Source: Myxococcaceae bacterium
Lineage (GTDB): Bacteria > Myxococcota > Myxococcia > Myxococcales > Myxococcaceae
Assembly (NCBI GenBank): GCA_017881265.1
Contig: JADGRA010000079.1
Span: forward strand, 1 to 64,000
Direction of reading: 5' to 3'
Length of the DNA stretch: 64,000 bases
Part shown: one piece after another, positions 1-64,000 of the stretch
Layout: every line of letters starts with the position of its first letter
How positions within the stretch are numbered: position 1 is the stretch's first letter
The notes under the pieces: model-generated
What the model was told of the DNA's origin: nothing
The model's database searches: none
What the model saw: the letters and a program-made list of their open reading frames with translations, nothing else
Position numbers and translations under genes: made by a program

Positions 1-104
1 ACTTCATTGCCCCTAGGTAGATGATTTTAGAACTGCCGTGATCGAATCGTCGGAAGCAGCGAGAATGGCAAGACACGGTCACATCCCTCCAGGAGGAGGC
101 CTCC

Positions 105-635
105 GTGGCGCTCGTGGTCTTCCTGAAAGGAATCAACGTAGGCGGGCACAAGCTCGTCCGTCCGTCCCTGCTCGCCCAGCAGCTGAAACGCTACGATGTA
201 GTGAACATTGGTGCGGCAGGAACCTTCGTGGTTCGTCGGCCCGTCAGTCAGAGCCGACTACTGGCGGAAATCGAGCGCCGATTGCCGGTCCAGGCTGAAG
301 TCATTATTTGCGACAGCGGCGCGCTTCTCGGCGCGGCGTCCGTTTTCCGATTTGGGCGCGCGCCGATTCGCTCCGATGTTGTTCGCTTCGTGAGTGTGAT
401 GTCCCGCCTACATCGTCGGCCGCCCCCCACCCCTTTCGCCCTCCCTCTGCACGGAAGATGGCTAGTGAGAGTCCTCGCAAGGGAAGGCAGGTTTCTGTTC
501 GGGGTCTACCGTCGTCAGATGCAGACCATACGGCAACTCGGCGCGATGGATAGACTCTTCGGCGCGCCGATCACTACACGCAATTGGAATACGATCGCTG
601 CCATTCGAAAGGTACTGGAAGACGGACGTTCATGA
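105..635 (+). CDS. DUF1697 family protein
   Basis: 176 residues. The N-terminus has the family pattern FLKGINVGG (residues 6-14) followed by NIGAAGTFVV near residue 34, which is how DUF1697 proteins begin. Molecular function of the family is unknown. I take the GTG at 105 as start because an AGGAGG-like Shine-Dalgarno lies at about 91-96. It is a single-gene unit: the next 1 kb has no convincing gene. It sits at the left edge of the accessory region and is followed by a tRNA-tail-like scar at 949. The C-terminus (TTRNWNTIAAIRKVLE) also fits the family, so the gene looks complete. Confidence 0.85.
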   Translation: MALVVFLKGINVGGHKLVRPSLLAQQLKRYDVVNIGAAGTFVVRRPVSQSRLLAEIERRLPVQAEVIICDSGALLGAASVFRFGRAPIRSDVVRFVSVMSRLHRRPPPTPFALPLHGRWLVRVLAREGRFLFGVYRRQMQTIRQLGAMDRLFGAPITTRNWNTIAAIRKVLEDGRS

Positions 636-1637
636 CGGTCGCAGGTCTGAACTTTCTCCTCCAAACGGAGTCGGATTGGCAGACTGGGCGCTCATCGAGA
701 TCGAGGCAACCTCGCCCACCGTGACTCAGGGGGCAGAAGCGAGGCGTCCGAGCAAGCCCCAGGCCACGACCGCCGAATCTATGTTCGATTTGTGGTTCAA
801 AGCCGCGACCGTCGGCGGACGCTGCCGGACTCATGGCCGGTCGGAGGGTTAATCCTCTCCGGTCAAGCCCCCGACTTACTCGAAGACGGACCCTCCCGAA
901 CTTCGTTGGACGTGCGCGGCTCTTCTGGGCCCGGTTTTCCCAAGCTCGGGGTCGAGGGTTCGAATCCCTTCCACCGCTCTAGTCGTTGTCACTCGCCGGA
1001 GCTCACTTGCGGAGTGCTGCCGTCGAAGGAACACAGCGACGTCGCATCCAATCCGGCAGCGCTCTCCCGCGCAGCGCGATTAGGGTAAGCGCGTCGGCCT
1101 CGTTTCGGCTTTCTCAGCCTTCACCGATGACAGGGATGCGCGCCCTCCCGTTCGGGTCGAGTCCAGCGCCGGGAGCTGCCCGGGCCACCACAGCAACACA
1201 GGACCGAGCGACGACGGCGGTAGTGCCTTGTCCCGGAGGCGCGCCAACCCCCGCACGTTGTTGACCGCGGTCGTGTCCGCGACGGTTGAGGTTCTGAGGG
1301 TGTCGCGCTGGGGGTGAGAGCATCCGCCATTGCTCGCGCTCAACAGCGGGCAGACCCTTCGCACTCTGTGAGTGGGACCGCGCTTCGCGGACCGGCCGCT
1401 GCTGAGGGCGGCCAGCGACGCAGCAACACCGCGCCCCTGGCCTGCACCTGCCCCTCGTCATCCGGAGGGTGGCCTCCGGAATGCATGCCGATGTCGATTC
1501 GGCTCCGAGACAGCTTTCCCGGTGAAAGTCTCTCCGCGCCGTGCCCTTGGCCGCAAATCTTTCCGAAACCGCTGTTTCCACCGCAAACGGCACTTTCACC
1601 CGCTCCCCCAGCACGAGCCCAGCCTGGAGAAAGCCGC
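636..1637. other. gene-poor stretch with one tRNA-like scar
   Basis: About 1 kb without a convincing gene. Open frames here have no recognisable motifs and are mostly low-quality GC-rich frames. The only structure I can point to is the tRNA T-arm/acceptor-like segment at 949-980. The long frame upstream of 1638 in phase with the cytochrome gene has no SD or signal sequence of its own, and I treat it as non-coding. Confidence 0.5.
949..980 (+). repeat. tRNA 3'-end-like scar, copy A
   Basis: GGGTCGAGGGTTCGAATCCC followed by TTCCACCGCTCT looks like a tRNA T-arm (loop TTCGAAT) plus the 3' acceptor strand. No matching 5' acceptor strand or anticodon arm is found upstream, so it is not a tRNA gene. 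Near-identical segments occur at 5374 and 8129. The sequence right after it (agtcgttgtc, 981-990) recurs at 5884-5893. Confidence 0.6.
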
Positions 1638-2648
1638 ATGACGCTCGCCACCTGGATGACCGCGCTGTTACTGACCCTGGGCGATGGGGCTATCCCAGCG
1701 CAGTCGGCTGAGTCCAGTTCCCGACCGCCAGCCGCGGCCGTGGCGCAGGCTGCCCAGCCCGCTCCCGCCGCGTCCCCGGGGACCGCCCAGCCGCTCAGCG
1801 GCCCCAGCATCCTCCGAGGCCTGGCGCTCACCGTCGAGGGGAATCAGCTTGGCCGCCTGGGCGGAGATGGCCCTCCCCGAAGCGCGCTGCCGCAGGCCTT
1901 CATCGACTCCGTCCGCAAGGCGCTCACGCAGGCCGGATCCAAGGACGAGGCGGCGCTCCAGAGCCTGCGCGCGACGTTCCCGGTCAGCGGCGCGGATATC
2001 TACCGCCTGAACTGCCGGTCCTGCCACGGTCCGGCCGGGGCCGGGAAGCCGCCCGCCATCGCCTCGATCATCGGCCCGGCGCGAGCCCTCTCGCCAGCTC
2101 AGCACGAGGCGGTGATGAAGGCGGCGGGATCCCAGGCGAACCCCGAGCTGGCCCGGCAGCTGGCGCTCCACGCCGAGGAGGTGCTGCGGGAGCGGCTAGC
2201 CAAGGGCGGAATCAAACCCAATCTGCCGTACCTGGAGACCATGCCGCCCTTCGCCTACCTCTCCGACCAGGAGGTGGTGGTGCTCGCGGACTACCTCAAG
2301 GAGCTGGGCGGCGTCGTCAACAAGGGGACCGCCGTCCAGAAGGTCAACCAGTCGGCCATGCGAATCGGCGAGCAGGTGGTCCGCGGCACCTGCCGCATCT
2401 GCCACGACGCCACCGGAATGAGTGGTGGACACGCACTGATGATGGCCGGCCTGATCCCGGCGCTAGGCAACCTGCCGGAGCAGATGTCGCTCGACGCGGT
2501 GGTCCACAAGGTGCGGCACGGCTGGACCTCGATGGCGGGGATGGCCCGGCCCGCGTCGCGCATGCCGATCTTCGCGTACCTGAGCGACGAGGAGGTGGCG
2601 GCCGCCTACCTCTACTTGGCTTACCTGCCACCCCAGCAGGCCCGGTGA
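1638..2648 (+). CDS. exported di-haem cytochrome c family protein
   Basis: 336 residues from the ATG at 1638, chosen because GGAGA lies 7 nt upstream and the protein then opens with a hydrophobic signal segment (residues 3-25). There are two haem-attachment motifs, CRSCH near residue 126 and CRICH near residue 252. Each is followed downstream by a MPPFAYLSDQEV / MPIFAYLSDEEV motif that supplies the distal Met typical of class I cytochrome domains. The two halves look like a duplicated cytochrome c domain. Likely periplasmic electron carrier; the partner enzyme is not nearby. The longer upstream frame is rejected. Confidence 0.85.
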   Translation: MTLATWMTALLLTLGDGAIPAQSAESSSRPPAAAVAQAAQPAPAASPGTAQPLSGPSILRGLALTVEGNQLGRLGGDGPPRSALPQAFIDSVRKALTQAGSKDEAALQSLRATFPVSGADIYRLNCRSCHGPAGAGKPPAIASIIGPARALSPAQHEAVMKAAGSQANPELARQLALHAEEVLRERLAKGGIKPNLPYLETMPPFAYLSDQEVVVLADYLKELGGVVNKGTAVQKVNQSAMRIGEQVVRGTCRICHDATGMSGGHALMMAGLIPALGNLPEQMSLDAVVHKVRHGWTSMAGMARPASRMPIFAYLSDEEVAAAYLYLAYLPPQQAR

Positions 2649-2656
2649 TCTCGAAA

Positions 2657-2759
2657 GCGGCGTTGGAGACCCGAAGTTGGGGAGGGTCTCGCGTCGACCG
2701 AGGCGGTAGACGGTCGTTGGCCTCACCCGCAGTCGCGCGGCGACGGTGTCCGGGGTCAT
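2657..2759 (-). pseudogene. truncated helix-turn-helix (excisionase-type) remnant
   Basis: A GGAGGG Shine-Dalgarno precedes an ATG at 2759 (minus strand). The first 25 or so residues (TPDTVAARLRVRPTTVYRLGRR) fit the MerR/excisionase-like HTH_17 fold used by small DNA-binding proteins. Similarity ends after about 30 codons, and the frame then simply runs antisense through the cytochrome gene. I read it as the 5' stub of a DNA-binding gene cut off by rearrangement. It lies between the cytochrome gene and senB. Confidence 0.4.
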
Positions 2760-2841
2760 GTCGTCACCCTCCGCAGGCCGGAATGACGCTGAAAGCCGTG
2801 GGATTCGACCAACCCGAACCGCACACATGGTCTTCCCCTGG

Positions 2842-3855
2842 TCAGTCCGCGCCTGCTTCAACCGCCGGTCGACCACCGACGTCGCGCCTGGCGTGCGGCT
2901 TGCCGGCATGGACTAGGTTCAGCAAATGCGCCCACGCGCGGCGCTCCAAGGCGGGTCGAAACAGCGGCTGAAGCCGCCGGATGTGTGCAACGAGTCGTCG
3001 TCGGAAAGGCCCATCCTGCTCCACTCTCCACAACAGCTCGGCGAGGGCGTGGCTATCTCCGAATGGGAAATACCCCGGATAGGAGACGCCGAGCAGCCCC
3101 ACGGTCCCGGGAATGCGAGAGCACACCACTGGCACCCCGGCGACTACCGCCTCGGAGATGACGTTCGCGCCGCCCTCGAGGCGCGAACTAAGCACGAGCA
3201 AATCCGAGCGAGAGAGTCGGCGGAGCGTCTCTGCCTGGGGGCGCTCACCTAGCCAGCGGTAGCGAGGGTTCCGCTGGGCTTCCGCCCGAGCACGGCTCGC
3301 CATCCTGGGATTGAGCGCGCCGCCCAGGTGGGTCACACGGATGCGTGACATCTCCGGCAACATCCGCGTCGCCAAAGCGGTGCGAAAGGGGTCCTTCACC
3401 GGACGGAGATGGCCGATCACACAAAGCTCGAAATGGGTTGATCGCGTCCGCACAGCCTCGTACCGGGGTGTTGCGGATTGGTAGATGACACGAACCTTGT
3501 CGCGGTGTGGAGGGGGCACCGCCCGTAGCGCGAGCGGCTGAAGCACCACGAGTCGGTCTGCTAGACGCAGCGAGTCCTGGGCGGCGCGCGACCGGTGCAA
3601 GTCCTGGTACACGTCGGTTCCCGTGAGAGCGACGACCAGAAAGCCGTCGGGGTGGAGCGCCTTGAAGCGTTCGGCGGACGCGTGGCTCTTACGCGCATGG
3701 AGGGCAATGAGAACGTCTGCGGCGCCACTCTGATACTCGCCCCCTGTGCGGAGTTGATGTCCGAGGCCCTTGAGGATGCGCGCCCACCGTCTTGCAGTGA
3801 CGCCGTTCCCCTGGAGGGAACCGCGCCGGACGGGGGTGATGAGCCGGATCTTCAC
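2842..3855 (-). CDS. senB: SenB-type selenosugar synthase (TIGR04348 glycosyltransferase)
   Basis: About 337 residues from a GTG at 3855. The start is chosen because the family begins KIRLITP..RGS..GN..TA.RWARIL, and because GTGA overlaps the stop of the upstream gene by 4 bp. The Rossmann-type glycosyltransferase pattern is clear: LIALHARKS, VVALTGTDVY, ADRLVVLQPLAL, RVIYQSA, VIGHLRPVKDPF, then RLEGGANVISEAVVAGVPVVCSRIPG as the donor-binding C-terminal domain. In characterised sen clusters SenB joins selenophosphate to UDP-sugar to make the selenosugar for SenA. The tight coupling to senA supports this role. The selenophosphate synthetase partner (senC/selD) is not in the window. Confidence 0.8.
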   Translation of the reverse strand: MKIRLITPVRRGSLQGNGVTARRWARILKGLGHQLRTGGEYQSGAADVLIALHARKSHASAERFKALHPDGFLVVALTGTDVYQDLHRSRAAQDSLRLADRLVVLQPLALRAVPPPHRDKVRVIYQSATPRYEAVRTRSTHFELCVIGHLRPVKDPFRTALATRMLPEMSRIRVTHLGGALNPRMASRARAEAQRNPRYRWLGERPQAETLRRLSRSDLLVLSSRLEGGANVISEAVVAGVPVVCSRIPGTVGLLGVSYPGYFPFGDSHALAELLWRVEQDGPFRRRLVAHIRRLQPLFRPALERRAWAHLLNLVHAGKPHARRDVGGRPAVEAGAD

Positions 3856-5135
3856 GACAGGGCACAGGTTCTGAAGCCTGCGAATACGTCTCGCCGATCG
3901 GGCGTGTAGAAGTTCCGGAAGCCGGGCCGGATCATCCGCGACCGCGTGGCCCAGGAGCCGCCTTTGAGAACCTTGTGCGTGGCGAACCAAGGCCGCGAAT
4001 AGTCCTCGTAGGGGTCGGGGAAAAACCCAGGGTATGGAAGGAAGTCGCTCGCCGTCCACTCCCAGACGTTTCCGAGCATCTGCCGACAGCCCCACGCGCT
4101 GTCGCCCGCGGCGAGCGCCCTGACATCGACTGGCTGAGCAATCCGGCCGTCCAATTGAGCGCGCTCCGGATCCGGGACCACCTCACCCCACGGATTGGGG
4201 CGGCGTTGGCTGGAGAGGGTCCCGCTTGCGTCAGGCGCGGAGGCTGCGGCCGCTTCCCACTCGACTTCAGTGGGCAGCCGCCGCCCGGCCCACCGGCTGT
4301 AGGCGTCTGCTTCGAAGTAGTTGATGAGATGCACGGGGAGGGTGGGTTCCAACTCCACCCAACGTTCGAAGTGACGCCGAAGCCAGGTTCCACCCTCACG
4401 ACGCCAATGCAAAGGGTGTTCGGCTTCGGCTTGCAGCCGCCAGCGCCAACCGGCGTCGGTCCAAAGATCGCGACGCGAGTACCCTCCATCCTCCACGAAT
4501 GCGGCAAACTCGGCTTGGGTCTCCGCCATGCGCTTGATGGCGAAGGGCTTCAAGCGCACTGGATGAGACCACTTCTCATTGTCGAAGAGAAAAGCCGCGT
4601 CTCGTGGGCTTCCCAGAAAAAAAGTTCCACCGGGGAGCTGAGCGTCACCCTCCGCGCCAGGCTGGGCCTGAGGCGTTGCGGCGTCTCGCGAGAAGCGAGT
4701 TGGGTAGGCGAGCGTCTGCCGGGTCATCCAGAAGGCCTCGGCGTGCATGTCTTCATGGAAGGTGGCGAGGAGGAGGAAGTACGGCTCGGGGGAACCCTCG
4801 GTGAGGCGCGGCAAGCCTTCGACGACAGTGTCCACGACGACCTGGAGATGCGCGAGCGTGGCACCCCGGGAAGGCAGCGGAAGGTCCCAACGCGTGTCGT
4901 GCTGAACCTTGCTCGAGTCGTAGAGGTCATCGCGCATAGGCCGCGTCAACCTGCGGGCGTGGCGAAGCACCCAATGCTCCTGGAACCAGCCGACGTGTCC
5001 CACTTCCCACAGGAGCGGGTTGACGGTGTTCAGCCGCGGCCCCATCCACTGTTCGTCGTTCAAGTCCTCGACGAGGTCCAACGTCCGCCGGCGCGCGTCA
5101 AGAATCCACTCCCCAAGAAGAGCGGGTGGCAACAT
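3852..5135 (-). CDS. senA: SenA-type selenoneine synthase (EgtB-like non-haem iron enzyme)
   Basis: 427 residues. The N-terminal DinB-like domain carries H47 (EVGHVGW) and the HEDMHAE motif with H127 and H131, the three-histidine iron site of EgtB-like sulfoxide synthases. The C-terminal half is a formylglycine-generating-enzyme/C-type-lectin fold, with TQAEFAAFVEDGGY, RLPTEVEWE, GNVWEWTASDF and KGGSWATR. EgtB makes ergothioneine. The adjacent TIGR04348 gene is the signature that separates selenoneine synthase SenA from EgtB. Upstream of the ATG a TATAAG-like -10 lies at 5144-5149. The first gene of a two-gene operon with senB. The alternative is a generic EgtB-like enzyme with sulfur as substrate. 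Confidence 0.8.
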   Translation of the reverse strand: MLPPALLGEWILDARRRTLDLVEDLNDEQWMGPRLNTVNPLLWEVGHVGWFQEHWVLRHARRLTRPMRDDLYDSSKVQHDTRWDLPLPSRGATLAHLQVVVDTVVEGLPRLTEGSPEPYFLLLATFHEDMHAEAFWMTRQTLAYPTRFSRDAATPQAQPGAEGDAQLPGGTFFLGSPRDAAFLFDNEKWSHPVRLKPFAIKRMAETQAEFAAFVEDGGYSRRDLWTDAGWRWRLQAEAEHPLHWRREGGTWLRRHFERWVELEPTLPVHLINYFEADAYSRWAGRRLPTEVEWEAAAASAPDASGTLSSQRRPNPWGEVVPDPERAQLDGRIAQPVDVRALAAGDSAWGCRQMLGNVWEWTASDFLPYPGFFPDPYEDYSRPWFATHKVLKGGSWATRSRMIRPGFRNFYTPDRRDVFAGFRTCALS

Positions 5136-5373
5136 GGCGCAACCTTATACGGCAAATGGATTGTCTGAAGAACGCATCCGCTGCGTCACCCCGCCGAGAG
5201 CAGCGGTGCTATCTGGCGCTAAAACGCCGACGCAAGCCTGTTGTTGGCCTCTTAACCACCCGACTTGCGGAGCGCTCCGTGATGACGCGAAGTCGATGCC
5301 TCTCTCGACCCGGGCCCCTACCGCAGCCTGGTCCTCGCAGCCGGCAGGCTCTACGAAGACGTAGCCTTTCATT

Positions 5374-5405
5374 GGGTCGAGGGCTCGAATCCCTTCCGCC
5401 GCTCT
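5374..5405 (+). repeat. tRNA 3'-end-like scar, copy B
   Basis: GGGTCGAGGGCTCGAATCCC then TTCCGCCGCTCT: same T-arm plus acceptor-like sequence as copies A and C, one C for T difference in the loop region. No 5' tRNA half is present. Its last 10 bases (ccgccgctct) recur at 5874-5883, bracketing a 478-bp segment. Confidence 0.6.
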
Positions 5406-5883
5406 CTCGAAAACGTCGAAGTTGCCGGTTTCCTGAGTCGCCACCGATGGTCCCGGCCGGTTCACGAGGGCAGGCCTTCCTGCCAGCGCCAGAAACTGAA
5501 GGGCGTACGCGGCATCAATCGCGCTCCTGGGCGACTTGGGCGCGCGCATTCTCGATCTCGCTCCGGTCCCCGTCAGCGCGGCTGCACTGCTCGACAATCT
5601 GCTTGTAGTAGCTCTTCCCCCTGGCGGCGTCGGCGGCCCGGGCGACCCCAAAGAGCGCGGCCAGCCGGTGGGGAGCGACACGCAGGGCCGCCTCGTACTC
5701 GGCGCTTGCCGTCGTGCCGCACTCAAGCAGCAGCTCACCAAGGAGTTCCCGCATCGGTGGAATCGAAAGAGGGGGTCGCCGGGCGCTTGTCGGTGGCGTC
5801 CTCGAGATCGGCCGCGGAGCGCAGCAATGTCCCTGTCGTCTCATGCCCGTCGGTATGCGCGATCCATGCTTCGCCGCCGCTCT
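5406..5883. other. 478-bp segment bracketed by 10-bp direct repeats
   Basis: Copy A reads ...ccaccgctct-agtcgttgtc... without interruption at 971-990. At copy B the same junction is split: ccgccgctct at 5396-5405, then 478 bp, then ccgccgctctagtcgttgtc at 5874-5893. The segment therefore looks like an insertion or duplication product that uses the acceptor-like end as a target. It carries the TPR gene fragment listed below. No transposase is present. Confidence 0.45.
5515..5754 (-). pseudogene. C-terminal fragment of a TPR-repeat protein
   Basis: About 79 residues readable on the minus strand: RELLGELLLECG..ASAEYEAALRVAPHRLAALFGVARAAD, then a tail with CSRADGDRSEIENARA. This is the usual C-terminal TPR unit plus tail of TPR-containing exported proteins, with the leading repeats missing. 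No SD sequence or true start is seen. The segment sits wholly inside the 478-bp stretch between two direct repeats, so it was probably carried in as a fragment. Not expected to be functional. Confidence 0.5.
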
Positions 5884-6096
5884 AGTCGTTGTCCCTCGGT
5901 CCGGGCGGGGGAGTAACTTCCTGGACCCCGTGCAGGTTCTTCCTTACTCGGAGGTGGGGTTCGGTTCTTGCTCGGGCTGAACTCGCCCTTCTTCATCTCG
6001 CGGAGCAAGGCAAGAGAGCTGCCGGCTGTGTGGTGTCGAGGATCTGGCGCGCTCACGCGACCGACTGCAGTGCCAACGGTGGAGTTCGTTCAGGTT

Positions 6097-7173
6097 TCAT
6101 TGCTTCCCAATTACGCTGGAAGCGTCTGGAGGCCGGTCGATTTCGCTGACCCACCAGACGAGCAGCGTCCAGGCAACCGCGAGCAGCACCGGCCCGATGA
6201 ACAGGCCGATGACGCCGAACGCCAGGACCCCGCCGATGACCCCGGAAAGGATGAGCAGCAGCGGAAGATCGGCGCCCTTCTTGATGAGCACAGGGCGCAG
6301 CACGTTGTCGAGTGTCACGGCCGCGACCGCGAACACCAGCAGCACCGTTCCTCGTACAGCTGCCCCGGACGAGTAGACCCAGATTGTTGCCGGCAACACC
6401 ACGAGGGTCGGTCCGAGCTGTGCGACGCAGAGGACGAACACGATGGCCGCGAGGACTCCTGCATGCGGCACGCCGCCGAGCAAGAGACCGAGGCCAGCGA
6501 CCAGGGTCTGGACCAGCGCGGTGACGACCACTCCGAGGGCCACCGCCCGCACTGCCTTGGCGGCGAGCCGTCCGGAGCTCTCACCGCGATCTCCCGCGAG
6601 GCGGCGGAGGAAGCGCAGGACCCCGTTCGCCACCTTCTCCCCAGAAACGTAGAGGATGCCCGAGAGAACAACCATGAGAAGGAGCTGAACGACACCTTTC
6701 GTCTTCGAGACGACCCACGTCGCCGCACCATGGACGTAGGGCTGGAGCCTGGTGAAGAGCGCCTCGGGATGCCCGCTGACCCCCTGCCACGTCACCCGCA
6801 GCCTCTCACCGACGAGCGGCACCCGCTCCAGCCAACCGGGAGGCGGAGGGAGCCCCTCCGTGGCGAGGGACTGCACGAACTGCTCGACGCGGTCTGCGTT
6901 GTCGGAGATGGCAGAGATGCCAATCCACATCGGGGTGACGAGCACTGCGACCATGGCGAGGACCATCACCCCGACGGCCGGGCTCCGGCGCCCCCCGAAG
7001 CGGCGCTGAACCGCGAGGAGGATGGGCCAGGTCGCGATGACAATCGTCGAGGCCCAGAGCAACGACTCGGCGAACGGCAACATTACCCAGACGCTCGTAG
7101 CCACAATCCCCCCGAGGGCGAGAACCCCGAGGGTGATGCGTGGAAGGTCGAGTGCAGGCGGTCGTGAGTCCAT
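6097..7173 (-). CDS. AI-2E family (PerM/YdiK-like) membrane permease
   Basis: 358 residues with about eight hydrophobic segments. Order of features: paired N-terminal helices (LGVLALGGIVATSVWVMLPF, SLLWASTIVIATWP), a soluble middle region (about residues 85-150), then the family's C-terminal block including LLLMVVLSGILYVSGE, ALVQTLVAGLGLLLGG, DNVLRPVLIKKGADLPLLLILSGVIGGVLAFGVIGLFIGPVLLAVAWTLL. The NVLRP..I and GGL.FGxxGLFxGP motifs are diagnostic for this family, whose members export small solutes or act as ion/proton antiporters. AAGGGGA precedes the ATG at 7173. Substrate cannot be told. It is divergent from the GNAT gene. Confidence 0.85.
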   Translation of the reverse strand: MDSRPPALDLPRITLGVLALGGIVATSVWVMLPFAESLLWASTIVIATWPILLAVQRRFGGRRSPAVGVMVLAMVAVLVTPMWIGISAISDNADRVEQFVQSLATEGLPPPPGWLERVPLVGERLRVTWQGVSGHPEALFTRLQPYVHGAATWVVSKTKGVVQLLLMVVLSGILYVSGEKVANGVLRFLRRLAGDRGESSGRLAAKAVRAVALGVVVTALVQTLVAGLGLLLGGVPHAGVLAAIVFVLCVAQLGPTLVVLPATIWVYSSGAAVRGTVLLVFAVAAVTLDNVLRPVLIKKGADLPLLLILSGVIGGVLAFGVIGLFIGPVLLAVAWTLLVWWVSEIDRPPDASSVIGKQ

Positions 7174-7398
7174 CGGACGTCCCCTTGTGCCGTCGGCCGG
7201 CGGACAGGTCCCGCGAAAATTCGAGGGCCCAGCGACGCGCGCTTGCCTGAGCTCCCTACTTCTTCTCCGGCTAGGTCACCATTGGCACTCGAGATCATCG
7301 TGCCGACGTTTGGGCCTAGCAACAGCCCCAGGTGTCAGCCGGCGAGATTCCGGTCAGAATCTATGCGCCGAAGAGGCGCAAAACTTGCGAGGTCGACG

Positions 7399-7920
7399 AT
7401 GGACGGCAGCTTCGATGACTTCGACGTCACCTTGCGCGATGGGCGTGATGTGCACATCCGTGCCGTCCGTCCGGCGGACGAGGCAGAACTCGTGCAGGCC
7501 TTCGGCCGGATGAGCGAGGAGGCCCGCTACATGCGCTTCATGGGCTTGGTTAGCGAGCCCAACCTCGAGAGATGGCGGAAGGCGCTCGCAGCGTTCCCCG
7601 AAAACGGTATGGGGATTGTGGCAACGGTCGCCGCGGACGACGGCATCGACATCGTGGGAAGTGCCACGTACTTCATCGGGGGCGACCGGACGAGCTGCGA
7701 GTTCGCTATCACCGTCGCATCCGCATTCAGTGGTTTCGGACTTGCGTCCAAGCTCATGACGGCGCTCATCGACGCGGCAAAGCGGCAAGGGATTAGCCAG
7801 ATGGAAGGCTACGTCCTAGCCGCGAACCAGTCGATGCTACGCCTCGCGAGGCGTCTCGGGTTCAGCATCGCGCCCGGCCCCGACGACGGGGCGGTTCGCA
7901 TCTGCCGTCTACAGCTGTGA
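7399..7920 (+). CDS. GNAT family N-acetyltransferase
   Basis: 173 residues from the ATG at 7399 (GAGG 8 nt upstream). The N-terminus LRDGRDVHIRAVRPADEAELVQAF is the usual GNAT strand/helix start. FAITVASAFSGFGLASKLMTALIDAAKRQG is motif A, the acetyl-CoA pyrophosphate loop, in a slightly unusual form: SGFGLA instead of QGKGIG. The C-terminal ANQSMLRLARRLGFSI is the motif-B region. The YMRFMG segment is shared with acetyltransferase domains linked to protein-lysine acetylation, but the substrate is unknown. Stand-alone gene. Confidence 0.85.
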   Translation: MDGSFDDFDVTLRDGRDVHIRAVRPADEAELVQAFGRMSEEARYMRFMGLVSEPNLERWRKALAAFPENGMGIVATVAADDGIDIVGSATYFIGGDRTSCEFAITVASAFSGFGLASKLMTALIDAAKRQGISQMEGYVLAANQSMLRLARRLGFSIAPGPDDGAVRICRLQL

Positions 7921-8700
7921 CCATCCCAATTGGCGATCAGGGACGGATGACCTTTCTCGCCGGTTCCGACGCCCAGGTTCTAACGCCGAGCTAGACTGAA
8001 GGCTCGCACAGAGCCAACGTTCGCTGGGAGGACGCAGGCCGCCCAAGTCCGCGACATGCATTCGGATCCCGGCACCGATACTTGGCGCCTCGCAGCCCAG
8101 GTATCAACCGGCGCTGATGGACAAGCAAGGGTCGAGGGTTCGAATCCCCTTCCGCCGCACTCGTTTGCCCCTCTGGGAAAGCTTCCCAGCAAATATTGAG
8201 GGGCTCGTTCTCGACGCCTCTCGATGCGGCCTCCCTAAGTCGCAAGGTCGGGGTCGAGCTTGTAGCCTCAGACGTGATGCGCGGATCCGCCTGGCGGAGC
8301 ACCTTCTGCGCGACGGCCATTGGAACGCCCTCCCGAGGTATAGGGACGCGGCGGTATCTTGACGGTCGTTCAACGTCAGCGCGCGGACTAGCGGCGACAC
8401 CCAGAGCTTCCGCCACGTCCTCTCCTCGCCGTGCAGCGTCGGAGAGTAGCGGGGCAAAGCGTCTGGGGTACCCCCTGAACGCTCGCAGTGCCAAGCCCGG
8501 CATGTGTGGCGGTGGCCCACGGTGATGCCTGGCACCGCAGTGCCGTCCTTGGAAGTGACGCGAGGAGTCCGAAAAAACGGCAGTCTCCTGACCCACCCGC
8601 GTCGAAATGACCCACCCGACCCGGAGGCGGTCTCGGGGGTTAGCCCTGGTGTCGGGAATGCATTGTTCGAAGGAGCCGTTCCCCAGGGAGGAGAAGCGCA
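7921..8700. other. gene-free stretch with a tRNA-like scar
   Basis: 780 bp with no convincing gene. Minus-strand frames here contain GFEPSTLACPS and GIRTLDPC, the well-known spurious peptides produced by reading antisense through a tRNA T-arm, which confirms the tRNA-derived scar at 8129 rather than a protein gene. Confidence 0.55.
8129..8158 (+). repeat. tRNA 3'-end-like scar, copy C
   Basis: GGGTCGAGGGTTCGAATCCC then CTTCCGCCGC. It matches copies A and B except for one extra C. No upstream tRNA half was found. It sits in the gene-free stretch after the GNAT gene. Confidence 0.6.
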
Positions 8701-9015
8701 ATGCAGGACGCAGCTCGACAGACTGTTTCGGACGAAGCCTCCTCGGAGGCCTTGGAACAGTTGACCTCGCTCGGAGAGCCCGTGGACCCGACGGCAATGC
8801 TCAGCAAGCCCGAAGTTACGCAGGCTGTGCGTTTGGCCGCCGCCGCCGTCGTCCAGTCAGACCTGGAGCGTTACGACGGCTTGCAGGGGGTCATGGTCGG
8901 GCGAGCCTACAGTATCGCCTACCAAGAGCTCTCCCGGTACGAAGCGAAGGACGGCCCACTGTTGGACTGGCTCTCGCGGAGGGTCCAGAACGGCCTCGTG
9001 CAGGATTTTGCCTAA
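8701..9015 (+). CDS. small hypothetical protein
   Basis: 104 residues, preceded by a strong AGGGAGGAGA Shine-Dalgarno 8-10 nt before the ATG, which is the main reason to call it. I do not recognise the family. It is acidic at the N-terminus and predicted all-helical. The C-terminal segment AYQELSRYEAKDGPLLDWLSRRVQNGLVQDF loosely resembles region 2 of ECF sigma factors (aromatic pair before WL..R..N), but the protein ends there, so a sigma function is not supported. It has no close neighbours on the same strand. Confidence 0.5.
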   Translation: MQDAARQTVSDEASSEALEQLTSLGEPVDPTAMLSKPEVTQAVRLAAAAVVQSDLERYDGLQGVMVGRAYSIAYQELSRYEAKDGPLLDWLSRRVQNGLVQDFA

Positions 9016-9315
9016 CGGCGCGAGGATTGGCTGATCCGTGCAGCGCGAACCCGCAGCGGTTGACGCCCGAGGTGCGCAGCGTCGAGGGTCATCGCCCCAA
9101 CGATCGGCGCCTTCGCCATCGAAAACCCGCATCGTTCTTCCCTGGACCTCCAACTGCACCGAGTGGTTCACCGACGCCGTCCGTGGCTCGGCATCGACGA
9201 GCTCCGAGCGCTCTTCGCCTAGGCGCGTCGTGAACACCCAGCGCTGCTGTCGCTCTGGCGGCCCAGGCTGCTCTCACCGCGTAGCACCGGCGGCGTCGTA
9301 TAGTCTGTTCGCTTC
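9016..9315. other. 300-bp spacer, nothing recognised
   Basis: No motif-bearing frame, repeat or RNA-like fold was found between the small hypothetical gene and the aminotransferase gene. Confidence 0.4.
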
Positions 9316-10480
9316 GTGAGCCCCCCCGCCCCTCGACATCGCCGCGGTCCGTGCCCGCTTCTCCGCGCTGGATCGTCCGCTGGCCTTCTTCGACGGTACC
9401 GGCGGGACGCAGGTCCCGGATTCGGTAATCGACGCCATCTCCGGCTACCTGCGCACTTCCAACGCCAATGCCGGGGGCTCGTTCACCACCGGTCGCGAGA
9501 CCGTGGCGATGATCGATCGGGCGCACCGGGCGGCGGCCCGCTTCCTCCACTGCGCGCCCGAGGAGTGCGGATTCGGCGCGAACATGACGACACTCAACTT
9601 CGCGCTCAGCCGGACGCTCGGTCGCGAGCTCGAGGCCGGTGACGAGATTGTCTGCACCCGGCTCGATCACGATGCCAACGTGTCGCCGTGGTTACAGCTG
9701 GCCCGTGACCGGGATCTGGTGGTCCGATTTGCCGACCTTCGGCCGGGGGACTGCACGCTCGACCCGGCCGATCTCGAGGGGCAGCTCACCCGCCGTACAC
9801 GCGTCGTCGCCCTCCCCTGGGCGTCGAACGCGGTGGGCTCGGTGGTCGACGTCCGACACGTGGCGGACCTAGCGCACCAGGCCGGGGCGCTGGCCTGGGT
9901 GGATGCGGTCCACTTTGCACCGCGCGGGCCGATCGACGTGCGTGCGGTGGGCAGCGACGTCCTGGTCTGTTCCCCGTACAAGTTTTTCGGCCCCCACCTC
10001 GGCCTCTTCTACGGCCGGCACGAGCTGCTCGAGCGCTGGCGCCCGTACAAGGTCCGGCCGGCCGCCGACGAGCCGCTCGCCCACCGCTTCGAAACCGGGA
10101 CGCTCGCGCACGAGCTGCTGGTCGGCTTCACTGCCGCGGTCGAGTACGTCGAGTCGATCGGGTGGGATTCAATCGTCGGCTGGGAGCGCCGGCTGGGCGA
10201 ACGGTTCCTTGCCGGGCTACCGAGGAACTGCCACCTCTACGGTCTGCCGACAATGGACGGTCGGGTGCCGACGTTCTGCTTCAACGTCGACGGCGGGCCG
10301 CCGCAGCAGGTGGCGGATGCGCTCGCTGCTCGCGATATCGCCGTCTGGTCCGGCAACTACTACGCGGTCGAGGTGATGGACCGACTCGGTCTGCGGGACG
10401 GTGCAGTGCGAGCGGGGATCGTCCACTACAACACTGTCGCCGAGGTGGACTGGCTGCTCGAGGCGCTCCGCCAGCTCTGA
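9316..10480 (+). CDS. class V aminotransferase, cysteine-desulfurase-like, with a probable 5' frameshift
   Basis: The main frame reads from about 9320 to 10480 and matches PLP-dependent cysteine desulfurase-like proteins: FFDGTGGTQVPDSVIDAI, NAGGSFTTGRET, VSPWLQLARDRDL, DAVHFAPRGPIDVRAVGSDVLVCSPYKFFGPHLGLFYGR (PLP lysine in SPYKFFGPH), FETGTLAHELL, then a small C-terminal domain with VPTFCFNVDG and VRAGIVHYNTVAEVD. No start codon lies in that frame after the TGA at 9317. A GTG at 9316 opens the expected peptide only if the seven-C run at 9321-9327 is shortened by one. This is either a sequencing error or a real frameshift. The lack of an SGSAC-type active cysteine argues against true sulfur transfer. 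Confidence 0.75.
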
Positions 10481-10536
10481 GGTCATCGCTGTGCAGCGGC
10501 TTAGGCCAGTTCGCTGAGTGCTGTCGCTTCCGAGTG

Positions 10537-10995
10537 TCAGCCGGCAACACTGGTACGAGTTGCGCCGGTGGTCAGTGCGGCGCCGGACAACAAGAAGAGC
10601 CAGGCGAGCCCAAAGACAAAGCTATTCAGCGGTATACCCCAGATGAGGTCCTGATTGGGCATCATGGACGCCGTGACGGGGTCGACCAGAACGCCGCCGT
10701 AGAGAGAGGCAGTCGCAGAGGCGGCAAAGAAGCCGCCCAGCAGCACACTGCCAAGTACGGCCCCCATGGCGATCCCGAACCGCGGCCTCTCGCGATAGAG
10801 CCAGATGAAGTACAGAGCGACGAGCGCCAGCAGACTGCCGGTTGCAAGGAGCCACACCTCATGTAGCCGCGCATGTGCGGGCCACGCTGGATTGAGAACG
10901 TGGGTCGGGCTCAGATCGACCAGGAGTGGGACGAAGCCGGCGACGACAGCCCCAATCGACATCATGAGCCGGCCCAGCACACCTTCGATTGTCAT
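10537..10995 (-). CDS. hypothetical four-helix membrane protein
   Basis: 152 residues from the ATG at 10995, with GGGAGAAG 8 nt upstream; a GTG 18 nt further up is possible but the SD overlaps it. Four hydrophobic segments are visible: MMSIGAVVAGFVPLLVDL, VWLLATGSLLALVALYFIWLY, FGIAMGAVLGSVLLGGFFAASA and IPLNSFVFGLAWLFLLSGAAL. The first loop contains SPTHVLNPAWPAHARLHEVW with several histidines. I do not recognise a function. It is flanked by two copies of the 3' end of the aminotransferase gene (10439 and 11027), so it may have arrived with a duplication or insertion. Confidence 0.65.
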   Translation of the reverse strand: MTIEGVLGRLMMSIGAVVAGFVPLLVDLSPTHVLNPAWPAHARLHEVWLLATGSLLALVALYFIWLYRERPRFGIAMGAVLGSVLLGGFFAASATASLYGGVLVDPVTASMMPNQDLIWGIPLNSFVFGLAWLFLLSGAALTTGATRTSVAG

Positions 10996-11026
10996 CTTCA
11001 AGTCTTCTCCCACTTTTGCGACCCCG

Positions 11027-11070
11027 CCGCCGAGGTGGACTGCTCGCTCGAGGCGCTAATCGGCTCTGGG
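11027..11070 (+). repeat. duplicated 3' end of the aminotransferase gene
   Basis: The segment beginning cgccgaggtggactgctcgc at 11027 and continuing to 11070 repeats, with a few changes, the last codons of the aminotransferase gene at 10439-10482 (EVDWLLEAL region). The membrane-protein gene lies exactly between the two copies. Confidence 0.55.
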
Positions 11071-11170
11071 CTCCCCCCATGTGTTTGAACCTTCTCAAGA
11101 CTTAGCATCCGGGTGCCTGAAAACTCCCGGAGAGTGTCTGCCGAAGCGCCAAGGATAGTCTCAGCTTTCA

Positions 11171-12031
11171 ATGCGAATCATTCTCAGCCGGAAGGGGTTC
11201 GACTCCGGAAGCGGCGGATGCCCGAGTCCGATCTTTCCCGATGGATCTATGTTCGCAATGCCGATCCCGTTAGCGCCCGCTACTGTCCAGTTTCGGGACC
11301 TTCGGTGGCGAGGCCGCGACCTAGGTGACTTGGTGGAGAGACTCACGAATGGGAAGGTCCGGCGTACGGCAGCAGCCCACCTAGATCCAGACCTCCGAGC
11401 TGATATGCGGCCGAGACTGTCCGGCTGGAAGCCTTCGCTCGGGCAGCGTGGAAGTGCCCAGGGTCATCTCAAGAAGCATGGAGTTAGCGCCGGAGATCTA
11501 TTTCTGTTTTGGGGACTCTTCCGTCACTTCGACGAACAGACGGGTTGGGCTGGTTCCCGTCACCACGCAATCTGGGGCTGGCTTCAGGTTGCTGATGTCG
11601 TGTCCGTGGACGAGACCGTCAGAGCCGATTCAGGGGGAGAATGGCGTTGGGCTCAAGACCATCCACACCTCGCCTTCGAGTCCGACCCTACCAATACGCT
11701 CTACGTCGCTGCCAAGCACCTGAGTCTTCCTGGTATCACGGCGCCAAGTCGTCCTGGCGCGGGCGCTTTCGATTTTTCCGCAGCGAACCGACAGCTCACG
11801 GCCGGGGATTCCCCAACGACAAGCACTTGGTCTCTGCCGCCGTGGTTTCTGCCCGGGCCGCGGCCTCCGCTGAGCTTCAACCCGAACCCTAAACGGTGGA
11901 CCGTCAAGGGAGACCAGCTCTTTCTTAAGGCGGCTTCGCGGGGACAAGAGTTCATCCTCGAGGTCCGCGAGTACCCCGAAGCAATCCCGTGGGCAGTCGC
12001 GCTTCTGGCCGAAGGCCCAACGGGTAGTTAA
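11171..12031 (+). CDS. Nmad3-like putative nucleotide modification protein
   Basis: 286 residues. The opening MRIILSRKGFDSGSGGCPSPIFPDG is characteristic of the nucleotide modification associated domain 3 family (Nmad3), predicted to take part in DNA base modification in phages and bacteria. The central part has the family's FLFWGLFRHFD and HHAIWGWLQV segments. The C-terminal LPPWFLP..PPLSFNPNPKRW is also in place. No hydrolase, glycosylase or restriction partner is adjacent, so this is an orphan. No strong SD precedes the ATG at 11171; translation may rely on the start alone. Activity has not been shown for this family to my knowledge, so the role is inference. Confidence 0.65.
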   Translation: MRIILSRKGFDSGSGGCPSPIFPDGSMFAMPIPLAPATVQFRDLRWRGRDLGDLVERLTNGKVRRTAAAHLDPDLRADMRPRLSGWKPSLGQRGSAQGHLKKHGVSAGDLFLFWGLFRHFDEQTGWAGSRHHAIWGWLQVADVVSVDETVRADSGGEWRWAQDHPHLAFESDPTNTLYVAAKHLSLPGITAPSRPGAGAFDFSAANRQLTAGDSPTTSTWSLPPWFLPGPRPPLSFNPNPKRWTVKGDQLFLKAASRGQEFILEVREYPEAIPWAVALLAEGPTGS

Positions 12032-12097
12032 CGGCACCCCTTGAGGCAAGGACTATAGGAGCAGCAGATAAGGCGCACAGACCCCGCGAGGAGTCCC

Positions 12098-13282
12098 ATG
12101 ACCATCCAGATCCTGTCCACTGCGCAGCAGCGTCGGCCGTCGCGCCTCCTCGCGCTCTGCGCGCTGCTCGCGTCCCCCGTGTTCGCGGACGAGGCATCCA
12201 AGACGCCCGCGCCCACGCCCGGCGCGTTCACCATCGAGGCCTTCCGGCTTGAGAGCGGCGTCCTGCTCCCCCGCGCCGTCGTCGTCTACGGCACCTATGG
12301 GACGCTGAACGCCGCGAAGGACAACGCCGTGCTGCTGCCGTCGCACTACTTGGCCCAGAGCGACGGCTACGACTGGCTCGTCGGCGAGGGCCGCGCGCTT
12401 GACCCCAAGAAGCACTTCCTGATCATGACGGAGCTTTTCGGGAACGGCCGGTCGTCCAGCCCAAGCAACACCCCCGAGCCCTTTCACGGCCCACGCTTCC
12501 CCGTGACAACCATCCGCGACAACGTGGAGGCGGTCCGCCGGCTTCTCGAGGACGGCCTGGGCATCCATCACCTCAAGGCGGTGGTGGGCTTCTCGATGGG
12601 GGCGGAGCAGGCGTTCCAGTGGGCCGTGAGCCATCCACGGTTCGCCGACCGGATTGTCGCCACCGCCGGCACCGCCCGCTGCTGGCCGCATGGCATCGTC
12701 CGGCTCGAGGGGCAGATCCGCGCCATCACCGCCGACCCGGAGTTCAAGGGCGGCGACTACACGGACGAGCCCGTGCACGGCATCGAGACGACGGGCGCCG
12801 TCTGGCTCGCCTGGCTCTACTCGCAGGAGTGGTGGAAGCGGGAGCTCTGGAAGACGACCGACCCGAAGGCGGCAGGCATGACGCTCGCGCAGTTTACCGA
12901 GGCGCAGACGAAGGAGTTCTTCGCCGGCACCGACGCGAACAATCTGATCCTCCAGATGCGCACCTGGCAGCAGCACGACGTCGGAGGGACGCCGGGCTTC
13001 GGCGGGAGCACCGAGAAGGCGCTCCGGTCGATCGTCGCGCCGGTTCTGTATCTGCCGTCGGAGACCGACCTCTACTTCCCGCTCGGCGACGCGCGGGAGG
13101 AGGCGCGGTGGATCCGCAAGGTCACGTTCGCGCCCATCCCGTCCCTTTGGGGCCATCCGGCGGGCGCCGGAGCGAGCCCCGATGACTTGCGCCAGCAGCA
13201 GGAGGATCCACCCGCCCCGGTAGACGACGAAACCATCGGTCGATGCCATTGGTTGGCCTTAGGTGACGCAGAAACGCGTTAA
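12098..13282 (+). CDS. exported alpha/beta hydrolase, homoserine O-acetyltransferase (MetX)-like
   Basis: 394 residues with an N-terminal signal segment (about residues 16-31, LLALCALLASPVFAD). The MetX-like alpha/beta-hydrolase fold is clear: the N-terminal FRLESGVLLPRAVVVYGTYG, the loop FLIMTELFGNGRSSSPSN, the nucleophile elbow VVGFSMGAEQAF (Ser), and the histidine loop FAPIPSLWGHPAGAG. The signal peptide separates it from cytosolic MetX, so it is more likely an exported esterase or acyltransferase than a methionine-pathway enzyme. The last 25-30 residues after GHPAGAGASPDDL do not look like the usual helical end (FLN..I..FL), so the 3' end may be altered. Single gene, flanked by Nmad3 and a SnoaL-like gene. 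Confidence 0.75.
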   Translation: MTIQILSTAQQRRPSRLLALCALLASPVFADEASKTPAPTPGAFTIEAFRLESGVLLPRAVVVYGTYGTLNAAKDNAVLLPSHYLAQSDGYDWLVGEGRALDPKKHFLIMTELFGNGRSSSPSNTPEPFHGPRFPVTTIRDNVEAVRRLLEDGLGIHHLKAVVGFSMGAEQAFQWAVSHPRFADRIVATAGTARCWPHGIVRLEGQIRAITADPEFKGGDYTDEPVHGIETTGAVWLAWLYSQEWWKRELWKTTDPKAAGMTLAQFTEAQTKEFFAGTDANNLILQMRTWQQHDVGGTPGFGGSTEKALRSIVAPVLYLPSETDLYFPLGDAREEARWIRKVTFAPIPSLWGHPAGAGASPDDLRQQQEDPPAPVDDETIGRCHWLALGDAETR

Positions 13283-13561
13283 TCTAGCGCGTTCGGGGGG
13301 CGGAGCGAGCCGGAGTCGTGTCGATGCTCAATCCGTTCGTGCGATTGCCGGGCGGCTTCTCTATATGCTCGCGGAGTTGCACTGCGGCGACCAGCCCTCG
13401 CCGTTGGCTCGTCGCCGCCCGCATCAAACTTTGGGACGCGACCGCTTTCCGGCAAAGCGGGTGACACCAGCCGTGTCGTCGGGCATGGTGCCTTGCGAGC
13501 TGCGGCGGCGACGGGGGCCAGCATCGCCGCACGGCTCGCTCAACCTGGAAGGGAGAACACC

Positions 13562-14014
13562 GTGCACAGGATGCTCGTCGCAATCGCCGTTCTCTTGACG
13601 GCTGGACCTACCGTAGCTTCAGAGAAGACTGACGTCATGGCGGCGGTCAACCAATTCATCGACGGCTTCAACAAAGGCGACGTCAAGACTGCACTCGCAG
13701 CTTGCGCAACGGCCGCGTTCATCATCGATGAATTCCCTCCTTACGCTTGGCAGGGGCCGACAGCGTGCTCCGACTGGGCGAACGACTTCGACGCCAATAG
13801 CAAAAAGGACAAAATTACGGACCCGGTCGTCGCCCTTAGCAAGCCGAAGCACGTCGATGTCACGGAAGAACGTGCCTATGTCGTGGTCCCCGCGAATTAC
13901 AACTTCAAGCAAGCCGGCAAGCCCATGGCCGAAACCGGCTCCACCCTCACCGTAGCTCTTCAAAAGCTTCCGGCCGGTTGGCGCATCACCGCGTGGACCT
14001 GGTCCAAGCACTGA
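13562..14014 (+). CDS. secreted SnoaL/ketosteroid-isomerase-like protein
   Basis: 150 residues from the GTG at 13562, chosen because AAGGGAG lies 7 nt upstream. A short signal peptide (MLVAIAVLLTAGPTVAS) is followed by an NTF2-like fold: VMAAVNQFIDGFNKGDVKTALAAC at the start and LQKLPAGWRITAWTWSKH as the final strand. That final WRITAWTW pattern is typical of SnoaL-like proteins. No active-site assignment is possible. Base composition is less GC-rich than the core genes, in keeping with an accessory origin. Confidence 0.7.
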   Translation: MHRMLVAIAVLLTAGPTVASEKTDVMAAVNQFIDGFNKGDVKTALAACATAAFIIDEFPPYAWQGPTACSDWANDFDANSKKDKITDPVVALSKPKHVDVTEERAYVVVPANYNFKQAGKPMAETGSTLTVALQKLPAGWRITAWTWSKH

Positions 14015-14231
14015 CCTTCACACAAACTGTGGTCGGCGAGAGCTGGGCTTCGCCCGGCGTTCAGCTTCGGCCTCGTGCTTCAGGGGGTTCTCCATGGCTT
14101 TCGGTCACATTGTCGAGCACCTAGCCTGTCGCGGCTGGACCTAGGCGCTGCCTGGTTCGGCAGGCCAACTCGCCGACGGCTTCGGCGTCCGCGGCTCCAG
14201 GGAGCAACGAGGAAATTGGTAGAGTTGGACA

Positions 14232-14614
14232 ATGGCGAAACGCAATCCCGAGACGAAGAGTCATCGTTCGCTCGACGAAGCGAACCCTCGCTTTATCCCC
14301 GTCGCACGGGAATTCGCGGATACCCCCGGCTTTTCGCTGATGGAGAGCAAGACTGGCGCCATGCGTGGCTTGCTGCTGAAAGGGAAGTCGTTCGGGATGT
14401 CCTCCCAAGGACGCTTCATCCTCGAGCTGAACGAGGAGCGCACGTCTGCGCTCGTGGGCGACGGCATCGGCAAGCCGTTTCGCCCCAGCTCGGGCCGGGT
14501 GATGAAAGGCTGGATGAAGTCACGCACCCGGACGCCGACTGGGTGGCGCTAGCCAGGGAGGCCTATCTCCTCGCGGCTGCGAGCAAGTCAACCCCGAGGC
14601 CGTCGAAGCCTTGA
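14232..14614 (+). pseudogene. TfoX/Sxy-like small protein, frameshifted
   Basis: The first frame (14232 on) gives about 95 good residues: REFADTPGFSLMESK, GLLLKGKSFGMSS, FILELNEERTSALVGDGIGKPF, GRVMKGWM. The family continues with VTHPDADWVALAREAYLLAA, which is found in another frame immediately downstream and ends at 14614. One base change near 14515 would restore a 127-residue protein resembling TfoX/Sxy N-terminal-domain proteins. AGGAAATTGG precedes the ATG. Either a pseudogene or a sequencing error. Confidence 0.6.
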
Positions 14615-14718
14615 CTCCGGCCACTCGGTCCGGCCTTGGTCAGGACGTGGACGATGGTTCTGGGTGGACGACCGCGACTTTCAGTCCATCGGCCCGGCCT
14701 GCCACTGACCGCGGGGCC

Positions 14719-15735
14719 TCAGGGGCCGGTCCGTGCGCGTTCCTCCAGGTGCCGCTTCAGCGCGGCCGCGTTGTTGAGCTCCGTTTCGCGCGAGGCGAAA
14801 AGCAGCGTGACCGGCCCGCGGCGCGCCTCGGCCAAAAGGCGCTGCAGGGACTCCTCCTGTACTTCCAGCTCGCGGGCAAAGCGGCGCTGAAACTCCTCCC
14901 AGCGGGCCGGACGATGGGCGTACCACTTCCGAAGCGCGTCCGAGGGGGCCAGCTCGCGCGCCCACGCATCCACGTGCGCACGCTCCTTCGAGATGCCGCG
15001 AGGCCACAGGCGGTCCACCAGCACCCGGAAGCCATCCTCCTTAGCCACCGGCTCGTAGATGCGCTTCATGCGGACCCGGGTGGGGGACGGCTCCGGCGCG
15101 GGCGTCGCTTCCGGGACGCTGTCCAGGAAGCGGACGGCCCCGGTCTCCAGCTGGTACTCAGCGCCCACGACGGCCACCCGCCCGGCGAGGACCAGCTCCT
15201 CGATGAGCTGGCTTCCGTGGCGCAGTTGGTCCACCGATGCTCGGACGTTGGCGCGCACGGCCTCGCGGAGCAGGCTCGCGCTCCGCTTCGGACGGACCAG
15301 ACCCTGCAGGTGCGGAGCGATGCGGTCGGTGATGGCCCGGATGTTCTTCGACTCCGGCCCGAGACCCGTTGCAATCGCCTTCACGGTCGCGGCCACGGCG
15401 CCGCAGCGGGTGTGGCCCATGACGACGACGAGGCGCGTCCCGAATTGCGCCACGGCGAACTCGATGGACCCCACCACGGACGGCGCCACGATGTTGCCGG
15501 CGATGCGGATGACGAAGAGATCGCCGAACCCCTCGTCGAAGAGGATTTCCACAGGCGTCCGCGAGTCGGAGCAGCCGAGGATGACAGCGAAGGGCCGTTG
15601 CGCCTCGGTGGCTAGGCGGCGACTCCAGGGACGCGCCCGCGACCCATGTGCCTTCCGGAAGCGACGGTTGCCCTCCCGGAGCCGCTCCAGCGCCGCCTCC
15701 GGGGAGGGGGAGCTGGGGTCCCATGTGTGTGGCAT
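14719..15735 (-). CDS. beta-carbonic anhydrase fused to a DUF488 domain
   Basis: 338 residues from the ATG at 15735. Residues about 10-205 are a beta-class carbonic anhydrase: zinc ligands C55, H108 and C111, the catalytic dyad D57/R59 (GCSDSRTP, GHTRCG), and RIAGNIVAPSVVGSIEFAV. It interconverts CO2 and bicarbonate. A Pro-rich linker (about 208-220) leads to residues 222-338, a DUF488/YeaO-like domain (KRIYEPVAKEDGFRVLVDRLWPRGISKE, WYAHRPARWEEF, GPVTLLFASRETELNNA). The two are normally separate proteins. The single uninterrupted frame makes this a fusion, not adjacent genes. Why they would be joined is unknown. Confidence 0.85.
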   Translation of the reverse strand: MPHTWDPSSPSPEAALERLREGNRRFRKAHGSRARPWSRRLATEAQRPFAVILGCSDSRTPVEILFDEGFGDLFVIRIAGNIVAPSVVGSIEFAVAQFGTRLVVVMGHTRCGAVAATVKAIATGLGPESKNIRAITDRIAPHLQGLVRPKRSASLLREAVRANVRASVDQLRHGSQLIEELVLAGRVAVVGAEYQLETGAVRFLDSVPEATPAPEPSPTRVRMKRIYEPVAKEDGFRVLVDRLWPRGISKERAHVDAWARELAPSDALRKWYAHRPARWEEFQRRFARELEVQEESLQRLLAEARRGPVTLLFASRETELNNAAALKRHLEERARTGP

Positions 15736-15789
15736 GGACGTGCGGTTTAGCAGGACGAGCGCGCGCGGCGCACGCCTTCGGGCCACGGC

Positions 15790-16168
15790 CCGGGCGCCCT
15801 GACAGCAAGCGCCGCGGCGCGGTCCGCTCGCCGCCGGCCGTCCCGGTGTTCACCGTCGTCGAGGGCTCAACCAACAGCACGTGGACCTCGTCCTCCGCCA
15901 CCGGGCAGTGCTCGACGCCCTTCGGCACGACGCACAGCTCCCGCGGCCCGAGCTCGACGACGCGGTCCCGGAACTCCAGGCGCAGGTGGCCGGACAGCAC
16001 CAGGAAAAGCTCATCCCTCTCCGGATGGGTGCCAGACGAAAGCGCCTTTCAGCTTCGCCAGGCGGACGTCGTAGTCGTTGAGGACGGCCACGGTAAGGGG
16101 GCCCACGCATCGGCGAAGACGGCCAGCTTCTCGTCCAGGTTGATTCTTTCGCTCACTCGCGGAAGCAT
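15790..16168 (-). pseudogene. cupin-domain protein broken by two frameshifts
   Basis: Three minus-strand frames join into one cupin: LPRVSERINLDEKLAVFADAWAPL (from the ATG at 16168), then TVAVLNDYDVRLAKLKGAFVWH, then LSGHLRLEFRDRVVELGPRELCVVPKGVEHCPVAEDEVHVLLVEPSTTVNTG. The last part holds the second cupin motif (PKGVEHCP). Frameshifts are near 16090 and 16025. The gene is just upstream of the carbonic anhydrase fusion on the same strand. Its 3' end is not clear-cut and is placed near 15790. Confidence 0.65.
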
Positions 16169-16309
16169 GGCGCGCCGGTGGATGCGGCGTCGACCCCGGG
16201 GCGTGTCCTCCTTCCCCGGAGCGCAAGGGAAACGGCACACTCGGGGCCCCGGGGCGTCGAGGTGCGCCTTGACAGCGCCCGGCCCGGCCGACCAAAAGCA
16301 AAAACCTCG

Positions 16310-17283
<974 letters not shown>

Positions 17284-17287
<4 letters not shown>

Positions 17288-17928
17288 AGCTGTACAGCTA
17301 CTGGCGGAGTTCCTCCAGCTGGCGGGTGCGGATTGGCCTGCACTGGAAAAAGCAGCCCTTCGCCTACGTGCCCGTCCACCTGCTCAAGGACGGCGGCCAG
17401 CAGAAGGCCGAGCCCTTCGCTCGCCTCAACCCGATGCAGAGCGTGCCGCTCCTCGAGGTGCAGGACGGTGGCCGGCTCATCCACATCGCCCAGTCGATGG
17501 CCATCCTCGAGTACCTGGAGGAGCGCTGGCCCGAGCCACCGCTGCTCCCGGGCGACCGCGTCGCCCGCGCCCAGGTGCGACAGGCGGCCGAACTCATCAA
17601 CTCCGGCATCCAGCCCTACCAGAACACCTCGGTGCAGAAGCGGGTGAAGCACGAGCTGCACGGCGACGAGAAAGCCTGGGCGCGCCACTTCATCGAGGTG
17701 GGGCTGCACGCGCTGGAGCCGCTGCTGCACTCCACCTCGGGGCGCTACGCAGTGGGCGACCAGGTGACGCTCGCCGACTGTTACCTGGTGCCGCAGCTGT
17801 ACCACGCCCGCCGCTACGCGGTGGACCTCGCCGCCTTTCCCACGTTGACCCGCATCGAAGCTTCCTGCGAGGTGCTCCCCGCCTTCCAGGGGGCGCACCC
17901 CGACCGGCAACCCGACGCCGAAGCCTGA
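17284..17928 (+). CDS. maiA: maleylacetoacetate isomerase (GST zeta class)
   Basis: 214 residues. The N-terminal thioredoxin-like GST domain begins MKLYSYWRSSSSWRVRIGLHWK. In zeta-class GSTs this motif is SSCxWRVRIAL; here the cysteine position is a serine (SSSSWRVRI), so the GSH-activating Ser is kept but the usual Cys is not. QSVPLLEVQDGG, IHIAQSMAILEYLEERWP and the C-terminal helical domain with GDQVTLADCYLVPQLYHARRY fit MaiA. It isomerises maleylacetoacetate to fumarylacetoacetate using glutathione. ATGA overlap with the gene before; 23 nt to the next. Confidence 0.88.
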
Positions 17929-17951
17929 AAACGACGAAGGAACCCTCCGCC

Positions 17952-19109
17952 ATGCCCAAACTCGAGTCCCTTGGTATTCTCGGCATCGAAGCCGCCCACT
18001 GGTACGTGCACGACCTGGAGCGCAGCCGCCGCTTCTACGTCGACGGGATGGACTTCGCCGAAGTCGGCGGAAGCGACCCGGAGCTCACCGCCAAGGGCCG
18101 GCAACACAGCGCCGTCTTCGCCGCCGGGGACGTGACGCTCATCGTCAGCCGGCCCGTCGGCGAGGGCGGCCGGGCGTGGCGCTGGCTGAAGAAGCATCCC
18201 GACGGGGTGGGGACGTTGTGGTTCCGGGTCAAGGACATCGAGCGGACGTTCGGCCTGCTGGAGAGACGGGGAGCCACCATCATCGACGACATCCAGCGCG
18301 CCACCGACGCGCAGGGCGGAAAGCTCGCCAGCTTCTCCATCACCACCCCCTTCGGCGACAGCACCTTCCGCTTCGTGCAACGGGACGGCTACCGGGCGCT
18401 GTACCCGGGCATGGTGTTCCACCCCCAGCCGCTGGGCGGGAAGAACCGCTTCGGCCTCACCCACGTCGACCACGTGACGTCCAACTTCCAGACGCTGCTG
18501 CCGGCCATCCTCTGGATGGAGAACGTGCTCGGTCTCGAGCAGTTCTGGAAAATCGAGTTCCACACCGGCGACTCTCAGGAGCGCCTCGAGCAGGGCTCCG
18601 GGCTGCGCAGCACCGTCATGTGGGACCCCGAATCCACCGTGAAGTTCGCCAACAACGAGCCGAGCCGGCCGAATTTCAAGGCCTCCCAAATCAATCTCTT
18701 CCACGAGGACAACCAGGGCGACGGCATCCAGCATTTGGCCCTGGCGGTGAGGGAGATTCTTCCGGCGGTGGAGGGGCTGCGTGCCACCCGGAAGGTGGAC
18801 TTCATGGACACCCCGGACAGCTATTACGACAACCTGGCCCGGCGCATCGAGGTCCTCAACATCCGCCGCATCGACGAGAACCCGGAGGACCTGCGCCGGC
18901 TGCGCATCCTCATCGACGGCGCCGAGGAGCACAGCTACCTGCTTCAAATCTTCATGAAGGATGCCGCCACGCTCTACCGGGAGCCCGGTGCCGGCCCCTT
19001 CTTCTATGAACTCATCCAGCGCAAGGGCGACCGGGGCTTCGGTGCCGGCAACTTCCGCTCGCTCTTCGAGAGCATCGAGCGTGAGCAGCGCTCGCAAGGG
19101 AGGATTTGA
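17952..19109 (+). CDS. hppD: 4-hydroxyphenylpyruvate dioxygenase
   Basis: 385 residues, with GAAGGA before the ATG at 17952. Two vicinal-oxygen-chelate domains are seen. The C-terminal one supplies the iron ligands in LTHVDHVTSNF, GIQHLALAV and the FFYELIQRKGDRGFGAGNFRSLFESIEREQ block with the Glu ligand and the C-terminal gating helix. SQINLFHEDN is also conserved. It converts 4-hydroxyphenylpyruvate to homogentisate with O2 and Fe(II). Third gene of the four-gene operon. The order here (hydrolase, isomerase, HPPD, HGO) runs opposite to the pathway. Confidence 0.93.
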   Translation: MPKLESLGILGIEAAHWYVHDLERSRRFYVDGMDFAEVGGSDPELTAKGRQHSAVFAAGDVTLIVSRPVGEGGRAWRWLKKHPDGVGTLWFRVKDIERTFGLLERRGATIIDDIQRATDAQGGKLASFSITTPFGDSTFRFVQRDGYRALYPGMVFHPQPLGGKNRFGLTHVDHVTSNFQTLLPAILWMENVLGLEQFWKIEFHTGDSQERLEQGSGLRSTVMWDPESTVKFANNEPSRPNFKASQINLFHEDNQGDGIQHLALAVREILPAVEGLRATRKVDFMDTPDSYYDNLARRIEVLNIRRIDENPEDLRRLRILIDGAEEHSYLLQIFMKDAATLYREPGAGPFFYELIQRKGDRGFGAGNFRSLFESIEREQRSQGRI

Positions 19110-19114
19110 GGGCC

Positions 19115-20284
19115 ATGCTCGAACGCCGCGTCGCCGGGACGGTTCCCGCCAAGCACCACATCCAGCTTCGCAGCCCGGGCGGCGAGCTCCGGTACGAGGA
19201 GTGCTTCACCCAGGACGGCTTCGAGGGGCCGTACACCATCGGCTACCACCTGCACCCGCCACACACCCAGGCCCTGGCCGAGCTGAAGGCGGGCTGGACG
19301 CTGCCGGTGGCTGCCCCCGAGCGACGGCTCGCCAAGCGTCACTACAAGACGCAGGACCTCAAGCGCACGGGCGGCCCGCCGGTGAATGCGCGTACCCCCC
19401 TGCTGTTCAACACGGACCTGACGCTCGGAATGGTGTACCCGTCGGCGGCGGACCCGGTGTACGTCGCCAACGCCGACGCTGACGAGCTCTTCTTCGTCCA
19501 GGAGGGCGCCGGCACGCTGCGCACCGCCTTCGGGGACCTGCGCTTCCAGAAGGACGACTACGTCTTCATCCCGCGGGGGATGACGCACCGGTTTCTTCCC
19601 GACGAGGGCGTCGCCCAGGCCTGGCTGTGGATGGAGCTTCTCGGGCAGATGCACCTGCCGAGGCAATGGCGGAACGAGACGGGGCAGCTGCGGATGGACG
19701 CGCCCTACTGCCACCGGGACTTCCGGCATCCGGAATTCCGGGGGCCGGTCGAGGAGCACCTGCGGGACCTCCTGGTGAAGCGCAACGGCGCCTTCCACGG
19801 CTTTCGCTCCGCGCACTCGCCGCTCGACCTGGTGGGCTGGGACGGCACCGTCTACCCCTTCGCCTTCCCCATCCTCAACTTCCAGCCCCGTGCCGGGTTG
19901 GTGCACCTGCCCCCGACGTGGCACGGCACCTTCGCCGCCCGCGGCGCGCTCATCTGCAGCTTCGTGCCGCGGGTGGTGGACTTCCATCCCCAGGCCATCC
20001 CCTGCCCCTACCCGCACAGCTCCATCGACTGCGACGAATTCATCTTCTACCTCCGAGGCAACTTCACCAGCCGCCGCGGGGTCGGCCCAGGCAGTGTGAG
20101 TCACCACCCAGCGGGCGTGGGGCACGGCCCGCACCCGGGTGCGTACGAGGGCAGCATCGGCACCACCCGGACGGATGAACTTGCCGTCATGCTGGACACG
20201 ACGTTGCCGCTCCGCCCCACGGCCACCGCGCTGGCGGTCGAGGACCCGGGCTACCAGGCGAGCTTCATTCCGGCGCACCAGTGA
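19115..20284 (+). CDS. hmgA: homogentisate 1,2-dioxygenase
   Basis: 389 residues. The ATG at 19115 is preceded by GGGAGGA and a closer GAGGG; a TTG at 19106 overlapping the HPPD stop is an alternative. HmgA signatures: YTIGYHLHPPHTQA, the cupin core DELFFVQEGAGTLRTAFGDLRFQKDDYVFIPRGMTHRF, and the metal-site region PYPHSSIDCDEFIFYLRGNFTSRRG..SVSHHPAGVGHGPHPG followed by TDELAVMLDT. It opens the homogentisate ring to maleylacetoacetate, feeding maiA. Last gene of the operon. A GC-rich inverted repeat follows at 20307. Confidence 0.92.
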   Translation: MLERRVAGTVPAKHHIQLRSPGGELRYEECFTQDGFEGPYTIGYHLHPPHTQALAELKAGWTLPVAAPERRLAKRHYKTQDLKRTGGPPVNARTPLLFNTDLTLGMVYPSAADPVYVANADADELFFVQEGAGTLRTAFGDLRFQKDDYVFIPRGMTHRFLPDEGVAQAWLWMELLGQMHLPRQWRNETGQLRMDAPYCHRDFRHPEFRGPVEEHLRDLLVKRNGAFHGFRSAHSPLDLVGWDGTVYPFAFPILNFQPRAGLVHLPPTWHGTFAARGALICSFVPRVVDFHPQAIPCPYPHSSIDCDEFIFYLRGNFTSRRGVGPGSVSHHPAGVGHGPHPGAYEGSIGTTRTDELAVMLDTTLPLRPTATALAVEDPGYQASFIPAHQ

Positions 20285-20306
20285 CCTGAAGGCCCGAAGG
20301 CAGCAA

Positions 20307-20363
20307 ACCCGGGGCAGCGCGAAATGGACTGCCCGCGCGCAGGCCGCAGCGCCGCCCCGGGGT
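20307..20363 (+). terminator. possible hairpin after the homogentisate operon
   Basis: ACCCGGGGCAGCGC (20307-20320) pairs imperfectly with GCGCCGCCCCGGGGT (20349-20363), 23 nt after the hmgA stop. There is no T-tract, so a rho-independent terminator is only tentative. Confidence 0.3.
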
Positions 20364-20479
20364 GAACACTCCTCGACAGAAGATGCGCCTCCCCTTTGGC
20401 CGTCACGCCAACGTGGCGCACGGCACGGTGGCAAGTGTGGTCTCTTGCCCCGCGCCTCTCGAAAGGAGCACCCTGCCCC

Positions 20480-22852
20480 GTGGCTTCCGACACACCACTC
20501 ACCGCTGACGAGCTTCGCCGCATGCACGCCTACTGGCGGGCGGCCAACTACCTCTCGGTGGGGCAGATCTACCTGATGGACAACCCGCTGCTTCGCGAGC
20601 CGCTGCAGGCGGAGCACGTGAAGCCGCGGCTGCTGGGCCACTGGGGGACGACACCCGGGCTCAACTTCATCTACGTCCACCTCAATCGCGCCATCCGGGC
20701 GCATGAGCTGGACATGATTTACGTGATGGGTCCGGGGCACGGCGGCCCCGGCGTCGTGGCCAACAGCTGGCTGGAGGGCACCTACTCCGAGCGCTACCCG
20801 GATATTTCGCGGGACGCCGAGGGGATGCGGAAGCTTTTTAAGCAATTCTCCTTCCCGGGGGGCATCCCCAGCCACGTCGCCCCCGAGGTGCCGGGCTCCA
20901 TTCACGAAGGCGGCGAGCTCGGCTACTCGCTCAGCCACGCCTACGGCGCGGCTTTCGACAACCCGGGGCTGGTGGTGGCGTGCGTGGTGGGCGACGGCGA
21001 GGCGGAGACCGGACCGCTGGCCACCAGCTGGCACTCCAACAAGTTTCTCAACCCCACCACCGACGGCGCGGTGCTGCCCATCCTCCACCTGAACGGCTAC
21101 AAGATTGCGAACCCCACGCTCCTGGCGCGCATCCCCAGGGCCGAGCTGGAGCAGCTGCTGACGGGCTACGGGTACCAGCCCTACTTCGTGGAGGGGGGAG
21201 ACCCGGAGCGGATGCACCAGCTGTTTGCCGCCACCCTGGACGCGGCGCTCGAAAGCATCCAGGCCATCCAGCGCCAGGCGCGCGCTGGCGGGTCCCCGGC
21301 GCGGCCCCGCTGGCCGATGGTGGTGCTGCGGACGCCCAAGGGGTGGACGGGGCCGAAGACGGTGGACGGGAAGAAGACGGAAGGCTCCTGGCGCTCCCAC
21401 CAGGTGCCGCTGACCGAGGTCCGCACCCACCCGGCGCACCTCAAGCTGCTCGAGCAGTGGATGCAGAGCTACCGTCCCGAGGAACTGTTCGACGCCCACG
21501 GGGCGCCGGTGGCGGAACTGACGGAGTTACCCCCCCAGGGCCACCGGCGGATGGGCGACAACCCGCACGCCAACGGTGGGCTCCTGTTGAAGGACCTCCG
21601 GCTGCCCAACTTCCGGGACTATGCCGTGGCCGTGCCGCGACCCGGGACCGTCGAGGGGGAGGCGACGCGGGTGATGGGGAGCTTCTTGCGCGACGTGATG
21701 AAGCTGAATGAGTCGGGCCGCAACTTCCGCGTCATGGGCCCCGACGAGACGGCCTCCAACCGCCTGCAGGACCTCTTCGAGGCCACCGGGCGCACCTGGC
21801 TGGCCGAGACGCTGCCCGAGGACGACGAGAACCTGTCGCCCGAGGGCCGGGTGATGGAGATTCTCAGCGAGCACACCTGCCAGGGCTGGCTCGAGGGGTA
21901 CCTGCTGACGGGACGTCACGGCTTCTTCAGCTGCTACGAGGCCTTCATCCACATCGTCGACTCGATGTTTAACCAGCACGCCAAGTGGCTTGCCAGCGCA
22001 AGCCACATTCCGTGGCGGCGTCCCATCGCCTCGCTCAACTACCTGCTCACCAGCCATGTCTGGCGGCAGGACCACAACGGCTTCAGCCACCAGGACCCGG
22101 GCTTCATCGACCACGTGATGAACAAGAAGCCTGACTTCATCCGCGTCTACCTGCCACCGGACACCAACACGCTGCTCTCGGTAACGGACCACTGCCTGCG
22201 CAGCCGCAACTCCGTCAACGTCATCGTCGCCGGCAAGCAGCCCGCGCTGCAGTACCTGGACATGGAGGCGGCGGTGAAGCACTGCACCGCCGGCGCCAGC
22301 ATCTGGGAATGGGCCAGCAACGACGCCGGCACGGAACCGGACGTGGTGATGGCCTGCGCCGGGGACGTCCCGACACTGGAGACGCTGGCCGCGGTGGACT
22401 TCCTGCGTAAAACCTTCCCCGACCTCAAAATTCGGGTGGTGAACGTCGTCAACCTCATGACCCTCCAGCCCCAGAGCGAGCATCCCAACGGCATGAGCGA
22501 CGCCGTCTTCGACTCGCTCTTCACCAGGGACCGCCCCGTCATCTTCGCCTACCACGGCTACCCGTGGCTGATTCACCGCCTCACCTACCGGCGCACCAAC
22601 CACGACGGCCTGCACGTTCGCGGCTACATGGAGAACGGCACGACCACCACGCCATTCGACATGGTGGTGCTGAACCGGCTGGACCGCTTCCACCTCGCCG
22701 GCGACGTCATTGAACGGGTACCCCGCATCCGCACCATCGGCGCGCACGTGCAGCAGCACCTGCGCGACAAGTTGGTGGAGCACTCCGAGTACATCCGCGC
22801 GCACGGGACGGACCTCCCCGAGGTGGCCGACTGGAAATGGTCCGCCGGCTGA
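20480..22852 (+). CDS. xfp: phosphoketolase
   Basis: 790 residues from the GTG at 20480, with AAGGAG 12 nt upstream. Full-length phosphoketolase: N-terminal [90 protein letters not shown], and the thiamine-diphosphate motif [23 protein letters not shown]. The C-terminal part has [28 protein letters not shown]-type and [22 protein letters not shown] sequences. It splits xylulose 5-phosphate and/or fructose 6-phosphate to acetyl phosphate. No acetate kinase or phosphotransacetylase is adjacent, so the product must be used by enzymes encoded elsewhere. Confidence 0.93.
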
Positions 22853-22903
22853 CGGTGAGCGGCCCGCGTAGGTGCGGAGAGCTAGACGGGGGGGGTGGCT
22901 TGA

Positions 22904-22919
22904 CTGAATGCGCGTTCAG
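22904..22919. promoter_or_regulatory. near-palindromic operator-like site
   Basis: CTGAATGCGCGTTCAG is a 16-bp near-perfect palindrome (one mismatched pair), of the TGAATG..CGTTCA kind bound by TetR-family repressors. It overlaps a TTGACT hexamer (22900-22905) and the first possible start codon of the radical SAM gene. Confidence 0.35.
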
Positions 22920-23969
22920 GTGAAGACTTTACCAGCCATGGCCAAGCCCCGCCCCTGGTCGAACCCTCCCAACCCTTACCTGCCCACCGCGCTCGAATAC
23001 GTGGGGGAGATTCCACGGGCCCGGGTGCGCGTGCACGAGGACGCCTCGCGCAGCATCCTGGCGCACAACGACAGTCCGGACGTCGGCTTCTCCTTCAGCG
23101 TCAACCCCTACCGGGGCTGCATGCACGGCTGCGCCTACTGCTACGCGCGACCCGGGCACGAGTACCTCGGCTTCGGGGCAGGCACGGACTTCGAGACGCA
23201 GGTGGTGGTGAAGCGCGAGGCGGCGGCGCTGTTGCGCGAGGCCTTCCTCAAGCCCTCCTGGAAGGGGGAGTTGGTGGCCTTCAGCGGCGTCACCGACTGC
23301 TACCAGCCGCTGGAGGCCTCGCTCCGCATCACCCGGGCCTGCCTCGAGGTGTGCGCCGAGTTCCGCAACCCGGTGGCCATCATCACCAAGTCCCCCATCA
23401 TCGAGCGGGACCTCGACGTGCTGCAGGAGTTGCACCGCGTCGCCTCGGTGGGCGTCGGGGTCAGCATCCCCTTCTGGGACGAGGTGGTGGCGCGGGCGAT
23501 GGAGCCGGGGGTGGCCACCCCGCGGCGTCGGGTGCAGACGCTCGAGGCGCTGGCCAAGGGTGGCATCCCGGTGGGCGTCAGCATCGCGCCCATCATCCCC
23601 GGCCTCGACGAGGATGTGCCGCGCATCCTCGCCGCGGCGGCCGCCGCGGGCGCCACCTCCGCCGGGCACGTGCTGCTGCGGCTACCCGGTTCGGTGGCGG
23701 CCGTCTTCGAGGAGCGGCTGCGCGAGGCGCTGCCGCTGCGGGCCGAGCGGGTGCTGCACCGCATTCGCGAGACGCGCGGCGGACAGCTGTACGACGCCCG
23801 CTTCGGCGTGCGGCAGCGGGGGGAAGGCGAGTACGCGCACACCATTGGCCGCCTGTTTGAGACGGCCGCGCGCAAGGTGGGCCTGGGCCCCGGCGGCTGG
23901 GGCCTCGGCGAGCGGCCCAGCACCTTTCGCCGCCCGCCGCGGCAGACGCCCCAGCTGTCGCTGCTGTGA
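22908..23969 (+). CDS. PA0069 family radical SAM protein
   Basis: 353 residues. The radical SAM cluster motif is CMHGCAYC (CX3CX2C) in FSFSVNPYRGCMHGCAYCYARPGHEYLG. It is followed by LVAFSGVTDCYQPLEASLRITRACLEVC, VAIITKSPIIERDLDVL and VGVSIPFWDEVVARAMEPG, which are typical of the PA0069/Rv2578c-type family. The substrate is unknown. There are two possible starts, 22908 and 22938; the palindrome at 22904 covers the first, and a promoter reading from TTGACT would favour the second. Convergent with the M13 peptidase gene, only 17 bp apart. Confidence 0.85.
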   Translation: MRVQVKTLPAMAKPRPWSNPPNPYLPTALEYVGEIPRARVRVHEDASRSILAHNDSPDVGFSFSVNPYRGCMHGCAYCYARPGHEYLGFGAGTDFETQVVVKREAAALLREAFLKPSWKGELVAFSGVTDCYQPLEASLRITRACLEVCAEFRNPVAIITKSPIIERDLDVLQELHRVASVGVGVSIPFWDEVVARAMEPGVATPRRRVQTLEALAKGGIPVGVSIAPIIPGLDEDVPRILAAAAAAGATSAGHVLLRLPGSVAAVFEERLREALPLRAERVLHRIRETRGGQLYDARFGVRQRGEGEYAHTIGRLFETAARKVGLGPGGWGLGERPSTFRRPPRQTPQLSLL

Positions 23970-23986
23970 CGGCCCCCGCGAAGTCG

Positions 23987-26146
23987 TTACCAAATCTCGC
24001 AGCGGGGGGAGCGCACCATGGGCTGTCCCGGCTTGCAGCCAAAAGCCCGCTGGAAGGGGGCCAGGTTAGAGAGCGGGCCATTCACCCGCCACTCGGGCGG
24101 TGAGTGGGGGTTGGTTTGTGCCAGCACGCGCGCGACCTGGGGGCGACTCTTGCCGCACCAGGCCTGGGCGAAGCCGAGGAAGAATTGCTGGTCGGGGCTG
24201 TAGCGCGCCGGCTTCATTTGGTCGGGGTGTGCCTGCACGTACGCCTGCAGTGCCATGTAGGCCAGCTTCAGGCCGCCCAAGTCGGCCGTGTTCTCCCCCA
24301 GGGTGAGGGCACCGTTGAGCTTGACGTCGTCCACCGCGATGTAGCCGTCGAACTGCGTCTTCACGCAGGCCGCTCGCTCCTCGAAGCCCTTGCCGGAGGC
24401 CGGCGTCCACCAGTCGGCGAGGTTTCCGGCGGCGTCGAACTTCCGGCCCTGGTCGTCGAAGCCGTGGGTGAGTTCGTGGCCCACCACCATGCCCATGCCA
24501 CCGAGATTGACGGCAGCCGTGGCAGCCCGGTTGAAGAAGGGAGGCTGGAGGATGCCGGCGGGGAACACCATCTCGTTGAGCTGGGCGCTGTAGTAGGCGT
24601 CCACGGTGGGAGGCGTCACGTCCCACTCGGTGCGGTCGAGCGGCTTGCCAATCTTCCTCAGTTCCCGGTCCGTCTCGTACGCCCGCGAGCGCCACACGTT
24701 GCCCAGGTACGACAGGTTGTCGATGAGGAGGTCGTCGTACGTCTTCCACTTGTCCGGGTAACCAATCTTGTTGACGACGGCGCGCACTTTCTGCTGCGCG
24801 CGGGCCTTCGTCGGCTCGTCCATCCAGCTGAGCGCCGCGAGGTCGGCCTCGAAGGACTGCTCAATCAGCGCCACCAGCTCCCGGGTAACTTCCTTGCCCT
24901 CCTTGCCGAAGGTCAGCTCGACGTACGCTGCGCCGAGGGCCTCCCCGAAGGCCCGGTCGGTGGCCGCGACGCACTTCTTCCAGCGTGGCAGGTCCACCTT
25001 CGCGCCGGACAGGTTGGTGCTGACGAAGGCGAAGCGCTCGTCCTGGAATCGCTTGGGCAGCGCCTCGAAGCTGCTGCTCACCACCCGCCAGGCGAGGTAG
25101 GTGCGCCAGTTGCTGAGGGGGACCTGCAGCGTCATGGCCGAGACCTCGGCGAAGAAGGGAACGTACTCGACGGTGATGGTGGTGACGCCGGGGGCACCCG
25201 CCCGCGAGAGGAAGGCGTCCCAGTCGAAGGCCGGCGAGAGCTTCTTCAGCCCTGCCCGTTCCACCCGGTGGTAGGTCTTGTCCGGGTCGCGGCGGGACAC
25301 CCGGTCGAGGCTGGCCCTGGCCAGGCGCGTCTCGAAGGCCAGCACCTCGCCCGCCCTCTTGTCCGCCACGGCCGGCGTGTCGCCGAGCAGGACGAAGACG
25401 GCCTTCACGTGGGCCCGGTAGGCGGCCCGGATGCCCTGCATCTTCTCGTCGTCCGACAGGTAGTAGTCCCGGTCCGGAAGCCCGAGGCCGCCCTGGGCGA
25501 ACTCGCCGATGACGAGGGTGGCGTCCTTGGCGTCCTGGGTGGAGTCGAAGATGAAGAGCGGCCGCGCGCCGGTGCGCTGCAACCGGGCCGTCTCCTGGGC
25601 CACCGTCTTCGTCTTGCTGAGCCGCGCAATGCGGGTGAGCTCAGCCCGCAACTCCGGAAGGGCGGTTTCGAGTTTCGCCTCGTCCATGCACGAGGCGTAG
25701 TAGGTGCCCACCGCCTGGGGGTACAGCATGCCCGCCTGGGCCCTGCCGGCCGCGGCCGCTTCCAGCAGCCCGCGCAACGCCTTCTGGTTCTCCTCGTTGA
25801 TGACGGAAAAGCCGCGCTCCCAGCGGCTCCGGTCCGCGGGAATCTCCGTCGCATCCAGCCAGCCGCCACAGGCGTACCGGAAGAAGTCCGTGCAGGGGTC
25901 GACCTTGAGGTCCATCACCGCGCTGTCGAGTCCCGCCGGCATGGGAAGTGTGCTTGCGCCAGGACCCGCCGCGGCTGCTGCCGGTGCGGGCGCTGGGGGT
26001 TCGGAGGCCTCGACGGCCTTGGGCTGCGCCGGGGCCGCCACTTTGCGCTCCGGCGTGGTGGTGCTGCAGCCGGCGAGCGCGAACAGGGCGGACAGGGCCA
26101 GCCCTCGCTGGAGGAGAGGCCAACGACTTTGGGGGAGACTGGACAT
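23987..26146 (-). CDS. M13 family zinc metallopeptidase, lipoprotein
   Basis: 719 residues, the usual length for neprilysin/PepO-like M13 enzymes. The signal peptide ends in a lipobox (LFALAGCS), so it is lipid-anchored. An Ala/Pro linker follows, then the N-terminal DLKVDPCTDFFRYACGGWLDATEIP motif. The zinc site is H557-E-L-T-H561 with the third ligand E618 in GENTADLGG. The protein ends in the family's C-x-x-W (CEIW). It probably cleaves peptides in the periplasm or at the outer membrane. The gene stands alone, convergent with the radical SAM gene. Confidence 0.93.
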   Translation of the reverse strand: MSSLPQSRWPLLQRGLALSALFALAGCSTTTPERKVAAPAQPKAVEASEPPAPAPAAAAAGPGASTLPMPAGLDSAVMDLKVDPCTDFFRYACGGWLDATEIPADRSRWERGFSVINEENQKALRGLLEAAAAGRAQAGMLYPQAVGTYYASCMDEAKLETALPELRAELTRIARLSKTKTVAQETARLQRTGARPLFIFDSTQDAKDATLVIGEFAQGGLGLPDRDYYLSDDEKMQGIRAAYRAHVKAVFVLLGDTPAVADKRAGEVLAFETRLARASLDRVSRRDPDKTYHRVERAGLKKLSPAFDWDAFLSRAGAPGVTTITVEYVPFFAEVSAMTLQVPLSNWRTYLAWRVVSSSFEALPKRFQDERFAFVSTNLSGAKVDLPRWKKCVAATDRAFGEALGAAYVELTFGKEGKEVTRELVALIEQSFEADLAALSWMDEPTKARAQQKVRAVVNKIGYPDKWKTYDDLLIDNLSYLGNVWRSRAYETDRELRKIGKPLDRTEWDVTPPTVDAYYSAQLNEMVFPAGILQPPFFNRAATAAVNLGGMGMVVGHELTHGFDDQGRKFDAAGNLADWWTPASGKGFEERAACVKTQFDGYIAVDDVKLNGALTLGENTADLGGLKLAYMALQAYVQAHPDQMKPARYSPDQQFFLGFAQAWCGKSRPQVARVLAQTNPHSPPEWRVNGPLSNLAPFQRAFGCKPGQPMVRSPRCEIW

Positions 26147-26489
26147 GGTCAGGCGGACCTCGCGAGCGGGCCCCTAGCGGGGCCGGGGGTGGATTCTGCC
26201 CTTCAGCCGAAGCGGTGTTTCCAGGAAGGACGAGGGGAAGCCAGAGCGGCCTAGGAGGCGCTGGGGCCGCGGCATGTCGGGACGCGTGCGGCGCCGCCCG
26301 CGTCCCAGGCCCGCGTCGTCCAGCGGGACGGCGATGTCAGGCATGGGAGCGTCCTTCGTGCAGAAGGACGCGTCACGAGGAAGCCTTCGCACGTGCCCCC
26401 CTTACGTCCGGGGCGGCCGGCCCATTGCCGGGGAAACCTTCCCGCCCGCTTCCACGGACGGGACGCGGTGCGTCGGACTTATTCGGACC
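26147..26489. other. 343-bp intergenic stretch
   Basis: It lies between the M13 peptidase start and the serC stop. A 56-72 codon minus-strand frame is present, but it has no SD and no recognisable motif. No repeat or clear terminator was found. Confidence 0.4.
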
Positions 26490-27578
26490 TCAGCCGTTGG
26501 CCTTGGCGAAGTCCTCCATGAAGCCCACCAGGGTGCGGATGTTGTCCGGGGTGACGGCATTGTAGGCGCTGACGCGGATGCCCCCGGCGCTGCGGTGGCC
26601 CTTGAGGCCCACCATGCCGGCCTTCTTCGCGTCGGAGACGAACTTGTCTTCGAGGGCCTCGGTCCCGAGGCGGAACACAATATTCATCACGCTACGTGAG
26701 TCCTTCTCCACCGGCGCCCGGTAGAAGCGACTCAGCCGGTCGAGGGCGCCGTAGAGCAGCTCCGCCTTCTCGCGGTTCCACTTCTCCATCTGAGCCAGGC
26801 CGCCGACGCTTTTCATCCACGCGAGCACGTTGCGCATGAGGTAGACGGCGAAGGTGGGGGGCGTGTTGTAGAGCGAGTTGCTCTCCGCGTGCGTGCTGTA
26901 CCGGAGAATTTTCGGGATGTCCTTGCGCGCCCGGGACATCAGGTCCCGCTCCAGGATGACCAGCGTCACGCCCGAGGGGCCGATGTTCTTCTGGGCGCCG
27001 GCGTAGATGAGCCCGAACTTCGAGACGTCGATTTTCCGCCAGAGGATGTCCGAGCTCATGTCGGCGATGAGCGGAACACCGCCGCCGTCTGGGAAGCTGT
27101 GCCACTGCGTCCCGAAGATGGTGTTGTTGGTGGTGAAGTGGAGGTAGGCCGCCTTGGGGTCTAGCTTCAGCTCGGACTGCTTGGGGATGCGGGTGTAGCG
27201 CTTGTCGGCAGTGAGGGTGGTGGCGGCCACCTTGGGCGTGCCCAGAAGCTTCGCCTCGTCCAGCGCCTTTTCACTCCACGTCCCGGTGAGGATGTAGTCC
27301 GCCGAGCCGTCCTTGGGCAGGAAGTTCATCGGCACCTGGGCGAACTGCAGCGACGCTCCCCCTTGGAGAAACAGAATCTGGTGGGTGGGCGGGACGCCCA
27401 GCATCTCGGTGAGAAGCGCGATGGCCTCGTCGTGGACGCCCTCGTACTCCTTGCCACGGTGGCTGTGCTCGAGGATGGACATGCCCGAGCCGTGAAAGTC
27501 GATGAACTCGTCGCGGGCACGCTCCAGGGCCGGCAACGGCAAGCCCGCGGGTCCTGCATTGAAGTTGATGACGCGCAT
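26490..27578 (-). CDS. serC: phosphoserine aminotransferase
   Basis: 362 residues. SerC signatures run from the N-terminus: [86 protein letters not shown] with the PLP lysine in AQKNIGPSG, and the C-terminal [31 protein letters not shown]. It transaminates 3-phosphohydroxypyruvate to phosphoserine in serine synthesis, and may also serve pyridoxine synthesis. No serA or serB is adjacent. The frame is clean and full length. Confidence 0.95.
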
Positions 27579-27696
27579 GGGGAGCCTCTTACCAGGTCAG
27601 CCCCGGTTGCGGGGAGCACAGTCGCCCAAGGCGGGCCCTCCCGCCGAGGGCTCCGCGCTTCAGGTCCGGCGGTGACTGTGCCCCACCGCGGGGGCG

Positions 27697-28413
27697 CTAT
27701 TGCTGGATGACCGGCAGTGCGGAGGGCGCCGGGCCGAGGCCAATCTCGATGCGGCGGTTTTGCGCGCGGTGCTCCGGCGTGTCGTTGGGCACCGTCGGCT
27801 GGTACTTCCCGTAGCCAGTCGCCGCCAGCTGCGCACCCGGGATGCCCGATTGCTCGAAGAAGTGCACCACCGAAAGGGACCGCGCCGTCGAGAGCTCCCA
27901 GTTGGACGGGAACACCGCCGTCTTGATGGGGACGTCGTCGGTGAAGCCGCCTACCCGGAACACCTTGCCCTGGACGCCCTTGAGGACCTCCGCCACCTTC
28001 TTCAACTCGACCAGCCCCTCCTTGTGCAGCTTGGCCGACCCCGACGGGAAAAGGACTTTCTCCGGCAGGCGCACCGTCACCAGACCGGAGAGCTCGGTCA
28101 CCTGGATTTTGCCGGCGGCGGTGTCGGCGGCCAGCGCGGCGGTCATCGCCTGGAGGTCCGCGTTCTGCTGCGTTGCCGTCTGGACCTGCGCCTGGGCGGA
28201 GGTGTTGGCCTGCTGCAACGCGGCCACCTTGGCGTTGAGCCCGTCAATCTTGGCATTGGCCGCAGCCAGCGCCGCGCCCTGGTCATCGGCGCTCTTCTTG
28301 TACCTCTCTGCGTCCGCCTGGGTGGCCTTGTACTGCTCCTCGGAAACTCCTCCGCAGCCGGCCAAAAGGGCAATGCCCAGGGTCAGTGCGGGACCGCGAA
28401 TGCCGTTCTGCAT
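27697..28413 (-). CDS. OmpA-like lipoprotein with coiled-coil stalk
   Basis: 238 residues from the ATG at 28413 (GAGGGGAG upstream). A signal peptide ends in the lipobox ALLAGCG. Residues about 25-105 are a helical heptad-rich stalk (AAANAKIDGLNAKVAALQQANTSAQAQVQ). Residues about 115-230 are an OmpA C-terminal domain (VLFPSGSAKLHKEGLVELKKVAEVL, GFTDDVP, NWELSTARSLSVVHFF, GYGKYQPTVPNDTPEHRAQNRRIEI), which binds peptidoglycan. Likely a periplasm-spanning anchor between the outer membrane and the wall. The same architecture is found in MotB-like and Pal-like proteins, but there is no motor partner nearby. Confidence 0.88.
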   Translation of the reverse strand: MQNGIRGPALTLGIALLAGCGGVSEEQYKATQADAERYKKSADDQGAALAAANAKIDGLNAKVAALQQANTSAQAQVQTATQQNADLQAMTAALAADTAAGKIQVTELSGLVTVRLPEKVLFPSGSAKLHKEGLVELKKVAEVLKGVQGKVFRVGGFTDDVPIKTAVFPSNWELSTARSLSVVHFFEQSGIPGAQLAATGYGKYQPTVPNDTPEHRAQNRRIEIGLGPAPSALPVIQQ

Positions 28414-28496
28414 CGTGTGAACTCCCCTCGTCTTCGGAAAGACTGCCAAGTGTAGCTTCGACGTCCTCGCGCGGGGGCACCGCCAAGCACCCGCCG

Positions 28497-31052
28497 TCAG
28501 CGGCGGAACCCACCCCCTCCGCTCCCGTGAAATCCTCCCCAGCTGCCCCTGTCCCCGCCGCCGCCGCCCCACCCGCCGCCGCTGTGGCTGTCCCCACCGC
28601 CCCAACCACTGCCGCCGCTGCTGTGGCTGTCGCCGCCACCCCAGCCACTGCCACCGCTGCTGTGGCTGTCCCAGCTGTCCCCGCCGTAGGACGAGCTGGC
28701 CGACTTCGCGTCGCCCTGCGAGCGAGCCTGGGAAGAGGCGTCGTAGGACGAGCTGCTGCTCGGCGGCTTGTACGAGGAGGAGCCCGAATACGAGGAGCTG
28801 CTCGGTGGCTTGGACGAGGAGTTCGAGGACGTGGTGGTCGGCTTGTCTACGTTGCTCCAGCTGCCATTGGAGTTCTGCTTCTGTGTCTGCCCCGTCTGCG
28901 AGTTGTAGTTGTAGACGTTGCCGTTGTGGTCCGCGTAGTAGTTGTCCCCGGACTCGGCGACATGCGTCGTCTGGCCGCCGGGGCCTTCGGCGGTGGCGTG
29001 GCCGTAGGTGGCCGACTGCCCGTAGGGCGTCGTCACCGTCGTCTTGCTGCCAGCGGCGGCGACGCCGGTGTTCGGGTTGTAGGTGGCGCCGCGCGTGTTG
29101 TAAGCCGAGTTTCCGGTGTAGGCGTTGTGCACCTGCGTGCTCTGGCCGGCGGAGGTGCGGCCCGTGAGGGAGTTGTAGGAGGTGCCCGCCTTGCTGCTCC
29201 AGGCGTTGCCCGTCCAGGCGTTGTAGCCGGCAGAGCTGTGACTAACGACGGACGTCGCCCCGTACTGGTGGTAGACATTCCCGCTGGTGGCAGCCCAGCC
29301 GTGCGGTCCCCAGGCCGCCGCTCCGCCATACGCCCCGTAGGCCGCGCCATGGTAGGCGTAGGGCATGGCCCCCCAGTACGGCGCCGGCGCGTAGCAGGCA
29401 TGTGCCACGCCCCAGCCGACGGCAAAGCCCACGGCAAACCCCGTCCATGGCGTGTACGTCACGTTGGCGGCGTAGCCGTAGGTGACGGGCGGCGGGTACC
29501 AGACGGTGGTGCCGACGTAGGCGACGTAGCTGTAGCCGGTGCCATACACCACCACGCCATTCGGCTCGACCACCACCCCCAGGTAGCCAGGCGTGTAGCC
29601 GACCACCACCGTGTCCGGCGTCGAGGCGTAGATGTAGACGAAGGTCGTGTAAAACAGCGGCGCGTTCGGCGGGATGGAGTAGATGACGGCCGGGACGGAG
29701 GTCGCCACCACCCAGGGTCCCTGCAGGCTCGGCGCGGTGAACCACACGCCCATCTGGACGGCGTACCACTGGCTGGGAGACACCATGAGAATGGCGTCCG
29801 GCGAGTTGAAGACGTAACTCAACGGCGTCCCCGCGATGGGCTCCAGCACCGGAGCCCCCGTCACCACCGGCTGGAAGCTGACCTTGGAACGGTAGACGGT
29901 GGCCATCTGCGGAATGGTGGCGGCGATGGCCGCGTCCTGCGCCTCGGCCGTGCCCGGCACGGAGGCCAGGACGTTTTCCTTCGGGCTGGTGAGGGGGATG
30001 AGGCTGAAGTCCCCGGGCAACGCCGTCCCCGGCAGGTAGGCCCACGGCCCGCCCAAGGTGGGCGAACGAAACCAGCGCCCCGTCACCAACACGTAGAACT
30101 GCTGGTCGAGCATGTCCTGGAAGACGTTGCCATTGGTGTTGGAGACGTAGAGCAGCTGCGTCCCTTCCAGGGGGACCCAATTCATTGGGCCCTCGGTGAT
30201 GATGATTTCGGTGGGCCGTGTCGCCACGACCACGCCCGGCGCCCCGCCCGCCAGCGAGGGCCGCTGCCCGGTGGTCTCGTTGACCGGCCCCTCCATGAGG
30301 TCGACGGCGTGCTGCTGGGCGAGCGTGTGCGCCGCCTGGTCCGCCCCGGGAGGAAGCGACACGGCCACCGACCACGGCCCGTTGAGGGAGGGGGCGGTCA
30401 TGAAACCGTCGAGCACATGGACGTAGACGTTGCCCGAGGGGTCGCTCAGCACCAGCGCCCGGGTGTTGAGCACGCGGGACAGCGACGTTCCGGACACCGG
30501 GCGCCAGACGGGGTCCGCGTGGATGAGCACCAGCACCATGGGGCTGGTCCCGAAGACGATGCGCGGCGGCTCGTTCAGCACCGGGACACTTCGCGACTGG
30601 CGCTGTGCGCCTTCCAGGGCGACCGCCGCTTCCACGCGCCCCAGGGACATGGTGGCCGGCCCCTGGTTGAGGAGGGTCTGGATAGCCTGCTGGTAGGTGG
30701 CCGCCAGCTGCGGAACCGACGGGAAGGTGGCCTTGGCCACGACGATGTTGAAGAAGTGCACCACCCGCGCCTGCTTGTCGACCTCGGTGAGGGCCGAGAC
30801 CTCGATGGCGCCGAACACCGGGTCCTTCGCGCCGGGCGTGAGCACCGCGACTGCCGCGTGGGCCTGGTAGGCATAGTCGTTCCAGCTGTCGAGCTGCGGC
30901 TGGTAGATGGTGTACTTGTTGCCGTTGAGCTCGGCGTACTTGGGCCACGGGTCAGGCGGTGGAGGCGCCCCCGGGGGCGCGGCTGGCGCTTGCGCGGAGG
31001 CGAGTGCCGGAAGCAGTAGGAGTAAAGACACGACCGCTCCCCATGGACGCAT
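28497..31052 (-). CDS. large exported protein with three internal repeats and a Ser/Gly-rich tail
   Basis: 851 residues from the ATG at 31052, chosen because a clean signal peptide follows (RPWGAVVSLLLLLPALASAQ). The body has three related units, seen best at their ends: SLNGPWSV, TLGGPWAYLP and SLQGPWVV, each preceded by a (S/E/A)GT.L..V.N segment and a W(F) strand. Next come a Tyr/Gly/Ala-rich part, a Gly/Asn/Thr-rich part with Y..T/A..N repeats, and a low-complexity C-terminus of Ser runs and SGGSGWGGGDSHS repeats. Similar proteins in myxobacteria are often labelled autotransporter or carbohydrate-binding by automatic annotation, without evidence. A cell-surface or matrix structural role is plausible; the function is unknown. 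Confidence 0.75.
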   Translation of the reverse strand: MRPWGAVVSLLLLLPALASAQAPAAPPGAPPPPDPWPKYAELNGNKYTIYQPQLDSWNDYAYQAHAAVAVLTPGAKDPVFGAIEVSALTEVDKQARVVHFFNIVVAKATFPSVPQLAATYQQAIQTLLNQGPATMSLGRVEAAVALEGAQRQSRSVPVLNEPPRIVFGTSPMVLVLIHADPVWRPVSGTSLSRVLNTRALVLSDPSGNVYVHVLDGFMTAPSLNGPWSVAVSLPPGADQAAHTLAQQHAVDLMEGPVNETTGQRPSLAGGAPGVVVATRPTEIIITEGPMNWVPLEGTQLLYVSNTNGNVFQDMLDQQFYVLVTGRWFRSPTLGGPWAYLPGTALPGDFSLIPLTSPKENVLASVPGTAEAQDAAIAATIPQMATVYRSKVSFQPVVTGAPVLEPIAGTPLSYVFNSPDAILMVSPSQWYAVQMGVWFTAPSLQGPWVVATSVPAVIYSIPPNAPLFYTTFVYIYASTPDTVVVGYTPGYLGVVVEPNGVVVYGTGYSYVAYVGTTVWYPPPVTYGYAANVTYTPWTGFAVGFAVGWGVAHACYAPAPYWGAMPYAYHGAAYGAYGGAAAWGPHGWAATSGNVYHQYGATSVVSHSSAGYNAWTGNAWSSKAGTSYNSLTGRTSAGQSTQVHNAYTGNSAYNTRGATYNPNTGVAAAGSKTTVTTPYGQSATYGHATAEGPGGQTTHVAESGDNYYADHNGNVYNYNSQTGQTQKQNSNGSWSNVDKPTTTSSNSSSKPPSSSSYSGSSSYKPPSSSSSYDASSQARSQGDAKSASSSYGGDSWDSHSSGGSGWGGGDSHSSGGSGWGGGDSHSGGGWGGGGGDRGSWGGFHGSGGGGFRR

Positions 31053-31301
31053 GGATGCTGCCCTCCGTGCGCGGCCAGCGACCCCCGTAGGATGCCAGGG
31101 CCCGCGCCGCTGTCTAGGCGTGGCGCGCCGCCCGGGTCTAGCCAAAAACGCGGCTGCGCGCACGTGAAGGGGCGGGGACGTCATCCCACGCACAGACCCG
31201 AAGCCGGTGTGTCGGTTACCGGAAGCGCGCCGGTTCCTGTCGGCGCGCGGCGCCGGTGAGGGTGGAACCAGCCCCCCAGAACACGCCTGGGCGCTTCGGC
31301 T

Positions 31302-34300
31302 TCAACTTGGAGACGGAGCCCCGACGGCCCCCGGCGCGACGCCCCGGGCGGACGGGCCGCGGCGCCTGTGGGCAAGCACTAGCAACGCCGGCTGCGCCAG
31401 ACGCGGCACGAGAGCGAGGATGAGCGCCCCCCCGATGACGACGATGGCCAGCGGTCGCTGTGTCTCGGCACCAATCCCGCGGGACAGAGCCGCCGGGGTG
31501 AGGCCGAGCATCGCCACCGCGGTCGTCATGAGCACGGGCCTCAGGCCGCGCTCGGCCGCCAGCCTGGCCCCCTCCTCCACCTCCATGCCCTGGGCCCACA
31601 GCCGCTGCGCGTAGGTGACGACGATGAGCGCGTCTTGGACGGCGATGCCGAAGACGGAGATGAAGCCCATCGCCGCCGAGATGGAGAAATTCGTCCCGGT
31701 GGCGAAGAGGGCGAGGATGCCGCCGCTGATGGCCACCGGAATTCCGGACAGGACGATGAGCGTCGCGGGCAGTGTCTTGACCGACGTGTAGACGAGAAAA
31801 GCGATGACCAGCACGGTGAGCGGGATGATGATCAAGAGCCGGCGGTTCGTTTCCTTGAGCTCGCTAATCTCGCCCGCCCACTCCAGATGCGTGTCGTAGG
31901 GAAGCCGGACGGAACGCTCCACCGTCGCCCGGGCCTCCTCGATGGTCGAGGCGAGGTCCCGACCCCGGACGCTGAACTTGATGGGGACGTAGCGCTGCTG
32001 GTCCTCACGGTAGACGAGGCTCGCCCCCTCCTCCTCCAGGACCTCCGCCACCTGCCCGAGCGGCACCGTCGAGCCCTCCGGCGTGGTGATTTGGATGGAG
32101 CGAATGGCGGCGACATTCGCTCGGAACTCCGGCGCCCACCGCACGGTGAGCTCAAAGTGGCGCTCACCCTCGTAGACCTGGGTCACGGCCTGCCCGCCGA
32201 TGGCGGCCTGGACGACGGCGTTGACGTCGCCGGCATTCAAGCCGTAGCGCCCGGCGGCCTCCCGGTCCGGGATGATGCGCACCGAGGGCTGGCCCAGCGA
32301 GCGAAAGATGCCCAGGTCGCTCACCCCCCGCACCTTCTGCATCAGCTGGAGGATTTCCTCGGCCTTCTGCTCGTCGAGCTTGATGTCCGGACCGGTCACC
32401 TTGATGGTGTTCTCGCCCTTCACCCCGCTCATCGCCTCCTCGACGTTGTCGGCGATGACTTGACTGAAGTTGAAGATGACGCCCGGAAAGGCCGCGTGCA
32501 GCGCGGCCGACAGCTCCTCGGTCAGCTTTTCCTTGGTCATGCCCCGTCGCCAGGCCGACCGCGCGGTGAGAGGAGCGAACAGCTCGATGTTGTAGAAGCC
32601 CACCGGGTCGGTCCCGTCGTCCGGCCGACCCAGCTGTGACACGACGGTTTCAATCTCCGGGCGCCGGCGCGACTCCCCGGTACAGGGGCCGTCTGCGGGA
32701 CAGCCCAGTACCAGCCGACGCATCTTCCCGACGTGGCGCGCCGATTCCTCCAGCGAGATGGAGACGGGCAATGAGGCCCGAATCCAGAAGTTCCCCTCCT
32801 CCAGCTTGGGCATGAATTCCCGACCCAGCAGCGGCGTGAGCGCCATCGCCGCCACCACCGGCAGCGCGGCCAGCGCCACCGCCCAGCCCTTGCGTCGCAG
32901 CGCGAAGGCGAACAGCGGCTGGTAGAGGCGGTCGAGAAAGCGCATCAGCCAGCTGGTATGCGGTTCCTCCTCGGCGCCCGCAGCGGCCGGGACGACCAGA
33001 AACCGCCGCGCCAGCACGGGCGTCAACGTCAGCGCCAGCGTCAGCGCCCCGCCGATGGCGAAGGCGTAGGTGTGCGCCATCGGAGAGAAGATGACTCCGG
33101 CGACGCCGTTGAGCGTGAAGAGGGGGACGAAGGCCACCGCGATGACCAGCGTGGAAAACATCAGCGGCGAGCTGATTTCCCCGGCCGCCTTGGCAATCTC
33201 GGCGGACCGGTCCCGGCCAAGGGAACTGGAGAGGCGCCGGTAGATGTTTTCCACGACAATGACCGTGGATTCGACAACGATGCCAAAGTCCACTGCGCCG
33301 AGGCTGATGAGGTTGGCCGGCGTCCCCGAGGCCACCATCCCCACGAAGGCCACCAGCAGCGCCAAGGGGATGTTGATGGCCGTGATCAGCGCCGCGCGGA
33401 CGTTGCCGAGAAACGCCCACAGCACGAGGCTCACCAGCACCATCCCGAACGCCAGGTTCTCGAGCACCGTGTGGGTGGTCACCCCCACCAGGCTGGTCCG
33501 GTCGTAGTACGGCAAGAGGTCCATCCCCGGCGGCAGGACGTGCAGGCGCTTCATCTGCTCGACGCGTTCATGGATGCCCTGGAGCGTCCGGAGCGACTCC
33601 GCCCCATAGCGCATCAGCACCGTGCCCTGGACGATGTCGGGCTGCTCATCCCGGCCGACGATGCCGAGGCGAGGGGCTGCCCCGAGGCGCACCTGCCCCA
33701 GGTCCCGGATGCGGACAGCATTCCCATTCTTCTCGGCCACGACGATGGCCTGAATGTCCCGCAGGCTGCGGATGAGCCCGGTGCCGCGGACATTGAAGTT
33801 CTGAGACCCGAGCGTGAGGGTGCCACCACCCACGTTCTGGTTCGCGTTGGAGATGCCGGCGAGGACCTGCGACAGCGTGACGCTCTGTGCCTTCAGACGG
33901 AACGGGTCCAGCTCGACTTGGTATTGCTTGGTGTCTCCACCGAAACCGACGACGTCGATGACGCCCGGCACCAGCCGCCACTGCTTCTCCAGAATCCAGT
34001 CCTGCGCCGTCTTCAGCTCCGCGAGCGAGTAGTCCTTGCCCACCAGCTGGTAACGGAAGAGCTCACCAATGGCGCTCCACGGCGAGAGCTGCGGGGTGAG
34101 CCCGTCTGGGAGGTTGACGAAGCTGAGCCGATTCAGCACCCGCTGCTGGGCCGTGTAGTAGTCGGGATTCCAGTTGAAATAGACCTTCACGTCGGACAGT
34201 CCAAAGAGCGACTGCGAACGGATGTGGTCGATGTCGACCATCCCGGCGAGGCCGACCTCGAGCGGGATGGTGACGTAGCGCTCCACTTCCTCCGCGCTCA

Positions 34301-34466
34301 GCCCGCGGGGCTGCGTGATGACCTCAATCATCGGCGCAACGGGATTGGGGTACGCCTCGATGTCGAGCTGCGAGTACGCGTACAGGCCGAGAACCACCAG
34401 CCCGGCCGCGAGGACCAGGACGAGCCCCGCGTAGCGGAGCGCCCCGGCGACGAGTCGTTGAATCAT
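31302..34466 (-). CDS. heavy-metal efflux RND pump (CzcA/CusA-type)
   Basis: 1054 residues, the full RND inner-membrane pump length, with twelve membrane segments in two halves. HME-type features: QSLFGLSDVKVYF, PLEVGLAGMVDIDH, LGAVDFGIVVESTVIVVENIYRRL in TM4, and SGIPVAISGGILALFATGTNFSISAAMGFISVFGIAVQDALIVV. In CzcA the TM4 proton-relay block is DFGIIVDGAVIMVEN with essential D402, D408 and E415; here the middle Asp is Glu (VVEST), the others are kept. No membrane-fusion protein or outer-membrane factor is adjacent. The metal (Cu, Ag, Co, Zn or Cd) cannot be told. It lies 112 bp after the FadL-type gene on the same strand. Confidence 0.9.
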   Translation of the reverse strand: MIQRLVAGALRYAGLVLVLAAGLVVLGLYAYSQLDIEAYPNPVAPMIEVITQPRGLSAEEVERYVTIPLEVGLAGMVDIDHIRSQSLFGLSDVKVYFNWNPDYYTAQQRVLNRLSFVNLPDGLTPQLSPWSAIGELFRYQLVGKDYSLAELKTAQDWILEKQWRLVPGVIDVVGFGGDTKQYQVELDPFRLKAQSVTLSQVLAGISNANQNVGGGTLTLGSQNFNVRGTGLIRSLRDIQAIVVAEKNGNAVRIRDLGQVRLGAAPRLGIVGRDEQPDIVQGTVLMRYGAESLRTLQGIHERVEQMKRLHVLPPGMDLLPYYDRTSLVGVTTHTVLENLAFGMVLVSLVLWAFLGNVRAALITAINIPLALLVAFVGMVASGTPANLISLGAVDFGIVVESTVIVVENIYRRLSSSLGRDRSAEIAKAAGEISSPLMFSTLVIAVAFVPLFTLNGVAGVIFSPMAHTYAFAIGGALTLALTLTPVLARRFLVVPAAAGAEEEPHTSWLMRFLDRLYQPLFAFALRRKGWAVALAALPVVAAMALTPLLGREFMPKLEEGNFWIRASLPVSISLEESARHVGKMRRLVLGCPADGPCTGESRRRPEIETVVSQLGRPDDGTDPVGFYNIELFAPLTARSAWRRGMTKEKLTEELSAALHAAFPGVIFNFSQVIADNVEEAMSGVKGENTIKVTGPDIKLDEQKAEEILQLMQKVRGVSDLGIFRSLGQPSVRIIPDREAAGRYGLNAGDVNAVVQAAIGGQAVTQVYEGERHFELTVRWAPEFRANVAAIRSIQITTPEGSTVPLGQVAEVLEEEGASLVYREDQQRYVPIKFSVRGRDLASTIEEARATVERSVRLPYDTHLEWAGEISELKETNRRLLIIIPLTVLVIAFLVYTSVKTLPATLIVLSGIPVAISGGILALFATGTNFSISAAMGFISVFGIAVQDALIVVTYAQRLWAQGMEVEEGARLAAERGLRPVLMTTAVAMLGLTPAALSRGIGAETQRPLAIVVIGGALILALVPRLAQPALLVLAHRRRGPSARGVAPGAVGAPSPS

Positions 34467-34472
34467 TTTCCT

Positions 34473-34490
34473 CGACCGATATTCCGGTCG
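34473..34490. promoter_or_regulatory. short inverted repeat before the RND pump gene
   Basis: CGACCG (34473-34478) and CGGTCG (34485-34490) form a perfect 6-bp inverted repeat around ATATTC, 6 bp upstream of the pump's start. It could be an operator half-site pair or chance. Confidence 0.25.
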
Positions 34491-34578
34491 GCCCTACTGC
34501 CACCGGGCCCGACCTGTGGCGTCCCTGGCGCGCCCTGGCTCATCGGCGACGCGGCGGGCACATGGCCCCGGCGCTGAC

Positions 34579-35856
34579 TCAGCCGCCCTTCCAGGCGAAG
34601 TTGAAGACGAAGAAGTTGAAATAGGTGTTGTTGTAGCTCCCGGACACGGTCCCGGCGGTCCCGCGGCTCTGGTAGACGCTCGGGCTGCCTCCCCAGAGAA
34701 ATTCGTAGGCGAAGCCCAGCGTCCAGTTGCTATTGAGCGCCCACTTGGTGCCAATCCCGATGCGCCAGGCGTCTCCAATCGGTAGTGCGAGGGTCCGGGT
34801 CTGGGCGTTGGTCATGGCGCTGTCGTAAGCGACGCCGAAATCCAGCTCCCAGGGCTCCGACAGCTGCACCTGGGCGCCGAGGGCACCGTGCCAGGTGTTG
34901 AGGTAGCCGATGTGGGTGGTGAGGCTGTGCTGCGTGTCGGCGTTGGTGACGCCAAGTTCGACCGTGCCGAAGGCCGCCCAGTTGTTCCATCCGACGTCGG
35001 CCATGAGGGCCCACTGCTGGTTGAGGGCCTGGAAGAAGCTGAGCATGACGGTCTGCGGGACCGTCAACCCGGCGTTGATGGTGGCCGTGGCGAGGCCGCT
35101 CGCCGCCAGCTTCTGGGTGAGGATGGGCCCCAGTCCGTGGAAATTCGGCGTTCCGCCGAAGCTGAGATTCACCGGCGAGGTGTACAGGATGCCGAGGCGG
35201 CTTCCCTTGGTGAACTCGTACATCAATCCGACGTTGGCGCCGACGCCCCAGGCGGTGGACTGGAGCCCGAGCGCGCCGTCGGTGGCGTTCGGTTCCAGGT
35301 TGCGCACGGCCACGGTGTCCTTCAGGTAGCCAAACATGACGTTGAAGGTGACGCCCACCGAGAGGCCCCCGGCGATGTGCCAGGCCACCGACGGCAGGAT
35401 GGACAAGCCCACCAGCGCCGCCTGGGTGACGTAGTAGCGGCCCACCCAGTTGTCGTCCCACTTGGCGGCGAGGCCGAAGTTGGAGGCCACCCCGAAGCCC
35501 ACCCGGAAGTCGCTCCAGGGAGCAAAGGTGGCGAAGAGGCTACCGTTGGGGAGAAACCCGACGGCGTTGCCCCCGTTGTTGCCGGACACGGTGGTGGCCG
35601 AGTCCGGGGCGAAGGTGAGGTTGGCGTAGACAAGCTCGAGCCCGCCCCCCAACTGGATGCCGTCCAGGCGCGTCATGCCGGCCGGGTTGGTGAGCAGGGT
35701 GGCCGGGCTGTCGGCGCGCGCCGCGTAGCCGGCCGAGGCGTAGCCGACGTCGGTGGTGCCAAACTCATAGAGGAAGACGCCTCCGGCGTGCGCCGTGCCG
35801 GCGAGAAACCCGGCCACTAGCAGCCCCACCCACTTCCCCGCGCTCCGTGTGCTCAC
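34579..35856 (-). CDS. OmpP1/FadL family outer-membrane transport protein
   Basis: 425 residues from the GTG at 35856, with AGGGAGGGCGA directly upstream. A signal peptide (VGLLVAGFLAGTAHA) is followed by the FadL N-terminal plug GGVFLYEFGTTDVGYASAGYAARADSPATLLTNPAGMTRL, including the NPAG motif. Alternating beta-strand sequence and a C-terminal aromatic strand (FNFFVFNFAWKGG) fit a 14-strand barrel. FadL proteins take up hydrophobic compounds such as long-chain fatty acids or aromatics. It may be co-transcribed with the RND pump gene downstream. Confidence 0.88.
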   Translation of the reverse strand: MSTRSAGKWVGLLVAGFLAGTAHAGGVFLYEFGTTDVGYASAGYAARADSPATLLTNPAGMTRLDGIQLGGGLELVYANLTFAPDSATTVSGNNGGNAVGFLPNGSLFATFAPWSDFRVGFGVASNFGLAAKWDDNWVGRYYVTQAALVGLSILPSVAWHIAGGLSVGVTFNVMFGYLKDTVAVRNLEPNATDGALGLQSTAWGVGANVGLMYEFTKGSRLGILYTSPVNLSFGGTPNFHGLGPILTQKLAASGLATATINAGLTVPQTVMLSFFQALNQQWALMADVGWNNWAAFGTVELGVTNADTQHSLTTHIGYLNTWHGALGAQVQLSEPWELDFGVAYDSAMTNAQTRTLALPIGDAWRIGIGTKWALNSNWTLGFAYEFLWGGSPSVYQSRGTAGTVSGSYNNTYFNFFVFNFAWKGG

Positions 35857-35962
35857 TCGCCCTCCCTGGGCCCTGCTGCGGTTACGGTTTTTCGGCCGGC
35901 CGACACTAGGGGGCGGCGTGCAGACGGTCAACGCCCAAGCCCGCGCTGTGTGCCGGGGTGCT

Positions 35963-37183
35963 TCAGAAGGGATGAAGGAAGAGCCCAGAGCGCAGCTTGG
36001 GCTCGAACCAGGTGGACTTGGGCGGCATTACCTGCCCGGCGTCGGAGATGGCCATCAACTCCTCCAGGCTGGTGGGCCACAGCGCAAACGCCACCCGGTC
36101 CTGCCCACTGTCCACGCGCGCGGACAGTTCCCGGGTGCCGCGGATGCCGCCGACGAAGCCGATGCGGCCATCGCGTCGCGGGTCCTCAATCCCCAGCACG
36201 GGCCTCAGCAAGTTGTCCTGGAGGATGGCGACGTCCAGCGAGGCGGTGGGCGTCTCGGCCCAGCTGCCCGGCCGAGCCCGGAGGCGCCACCACCGGCCGT
36301 CCAGGTACATCCCGAAGGCATGCCGTCCGTCGGGCTCGGCCTGCGCCGCCGGAAGGACGTCGAAGCGCTTGCTGACGGCGGCGACAAAGGCCTGGCTGTC
36401 CAGGCCTGCAAGGTCCCGCACCACGCGGTGGTAGGGAAGAATCTGCATTTGGTTGTGGGGGAAGACGACCGCCAGGAAGCGGTCCTGCTCGCCGGGCGGC
36501 GCCCCTTGAGCCTGGCGCAGCTGCTGCACCCGGGCCGCGGCGGCGGAACGGTGGTGCCCGTCGGCGATGTAGAGGCTGGCCAGTCGGCCCACCTGCGACG
36601 CCAAGGGCCCGGCGGCTGTCCCCCAGACGTGCCACAGCGTGTGCTGCACGCCATCCTCGCTGGCGAAGTCCACCTCCGGCGTAGCCCGGGTGGCTTCCTC
36701 CACCAGTGCGTCGATGGAGGGCTGGGCCCGGTAGGTGAGGAAGACGGGCTCGTCGTTGGCGGACAGCGCGTCGATGTGGCGGGTCCGGTCGTCTTCCTTG
36801 TCCGCCCGGGTGAGTTCATGGCGCTTGATGCGGCCGTCGCGGTAGCCGTCCACCGAGGCACAGGCCACGACGCCCGTCTGGACGTGCGCCCCCATCCGCT
36901 GCCGGTACAGCCGGAAGCCCTCCTCGACGTCCTGCTCCAGCCAGCCCTCGCCCAGGAAGCGCCGGAGGTTCTCGGCCCCGCGGGCGTAGACGGCCGCGGC
37001 GTGCTCATCGACGTCGTCCGGGAAGTCGATTTCCGGCCGGCTGATGCGGAAGAAACTCTGCGGGTTTCCCGCGGCCAGCTGGCCTGCCTCGGCGCGGCTG
37101 ACGACGTCGTAGGGCGGGACGGCCAGCCGGGCGGCCAGGGGCGGGGGCGGGGCGAGAGCGCGAAACGCGGAGAGGAGGGACAT
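35963..37183 (-). CDS. DUF1015 family protein
   Basis: 406 residues. The DUF1015 pattern is clear: VPPYDVVSRAEAGQLAAGNPQSFFRISRPEID at the N-terminus, RHELTRADKEDDRTRHIDALSANDEPVFLTYR in the middle, and LYIADGHHRSAAAARV (ADGHHR, the most conserved motif). The C-terminus has MPPKSTWFEPKLRSGLFLHPF, ending in the family's KSTWFEPK..SGL motif. Function is unknown in the family; it often lies near serine-biosynthesis genes, and serC is about 8 kb away here. Divergent from the XRE regulator gene. Confidence 0.9.
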   Translation of the reverse strand: MSLLSAFRALAPPPPLAARLAVPPYDVVSRAEAGQLAAGNPQSFFRISRPEIDFPDDVDEHAAAVYARGAENLRRFLGEGWLEQDVEEGFRLYRQRMGAHVQTGVVACASVDGYRDGRIKRHELTRADKEDDRTRHIDALSANDEPVFLTYRAQPSIDALVEEATRATPEVDFASEDGVQHTLWHVWGTAAGPLASQVGRLASLYIADGHHRSAAAARVQQLRQAQGAPPGEQDRFLAVVFPHNQMQILPYHRVVRDLAGLDSQAFVAAVSKRFDVLPAAQAEPDGRHAFGMYLDGRWWRLRARPGSWAETPTASLDVAILQDNLLRPVLGIEDPRRDGRIGFVGGIRGTRELSARVDSGQDRVAFALWPTSLEELMAISDAGQVMPPKSTWFEPKLRSGLFLHPF

Positions 37184-37265
37184 GGGAAGGGGGGGCCCTT
37201 TGGGCAGTATGGCGGTTGGGCCGCTGGGCTGTCCCCGGCAAAGGGGGGGAAAGGGGGCGCCAACA

Positions 37266-37326
37266 CTTGTAAATTTCGCCCTCCGGCCTTTCTAACCCAC
37301 CGCGTTGTCAGTGGAATCCTTGTAAA
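37266..37326. promoter_or_regulatory. paired CTTGTAAA direct repeats before the XRE regulator
   Basis: CTTGTAAA occurs at 37266-37273 and again at 37319-37326, 53 bp apart, close to five helical turns. Both lie between the divergent DUF1015 and XRE/DUF2083 genes. They are AT-rich islands in a GC-rich region and may be autoregulatory sites. Confidence 0.35.
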
Positions 37327-37358
37327 CGCCGGGGCTGGTTGGTACAGCTTCCGGCGAG

Positions 37359-38870
37359 ATGAACGAGAACGCCCTCAATGCGTCCGTGGGCGCCAAGCTG
37401 CGCGGGCTTCGGCTGAAGCGGGGCATCAAGCAGACGGACGCGGCGCACGGCCTGGGGGTGTCCCCCGCCTACCTGAATCTCATCGAGAAGGGGAAGCGGG
37501 TGATGCCCTTCCCCCTGTTGTGGAAGGCGCTGCGCTACTTCGAGCAGGACCCCGAGCAATTCATGGGCTCGCTCGGCCAGGGGCCGGTGGACGAGACGCT
37601 GGCGAAGCTCCTGGACGAGCCGCTCCTCAAGTCCCTGGACATCGACTCCGAGTCGCTCGAGTCGCTGTCGGCCGAGCCGAAGCTGGCCGGCACGGTGGCC
37701 GCCCTCTTCAACCTCTACAAGAATACCCGCCACCAGCTGGAGAAGGTGTCCGCGCAGATGACGTCGTCGGTGCAGCCGGCGGACGGCGTGCGGCTCGACT
37801 ACTCGCCCTTCGACGAGGTGAGCGACTTTTTGCAGGCCCGCAAGAACTGGTTTCCGGAGCTGGAGGAGCAGGCGGCGGCGCTGGTGCGCGACTTCCGGCT
37901 GGAACGCCAGGTGACGTCCACCCAGCTGGCCGCCGCCCTCGGCGAGCGCTTCGGCTACGCCGTCCGCTACGAGGCGTCGGCCTCGGGCAGCTCGGTGGTG
38001 CGGCGCATGGACCCGGAGGACAAGACGCTGACGCTGTCGCCGGCGCTGACCGAGCAGCCCTTGAAGTTCCAGCTGGCTGCCTCCATCGGGCTTCTGGCGC
38101 TGGACCACGACCGCCTCCTCGAGCGCATCCTGGCCGGGGTGCAGATGCGGCACCCTGAGACGCCGAAGCTCATCAAGGTCAACCTGGCCAACTACTTCGC
38201 CGGCGCGCTCCTCCTCAACTACGAGGAATTCTTCCGCCAGGTGCAGCGCACGCGCTACGACGTGGAGCTGCTGAGCCAGATTTTCGGCACCACCTACGAG
38301 ACGGTGGCCCACCGGCTGTGCAACCTCTCGGACCCGAAGCGCCCCGGGGTCCCCTTCCACTTCCTGCGGGCCGACGTCGCTGGCAACATCTCCAAGCGCT
38401 ACAGCGGCACCGGGCTGAAATTCGCCTCGGGCGGCGGCAGCTGCGGCAAGTGGGCCGTCCATTTGGCTTTCCTCAACCCGTCGCAGATTACCCGGCAGTA
38501 CTCGATGATGCCGGACGGCAGCACCTACTTCTGCTTCGCCAAGGTGCAGCTGCAGCCCATCAGCGGTTCCATCGTCCGGGGCACCGCCTACAGCATTGGC
38601 CTCGGCACCCACGCCGAGAACGCCCAGTTCCTCGCCTACGGGTTGCCCACCACCGACCTCAAGCGCGACGCCGTCCCCTCCGGCATCACCTGCCGCTTTT
38701 GCGAGCGCACCGACTGCAACCAGCGCGCGGCAGCGAGCTACCGCTTCGCCTTCTCCTTCGACGAGTACACGAAGAAGGACTGCTTCTTCTCCCCGCTCCT
38801 CGTCCACGAGGCGGGCAAGGAGCCGGCTCGCCGGACGACGCGTCGCCCGGGCGGCCCCGCGCCCAGTTAG
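37359..38870 (+). CDS. XRE-family regulator with ImmA/IrrE-like and DUF2083 domains
   Basis: 503 residues. Residues 8-65 are a helix-turn-helix (LRGLRLKRGIKQTDAAHGLGVSPAYLNLIEKGKR). The middle is a degenerate IrrE/ImmA-like segment where FQLAASIGLLALDHD and VNLANYFAGALLLNYEEF stand where the HExxH region would be; no HExxH is present. The C-terminus is DUF2083, with GSCGKWAVH and a cysteine cluster (CRFCERTDC) that may bind metal. This is the layout of short-chain acyl-CoA regulators such as RamB/ScfR/PrpR-type proteins, which control acetate, propionate or glyoxylate genes. Leucyl aminopeptidase follows by 13 bp, so they may be co-transcribed. Confidence 0.85.
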   Translation: MNENALNASVGAKLRGLRLKRGIKQTDAAHGLGVSPAYLNLIEKGKRVMPFPLLWKALRYFEQDPEQFMGSLGQGPVDETLAKLLDEPLLKSLDIDSESLESLSAEPKLAGTVAALFNLYKNTRHQLEKVSAQMTSSVQPADGVRLDYSPFDEVSDFLQARKNWFPELEEQAAALVRDFRLERQVTSTQLAAALGERFGYAVRYEASASGSSVVRRMDPEDKTLTLSPALTEQPLKFQLAASIGLLALDHDRLLERILAGVQMRHPETPKLIKVNLANYFAGALLLNYEEFFRQVQRTRYDVELLSQIFGTTYETVAHRLCNLSDPKRPGVPFHFLRADVAGNISKRYSGTGLKFASGGGSCGKWAVHLAFLNPSQITRQYSMMPDGSTYFCFAKVQLQPISGSIVRGTAYSIGLGTHAENAQFLAYGLPTTDLKRDAVPSGITCRFCERTDCNQRAAASYRFAFSFDEYTKKDCFFSPLLVHEAGKEPARRTTRRPGGPAPS

Positions 38871-38883
38871 GGCCCCCTTTCCC

Positions 38884-40440
38884 ATGCCCTCCTCCCCTGC
38901 CCCGGTCAGCCTGGCGACAGCCAGCGTGCTGCGACTCGACGCGGACGTCCTGGTGGTGCCGGTGCTGGAAAGCGACGGCAAGGCGGCCCTGGACGGGGCG
39001 ATGACGGACGTGGACCGGGCCCTCGGGGGGCACTTGCACCGGGCCGCCGCCGCCGAGGGCTTCAAGGGACGGGCCGACCAGCTGTTTCAGTTCCACACCC
39101 AGGGACGCCTTCCAGCAGCGCGGGTGGTGCTGGTGGGCCTCGGCCCGAAGGAGCGCTGCACGCCGGAGCATCTGCGGCAGGCGGCCGGCCGGGCCGTTCG
39201 CGCGGTGCTGCGCACGAAGGGGGTGCAGGTGGTGCTGCAGCTGCCGGCGACCGCCGACGACGCGGGCGCCCTGCGTGCCGCCGCCGAGGGCGCGCTGCTG
39301 GGCGCCTACCGCTTCGACCGCTACCGCACCAACGGCGCCGAGGAACGCGGGACGCTGGGCAGTCTGCGGATGGCGCTGCCCCCAGGCGTCCGGCGCACCG
39401 AGGCGCTGGAGGAGGCGCTGCGGCTGGGCGTGCAGGTGGCCCAGGCCACCAATCATGCCCGCGACCTGGTGAATGAACCGGCGGCCCACCTCACCCCGGA
39501 ACGGCTGGCCGAGGAGGCCCGGCAGGTGGCCCACGCCGCCGGGCTGCGCGTGCGCGTCGACGGCCCGGAGGAACTCGCCCGGCTGAAGATGGGGATGTTT
39601 CTGGCGGTGGGCCAGGGCAGCGCCAACGCGCCGCGCCTCATCGAGCTGGGCTACGTGCCCAAGGGCAAGGCCGCCACCGCGCGGCCCCTGGTGCTGGTGG
39701 GCAAGGCCATCACCTTCGACAGCGGGGGCCTGTCGCTGAAGCCGGCCGACGGCATGGTGGAGATGAAGACGGACATGGCCGGCGCTGCCGCGCTCTTGGG
39801 GGTGATGGAAGTGGTGGCCGCGCTGAAGCCCCCCTTCCCGGTGGTGGCACTGCTGGGCGCCGCGGAGAACATGCCTTCCGGGACAGCCTACCGGCCGGGG
39901 GACGTCCTCACCTCGCGGCTGGGCAAGACGGTGGAAGTCACCAACACCGACGCCGAGGGCAGGCTGGTGCTGGGGGATGTGCTGGCCTACGCCGCCGAGC
40001 GCTCGCCCGCGGCGATGGTGGACGTGGCCACCCTGACCGGCGCATGCATTGTCGCCCTGGGACAGCACGTGGTGGGGCTGTGGAGCACCGACGACGCGCT
40101 GGCCGAAGAGGTGGTGCTGGCCAGTCGGCGGGCCGGCGAAGCCATGTGGCGGATGCCGCTGGTGGAACTGCAGAAGGAGAACCTGCGCTCGGAGGTGGCC
40201 GACATGAAGAATGCCGGCGAGCGGCAGGGGGCGGCCATTGCCGCCGCGCTGTTCCTCCGCGAATTCGTGGGCAGCGTGCCCTGGGTGCACCTGGACATTG
40301 CCGGGCCGTCCGTCAGCGGCAAGGAACGCGGCTACTTCGTGAAGGGGGCCACCGGCGTCACCGTGCGCACCCTGGTGGAACTCATCCGCGCCCGGGCGCG
40401 CGCCGCCGCGCCGTCCGAGGCGAGGACGCGGGCCTCCTAA
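38884..40440 (+). CDS. pepA: leucyl aminopeptidase (M17, PepA family)
   Basis: 518 residues. The catalytic core has the M17 motifs in order: VGKAITFDSGGLSLKP (Lys and Asp metal ligands), MKTDMAGAAALLGVMEV, GAAENMPSGTAYRPGDVLTSRLGKTVEVTNTDAEGRLVLGDVL (NTDAEGRL signature), and VDVATLTGACIVALG. The C-terminal SDMKNAG-like block is VADMKNAGERQGAAIAAALFL. It releases N-terminal amino acids with two metal ions. The PepA homologue of E. coli also binds DNA at cer/Xer sites; nothing here speaks to that. Follows the XRE/DUF2083 gene by 13 bp. Confidence 0.95.
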   Translation: MPSSPAPVSLATASVLRLDADVLVVPVLESDGKAALDGAMTDVDRALGGHLHRAAAAEGFKGRADQLFQFHTQGRLPAARVVLVGLGPKERCTPEHLRQAAGRAVRAVLRTKGVQVVLQLPATADDAGALRAAAEGALLGAYRFDRYRTNGAEERGTLGSLRMALPPGVRRTEALEEALRLGVQVAQATNHARDLVNEPAAHLTPERLAEEARQVAHAAGLRVRVDGPEELARLKMGMFLAVGQGSANAPRLIELGYVPKGKAATARPLVLVGKAITFDSGGLSLKPADGMVEMKTDMAGAAALLGVMEVVAALKPPFPVVALLGAAENMPSGTAYRPGDVLTSRLGKTVEVTNTDAEGRLVLGDVLAYAAERSPAAMVDVATLTGACIVALGQHVVGLWSTDDALAEEVVLASRRAGEAMWRMPLVELQKENLRSEVADMKNAGERQGAAIAAALFLREFVGSVPWVHLDIAGPSVSGKERGYFVKGATGVTVRTLVELIRARARAAAPSEARTRAS

Positions 40441-40454
40441 GGGGCCAGCAACTG

Positions 40455-41240
40455 TCAGGGCGCCGGGCGCTCGGACAGGGCCTGCGCCACCGCGTCGTGC
40501 AGGGACATGGCGGCTTGGACGCCGTCCGCGGCTTCGTGCAACGGGCGCCCCACCACCAGGAGGTCCGCCCCGGCGCGGATGGCAGCCTCGGGCGTCTCGG
40601 TGCGGGCCTGGTCGGCTGAGGCGGAGCCCACCGGGCGGATGCCGGGCGTGCAGAGGAAGAGTGCCGGGTACTGCCCCCGCAGCGCCGGGAGTTCCCGGGG
40701 CGAGGACACGAGGCCTCCCACGCCGGAGGAGGCCGCCACCATGGCCAGCTGGCTGGCCATGGCCGAGGCGGAGGGGCCGAAGCCGAGGGCGCAGACGGCC
40801 GCGTCGTCGAGGGAGGTGAGCGCCGTCACCGCCAGCACCACCGGGGGGGGAAGCCCCACGCGGGCCGCGCCCGCCGCGGCGCCCTGGACGGCGGCGCGCA
40901 GCATGGCGGCGCCGCCCGAGGCGTGCACGGTGAGGTAGGAGACGCCGAGGGCCGCCGCGCGCGCGGCGGCCAGCTCCACGGTGTTGGGAATGTCGTGCAG
41001 CTTGAGGTCCAGGAAGAGACGCGCCCCTTGCGCGCGGAAGACTTCGAGGGCGTCCGGACCATGCTCCACGAAGAGCGACAGGCCCACCTTCACCACCGCC
41101 ACGAAGGGCTTAAGGGTGGTGTACAGCGCGCTGGCCTCGCCGAGCGGCAGGTCGGCCGCCCAGGCGATGCAATCACGCGCCCTGGGGGAGTGCCCCGGGG
41201 CGGGCGAGGTCAAGTTCAAGGCGGGAGCGGGGGTCGTCAT
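40455..41240 (-). CDS. pyrF: orotidine 5'-phosphate decarboxylase
   Basis: 261 residues. The active-site motif is FLDLKLHDIPNTV (the D-x-K-x-x-D pattern of OMP decarboxylase) near residue 95. VKVGLSLFVEHGPDALEVFRAQG precedes it, LTVHASGG supplies the next conserved strand, and LCTPGIRP plus GADLLVVGRPL form the phosphate-binding C-terminal strands. Last step of UMP synthesis. It starts 25 bp from the stop of... the DsbA-like gene's minus-strand unit begins upstream, so the two may be co-transcribed on the minus strand (DsbA-like first, pyrF second, about 24 bp apart). Confidence 0.93.
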   Translation of the reverse strand: MTTPAPALNLTSPAPGHSPRARDCIAWAADLPLGEASALYTTLKPFVAVVKVGLSLFVEHGPDALEVFRAQGARLFLDLKLHDIPNTVELAAARAAALGVSYLTVHASGGAAMLRAAVQGAAAGAARVGLPPPVVLAVTALTSLDDAAVCALGFGPSASAMASQLAMVAASSGVGGLVSSPRELPALRGQYPALFLCTPGIRPVGSASADQARTETPEAAIRAGADLLVVGRPLHEAADGVQAAMSLHDAVAQALSERPAP

Positions 41241-41264
41241 TCCGCGCGCGGGACCACCGGAAGG

Positions 41265-42320
41265 CTAGCGCGAGGCGAGTTCCGGGTCGATGACCTTCTT
41301 GAACTCCTCAATCGGCATCGCCCCGTTGAGGAAGACGCCATTGATGAAGAAGGCGGGCGTGCCGTTGACGCCGGCGGCCTGGCCGGCCTCGAGGTCCTGG
41401 TCCACCTGCTTCTTCTTCTCGCCGCTGTCCAGGCAGGTGGCGAACTTGGCCGCGTCGAGCCCGGCGCTGCCGGCGTACGTCTTGAGGTCCGAGACGTCGA
41501 GCTTCTTCTGGTTCTTGAAGAGCAAGTCGTGGAACTCCCAGAACTTCCCCTGGTCCTGGGCGCACAAGGACGCCTCGGCGGCCTTCTCGGCCTGGGGGTG
41601 GATGGGCAGCGGGAACTGGCGGAACACCAGCTTCACCTTGCCGGCGTACTGCTGCATGAGCTGCTCGACGGTGGTGTAGGCAGCGCCGCAATAGGGGCAC
41701 TGGAAGTCCGAGAACTCCACGATGGTAACCTTGGCGTCGGTCGGCCCACGGGCCGGGCCGGTGGCGGCCACCTCCACCCGGGGCGGGGGCAGGTCGATTT
41801 GGAGATTTGCGGCCGTCCGCAGCTCCTCGATGACCTTCTGCACGCTGGCGCGGCGCTGCTGGTTGACCATCGCCTGGACCAGCTGGTCCTTAATCTGCTC
41901 CAGCTTGGTGTCCGGCGGGATGCGGCCGGCGGCCTTCAGCCGGTCGAAGAATTCCTTCACGTCGGCGTCGCTCGGCTGGCTGACGGGAAGCGCCTCCACC
42001 CGGGCCTGGATGTACTGCTCCTCGGTCTGCCCCTTCTTGGCGGCCTCGGCCTTGACGATGCGCTCCACGGCCATGCGCTCCAGGACTTCCTTGCGCGCCG
42101 TGTACATCTGGTTCTGGATTTCCTGCAGCTTCGGCTTGGCCTCGACCTCGAGCTCGCCGTAGGTGATTTTCCCACCGTTGTAGGTGGCCACCACCCGGTC
42201 AGCCGGCAGCGCGCCGGAGCCGCCAGAGGCGGCCGCGACCTTCTGCTTCGCGCAGCCGGCGAGGACGAAGAGGGAGGCCAGAAGCGCGGTCGGGAGGGAA
42301 CGGGAGAGGGGTAGTTTCAT
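41265..42320 (-). CDS. DsbA-like thioredoxin-fold lipoprotein with SurA-type N-terminus
   Basis: 351 residues from the ATG at 42320 (CCCTCCCT on the plus strand gives an AGGGAGGG SD). A lipobox (FVLAGCA) marks a lipoprotein. Residues about 35-165 are a helical SurA/PpiC-N-like segment (VVATYNGGKITYGELEVEAKPKLQEIQNQ, RKEVLERMAVERIVKAEA). Residues about 180-350 are a DsbA/DsbG-like thioredoxin domain with the active site FQCPYCGAA and the cis-Pro loop NGTPAFFING. It probably oxidises or isomerises disulfides of exported proteins, with the helical part as substrate-binding arm. Upstream of pyrF on the same strand. Confidence 0.88.
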   Translation of the reverse strand: MKLPLSRSLPTALLASLFVLAGCAKQKVAAASGGSGALPADRVVATYNGGKITYGELEVEAKPKLQEIQNQMYTARKEVLERMAVERIVKAEAAKKGQTEEQYIQARVEALPVSQPSDADVKEFFDRLKAAGRIPPDTKLEQIKDQLVQAMVNQQRRASVQKVIEELRTAANLQIDLPPPRVEVAATGPARGPTDAKVTIVEFSDFQCPYCGAAYTTVEQLMQQYAGKVKLVFRQFPLPIHPQAEKAAEASLCAQDQGKFWEFHDLLFKNQKKLDVSDLKTYAGSAGLDAAKFATCLDSGEKKKQVDQDLEAGQAAGVNGTPAFFINGVFLNGAMPIEEFKKVIDPELASR

Positions 42321-42416
42321 AGGGAGGGGGGCCTTTTGCCCTGCGCCGGGGAAGTGTGCAAGCCACACCCAACAGCCAACCGGGCGGAAAGCTTCCCCCC
42401 GCTTGGCGGGAGGGGT

Positions 42417-43340
42417 TCAGGCCAGCTCGGCGGCGAAGTCCGGCAGCCGGAAGCCAAAGCGCTCCAGCTCGCGCTTCTGGGCCCGCACCACCGCATAGGT
42501 TGAGGGGTCGGCCAGCACCTGCTGCACCAGGCGTAGGTGCAGCGCGTGCCCGCTCTTCACCGCCTTCAGCGAGCCGATGACGGGGTGGCCGAAGAGGGCC
42601 AGGTCGCCCATGGCGTCCAGGGCCTTGTGCCGGACGAATTCATCCGGAAAGCGCAGGCCGTCGGCGTTGAGGATGCTGAAGTCGTCGACGACGATGGCGT
42701 TGTCGAGCGAGCCGCCGCGGGCCAGCCCGGCGGCCTTCAGCTTCTCGACGTCGCGCAGAAAGCCGAAGGTGCGCGCTCGGGACACCTCGCGCACGAAGGC
42801 CCGGCCGGAGAAGTCCAATTCCAGCCGCTGGCGGCTGACCAGGGGATGGTGGAAGTCGATGGCGACGTCCATGCGGAAGCAGTCACAGGGCGACAGCGAC
42901 GCTTCCTTGTCTCCGTCCCGCACCGAGACCGCCTTCTTCACCACCACGAAACTCTTCGGCGCCTCCTGCACCCGCACCCCGGCCGTCTGCACCAGGTAGG
43001 CGAAGGGCCCGGCGCTGCCGTCCATGATGGGCACTTCGGGCCCATCCAGTTCCACCCGGACGTTGTCCAGGCCGAGGCCAAGCAGGGCCCCCAACAGGTG
43101 CTCGACCGTCCCCACCCGCACCCCATCCTTGCCGAGGCTGGTGGCAAGCGCCGTGTCCACCACGTACTCGGCGGTGGCCGGGATGGACACCGGGCGTGCG
43201 AGGTCCATCCGCACGAAGACGACGCCGTGGTTGGCCGGCGCCGGCCGCAGCGTCAGCGTCACCGCCTGGCCGGTGTGCAGGCCGATGCCCTGGCAGGACA
43301 CAGAGGCGCTCAGCGTCCGCTGGTGGAAGGACATGGACAT
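42417..43340 (-). CDS. lpxC: UDP-3-O-acyl-N-acetylglucosamine deacetylase
   Basis: 307 residues, the family's normal length, from the first ATG of an ATG-TCC-ATG pair at 43340. LpxC motifs: FHQRTLSASVSCQGIGLHTGQAVTLTLRPA, VGTVEHLLGALLGLGLDNVRVELDGPEVPIMDGSA (zinc His and catalytic Glu in EHLL, then the PIMDGS motif), SRARTFGFLRDVEKL, RGGSLDNAIVVDD, FVRHKALDAMGDLALFG (zinc His and Asp), and SGHALHLRLV with the catalytic His. It commits UDP-acyl-GlcNAc to lipid A, so the organism has a Gram-negative outer membrane. Confidence 0.95.
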   Translation of the reverse strand: MSMSFHQRTLSASVSCQGIGLHTGQAVTLTLRPAPANHGVVFVRMDLARPVSIPATAEYVVDTALATSLGKDGVRVGTVEHLLGALLGLGLDNVRVELDGPEVPIMDGSAGPFAYLVQTAGVRVQEAPKSFVVVKKAVSVRDGDKEASLSPCDCFRMDVAIDFHHPLVSRQRLELDFSGRAFVREVSRARTFGFLRDVEKLKAAGLARGGSLDNAIVVDDFSILNADGLRFPDEFVRHKALDAMGDLALFGHPVIGSLKAVKSGHALHLRLVQQVLADPSTYAVVRAQKRELERFGFRLPDFAAELA

Positions 43341-43560
43341 GGTGCTTGGTGAGGCTCCCCTCCCCGGCAACTGACCCTTGTAACGGCGGCCCTTGGGTGT
43401 TTCCAACACCTGAGGACCGCAAGAGGTTTCATCCGGGCAGACGCGAAGCGTACTGCGCTGTGACAAACCCGTGAAATACCGTACCGCAACGCGTCGCCGC
43501 AACGCGCACCTTTCACCAACCTGCCACCGCCTGCCAGGGAATTGGTGACAGGAGACAACT

Positions 43561-43586
43561 TCACCCCTGACGGAAACCCGGGGTGA
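43561..43586 (-). terminator. hairpin downstream of the ruv operon
   Basis: TCACCCC (43561-43567) pairs perfectly with GGGGTGA (43580-43586) across a 12-nt loop. It lies 50 bp after the stop of the last gene of the yebC-ruv unit (read on the minus strand) and before the lpxC promoter region. There is no clear T-run. Confidence 0.4.
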
Positions 43587-43635
43587 GGACGTCGACGTGT
43601 CCAGCGCCTTCAGCCCGGGGGGGGCGCGGTGGCCG

Positions 43636-45126
43636 TCAGCCGGCGGCCGCCGGCTCCGCCGAACGGAACCTGTCCAGCACGGCCTCGGCGTGGGCACGGT
43701 CGAAGCGTCGGCCGGAGACTTCCCCGCGGCGGCCAACGCGGATGAAGAGTGCCTCGGCGGCGTCGGCGAAGAGGAGGCAGTCCTCGGCCAGCCGGGCCCG
43801 GGTGAGGGGCCCTTCGGGCGACTGGGCGTGGTCGCCCAGAATGCTGAGGAAGCGGTCGACAGCCTCGAGGTCCCCGTAACGCAAAAGCTGGTAGCTGCCG
43901 TCCTGGAAATACTCGAGGAAGCGCCCCAGCGCGGACAGGTGCGGAGCGGCGTCGGGGGTGCCCTCCAGCGCCAGCGCCGCGCCGCGCGCCAGCTGGGAGG
44001 CCACCCACAAGTCATTGCGCAGCCGCTGCGCCACCAGGGGGGCGGAGACGAGGCGGGAGAAGCCCTCCTCGGCGCCCCGGGCCTGCAGCGCGCCGGCCAG
44101 CTGCACCACCGCCCCCTCGAAGAGGGCGGTGAAGTCCCGCGCCGCGCCGCGCAGCCGCTCGTCGTCGGCCGAGCCCTCGCCCGACAGCGCGCGGCCGATG
44201 GCGCGCGTCTTCAAGGCCAGGGTGCGGGAGACGCGCAGCGCGGCGTGCTGGAAGCCGCGGGTACCCGTGCCGCTGGCGACCTCATTGCGCAAGTAGCCGC
44301 TCAGGGTGAGCGCCTCGCTGTGCACCAGCGCCAGCAGCACCCGGGCGCGGCGGTCGAGCGGCCGGTCGGGCTCCTGCCGAAGGTAGCCAAGGGCGTGCAG
44401 GAAGCGGAACAGGGCGAGGAAGGCGGTGGTGAAGAGAGGGCGCTCCGGGTCGGGAAGCAGCCGCAGGGCGTCCAGCACCGGGACACTGCGGATGCGGTCG
44501 AACTCGAGGCAGAACTCGAGCGGGCGCGCCGGGCGGAAGAAGCGGTTCTGCAGGATGGCCCGCACCGCCAGGCTACCCACCTCGTGGAAGACGCGGTGGC
44601 CCACCGCCTCCAGGCCGAGGAGGCTGTCCATGACGACGCAGATGGATTCGAAGCTCCGGGCGAGCAGGAAGAGGCTCTCCTGGGGCGTCTGCTGTTCCAG
44701 CTCGTCCTCGAGGAGCGCCCGGCGGACGCGGTCATCCACCGCCTGGCTGCCGAGGTAGCGCCGGAAGACGAAGCGCTGCTCGTGGCCCGGGTCCAGCAGC
44801 CGCCGGCCGAGCCGGATGGCCTGGTGCATGGCATCCTGCAAGTCCCGCAGCTCCTCGCCGAAGTCCCGGCTCACCACCGGCCGCGCGGAGGCGTCCAGCG
44901 GCAGGGTGTGCAGTTGGAAGTACCGTTCGATGGCCCGCAGCAGCAGCTCGAACTCGAACAGACGCTCCTCGCGCCCGTCCACCCGGACGCCCCGCAGCCA
45001 GCGCTCGCGCTCGGCGAGCAGCCCGGGCCGCGGCTGGCTGTCGCGAAACAGCTGGACGTAGAAGTCCCGGGCGGTGCGGGCCACCCTGGGCCGCGGCGCC
45101 TCGGCCTCCTTCGGGGCCGCGCTCAC
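43636..45126 (-). CDS. conserved hypothetical protein, last gene of the ruv operon
   Basis: 496 residues from the GTG at 45126, which overlaps the ruvB stop by 4 bp (GTGA), so it is translationally coupled to ruvB. I do not recognise the family. It is helix-rich and Arg/Leu-rich, with no signal peptide, membrane segment or nucleotide-binding motif. The N-terminal part has [27 protein letters not shown], and the middle has [32 protein letters not shown]. Being fixed to ruvCAB suggests either a role linked to Holliday-junction processing or simple co-expression; nothing in the sequence decides this. Confidence 0.75.
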
Positions 45127-46148
45127 AGAAGCGCCCCCTGCGACGCCGGGGGCGGCGTCAGGCCGAGGTGCCGCCAGGCCTTGGCCGTGGCTACCCGGCC
45201 CCGCGGCGTCCGTTGCAGGAAGCCTTCCTGCATGAGGAACGGCTCATACACGTCCTCCACCGTCTCGCTCTGCTCGCCCACCACCATGGCCACCGTGTCC
45301 AGCCCCACCGGACCGCCGCCAAACTTGTCGAGGATGGTAAGGAGAATTCTCCGGTCCATGGGGTCGAGGCCGAGCGCATCCACCTCCAGCCGCTTGAGGG
45401 CGCCCGAGGCCACCGCCCGGCTCACCACCGGCTCGCCGTCCACCTCGGCGAAGTCGCGGATGCGCCGCAGCAGGCGGTTGGCGATGCGGGGCGTCCCCCG
45501 GGCCCGCGTGGCAATCTCCCGCGCCCCGTCGGGCAAAAGCCGGACGCCGAGGATGCCGGCGCTGCGGGCCAGAATGGCTTCCAGGTCGGCCGGCCCGTAG
45601 TAGTCGAGCCGTTCCTGGATTTGGAAGCGGTCGCGCAGGGGCGACGTCAAAAGCCCGGTGCGGGTGGTGGCGCCAATCAGGGTGAAGGGCTGCAAGTCCA
45701 GCTTCATCGCCCGGGCGGCCGCTCCGGAGTCGATGGTGATGTCCAGCCGGAAGTCCTCCATGGCCGGGTACAGGTACTCCTCCACCTGGGGCGGCAGCCG
45801 GTGGATTTCGTCGATGAAGAGGACGTCGCGGGCCTCGAGGCTGGTGAGCAGGCCGGCCAGGTCTCCCTTGCGCTCCACCGCCGGCCCGGAGGTGACGTGG
45901 ATGGCCACGCCCAGTTCCGCCGCCAGGATGTGGGCCAACGACGTCTTCCCCAGGCCGGGGGGGCCGGAGAAGAGGCAGTGGTCGAGGGCCTCGCGGCGCC
46001 GACGCGCTGCCTCCACGTACACCTTCAGCTTGTCCACCACTGCCGCCTGGCCGACGTACTCGGCGAAGCGCCGGGGGCGCAGCGACACCTCGAGGCGCTG
46101 CTCCTCGGCGGTGGGGCTGGGCTCGAGTGGACGGTGGTCGGGCGCCAT
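45123..46148 (-). CDS. ruvB: Holliday junction branch migration helicase RuvB
   Basis: 341 residues. AAA+ motifs: [26 protein letters not shown] at the N-terminus, Walker [16 protein letters not shown], Walker [12 protein letters not shown], sensor 1 [19 protein letters not shown], and the C-terminal winged helix with [18 protein letters not shown] and [18 protein letters not shown]. RuvB hexamers drive branch migration with RuvA. It lies 41 bp after ruvA and overlaps the next gene by 4 bp. Confidence 0.97.
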
Positions 46149-46189
46149 GGCGGGGCGTCCGAGGGTAGCAGCTTTGTCCTTCTGCCTCC

Positions 46190-46783
46190 TCAGCCTGCTT
46201 GGAGGGTCCGCAGTGCCTCACGGAAGAGCGCCTCGAAGGGGGCCTCCGCCCCCAGCCGGCCCGCCACCGCGTCGGCCACCTCCTCGGCGTCGGCCGGCCG
46301 GTAGCCCAGGTTTTCCAGGGCCGAGACGAGGTCCCGGCGTGCCCCGGCTGTCCCCTCCACGCTGCGGGCGCCCGCGGCCAGCGCCTTCGCCTTGTCCCGC
46401 AGCTCCAGCACCAGGCGCTCGGCAGTCTTCTTCCCCACCCCGTGGATGCGCGTCAGTCGCCCGAGGTCCCCCCGGGAGAGGGCCTCGGCCAGGTCCGGGA
46501 CTTCCAGGCCGGACAGCACGGCCAGCGCCAGCTTCGGCCCGACGTGGCTGACACTGGTGAGGAGGTGAAACATCTCCTCCTCCTCGGGCGAGAGGAAGCC
46601 CACCAATTCAATGGCGTCCTCGCGCACAACGGTGTGGATGCGGAGCTCGGCCGGCTGCCCCTCGGCCGGAAGCCGTGCCAGCGAGAGGAGGGAGAGCGCC
46701 ACCCGGTAGCCGACGCCATGCACGTCCACCACCGCGTCCTGGAGCGACTTTTCCAGCACCACGCCCCGCAGCCGCGCAATCAC
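46190..46783 (-). CDS. ruvA: Holliday junction DNA helicase subunit RuvA
   Basis: 197 residues. The N-terminal OB-fold domain reads [28 protein letters not shown]. Two helix-hairpin-helix motifs follow ([36 protein letters not shown]), then a linker and the C-terminal RuvB-binding domain ([19 protein letters not shown]). A RuvA tetramer clamps the four-way junction. Its ATG overlaps the ruvC stop by 4 bp. Confidence 0.96.
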
Positions 46784-47349
46784 CTTGGGGCCCCGTACAC
46801 CGCGCGGGACAGGCGGGGCCAGGCGGGCGGGCGGCGCCGGGCGCGGGGCTGCTGCTGCAGCAGCGTCACCACGCGGGCCCGGTGCAGGTGGCAGATGGCG
46901 ACGGCGAGGGCGTCGGTGGCGTCGGCGCGCAGCGCGCCGGTGATGCCGAGGAAGGCCCGCATTTGCCGGGCCACCGCCTCCTTGGAGGCGGCGCCGCCCG
47001 CCCCCACCGCGCGCTTCACCAGGGCCGGGGCGTACTCAAAGACGGGCCAGCCCCCCTGGGCCGCCGCCAGCAGGGCCACCCCGCGGGCGTGGCCCAGCAC
47101 CAGGGCGCTGCGGGCGTTGCGACAGCTGAAGACGCCCTCCACCGCCACCGCGTCCGGCGCCCAGCGGGCAAGCACCTCGGCCAGGCCGTGAAAGAGTTCG
47201 GCCAGCCGCAACTCCAGCGCAAGCTCGCCTTTGACGCGCAGCACCCCGTGGGCGAGGTGGCAGAGCCGGCTGCCGTGGGCCTCCACCACCCCGAAGCCCG
47301 TGACCCGGCTTCCGGGGTCGATGCCGAGCACACGGAACGGAGCGGACAT
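46780..47349 (-). CDS. ruvC: crossover junction endodeoxyribonuclease RuvC
   Basis: 189 residues. Catalytic acids of the RNase H-like fold are in place: VLGIDPGSRVTGFG, VAVEGVFSCRNARSALVLGHARGV, and ATDALAVAICHLH. KRAVGAGGAASKEAVARQMRAFL is the conserved DNA-binding region. It nicks Holliday junctions symmetrically. The C-terminus after HLHRARVV carries an Arg/Pro-rich tail. Follows yebC by 53 bp and overlaps ruvA. Confidence 0.96.
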   Translation of the reverse strand: MSAPFRVLGIDPGSRVTGFGVVEAHGSRLCHLAHGVLRVKGELALELRLAELFHGLAEVLARWAPDAVAVEGVFSCRNARSALVLGHARGVALLAAAQGGWPVFEYAPALVKRAVGAGGAASKEAVARQMRAFLGITGALRADATDALAVAICHLHRARVVTLLQQQPRARRRPPAWPRLSRAVYGAPR

Positions 47350-47402
47350 GGGTACCGGAGACCTCTAGCATACGAGGTGGACGTGCCCGACTTTTCGGCA
47401 GC

Positions 47403-48152
47403 TCAGGCGCTGGCCGCGGCGAGGACCGCGTCGTCCATCTCGTAGTTGGCCCAGACGTTTTGCACGTCGTCGTTGTCCTCCAACAACTCGAGCAGCCTCA
47501 GCACACGCCGGGCCGCATCCCCCTCCACCCGCACGGTGTTTTGCGGCAGGAAGATGGTGCGCTGCTCGCCCACGGCGAGGCCCTTTGCCTCCAGCGCCGC
47601 AGCCGCCGCGTGCAGCGCGGCCGGTTCGGTGCGCACTTCGAAGCCGTCCGGGCCGAGGTCCACCACGTCCTCCGCCCCCACCTCCAGCGCCGCTTCCATG
47701 ACACGGTCCTCGGAGGGTCCGGGCTTCACGTGGATGCTGCCCTTGCGGTGAAACAGGTAGCCCACCGCGCCCTCGGTGGCGAGGTTGCCGCCGCCCTTGG
47801 AGAAGTTGGCGCGGATGTCCGCGGCGGTGCGGTGCCGGTTGTCGGTGAGGCACTCCACCAGGACGGCCACCCCGCCCGGCGCGTACCCCTCGTAGGTGAC
47901 CTCCTCGTAGTGCGTCCCTTCGAGTTCTCCAGTGCCCTTCTTGATGGCACGGGTGATGTTTTCCGAGGGCATGTTGGCCTCACGGGCGGCGAGGACGGCC
48001 GAGCGCAGGCGGGCATTGGCGCCTGGGTCTCCGCCGCCGATGCGGGCGGCGACGGTGATTTCCTTCGTCACCTTGGTGAAGAGCTTGCCCTTGCTGGCCC
48101 CCATGGCCTCCTTCTGCCGCTTGATTTTCGTCCAGCGGTTGTGACCGGACAT
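47403..48152 (-). CDS. yebC: YebC/PmpR family DNA-binding or translation-associated protein
   Basis: 249 residues. The family N-terminus is complete: MSGHNRWTKIKRQKEAMGASKGKLFTKVTKEITVAARIGGGDPGANARLRSAVLAAREANMPSENITRAIKKGTG. YEGYAPGGVAVLVECLTDNRHRTAADIRANFSKGGGNL and a C-terminal LLELLEDNDDVQNVWANYEMDD follow. YebC-type proteins have been described as transcriptional regulators and, more recently, as factors that ease ribosome stalling. The placement just before ruvC is a widely conserved order. Confidence 0.96.
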   Translation of the reverse strand: MSGHNRWTKIKRQKEAMGASKGKLFTKVTKEITVAARIGGGDPGANARLRSAVLAAREANMPSENITRAIKKGTGELEGTHYEEVTYEGYAPGGVAVLVECLTDNRHRTAADIRANFSKGGGNLATEGAVGYLFHRKGSIHVKPGPSEDRVMEAALEVGAEDVVDLGPDGFEVRTEPAALHAAAAALEAKGLAVGEQRTIFLPQNTVRVEGDAARRVLRLLELLEDNDDVQNVWANYEMDDAVLAAASA

Positions 48153-48197
48153 GTGGGCTTCTCTCCTTGCTGTCTACTGGCGGGGACGGCGGCGCCT

Positions 48198-50159
48198 CTA
48201 GCGCACGTCCCGCAGCAGCCGCCGCGCGTCGTCGGCCTCGGGCCCCTCGGGCTGCAGGGCCAGCACCCTCGCCAGCTCCGCGTTGGCCTTGGCCCGCTCG
48301 CCGCGCCCGAGATGGATGCCGGCGAGCAGCAGGTGGGCGCGGGGCTCCTTGGGGTCGAGCGCGACGGCCTTCATCGCCGCCCCTTCTGCCCCGCGCACGT
48401 CCCCGGCGTCAAACCGCGCCAGGGCCAGGTACAGCCAGGCCACCGCCGACTCCGGGGACGACTGCACGACTTCATCCAGGACGCGCACGGCCGCAGACGG
48501 CAGCGCCGCGCCGTACAGGGCAATGCCTTCCGCCAGCGTGTGGGTGCCCTGGGACGCCGGCGGGGCCGCTTCCGCCGGCGCCGTGGTGGGTCCGGCCGGG
48601 GCCACCCCGGCAGGCGAACTGGCCTCGGACGACGCGGGGGCGGCCGGGCCGGGGGGCCCCGGCAGCAGCGCTTCCCGGGGCGCCACCGGCGGGCGCGATT
48701 CGGCGTGGCGCAGCCAGGACAGGCCCAGCAGCACCAGCAGCACCAGGGCGGCAGACGCCAGGGCCCCTTGCGTCAGCACCGCACTCCGGCGGCGTCTGCC
48801 CGCGGCGGCCAGCGCGTCATCGGCCCAGGCGCCCCCGGCCGGCGGCGACGGGGGCGCCGGCTGGTAGACGCGGGCCAGGGTGCGGGCGGCCGCCTCCAGG
48901 GGGGACTCCTCCGGAAGGTGCAGCTCCGGCGGCTCGGCCGGGGCGCTGGGGGGCCGCAGCGTCCGACTGACGACGGCCGGCCGCTCGAGGGAGGGCTGGG
49001 GGGCGACTGCGCCGACGCCCGAGGTGGCCGGCAGCGGCTCCTCCAGCACCGCCGCCTCCGACGCGGGGCCCTGCGCCAGCGCTTCCCAGGCCCCCGGCAG
49101 GTAGGGTGCGCGCGCTGCCTCCCGGGCGAGCGCCTCCGGCAGCAGCACGCCGCTGGCGTATAGCCGGGAGGCGGCCCGCAGCGCGGGGACCTCCGGCAGC
49201 GGCGAGGTGAGGATGACGTCGCGCAGTGTCCGCGTGCCGTCGAAGAGGCGCAGCAGCGTCTCGGCTTCGATGGGAAGCCGCGGCAGCGCGGCGCGCAGCG
49301 CCTCGAAGTCCGGCTGCAGGACGGCCTCTAGCGGGACGCTCACCGCCACCAGCCGCTCCCACACCGCGAGCTCCGCGCCCAGCCGGCCGCACAACTCCCG
49401 CAGCCCCGTGCTGAGCTCGCCCCGGGCCAGCACCGGGCCAAGGTGCACGCGGTACGCGCCCCGCCCCAGCGCCAGCATGCGCGTCAGCCCGCGCTCGCCG
49501 TCCACGCCCTCGAAGCGGACGCTCACCACCTCGCCGCGGCGGAACAGCAGCTGCCCGCGCGACTCGAGAAACAGCCGGCCGGAGGAGGAGCCGGCCAGCA
49601 GCGCCCGCAGCGCCGCCAGCAGCGGCAGCACGTCGGTGTGCGATTCGAGCGTCGCGTCTCGCGCGGCGTGTCCGGCCCGCAGCCGCACCAGGGTGGCCAG
49701 GTCCGAGACGAAGAGCGGCTTGGGCAGGTAGTCGTCCGCCCCGGCGCGGCCCGCGCGCTCGAGGTCCGCCGGGGAGGGGCGGGCGGCGAGCAGCAGCACG
49801 GGGATGTCCCGCAAGCGCTCGTGGGCCCTCAGCCGCTGGCACAGCGCCACGCCGTCCACTGCGCCGAGGCCCACCTCGGCCACCACCACGCCGGGCACCA
49901 CCGTGCCCTCGGCCAGCGCCCGTTCCGCCTCCTCGGCGCTGCCCAGGGCCACCACCTGGAAGCCCTCCCGGAGAAGCCCGAGCTGCAGCAGGCTGCGCGC
50001 CCCGGCGTCGGGTTCCACCAGAAGCACGCGCCGGGCGTCCACCGGCCGCTCGCCCAGGGTCTGGCCGTCCAGCGGGGAGGGGCGCCGTAGCACCCCCTCC
50101 GCACCCTCGGCTTCTGCCGGGGCGGGTTCGCGCTCCGGCGCTGTCGAGCCCACCGACAT
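48198..50159 (-). CDS. pseudo-receiver / DUF4388 / membrane anchor / TPR protein
   Basis: 653 residues from the ATG at 50159 (AAGGGA upstream). Residues 44-165 are a receiver-like domain in which the phospho-accepting Asp is Glu (E95 in VVVAEVGLGAVDG) and the switch Thr/Ser is Ala (A125), while K147 (LPKP) is kept. It should not be phosphorylated normally and may be locked in an active-like state. Residues about 170-270 resemble DUF4388 (SSSGRLFLESRGQLLFRRGEVVSVRFEGVDGERGL). A Pro-rich linker leads to a membrane helix at about 463-484 and an extracytoplasmic TPR-like domain at about 540-650. It reads as a membrane-tethered scaffold. Partners are unknown. Confidence 0.8.
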   Translation of the reverse strand: MSVGSTAPEREPAPAEAEGAEGVLRRPSPLDGQTLGERPVDARRVLLVEPDAGARSLLQLGLLREGFQVVALGSAEEAERALAEGTVVPGVVVAEVGLGAVDGVALCQRLRAHERLRDIPVLLLAARPSPADLERAGRAGADDYLPKPLFVSDLATLVRLRAGHAARDATLESHTDVLPLLAALRALLAGSSSGRLFLESRGQLLFRRGEVVSVRFEGVDGERGLTRMLALGRGAYRVHLGPVLARGELSTGLRELCGRLGAELAVWERLVAVSVPLEAVLQPDFEALRAALPRLPIEAETLLRLFDGTRTLRDVILTSPLPEVPALRAASRLYASGVLLPEALAREAARAPYLPGAWEALAQGPASEAAVLEEPLPATSGVGAVAPQPSLERPAVVSRTLRPPSAPAEPPELHLPEESPLEAAARTLARVYQPAPPSPPAGGAWADDALAAAGRRRRSAVLTQGALASAALVLLVLLGLSWLRHAESRPPVAPREALLPGPPGPAAPASSEASSPAGVAPAGPTTAPAEAAPPASQGTHTLAEGIALYGAALPSAAVRVLDEVVQSSPESAVAWLYLALARFDAGDVRGAEGAAMKAVALDPKEPRAHLLLAGIHLGRGERAKANAELARVLALQPEGPEADDARRLLRDVR

Positions 50160-50258
50160 GGACGTCCCTTTCGCCCGCCTGTCATACACGGGCGCCCGGG
50201 GGACGGCGATGGGTCGCACAGGACCACTCTGGGGCGCCCCCAGCCCCCAGGGCGGGCC

Positions 50259-51659
50259 CTACTGCACGCGCCGCATCTCCTCGAGGAATTCCTCGGGGCC
50301 GAGGAAGCCCGTCACCCGGGGGCGGACAAGGATTTCGCCCCGCGAGGAGACGAAGGCCACGGTGGGCAGGCCCTCAATGCCGAAGCGCTGGTACAGGGCG
50401 TCCAGCGCGTCCTGGCCGTTGGTGCCATCCACCTTGATGCGGACGAAGCGCTGGGCCTCGGACACTACCTGGGGCGCGACGTAGGTGGCGCGGTCCAGCT
50501 CCTTGCAGGCGGCGCACCACTCCGCGAAGAAGTCAATCATCACCGGCCTGCCGGAGGCGCGCGCCGCCGCCAGCGCCTGGTCCACCGGGGAGGGCACCAC
50601 CGCCGGCTCCCCGGCCCACGTCAGTTCCCAGCGCAGCACGGTGTCCGTGGGGCGGGGGGCGTCCAGGGTGCCCGCGCGCAACAGCACCCCCAGGCACAAC
50701 AGCACCACGCCACTGCCCTTGAGGAAGGCCTGGAGCCGGCCCGCCCCGAAGCTGCGGTGGATGGCGCCCAGCAGGACGCCACAGGCGGCCAGCGCCGCCG
50801 CCACGCCGGTGCCGGGCACGCGCCCCAGGGCCGCGGCCGCGGCCTGCACCGCCTCGCGCAGCGCCGGGAAGGCGTCCTTCACGTAGCTGACGGCGAGGCC
50901 CACCAGAAGCACGCCCAGAAGGCTCTTCACCCACTCCATCCACACCCCGCCCCGGGGCAGCTGCACGGCGAAGGCGCCGATGAGGAAGAAGGGCACGCCG
51001 ATGCCGAGGGCGTAGACGAAGAGGAGGCCGGCCCCCAGGGCCGTGTCCTGGGACTTGGCGACGAAGGCCAGAAGCCCCGTCAGGACGGGCCCGGTGCACG
51101 GGGCGGCCAGGAAGCCGGCCACGCTGCCCATCAGGAGGGCACCGAGGAGGCCCGCGCCGCCCACCGTGGACAACCGCTGGATGAGGTGACTGGGTAGCGT
51201 CAACTCGAAGGCGCCAAACATGCTGGCCGCCAGGAGCAGCAGCACCGCCGCCAGCGCCAGCACCACCACCGGCTTGCCCAGCACCGCGCCGAAGGCGGCG
51301 CCGGTGCGAGCCGCGGCCACCCCCAGCGCCGAGAAGACGAGGCCCATGCCCACCACGTACGCCGTGGTCAAAAGCAGCGCCCGGGCCCGACTGGTGGCGC
51401 CGCGGGCACCGAAGACACTCATGGTGATGGGGATGAGGGGGTAGACGCACGGCGTCAGCGCCGTCAGCAGCCCGCCCAGGAACACCACCACCGCGCCCGA
51501 GGCGAAGCGCCCTGCCCCGAGGTAGCCGGTGGCGTCCAGGGTGCTGGTGGGCCCGGTGGGGACGAGCAGCGGAAGGAAGCTGACGGCGAGGGCGGCAAGC
51601 AGCGCCCAAGCCCAGAGGCCGAAGCTGGGTTTGCTGGCGGTAGCGGCGGAGGCGTCCAT
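50259..51659 (-). CDS. dsbD: DsbD-type thiol:disulfide transporter
   Basis: 466 residues. An N-terminal helix is followed by the cytochrome-c-biogenesis/DsbD transmembrane domain with its two cysteines (GLLTALTPCVYPLIPITMSVFG and VAGFLAAPCTGPVLTGLL). After a long hydrophobic region comes a thioredoxin domain (DFFAEWCAACKELDRATY, active site WCAAC; cis-Pro loop IEGLPTVAFV). It lacks the N-terminal DsbD-alpha domain found in E. coli, so it is the shorter two-module type. It carries electrons from cytosolic thioredoxin across the inner membrane, possibly to the DsbA-like lipoprotein encoded at 41265. Divergent from iscS. Confidence 0.92.
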   Translation of the reverse strand: MDASAATASKPSFGLWAWALLAALAVSFLPLLVPTGPTSTLDATGYLGAGRFASGAVVVFLGGLLTALTPCVYPLIPITMSVFGARGATSRARALLLTTAYVVGMGLVFSALGVAAARTGAAFGAVLGKPVVVLALAAVLLLLAASMFGAFELTLPSHLIQRLSTVGGAGLLGALLMGSVAGFLAAPCTGPVLTGLLAFVAKSQDTALGAGLLFVYALGIGVPFFLIGAFAVQLPRGGVWMEWVKSLLGVLLVGLAVSYVKDAFPALREAVQAAAAALGRVPGTGVAAALAACGVLLGAIHRSFGAGRLQAFLKGSGVVLLCLGVLLRAGTLDAPRPTDTVLRWELTWAGEPAVVPSPVDQALAAARASGRPVMIDFFAEWCAACKELDRATYVAPQVVSEAQRFVRIKVDGTNGQDALDALYQRFGIEGLPTVAFVSSRGEILVRPRVTGFLGPEEFLEEMRRVQ

Positions 51660-51709
51660 GGACAGGGGGGTTACGGGGCTGAGGGTGACAAGGAACGCCC
51701 TCCAAAACG

Positions 51710-51739
51710 GCGCTTTCCTCTTATTATTTCGGAAAGCGC
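51710..51739. promoter_or_regulatory. 9-bp inverted repeat between dsbD and iscS
   Basis: GCGCTTTCC (51710-51718) and GGAAAGCGC (51731-51739) are a perfect inverted repeat around an AT-rich 12-bp spacer, in the divergent intergenic region. It could be an operator for either gene. Confidence 0.4.
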
Positions 51740-51755
51740 TGGCGGGCAGGAGCGC

Positions 51756-51783
51756 TTGCCTCGAGGGGGGTCATCGTTATAAT
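51756..51783 (+). promoter_or_regulatory. isc operon promoter
   Basis: TTGCCT (51756-51761), 16-bp spacer, perfect TATAAT (51778-51783). The expected transcript start near 51790 gives a 5' leader of about 23 nt before iscS. This is the most consensus-like sigma-70 promoter I found in the window. Confidence 0.65.
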
Positions 51784-51799
51784 GGACCAGTTAGGTCCA
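51783..51799. promoter_or_regulatory. palindromic operator at the isc transcription start
   Basis: TGGACC-AGTTA-GGTCCA is a perfect 6+6 inverted repeat that begins at the last base of the -10 and covers the predicted +1. That position is typical of a repressor site; Rrf2-type regulators such as IscR bind comparable imperfect palindromes in isc promoters of other bacteria. No iscR gene is seen next to the operon. Confidence 0.55.
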
Positions 51800-51812
51800 C
51801 ATTCCCTCCGCC

Positions 51813-53177
51813 ATGCTCAAACTACCGATTTACATGGACAATCACGCAACTACCCCGCTCGACCCGCGGGTGTTGGAAGCGATGATGCCCTACCTGCGAG
51901 AGGACTTCGGGAACGCGGCCTCACGCAACCACGTCTTCGGCTGGAAGGCCGAGGCAGCGGTGGAGCAGGCGCGGGCCCAGGTGGCGGCGCTGCTGGGCGC
52001 CAGCGAGAAGGAGATTGTCTTCACCAGCGGTGCGACCGAGTCGGACAACCTGGCCCTCAAGGGCGCTCTGGAATTCTACCGGGACAAGGGCGACCACCTC
52101 ATCACCCTGAAGACCGAGCACAAGGCCATCCTCGACAGCGCCAAGCGCCTGGAGCGGATGCGCCAGGACCGCGCCGAGGAACTGCGGCTGCTTCGGTTGT
52201 CGGAGCTCGCTGGCGACGACGTCACGGCCGACAACGCTGAGGCGCTTGCCCTGAAGCACAACCTCGACCAGGACCCGGTGCTGAAGAAGTGGATGGCACA
52301 GCTGCACACCGGGGCGCGCGTCACCTACCTGGACGTGCTGCCGGACGGGCTGGTGGACCTGGACGCGCTGCGGGCCGCCATCACCGAGCGCACGGTGCTG
52401 GTGAGCATCATGCTCGCCAACAACGAGGTCGGGGTGGTGCAGCCGATGGAGGCCATCGGCAAGCTGTGCCGGGAGAAGGGCGTCCTCTTCCACACCGATG
52501 CCGTCCAGGGCGTGGGCAAGGTGCCCTTCGACGTCAACCGGATGAACGTCGACCTCGCCTCGGTGACGGCGCACAAAATCTACGGGCCCAAGGGCATCGG
52601 CGCGCTCTACATCCGCCGCAAGCCCCGGGTGCGCATCGCCCCCATCATCGACGGCGGCGGACACGAGCGCGGCATGCGCTCGGGCACCCTCAACGTGGCG
52701 GCCATCGTGGGTTTCGGCAAGGCGGCGGAGCTGGCCCGGGCGGAGATGGAGTCGGAGAGCCGGCGCCTTTTCGGCTTGCGCGAGCGGCTCCGGGCGAAAC
52801 TCATCTCGGAATTGGACATGGTGACGCTCAACGGCAACCTCGAGCACCGGCTGCCGGGCAACCTCAACGTCTCCTTCGCCTGCGTCGAGGGCGAGGCGCT
52901 GATGATGGCCATCAAGGACGTCGCGGTCAGTTCCGGCTCGGCCTGCACCTCGGCTTCGCTCGAGCCGTCCTACGTCCTGCGGGCGCTGGGGGTGGAAGAG
53001 GACATGGCCCACTCCTCCATCCGCTTCGGCATCGGCCGCTTCAACACCGAGGAAGAGGTCGACTACGTGGCCGCACTGGTCATCGACAAGGTAAAGAAGC
53101 TTCGCGAGATGAGCCCGCTGTATGAGATGGCGCGGGATGGCGTGGACCTGAAGTCCGTCCAGTGGGCGGCGCACTAG
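51813..53177 (+). CDS. iscS: cysteine desulfurase IscS with an extra internal segment
   Basis: 454 residues, about 50 longer than E. coli IscS. The N-terminus [21 protein letters not shown], the PLP lysine K255 ([12 protein letters not shown]) and the persulfide cysteine C378 ([11 protein letters not shown]) are intact. The extra length is an insertion at about residues 114-167, between [14 protein letters not shown] and [12 protein letters not shown], that is mostly charged and helical ([18 protein letters not shown]). It takes sulfur from cysteine for Fe-S assembly on IscU. First gene of the isc operon, directly behind the TATAAT promoter and palindrome. No strong SD is seen. Confidence 0.95.
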
Positions 53178-53190
53178 AGGAGAGCTACCA

Positions 53191-53625
53191 ATGGCCTACA
53201 GCGACAAGGTCATCGACCACTACGAAAACCCCCGCAACGTCGGGACGCTCGACAAGGAGGACCCCAACGTGGGGACCGGCCTGGTGGGTGCGCCGGCCTG
53301 CGGCGACGTCATGCGCCTGCAGCTGAAAATCTCGGACGACGGCATCATCCAGGACGCCAAGTTCAAGACCTTCGGGTGCGGGTCGGCCATCGCCAGCAGC
53401 TCGCTCGTCACCGAGTGGGTGAAGGGCCGGTCGGTGGAAGACGCCACCCGCATTACCAACAAGGACATCGCCCAGGAGCTGGCGCTGCCCCCGGTGAAAA
53501 TCCACTGCTCGGTCCTGGCCGAGGACGCCATCAAGGCAGCCGTCGAGGACTTCAAGCGCAAGCGCGCCGCCCGGGCCGCTCCGGCGGCCACCACGGCCAC
53601 GCCGGCCGAGTCGCACGCCCGGTAG
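53191..53625 (+). CDS. iscU: Fe-S cluster assembly scaffold IscU
   Basis: 144 residues. Cluster ligands C37 and D39 (PACGDVM), C63 (FGCGSA), H105 and C106 (KIHCSVLAEDAI) are all present, as is the LPPVK motif (99-103) that HscA recognises. AGGAGAG precedes the ATG, 13 bp after iscS. The C-terminal 18 residues (RAAPAATTATPAESHAR) are an Ala/Thr tail not found in E. coli IscU. Confidence 0.97.
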   Translation: MAYSDKVIDHYENPRNVGTLDKEDPNVGTGLVGAPACGDVMRLQLKISDDGIIQDAKFKTFGCGSAIASSSLVTEWVKGRSVEDATRITNKDIAQELALPPVKIHCSVLAEDAIKAAVEDFKRKRAARAAPAATTATPAESHAR

Positions 53626-53643
53626 CGTCCTTCCCCCCCCCGC

Positions 53644-54039
53644 GTGAATACCGCCGCACCACAGCCGGCCGCGGCATCGTCTCCGGCCCCCGCCTCCGCC
53701 AAGCCCGCCAGCAAGACGTTTGGCATGTCGGCGTCCGCCGCGGCGCGCATCCAGAAGCTGCGCGAGGAGCGGGCGACGCCGGAAGCGGGCCTGCGCGTGG
53801 CGGTCCGCGGTGGAGGCTGCTCGGGGCTGACGTACGTCATCGAGTGGGCCGAGGGCCCGCGGGAGCGCGACAAGCTGTTCGAGCGGGACGGCGTGCGCGT
53901 CTTCGTGGACCCGAAGAGTTTTCTGTACCTGATGGGCTCGGAGCTGACGTACGAGGAGACGCTGATGGCCTCGGGCTTCAAGCTGCAGAACCCCCTCGTG
54001 AAGACCGCTTGCGGCTGCGGCGAGAGCTTCTCCATCTGA
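53644..54039 (+). CDS. iscA: Fe-S carrier protein IscA
   Basis: 131 residues from the GTG at 53644. The three A-type cysteines are C59 (GGGCSGLTY), C123 and C125 (TACGCGESF). The core begins near residue 28 (MSASAAARIQKL); before it is an Ala/Pro-rich extension of about 27 residues, so an internal ATG at residue 28 is a possible alternative start. It passes clusters from IscU to apoproteins. Third isc gene. Confidence 0.93.
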   Translation: MNTAAPQPAAASSPAPASAKPASKTFGMSASAAARIQKLREERATPEAGLRVAVRGGGCSGLTYVIEWAEGPRERDKLFERDGVRVFVDPKSFLYLMGSELTYEETLMASGFKLQNPLVKTACGCGESFSI

Positions 54040-54126
54040 CGGCGCCGGGGCCCAGGGGCGGCTCTCGCACCGGCGCCCGTCTCCGCTCGCCTTCGCCCGG
54101 CCCCTTCGGAAAGGACTGACGCCGCC

Positions 54127-54758
54127 GTGCAGTGCTGGAACTGCCACACCGACTTTGCTCCGGGCACCCTGCTCTGCCCGCGCTGCGGCAAGGTGCAGCC
54201 GCCGGCGGTGGGCGCGACCCTCTTCGACGCCTTCGGGCTAGCGCCCCGGGTGGACGTCGACATACCCGAGCTGGAGCAGGCTTACCGGGAGCGCTCGCTG
54301 CAGGTGCACCCGGACCGCTACACCACCGCGCAGGCGCGCGAACGCCGCTTCGCTCTCGAGCAGAGCACCCTTCTCAACGACGCCTACCGCACGCTGAAGG
54401 ACCGCGCCGCCCGGGCCTTCTATGTGTTGAAGCTGCACGGGCTGGACTTGTCCCGCGAGGACCTGGGCACCCAGAAGGACATGCCCTTGGACTTCCTCGA
54501 GGAAGTCATGCAGCTGCGCGAGGCCCTTGACGGACACCGCGAGAAGGGCGCGCTCGAAGCGGCGCTGCACATGGCCGGCGACGTCTCCGTGCGTCGTTCG
54601 ACGGCCCTGGCTGAGGCCGAGGCCGCCCTGCGCCAGCTGCTGGCCCACCCCGGGCAAGACGCGGCACGCACCGAGGCTAGCCATGCGTTGGCCCGGGTGC
54701 GCTACTTCACGCGCTTCCTCGAGGAGGTCGACGCGATGGAGGAGGAGGCGCTGGAGGG

Positions 54759-54762
<4 letters not shown>
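54127..54762 (+). CDS. hscB: co-chaperone HscB with N-terminal zinc ribbon
   Basis: 211 residues from the GTG at 54127. The N-terminus carries CxxC pairs C3/C6 and C17/C20 (QCWNC, LCPRCG), a metal-binding knuckle that E. coli HscB lacks but mitochondrial HSC20 proteins have. A J-domain follows with HPD at 61-63 ([10 protein letters not shown]). The C-terminal IscU-binding helices contain [14 protein letters not shown]. It delivers IscU to HscA. Its TGA overlaps the hscA ATG by 4 bp. Confidence 0.93.
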
Positions 54763-56600
<1,838 letters not shown>

Positions 56601-56601
56601 G

Positions 56602-56985
56602 ATGCCGAAGGTCAGCTTCAAGAGCCCCCTCGACGACGTGTCCGTCGACGTGGCGCCGGGGACGTCCCTGTTGGAGGCGGCCGAGAAGTGCGGCGCGCAC
56701 GTGGGCCATTCCTGCGGGGGAGTGTGCGCCTGCTCCACCTGCCACCTCTGGGTGAAGCGGGGCCTGGACAGCCTGTCGGAGCAGGAGGACGCGGAGATGG
56801 ACCGGATTGACCAGGCCTTTGACGTGCGGGCCTTCTCTCGGCTGGGGTGCCAGGCGCGCGTCGATGCCGAGGACGTGGACGTGGAGATTACCGAGGAGTC
56901 CCTGAGCGCCTACCTGGACGAGAACCCGGCGTTGCGCCACGGCCTGGAGGCGGAAGGAAAGTGGCCGCTGAAGAAAGCGCGCTGA
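56602..56985 (+). CDS. fdx: ISC-type [2Fe-2S] ferredoxin
   Basis: 127 residues. Cluster ligands are C38, C44, C47 and C83 (HSCGGVCACSTC, then RLGCQARV), with the additional conserved C42 typical of ISC ferredoxins. The N-terminal MPKVSFKSPLDDVSVDVAPGTSLLEAA is the usual beta-grasp start. It supplies electrons for cluster assembly. Last gene of the isc operon, 1 bp after hscA. No iscX follows: the next gene is tRNA-Leu. The C-terminus has a short acidic/basic extension (LDENPALRHGLEAEG). Confidence 0.95.
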   Translation: MPKVSFKSPLDDVSVDVAPGTSLLEAAEKCGAHVGHSCGGVCACSTCHLWVKRGLDSLSEQEDAEMDRIDQAFDVRAFSRLGCQARVDAEDVDVEITEESLSAYLDENPALRHGLEAEGKWPLKKAR

Positions 56986-57001
56986 GGGCTCCGGACGGTC
57001 C

Positions 57002-57030
57002 TTGACGCACTCCAGAGGCGGCGGTTAAGA
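57002..57030 (+). promoter_or_regulatory. promoter of tRNA-Leu
   Basis: TTGACG (57002-57007), 17-bp spacer, TTAAGA (57025-57030). The tRNA begins 18 bp after the -10, as expected for a short 5' leader. Confidence 0.5.
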
Positions 57031-57048
57031 GTCCGGCCCCTGCTGCCT

Positions 57049-57132
57049 GCCCAGGTGGTGGAATTGGTAGACACACTAGATTCAGGGTCTAGCGCCCGAA
57101 ACGGCATGAAGGTTCGAGTCCTTTCCTGGGCA
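57049..57132 (+). tRNA. tRNA-Leu(CAG)
   Basis: Acceptor GCCCAGG pairs with CCTGGGC (57125-57131). The anticodon stem CTAGA/TCTAG holds the loop TTCAGGG, giving anticodon CAG (reads CUG). A long variable arm (GCCCGAAACGGC) and a T-arm with loop TTCGAGT follow, as in class II tRNA-Leu. CCA is not encoded (ACAG follows). Its 3' half is repeated at 62157-62197, marking an integration site. Confidence 0.95.
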
Positions 57133-57220
57133 CAGTGATTTTCGGTAGTTTGGGGGATTGCATGGAACCGAGTGGGATCAGGCTGCGGCCCATGAGATGG
57201 GCTCTGTGCCGGTCACCGGC

Positions 57221-58421
57221 TGTCCGTACCGAGAATCTCAAAGGCGACGTGCGGGCGTCGGAGCTAAGACGCCTGCATCGCGCACGGAGTTCGCGAACGC
57301 GGTGAGCCTCGGTGTCGCCGAAGGCAACAGATGACCCGCGCCAGCGAACATTCGAGGCCGATGGCCTATCTCCACGCGTCGAACACGCGTCGAGCCCCAG
57401 GCTCGACCTCGTAGGCTGCGTGCGGCTTGGAATACGCCGCTCGACAGTAGCGGTGATGCAGTCCGCCAAGCACGTCGCGCGAACTGACGGTCCCGGCACA
57501 GGGCGGTTCGACGGCGCGCCCCTCAGGCGCTCGCCAGTGGAAGATGCGTTCTATCGCGCAGATAGTACGCGACGTACTCTCGCACACGCCCATCGCCCTG
57601 ATGGTGCCGGTGACGGCGTGGCCGTAGATGCCGTCCCTGTCTCGGTGAAGGAACCGGTGCGCTGTCGAATGGAAAGGCCTCGCGAAGTTGCTGGCTCGTC
57701 CAGGCCGCCGTCGGGTGGGCGGTTACCGCGACATGCCGGATTCGGCGACGGCCATGCTCGAGGATGACGAAGCCGTAGAGCAGCTGGAACGTCGCCGTCG
57801 GGATGACGAAGAAGTCCATGGCCGCAGCCTGGGACAAGTGGTTCCGCAGGAAGGTCCGCCACGTCTGGGAGGGCGGTCTCCGAGGCCGACGCGGCATGTA
57901 CTTCGCGATGGTCGACTGCGCGACGCCGAACCCGAGCTAGAGCAACTCACCGTGAATCCTCGGTGCGCCCCACGAGGGGTTGTCGGTGGCCATCTTCCGG
58001 ACGAGTGCTTGAATCGCGCCAGCGGTATGCGGTCGTCCTCCTCTGCGCGAGCGCCAGCGCCAGAAGTGTCGGAAACCCGCCCGGTGCCACGCGATGACAG
58101 GCTCCGGCTTGACGAGGCACAGCACCTCGCGCCACCGCGGCCACCGGCTCGCCAAAGCCATCCAGAACAGCTTGTCGACAACGCCGAGACTGGGCCGAGG
58201 CCGATGCCTCCGCAGGACAGCGAGTTGCTGGCGGCGTGCGACGTTCTCAAGCGCGAGCTCTTGGCCGGCGAGAACCGAGCGGAACAAGCCGAACACGGCG
58301 ACGAGGAGGGCCAGGGCCTCGACTGTGGCGCAGGAGCGGAGCGCGGTCACCGGCCGCGCTCCCCAATACCAACGTCGCAACCCCTCGAAATATGGCCCTC
58401 TTGAGGTTGTCGGTACCTACA
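57221..58421 (-). mobile_element. IS481-like insertion element, decayed (copy 1)
   Basis: Ends: TGTCCGTACCGAGAATCTC at 57221-57239 and GAGGTTGTCGGTACCTACA at 58403-58421, an inverted repeat matching at 15 of 19 positions and beginning with TGT, as IS481 elements do. Length 1201 bp with one transposase gene on the minus strand. No clear target duplication was found. Its left 320 bp and right 80 bp recur in the 570-bp element at 61453. Confidence 0.65.
57420..58380 (-). pseudogene. rve-core (IS481-like) transposase, broken
   Basis: The N-terminal part reads LENVARRQQLAVLRR..PSLGVVDKLFWMALASRWPRWREVLCLVKPEPVIAWHRAGFRHFWRWRSRRGGRP, then NPSWGAPRIHGELL. An in-frame TAG at 57939-57937 takes the place of the usual Lys before LGFGVAQSTIAKYMPRR. 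The same frame goes on through RTFLRNHLSQAAAMDFFVIPTATFQLLYGFVILEHGRRRIRHVAVTAHPTAAWTSQQLREAFPFDSAP. A frameshift then moves the reading to RFLHRDRDGIYGHAVTGTIRAMGV and later to the C-terminal GGLHHRY. At least one nonsense and one frame change, so it cannot be active. Confidence 0.8.
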
Positions 58422-58702
58422 GGGGAGGGATGGCCGAGGTGTACCTGGGGCACCCGGCTGGGGCGGGACGTCGCCATCAAGGTCGTGGGCCGAGGCCAAG
58501 TCCAAACGGACGTCCGTTCCGAGGTCCGACTCGCCGGCGGCCTTCGTCCCTTTCGAGGTTGTAGCCTCTGCGTACGACCGATGCATCGAAGGCCCCGGTC
58601 CGCTCCTCCGCGGCGTCACGGTACTGCGCGGCTTCAAGGGTCCACCCGTGTCTCTGACGCCGGGTGCTCGGGTGGGCCCTTGGGTCGCGCCTCGTTGAGC
58701 GG

Positions 58703-60763
58703 TCAAATTTTTCGGAGGTACGCGAGCAGCGCCGGAACCTCGGCGTCGGTGAAGGGACGGTCTTGCACGGGAGGTACGACGCCCGGCTGAGTGGTCAGGA
58801 GCGGCGCTGCCGGATTTTGGATCGCGACGCGCTGGAAGAACGCTTTGTAGTGATCGAGCATTTCTTCGAGCGTCGCGGCCGTGTTGTTGATGAAGTATGG
58901 CGCGGTCCGGCTGATTCCACGCAGGCTTGGGATGTCAAAGTGCTCGATGTCACCCGGGCCACCGGGTTGCGGGTAGCCGGTGAGGAGCATCCGGCCCGGA
59001 TCCGAGGTCGTGACTCGCGTGATGCAGGGAGGCTGGGGAGCCGCCCCTCCACACGCCGTTCCGCTCGGGGGGACGCCGCTGTTGGTGATCTCGTAAGTCC
59101 GCACGTTTGCCATCTGGCTCGGGCTGCATGCCGCGAACAGGAAGCGGGGGGGGGACACGGTGTCGACTGGCCGTGGGCACGTGGACGCGATGCTGTGGTA
59201 CCGGACGATGGCGGTGGGCGTGCCCTGCGTCCCCTGGAGGATGGGCGTGCTGCCGCTCGGATGGCCACCGAGGTTGCCGTGACACTGTCCGCAGGCCCGG
59301 TTGAAGACGGACTTGCCCGCCATCTCCAGCTCGTCGAGCACGGGGTCAGGATCGGGCAGGGGAACGGTGCCCGCGGCCATCGCGTCGGAGAGGAGCTGGA
59401 CGCTCGGGGAGGAGAACTGTGTGCTCTCGAAGCCCGCCACGTCGTCCAAGAAGCTCACCGGCGGGTCGACGGTGATGGACGCATGGTTGCGGAGCGCGGA
59501 GAGCGCCTGGTGCTGCAGCGTGTCGATGCGGCCGTCGAGCTGGTAGCCGCCGGTCGGGTTCGGCCCACGGGGCCATACCGGAGCGAGGCCATCGGGACCC
59601 GTGATGTTGACGTTGAGGATTGAAGGAACGGAGCGCCAGACGTCGGCGACGGTCTCGGAGGTCGGCCGGGCCGTCGGGGGACAAGGAACGGCCGACCCAC
59701 AGTCGAGCAGCTTCACGTTTGGTGGCAGCGGGATGGTAATGCGAATTAGCCCGTTCACCGTCAGGTTCGTGTAGTCGTGCGCGGCCGCGCCGTTGATGCG
59801 AAAGTCGTTGGCATCGATGGGCCGGAACAGCGGGTCGTCCTCACCTGAGCTGGTCATCTCGTTGAACCGTGCCAGGGCCGCCGCGGGAGTCAGCTGGAAG
59901 CTCTCTGAAGGGCTGTGGCAGTCGGCGCAGGAGCGCCCGTTGCCGCCTAGGCCCGCGAGGGTACGGTCGTGGAAGTTCGCCTTGCCGCGGCAGAACATGC
60001 TGTCGACAGGCGTGTGTGAGGGACCCGCGGCCACGTCGCACGAATCGATCGTGCATTCGTTGCCGTCGTCGAGCGCGATGGGTGTGTGAGTGACCGCGCC
60101 GGTGACAAGATCGCAACTGTCGGTGGTGCAGGCATTGTCGTCACTGAGGACGGGACCCGGTAGCGCGAGGTGAATCTCGGTCGCTGGAAAATGCTTGTCA
60201 CCACTCTGGACGTGAAGATGAAACGTATCCGCTGTTACGATGCGACCTGCGACGGGAAGCGGATCGGACGGGCCGTCCCAGTCGGCGTCTTCATCATCGT
60301 CCTGGGGATGAGCGCCCAACCTGCACTTCCTGAAGACGTACTGCGTCCCGCCGAAGCCGCGGTAACCGTTGCCGCGGTAGACACAGGTCGTGGAGTCGCC
60401 GCTTCCGCTCCTGAAGCTCAGTATCGCTCGGCCTCTCGCGGAGGCCCCCGCGGTCACCGAGATCTCGGAGGGGATGGCGAACGTGAGGGAACCGCCAACG
60501 AAGGTGACGTCACCGTCAGTCCAGCTCCTGGGGCGGTAGTCGCGCCGAGCTTCCAGCGAAACGCCGGCGCAGGGGGAATGGGCCTCGGGAACCAGGCCGC
60601 TGTTTTCGATGCGGCCCGATGAGACCGGCGTGGAGGCGGACCCTTGCCCGGAGCCGATGCCCCCAGACGAACCGCACGCAGACATCACGAGCAGCAGCGG
60701 GATCGCTCGAAGGATGGCACCTATTCTTTTTTTGACCTCGGTGAAGCACCTGGTGAAGCACAT
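58703..60763 (-). CDS. di-haem cytochrome c / cytochrome-c-peroxidase-like lipoprotein
   Basis: 686 residues. A lipobox (LLLVMSACGS) gives a lipid-anchored protein. Residues about 60-240 hold a beta-rich domain. Next are two tandem cysteine units of the DDxNxCTxDSCDxxxGxxxHTP kind, common in myxobacterial exported proteins. Two haem motifs follow, CADCH and CGQCH (FNRACGQCHGNLGG), with the MauG/cytochrome-c-peroxidase-like layout (DIPSLRGISRTAPYFINNTAATLEEMLDHY near the end). It is likely an outer-membrane or periplasmic oxidase or peroxidase. GGGGGT precedes the ATG at 60763. It is the only intact cargo gene of the island. Confidence 0.8.
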   Translation of the reverse strand: MCFTRCFTEVKKRIGAILRAIPLLLVMSACGSSGGIGSGQGSASTPVSSGRIENSGLVPEAHSPCAGVSLEARRDYRPRSWTDGDVTFVGGSLTFAIPSEISVTAGASARGRAILSFRSGSGDSTTCVYRGNGYRGFGGTQYVFRKCRLGAHPQDDDEDADWDGPSDPLPVAGRIVTADTFHLHVQSGDKHFPATEIHLALPGPVLSDDNACTTDSCDLVTGAVTHTPIALDDGNECTIDSCDVAAGPSHTPVDSMFCRGKANFHDRTLAGLGGNGRSCADCHSPSESFQLTPAAALARFNEMTSSGEDDPLFRPIDANDFRINGAAAHDYTNLTVNGLIRITIPLPPNVKLLDCGSAVPCPPTARPTSETVADVWRSVPSILNVNITGPDGLAPVWPRGPNPTGGYQLDGRIDTLQHQALSALRNHASITVDPPVSFLDDVAGFESTQFSSPSVQLLSDAMAAGTVPLPDPDPVLDELEMAGKSVFNRACGQCHGNLGGHPSGSTPILQGTQGTPTAIVRYHSIASTCPRPVDTVSPPRFLFAACSPSQMANVRTYEITNSGVPPSGTACGGAAPQPPCITRVTTSDPGRMLLTGYPQPGGPGDIEHFDIPSLRGISRTAPYFINNTAATLEEMLDHYKAFFQRVAIQNPAAPLLTTQPGVVPPVQDRPFTDAEVPALLAYLRKI

Positions 60764-61281
60764 GGTTACCCCCGATAGCGACTTGGTTCGGCGTGAGACC
60801 GAGCCGGATTAATGCGCTGCCCCTGCGGCGACGCGGAAACACGGAGCGCCAACAGGGGAGCACGAGCGCACCCGCGCTCTGAATTGGACGAAACATCGGG
60901 AACCCACAACGCCGATGACGAGCTGGGGCAACCCCGCCCCCTCGGCCGACCGCTTGGCCACTCACCAAGAGGTCATTTCAAGACGCCTTCCCGTCGCGCT
61001 CGTCGTCGAGTCCTCGCGACGGTCCCGGAGGGTTCCCTCCATTCGCAACGTAGGCGCCTCTATCGTCCATTTCCCAACACCGCAGAGTGAAGGCGCGCAA
61101 GTAGTTAGTATCCCGCGCGAAGTTCCCTCGTTCGGCGATGACAAGTACTCGAGTTCGGGAAGGCGGGCACTGCGCCTGATTGACGAGTTACGCCCATGCT
61201 TGGCCGATCTTCGGTGGCGGTCTCCGGCTTGCTTCTGCTCTCCCGTGCCGGCAACTTTCGCCATCCGCACCAACCACTCCT
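60764..61281. other. gene-free stretch, possible integrase trace
   Basis: No intact gene. A minus-strand frame starts with a GTG at 61285 that overlaps the stop of the HTH gene (GTGA) and reads KEWLVRMAKVAGTGEQKQAGDRHR. This has the look of a tyrosine-recombinase N-terminus, but it degenerates quickly. The call is weak. Confidence 0.3.
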
Positions 61282-61450
61282 TCACCGGGCGCCCCGCGAC
61301 GCGGCGATGAAGCTCTCAAACGCGACCGCCGGAATCCGTATGACGTTCCCGCCAAGGCGCGCGTGCACCAGTTTCCCGTCTTTCACCCAGCCGTACCGTC
61401 GCTGGCGAGATGTGCAGCTGTTCGGCGAGCTGGCCGACGGCAAAAGCCAT
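61282..61450 (-). pseudogene. excisionase-type HTH_17 gene, frameshifted
   Basis: From the ATG at 61450 the frame gives AFAVGQLAEQLHISPATVR. After a frame change near 61392 it continues WVKDGKLVHARLGGNVIRIPAVAFESFIAASRGAR and stops at 61282. Together this is a complete 56-residue HTH_17 (excisionase/MerR-like) protein. One base change restores it. It sits 2 bp from the end of the 570-bp MITE-like element, whose insertion separated it from its original upstream region. Confidence 0.65.
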
Positions 61451-61452
61451 CC

Positions 61453-62022
61453 TGTCCGTACCGAGAACCTCAAAGGCGTCGTGCGGGCGCGGACCAAAGA
61501 CGCCTGCTTCGCGCAAAGAGGTCGCGAACGCAGTGAGCCTCGGTATTGGCGACGGCAAGGGATTGCCGGCGCCAGAGAACACTCGAGGCCGATGGCCTCC
61601 AAGCGACGGAAACACGTCGAGTTTAAGGCGGCACTCCTCGTAAGCTCCGGGCGGCAGGACTACGTCGCTTGGCGGTAGTAGCGGTGATGCAGTCCGCCGA
61701 GCACGTCGCGCGAAATCACGCCCCGGGAGAGGGCGGTTCGACGGCGCGCACCTCGGGCGCAAAGGAGCCTGTCGACAACGCGGACACTGGAATGTGGCGC
61801 ATCTGGTGAGCGGAGGTTGGGTCACCCGCCGCGCTCACAGTTGGCTCCTCGAAATCGAGCTGTGTCCGATACTCAGCTCGAGGGCCTCGTAGGCCCGCGC
61901 TCCGGTTCACCTGGGTCGAGGTCCCCTGCCCTACCGAACCCGTGATGACTGGGACTGCGCTCCCCAAACCCGATGTCGCAAGCAATCGAATCGTGGCCCG
62001 CTAGAGGTTCTCGGTACGCACA
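61453..62022. mobile_element. MITE-like, internally deleted IS481-like element (copy 2)
   Basis: Ends TGTCCGTACCGAGAACCTC (61453-61471) and GAGGTTCTCGGTACGCACA (62004-62022) are inverted repeats with 18 of 19 matches. Left 315 bp match copy 1 at 57221-57537; the right 80 bp match 58340-58421. The middle of the transposase is missing, with the junction near gtcgacaacgc (61775; 58174 in copy 1). It keeps only the transposase C-terminus and would need a transposase supplied from elsewhere. Confidence 0.65.
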
Positions 62023-62156
62023 GGCTTGGCCATTCCGTCACCGGGACTGAAAATCCTCGGGTCGGTGATTCGATTCGCCGTTCGGAACTGCCTTCGCATC
62101 CCGGCCGCCGCGAGCCGTGGGCACATAGGCCTCCACTGCACACTGGTGGAAGCCAA

Positions 62157-62197
62157 ATTCAGGGTCTAGCGCCTTCGAGTCCTTTCCTGGGCACAGT
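62157..62197 (+). repeat. tRNA-Leu 3' remnant (att-like direct repeat)
   Basis: ATTCAGGGTCTAGCGCC (17 bases identical to tRNA-Leu) joins, after loss of about 16 bases of the variable arm, to TTCGAGTCCTTTCCTGGGC plus ACAGT, identical to the tRNA 3' end and the bases after it. It lies in the same orientation as the intact tRNA 5 kb away. Confidence 0.8.
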
Positions 62198-62320
62198 AAG
62201 CATCCCCTCGCGCGCGAAAGGCCGAGGGGGCCGGTGTTCAGGGGATCACCGGTAGCCGCGAACCTTGGGGTTGGAACCATTCAGCGTTGTCAGCGGCTTG
62301 GTGAAGGTCATGAACCTTGC

Positions 62321-63721
62321 CTAGAAGAATAGCGACTCAGGGCCGCGGCCGAAGACATGAGAGTAGCCCACGGCTCCTCCGAGCGAAATTATCGAACTCA
62401 GCAACGCCAGAGCAAGCAGTGTCCAGGCGAAGCGACGATCCTGCTGGCGGGCGATTTCGACCGTGGCAAGCGCGAGGAATGGCATGAATGCCACCCAGTA
62501 TCGCGGGCCCCAGCAATAGCCTGGTGAGTCTGCCCGTAGCGCGAGCAGGAGCATGTTGAGCAGGAGTGGCAGCGTAATTTGACGAAGCAACGCTTGCGAA
62601 GGATTAGCGGGCGGTTCTAGTGAAGGGCGCGCACGCACGCCGATGACGAAGAGCAGCAATGTCCACGGGACAAAAACAAAGAGACCGTGCTGATTTCCTA
62701 GCAGCGTAGCCAAGAGTGGTCCGAGCCCGTCTGCCCAGCGCCAAGGCGCCGTGCCAGCGATCAGAGGCGTTCGGGCGAGGAAGAAGTTTAGAGTACCCAG
62801 AACGATGGCAGCGAGAGCGGTCATGCCACCAATGACGGCCGCCGAGCGAAAACGCCCGCCCCAGACACGTTCGGCGCAGAAGCCGACCGCCACGACGCAG
62901 AAAGGGGGCTTGATGGCGAGCGCCACCGCGCACGCCACGCCGGCCAAGACCGAGCAGTCGGACTGCATCGCCCAGAGGCCGGCAATGACAGCGAAAGCAG
63001 CCACCGCCTCTGGGAAAAAGGAACGGCCGTAGGCCAGCATTGGACTCGCCACGCCGGTGAGCAGCGCTGCCGCGAGTGCCCACGGCCTCGGCATACCGCT
63101 TCGTCGGCCCACGAGATAAGTGAACACGCACGCGAGCCAGGCGAACAGGCTTACGACGTCGATGGCGCGCGACTCGACAGCCTCGGGCGTTAGGCTGAAT
63201 GGAAGCAGCAGTGCGGCAACGACCGCGGGAAAGGCGAACGGGTGCGATGAGACCTCGTAGACGCCTACTCCGGGTGCGAATTCGGGAAGCCGCAGGTCGA
63301 ATCCGACGCAGTCTCCCGCCATGCACGTCACCGGCCGGCTCCAATCGTACGCCTCGTGCCAGCGCGCCGCTCGATGCGTCAGGCGATCGACGAGGAAGGT
63401 GTGATGGTCGAGGTGATGACCCCGCCAAACGAGGCCCGCATCGACGCCGCCCATCCGTACGCGCCGGTAGTCATCCTCGAGGAAGAGATTCCGGTCGCGG
63501 AGAAGCGAGTTAACTACCAAGAGATAATGCGGCTCGTCACCAGCGACAACGCGAGGGACGGTTGGCACCAGCCCCACCTTCGGACGCCACTGGAGATGCG
63601 AGGTGGCCCAAAACAAGCCTGCCAGCGCCAGCAGCACGATCGCGGCAGGGACTGGGGATTCAGTCACGGACCATAGAGTTTGGTACCTCCGGGCTCTGGA
63701 CTCGATCATCTGCATCACCAT
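62321..63721 (-). CDS. multi-pass membrane protein, GT-C glycosyltransferase-like
   Basis: About 466 residues from the ATG at 63721 (other in-frame ATGs at 63715 and 63709; no clear SD). After the first membrane helix (IVLLALAGLFWATSHL) comes RVVAGDEPHYLLVVNSLLRDRNLFLEDDY. An acidic pair in the first external loop (GDEPHY) is the hallmark of GT-C enzymes such as ArnT/PMT-like mannosyl- or arabinosyltransferases. About ten more hydrophobic segments follow, with PRYWVAFMPFLAL near the end. It would move a sugar from a polyprenyl carrier to an acceptor outside the inner membrane. The acceptor is unknown. Starts 57 bp after the partial gene at the window end. Confidence 0.7.
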   Translation of the reverse strand: MVMQMIESRARRYQTLWSVTESPVPAAIVLLALAGLFWATSHLQWRPKVGLVPTVPRVVAGDEPHYLLVVNSLLRDRNLFLEDDYRRVRMGGVDAGLVWRGHHLDHHTFLVDRLTHRAARWHEAYDWSRPVTCMAGDCVGFDLRLPEFAPGVGVYEVSSHPFAFPAVVAALLLPFSLTPEAVESRAIDVVSLFAWLACVFTYLVGRRSGMPRPWALAAALLTGVASPMLAYGRSFFPEAVAAFAVIAGLWAMQSDCSVLAGVACAVALAIKPPFCVVAVGFCAERVWGGRFRSAAVIGGMTALAAIVLGTLNFFLARTPLIAGTAPWRWADGLGPLLATLLGNQHGLFVFVPWTLLLFVIGVRARPSLEPPANPSQALLRQITLPLLLNMLLLALRADSPGYCWGPRYWVAFMPFLALATVEIARQQDRRFAWTLLALALLSSIISLGGAVGYSHVFGRGPESLFF

Positions 63722-63777
63722 CAATCGCAGCGCGGCAGGTCTTGGGCATTGGCCGGCCCCTTCATTGTGCGGGCACT

Positions 63778-64000
63778 CTAGTTGTCGCCGACGAAGGTCG
63801 TCGCTAGCGTGTCCGTCACCTGACAGCCGGCGACGTTCCCTGACGCAACCACGCTTAGATGGCTGGGGGTGCCGGGGACAAGTGTTGCGGTCGCCATTGA
63901 GTAGCTGAGGACAACGGAAGAGCAGCCGAGGAAGGCGACCGGGGGGCACGAGTAATTGCCCGAGAACGTCGCCGAGTCTCCCGAGCCCGTGAGGGGGAGT
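63778..64000 (-). CDS. 3' end of an exported hypothetical protein (cut by window edge)
   Basis: The last 74 codons of a minus-strand gene are visible, ending in TAG at 63778-63780. The sequence is Ser/Thr/Val/Gly-rich beta-type (SATFSGNYSCPPVAFLGCSSVVLSYS, then SVVASGNVAGCQVTDTLATTFVGDN), with four cysteines that could pair. This is typical of the end of a surface or secreted beta-sandwich protein. Start and family cannot be seen. It probably forms one transcription unit with the GT-C-like gene 57 bp downstream. Confidence 0.55.
   Translation of the reverse strand, partial: LPLTGSGDSATFSGNYSCPPVAFLGCSSVVLSYSMATATLVPGTPSHLSVVASGNVAGCQVTDTLATTFVGDN

Follow-up and report, generated by a model that had tools for sequence, protein, structure and literature searches.

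The question raised by this locus is how a second piece of tRNA-Leu(CAG), comprising the 3′ half of the gene, came to lie 5.0 kb downstream of the intact copy and in the same orientation (5.1 kb from the end of the tRNA to the end of the fragment). The window, that is, the whole stretch of 64,000 nt that was analysed, corresponds to positions 1-64000 of contig C42 (JADGRA010000079.1) in a 4.4-Mb genome of 81 contigs, and tRNA-Leu(CAG) is the single tRNA that ARAGORN finds in it. We consider it likely, with a probability of about 85%, that the locus is the decayed scar of a tRNA-targeting integrative element whose integrase was lost, a composite remnant resembling a cis-mobilizable element (CIME) in which one gene, for a di-haem cytochrome, is intact (Table 1).

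Table 1. Features of the tRNA-Leu(CAG) island and its upstream flank (window coordinates)
Feature	Position	Strand	Remark
iscA-hscB-hscA-ferredoxin genes	53644..56985	+	Precede the tRNA; conserved anchor in the chromosome
Intact tRNA-Leu(CAG)	57049..57133	+	ARAGORN; putative regenerated target, attL side
Att-like segment of the intact tRNA	57080..57136	+	Anticodon loop through 3 nt beyond the gene; exact repeats D17 and D9
IS copy A, IS3/IS481-like	57219..58425	-	Close to full length; disrupted transposase frame
277 bp after IS copy A	58426..58702	+	No Pfam match in the frames tried
686-aa di-haem cytochrome, MauG/MbnH-like, with CTDC repeats	58703..60763	-	Sole intact gene of the presumed cargo
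Excisionase-like remnant (HTH_17)	61290..61450	-	Disrupted frame; start codon directly adjoining IS copy B
IS copy B, same IS family as A	61451..62025	-	Internally deleted; direct orientation relative to A
tRNA-Phe 3′ fragment (62043-62090) after a 13-nt arm	62026..62090	+	tRNA alignment
Displaced tRNA-Leu(CAG) 3′ fragment, putative attR side	62157..62197	+	17 + 24 nt exact, 16 nt missing

The intact tRNA and the fragment share two exact direct repeats, of 17 nt (57080-57096 and 62157-62173) and of 24 nt (57113-57136 and 62174-62197). The two blocks are contiguous in the fragment, whereas in the intact tRNA they are separated by 16 nt (57097-57112). An earlier sequence-only reading had described an intact tRNA with a direct 3′ remnant of 17 + 24 identical bases, and both the exact coordinates and a resampling of the downstream DNA confirm this: in 500 trials with first-order Markov resamples, the longest chance match of the tRNA 3′ half was 13 nt, against the 24 nt observed. 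The variable-arm deletion noted in that reading is also present, but is slightly larger than described, since the missing 16 nt comprise the outer variable arm and the 5′ strand of the T stem. The proposal that this deletion dates the event as old is weak, because a loss of 16 nt alone gives no date.

Direct repeats of this kind recur in the genome. For six of the 49 tRNAs surveyed (Met, Phe, Arg, Glu, Asp and Leu), 24-46 nt of the 3′ part recurred downstream in direct orientation, at a distance of 1.1-8.2 kb; the next longest direct match after these six islands was 13 nt, and none of the 49 had a repeat of at least 16 nt in reverse orientation. The survey covered the tRNAs with at least 1.5 kb of downstream sequence, out of 55 ARAGORN calls; the six with less than 1.5 kb lie on C77 (four), C70 and C64 (one each), and a tRNA-Lys on C71 falls outside the surveyed stretches. 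In a complete genome of the same family (G034), direct repeats of 35-46 nt were found for 4 of 62 tRNAs and reverse ones for 0 of 62. Given 4/62 there against 6/49 here, such scars are ordinary in the family, and we rejected on the same numbers the notion that the present genome is unusual.

The genome contains six tyrosine-recombinase matches (PF00589), four of which (on C6, C49, C52 and C70) lie within about 200 nt 3′ of a tRNA. The one on C6, at tRNA-Gly, is an open 366-aa integrase accompanied by an excisionase gene (TIGR01764 above cut-off); those on C49, C52 and C70 are partial over the domain, and the C49 match contains an in-frame stop. The remaining two, on C34 and C77, have no tRNA nearby and may be XerC/XerD. 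Three of the six islands (Glu, Met and Phe) have toxin-type genes close to their far end: a VapC-family PIN gene in the Glu island, another PIN gene in the Met island (both NCBIfam) and, in the Phe island, an antitoxin-like gene paired with an acetyltransferase gene, presumably a TacAT-like pair, with weak NCBIfam matches for both proteins.

A query holding tRNA-Leu(CAG) was matched in all of 30 genomes, namely the source genome, which is the sole member of its genus among those searched, and 29 relatives of other genera (genomes of up to 13.8 Mb occur within the family). By tblastn, the ferredoxin gene adjoins this tRNA directly upstream in 14 of 20 relatives' loci, and neither the cytochrome nor the glycosyltransferase downstream of the island had a match at any of the 20. 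This conserved ferredoxin-tRNA order, with neither cargo nor right flank found there, supports the history of an inserted element. The sequence-only reading had named presence of the same 5 kb in all relatives as the result that would speak against it, and this did not occur. At least 1.8 kb of downstream sequence was available for 19 of the 20 loci, and none of these 19 had a direct match of more than 12 nt to the tRNA 3′ part; the locus left out of this survey (L067) has too little downstream sequence. Among the matches listed at E 0.001, which short or diverged copies may escape, no second copy of the Leu(CAG) 3′ part was present for any of the 29 relatives, so that no sister island is known at this tRNA, and by these comparisons the island appears private to the source genome among those searched. 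An empty site proper was not seen among the relatives searched, all of other genera, and the PF00589 matches listed for 20 relatives include none within 20 kb downstream of tRNA-Leu(CAG). As the glycosyltransferase is not found at the locus in the 20 relatives, with no congener among them, only the repeat marks the right boundary of the island. Base composition does not set the island apart from its flank, with a GC content of 0.656 against 0.647 in the following 3 kb and about 0.69-0.71 upstream.

Three relatives (G007, G015 and G017) carry an integrase beside another tRNA-Leu (GAG), with no repeat of more than 12 nt downstream of that tRNA within 19.8, 19.8 and 4.1 kb, respectively. In G017 (positions 1-4165), a 465-aa open-frame integrase and an excisionase-like frame adjoin tRNA-Leu(GAG), and this element is possibly intact. 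A viral link through the 21-nt tRNA end was considered and rejected, as the match on the lone viral contig lay within a whole tRNA gene of a tRNA-carrying virus and is irrelevant.

Within the island, the IS debris and the broken excisionase-type gene reported in the sequence-only reading were both confirmed, although that reading missed that the two IS pieces belong to one family and lie in direct orientation. Indeed, copies A and B have ends in common, share repeats D1, D3, D5 and D6 at a spacing of 4230-4232, and are 81% identical in the left part common to both. Copy A is 89% identical over 838 nt to a near relative on C31, whose transposase frame is open over 339 aa and matches rve_3 above Pfam's cut-off; the best NCBIfam matches of this transposase, to IS3 (NF033516, 96.6 of 160 bits) and IS481 (NF033577, 68.1 of 224 bits), are both below cut-off. 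No target duplication was apparent by eye at the outer flanks of the pair, and no recognised integrase end was found in the 83 bp separating the tRNA from copy A. The excisionase-like remnant matches HTH_17 below Pfam's cut-off (6.2e-4), its translations are split across two frames, and a PHROG search with these frames gave no match. It is 74% identical in DNA to C79:31182-31345, a homologue which likewise contains a stop; a fragment of tRNA-Arg is about 135 nt away from it. The frames of transposase and excisionase are broken and the IS copies diverge by 11-19%; both argue that the event is old, and it is this decay that supports the description of the island as old and decayed.

The loss of the integrase was borne out as well: none of the six PF00589 matches of the genome is on the island's contig, and Pfam found no transfer genes among the island frames scanned. 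The further statement that the cargo is fixed appears weak, as residual att sites could still serve an integrase supplied in trans from another locus of the genome. C70 ends shortly after tRNA-Arg(CCG), with a truncated integrase. C79 ends beyond an excisionase-like remnant of its own and a fragment of tRNA-Arg(CCG), and these contig ends may be halves of one small tRNA-Arg island.

The right end of the locus contains a tRNA fragment of a second kind. Positions 62043-62090 match tRNA-Phe at 84% over 49 nt (E 3e-8), a decayed copy, and the longer segment 62026-62090 matches the end of the C52 tRNA-Phe island at 82% over 67 nt (E 4e-10). The 13-nt arm before the fragment is identical to the arm preceding the fragment that ends the C52 island, and 66 nt separate the Phe fragment from the Leu fragment. 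The fragment and the arm shared with the C52 island end make the locus composite, and this mixed tRNA-Phe/tRNA-Leu end is its only unusual feature. The sequence-only reading was thus mostly right but incomplete, having missed the tRNA-Phe fragment as well as the five further islands of this genome.

The cytochrome gene is, as had been claimed, intact: it is open over 686 aa and encodes two CxxCH haem motifs (CADCH and CGQCH). The protein is probably a lipoprotein. Pfam gave matches to CTDC (1.5e-13) and, weakly, to CCP_MauG (6e-4). Like MauG/MbnH enzymes, it has two CxxCH motifs and a matching C-terminal stretch (3.4e-6 to PDB 6e1c, a solved di-haem enzyme); unlike them, it is 686 aa long with CTDC repeats, and its score against TIGR04039 (MbnH) is far under the family cut-off (4.6e-8; 32.5 bits against 362.85). 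Its GC content at third positions is 0.80, where three genes of the isc cluster have 0.90-0.91 and the glycosyltransferase downstream has 0.70; this fits a foreign origin but is no proof of it. Relatives of the cytochrome were matched at seven loci in the genome contigs searched, mostly near residues 156-272, that is, in the repeat region, and these seven loci name no donor. A frame in the adjoining 277 bp may, by its motifs, resemble the start of a Ser/Thr protein kinase with its N-terminal loop. Upstream of the cytochrome gene, window positions 60881-61041 match C79 21626-21778, the start region of a 1062-aa kelch-like gene, at 78%, and the two genes may on this account share an upstream region.

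From the repeat, the decay, the absence of a recognisable integrase and the composite ends, we infer the following order of events. An element, presumably with a tyrosine recombinase, would have inserted into the 3′ half of tRNA-Leu(CAG); because its attachment site would have carried the tRNA 3′ half, the tRNA would have been restored on one side while the native 3′ half was displaced by 5 kb. The integrase would later have been lost from the element, and two copies of one IS family would have inserted, one of them directly at the excisionase-like gene's start codon; that gene then broke. The displaced tRNA fragment would have lost its 16 nt, and a decayed tRNA-Phe end of a related element would also have been included in the locus. 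The cytochrome gene would have arrived as cargo. Since no integrase remains, the mechanism of integration is inferred.

The two IS copies suggest another way in which the central segment could have been moved, namely as a unit within a composite transposon, the tRNA repeat being unrelated; they are direct copies and flank the kinase-like fragment, the cytochrome gene and the excisionase remnant. Copies A and B, however, differ by about 19%, whereas A is 89% identical to the C31 copy, and so A and B do not look to have moved together; nor was a target duplication seen by eye, and the tRNA fragment would be left unexplained. We therefore rejected the composite transposon as the main reading, the flanking IS copies being 81% identical instead of near-identical, and regard it as improbable. 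It is less probable still that the tRNA region was duplicated locally and then partly deleted, without a mobile element. Such a history would suit a repeat confined to 3′ tRNA sequence at a locus with no integrase left, but the repeat is att-like, with one end at the anticodon loop and the other 3 nt outside the tRNA gene, and the orientation bias of 6 to 0 among 49 tRNAs, together with integrases abutting four other tRNAs, fits site-specific integration. Insertion of an element is thus supported by a direct repeat that begins at the anticodon loop and exceeds the chance resamples, and by the direct-only orientation genome-wide.

Tandem accretion, in which separate tRNA-Phe and tRNA-Leu elements were joined by insertion or rearrangement, refines the history of an integrated element and does not exclude it. 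We regard it as a real possibility, if short of even odds. The Phe fragment with its element arm, so close to the Leu fragment, points to it, and C31 offers a parallel, in that the tRNA-Glu island there is followed, after about 0.5 kb, by a fragment of tRNA-Asp (98% over 51 nt); against it stand the decay of the Phe fragment and an order of events that has neither an integrase nor a second boundary to fix it. More doubtful is the idea of a change of target, in which the Phe end in the Leu island and the Asp end by the Glu island would be fossil traces of small, related elements that had switched from one tRNA to another; in this lineage, a single family would then have moved between sites at tRNA-Phe and at tRNA-Leu.

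Among known systems, the scar of an integrated element is closest to tDNA islands and CIMEs. By the Islander description, an island has an intact tRNA, a cognate 3′ fragment displaced from it without change of orientation, a length of 2-200 kb and an integrase gene inside, and damaged cases are counted (148 'islands with damage' in Table 1 of that paper) (PMC4383910). The present locus is alike in its tRNA and same-orientation fragment, in its 5.1 kb and in a fragment starting at the anticodon loop, which corresponds to the anticodon-centred class (PMC4383910). It differs in having no recognisable integrase, and as the definition needs one, we file the locus as the remnant of something that works, or once worked, like an Islander island. 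In the IME review, CIMEs have lost integration genes but kept attL- and attR-like sites, and their remnants are often accreted with other elements (PMC5704250). The present island is similar in having no recognised integration genes and, by sequence, attL- and attR-like sites; it is dissimilar in that its attR is damaged, lacking 16 nt, and in that nothing found in it points to an ICE or IME as ancestor. We would therefore call the locus a CIME-like remnant and only a candidate for mobilization. In short, the tRNA island is real, decayed and of an ordinary sort, and relics of this kind are well known from genomes. Its value lies in being a clean fossil of integration at a tRNA site in a family whose integrative elements are scarcely visible in the literature searched. 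With five further islands in the genome, small decaying tRNA islands are a regular feature of such chromosomes, and the mixed tRNA ends would, given intact relatives, permit a test of target switching.

Two other regions contain tRNA-derived sequences. At the start of the window, three direct tRNA-Gly-type 3′ fragments (949-979, 5374-5404 and 8125-8151) are closer to the 3′ end of tRNA-Gly(CCC) of G034 than to tRNA-Gly(GCC) of their own genome, which suggests that the contig begins with several tRNA-Gly island ends arrayed in tandem. Beside the third fragment, an open frame (7991-8797, minus strand) has a stretch that by eye is like the C-terminus of a tyrosine recombinase; it has no PHROG match. 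On C39, a tRNA-Asp 3′ fragment of 53 nt (2955-3007) is 100% identical to the tRNA, and at 16771-18599 some 15 unusual tRNA genes are densely packed on a single strand, with sequences unlike those of other tRNAs with the same anticodons; this run looks like the tRNA array of a mobile element.
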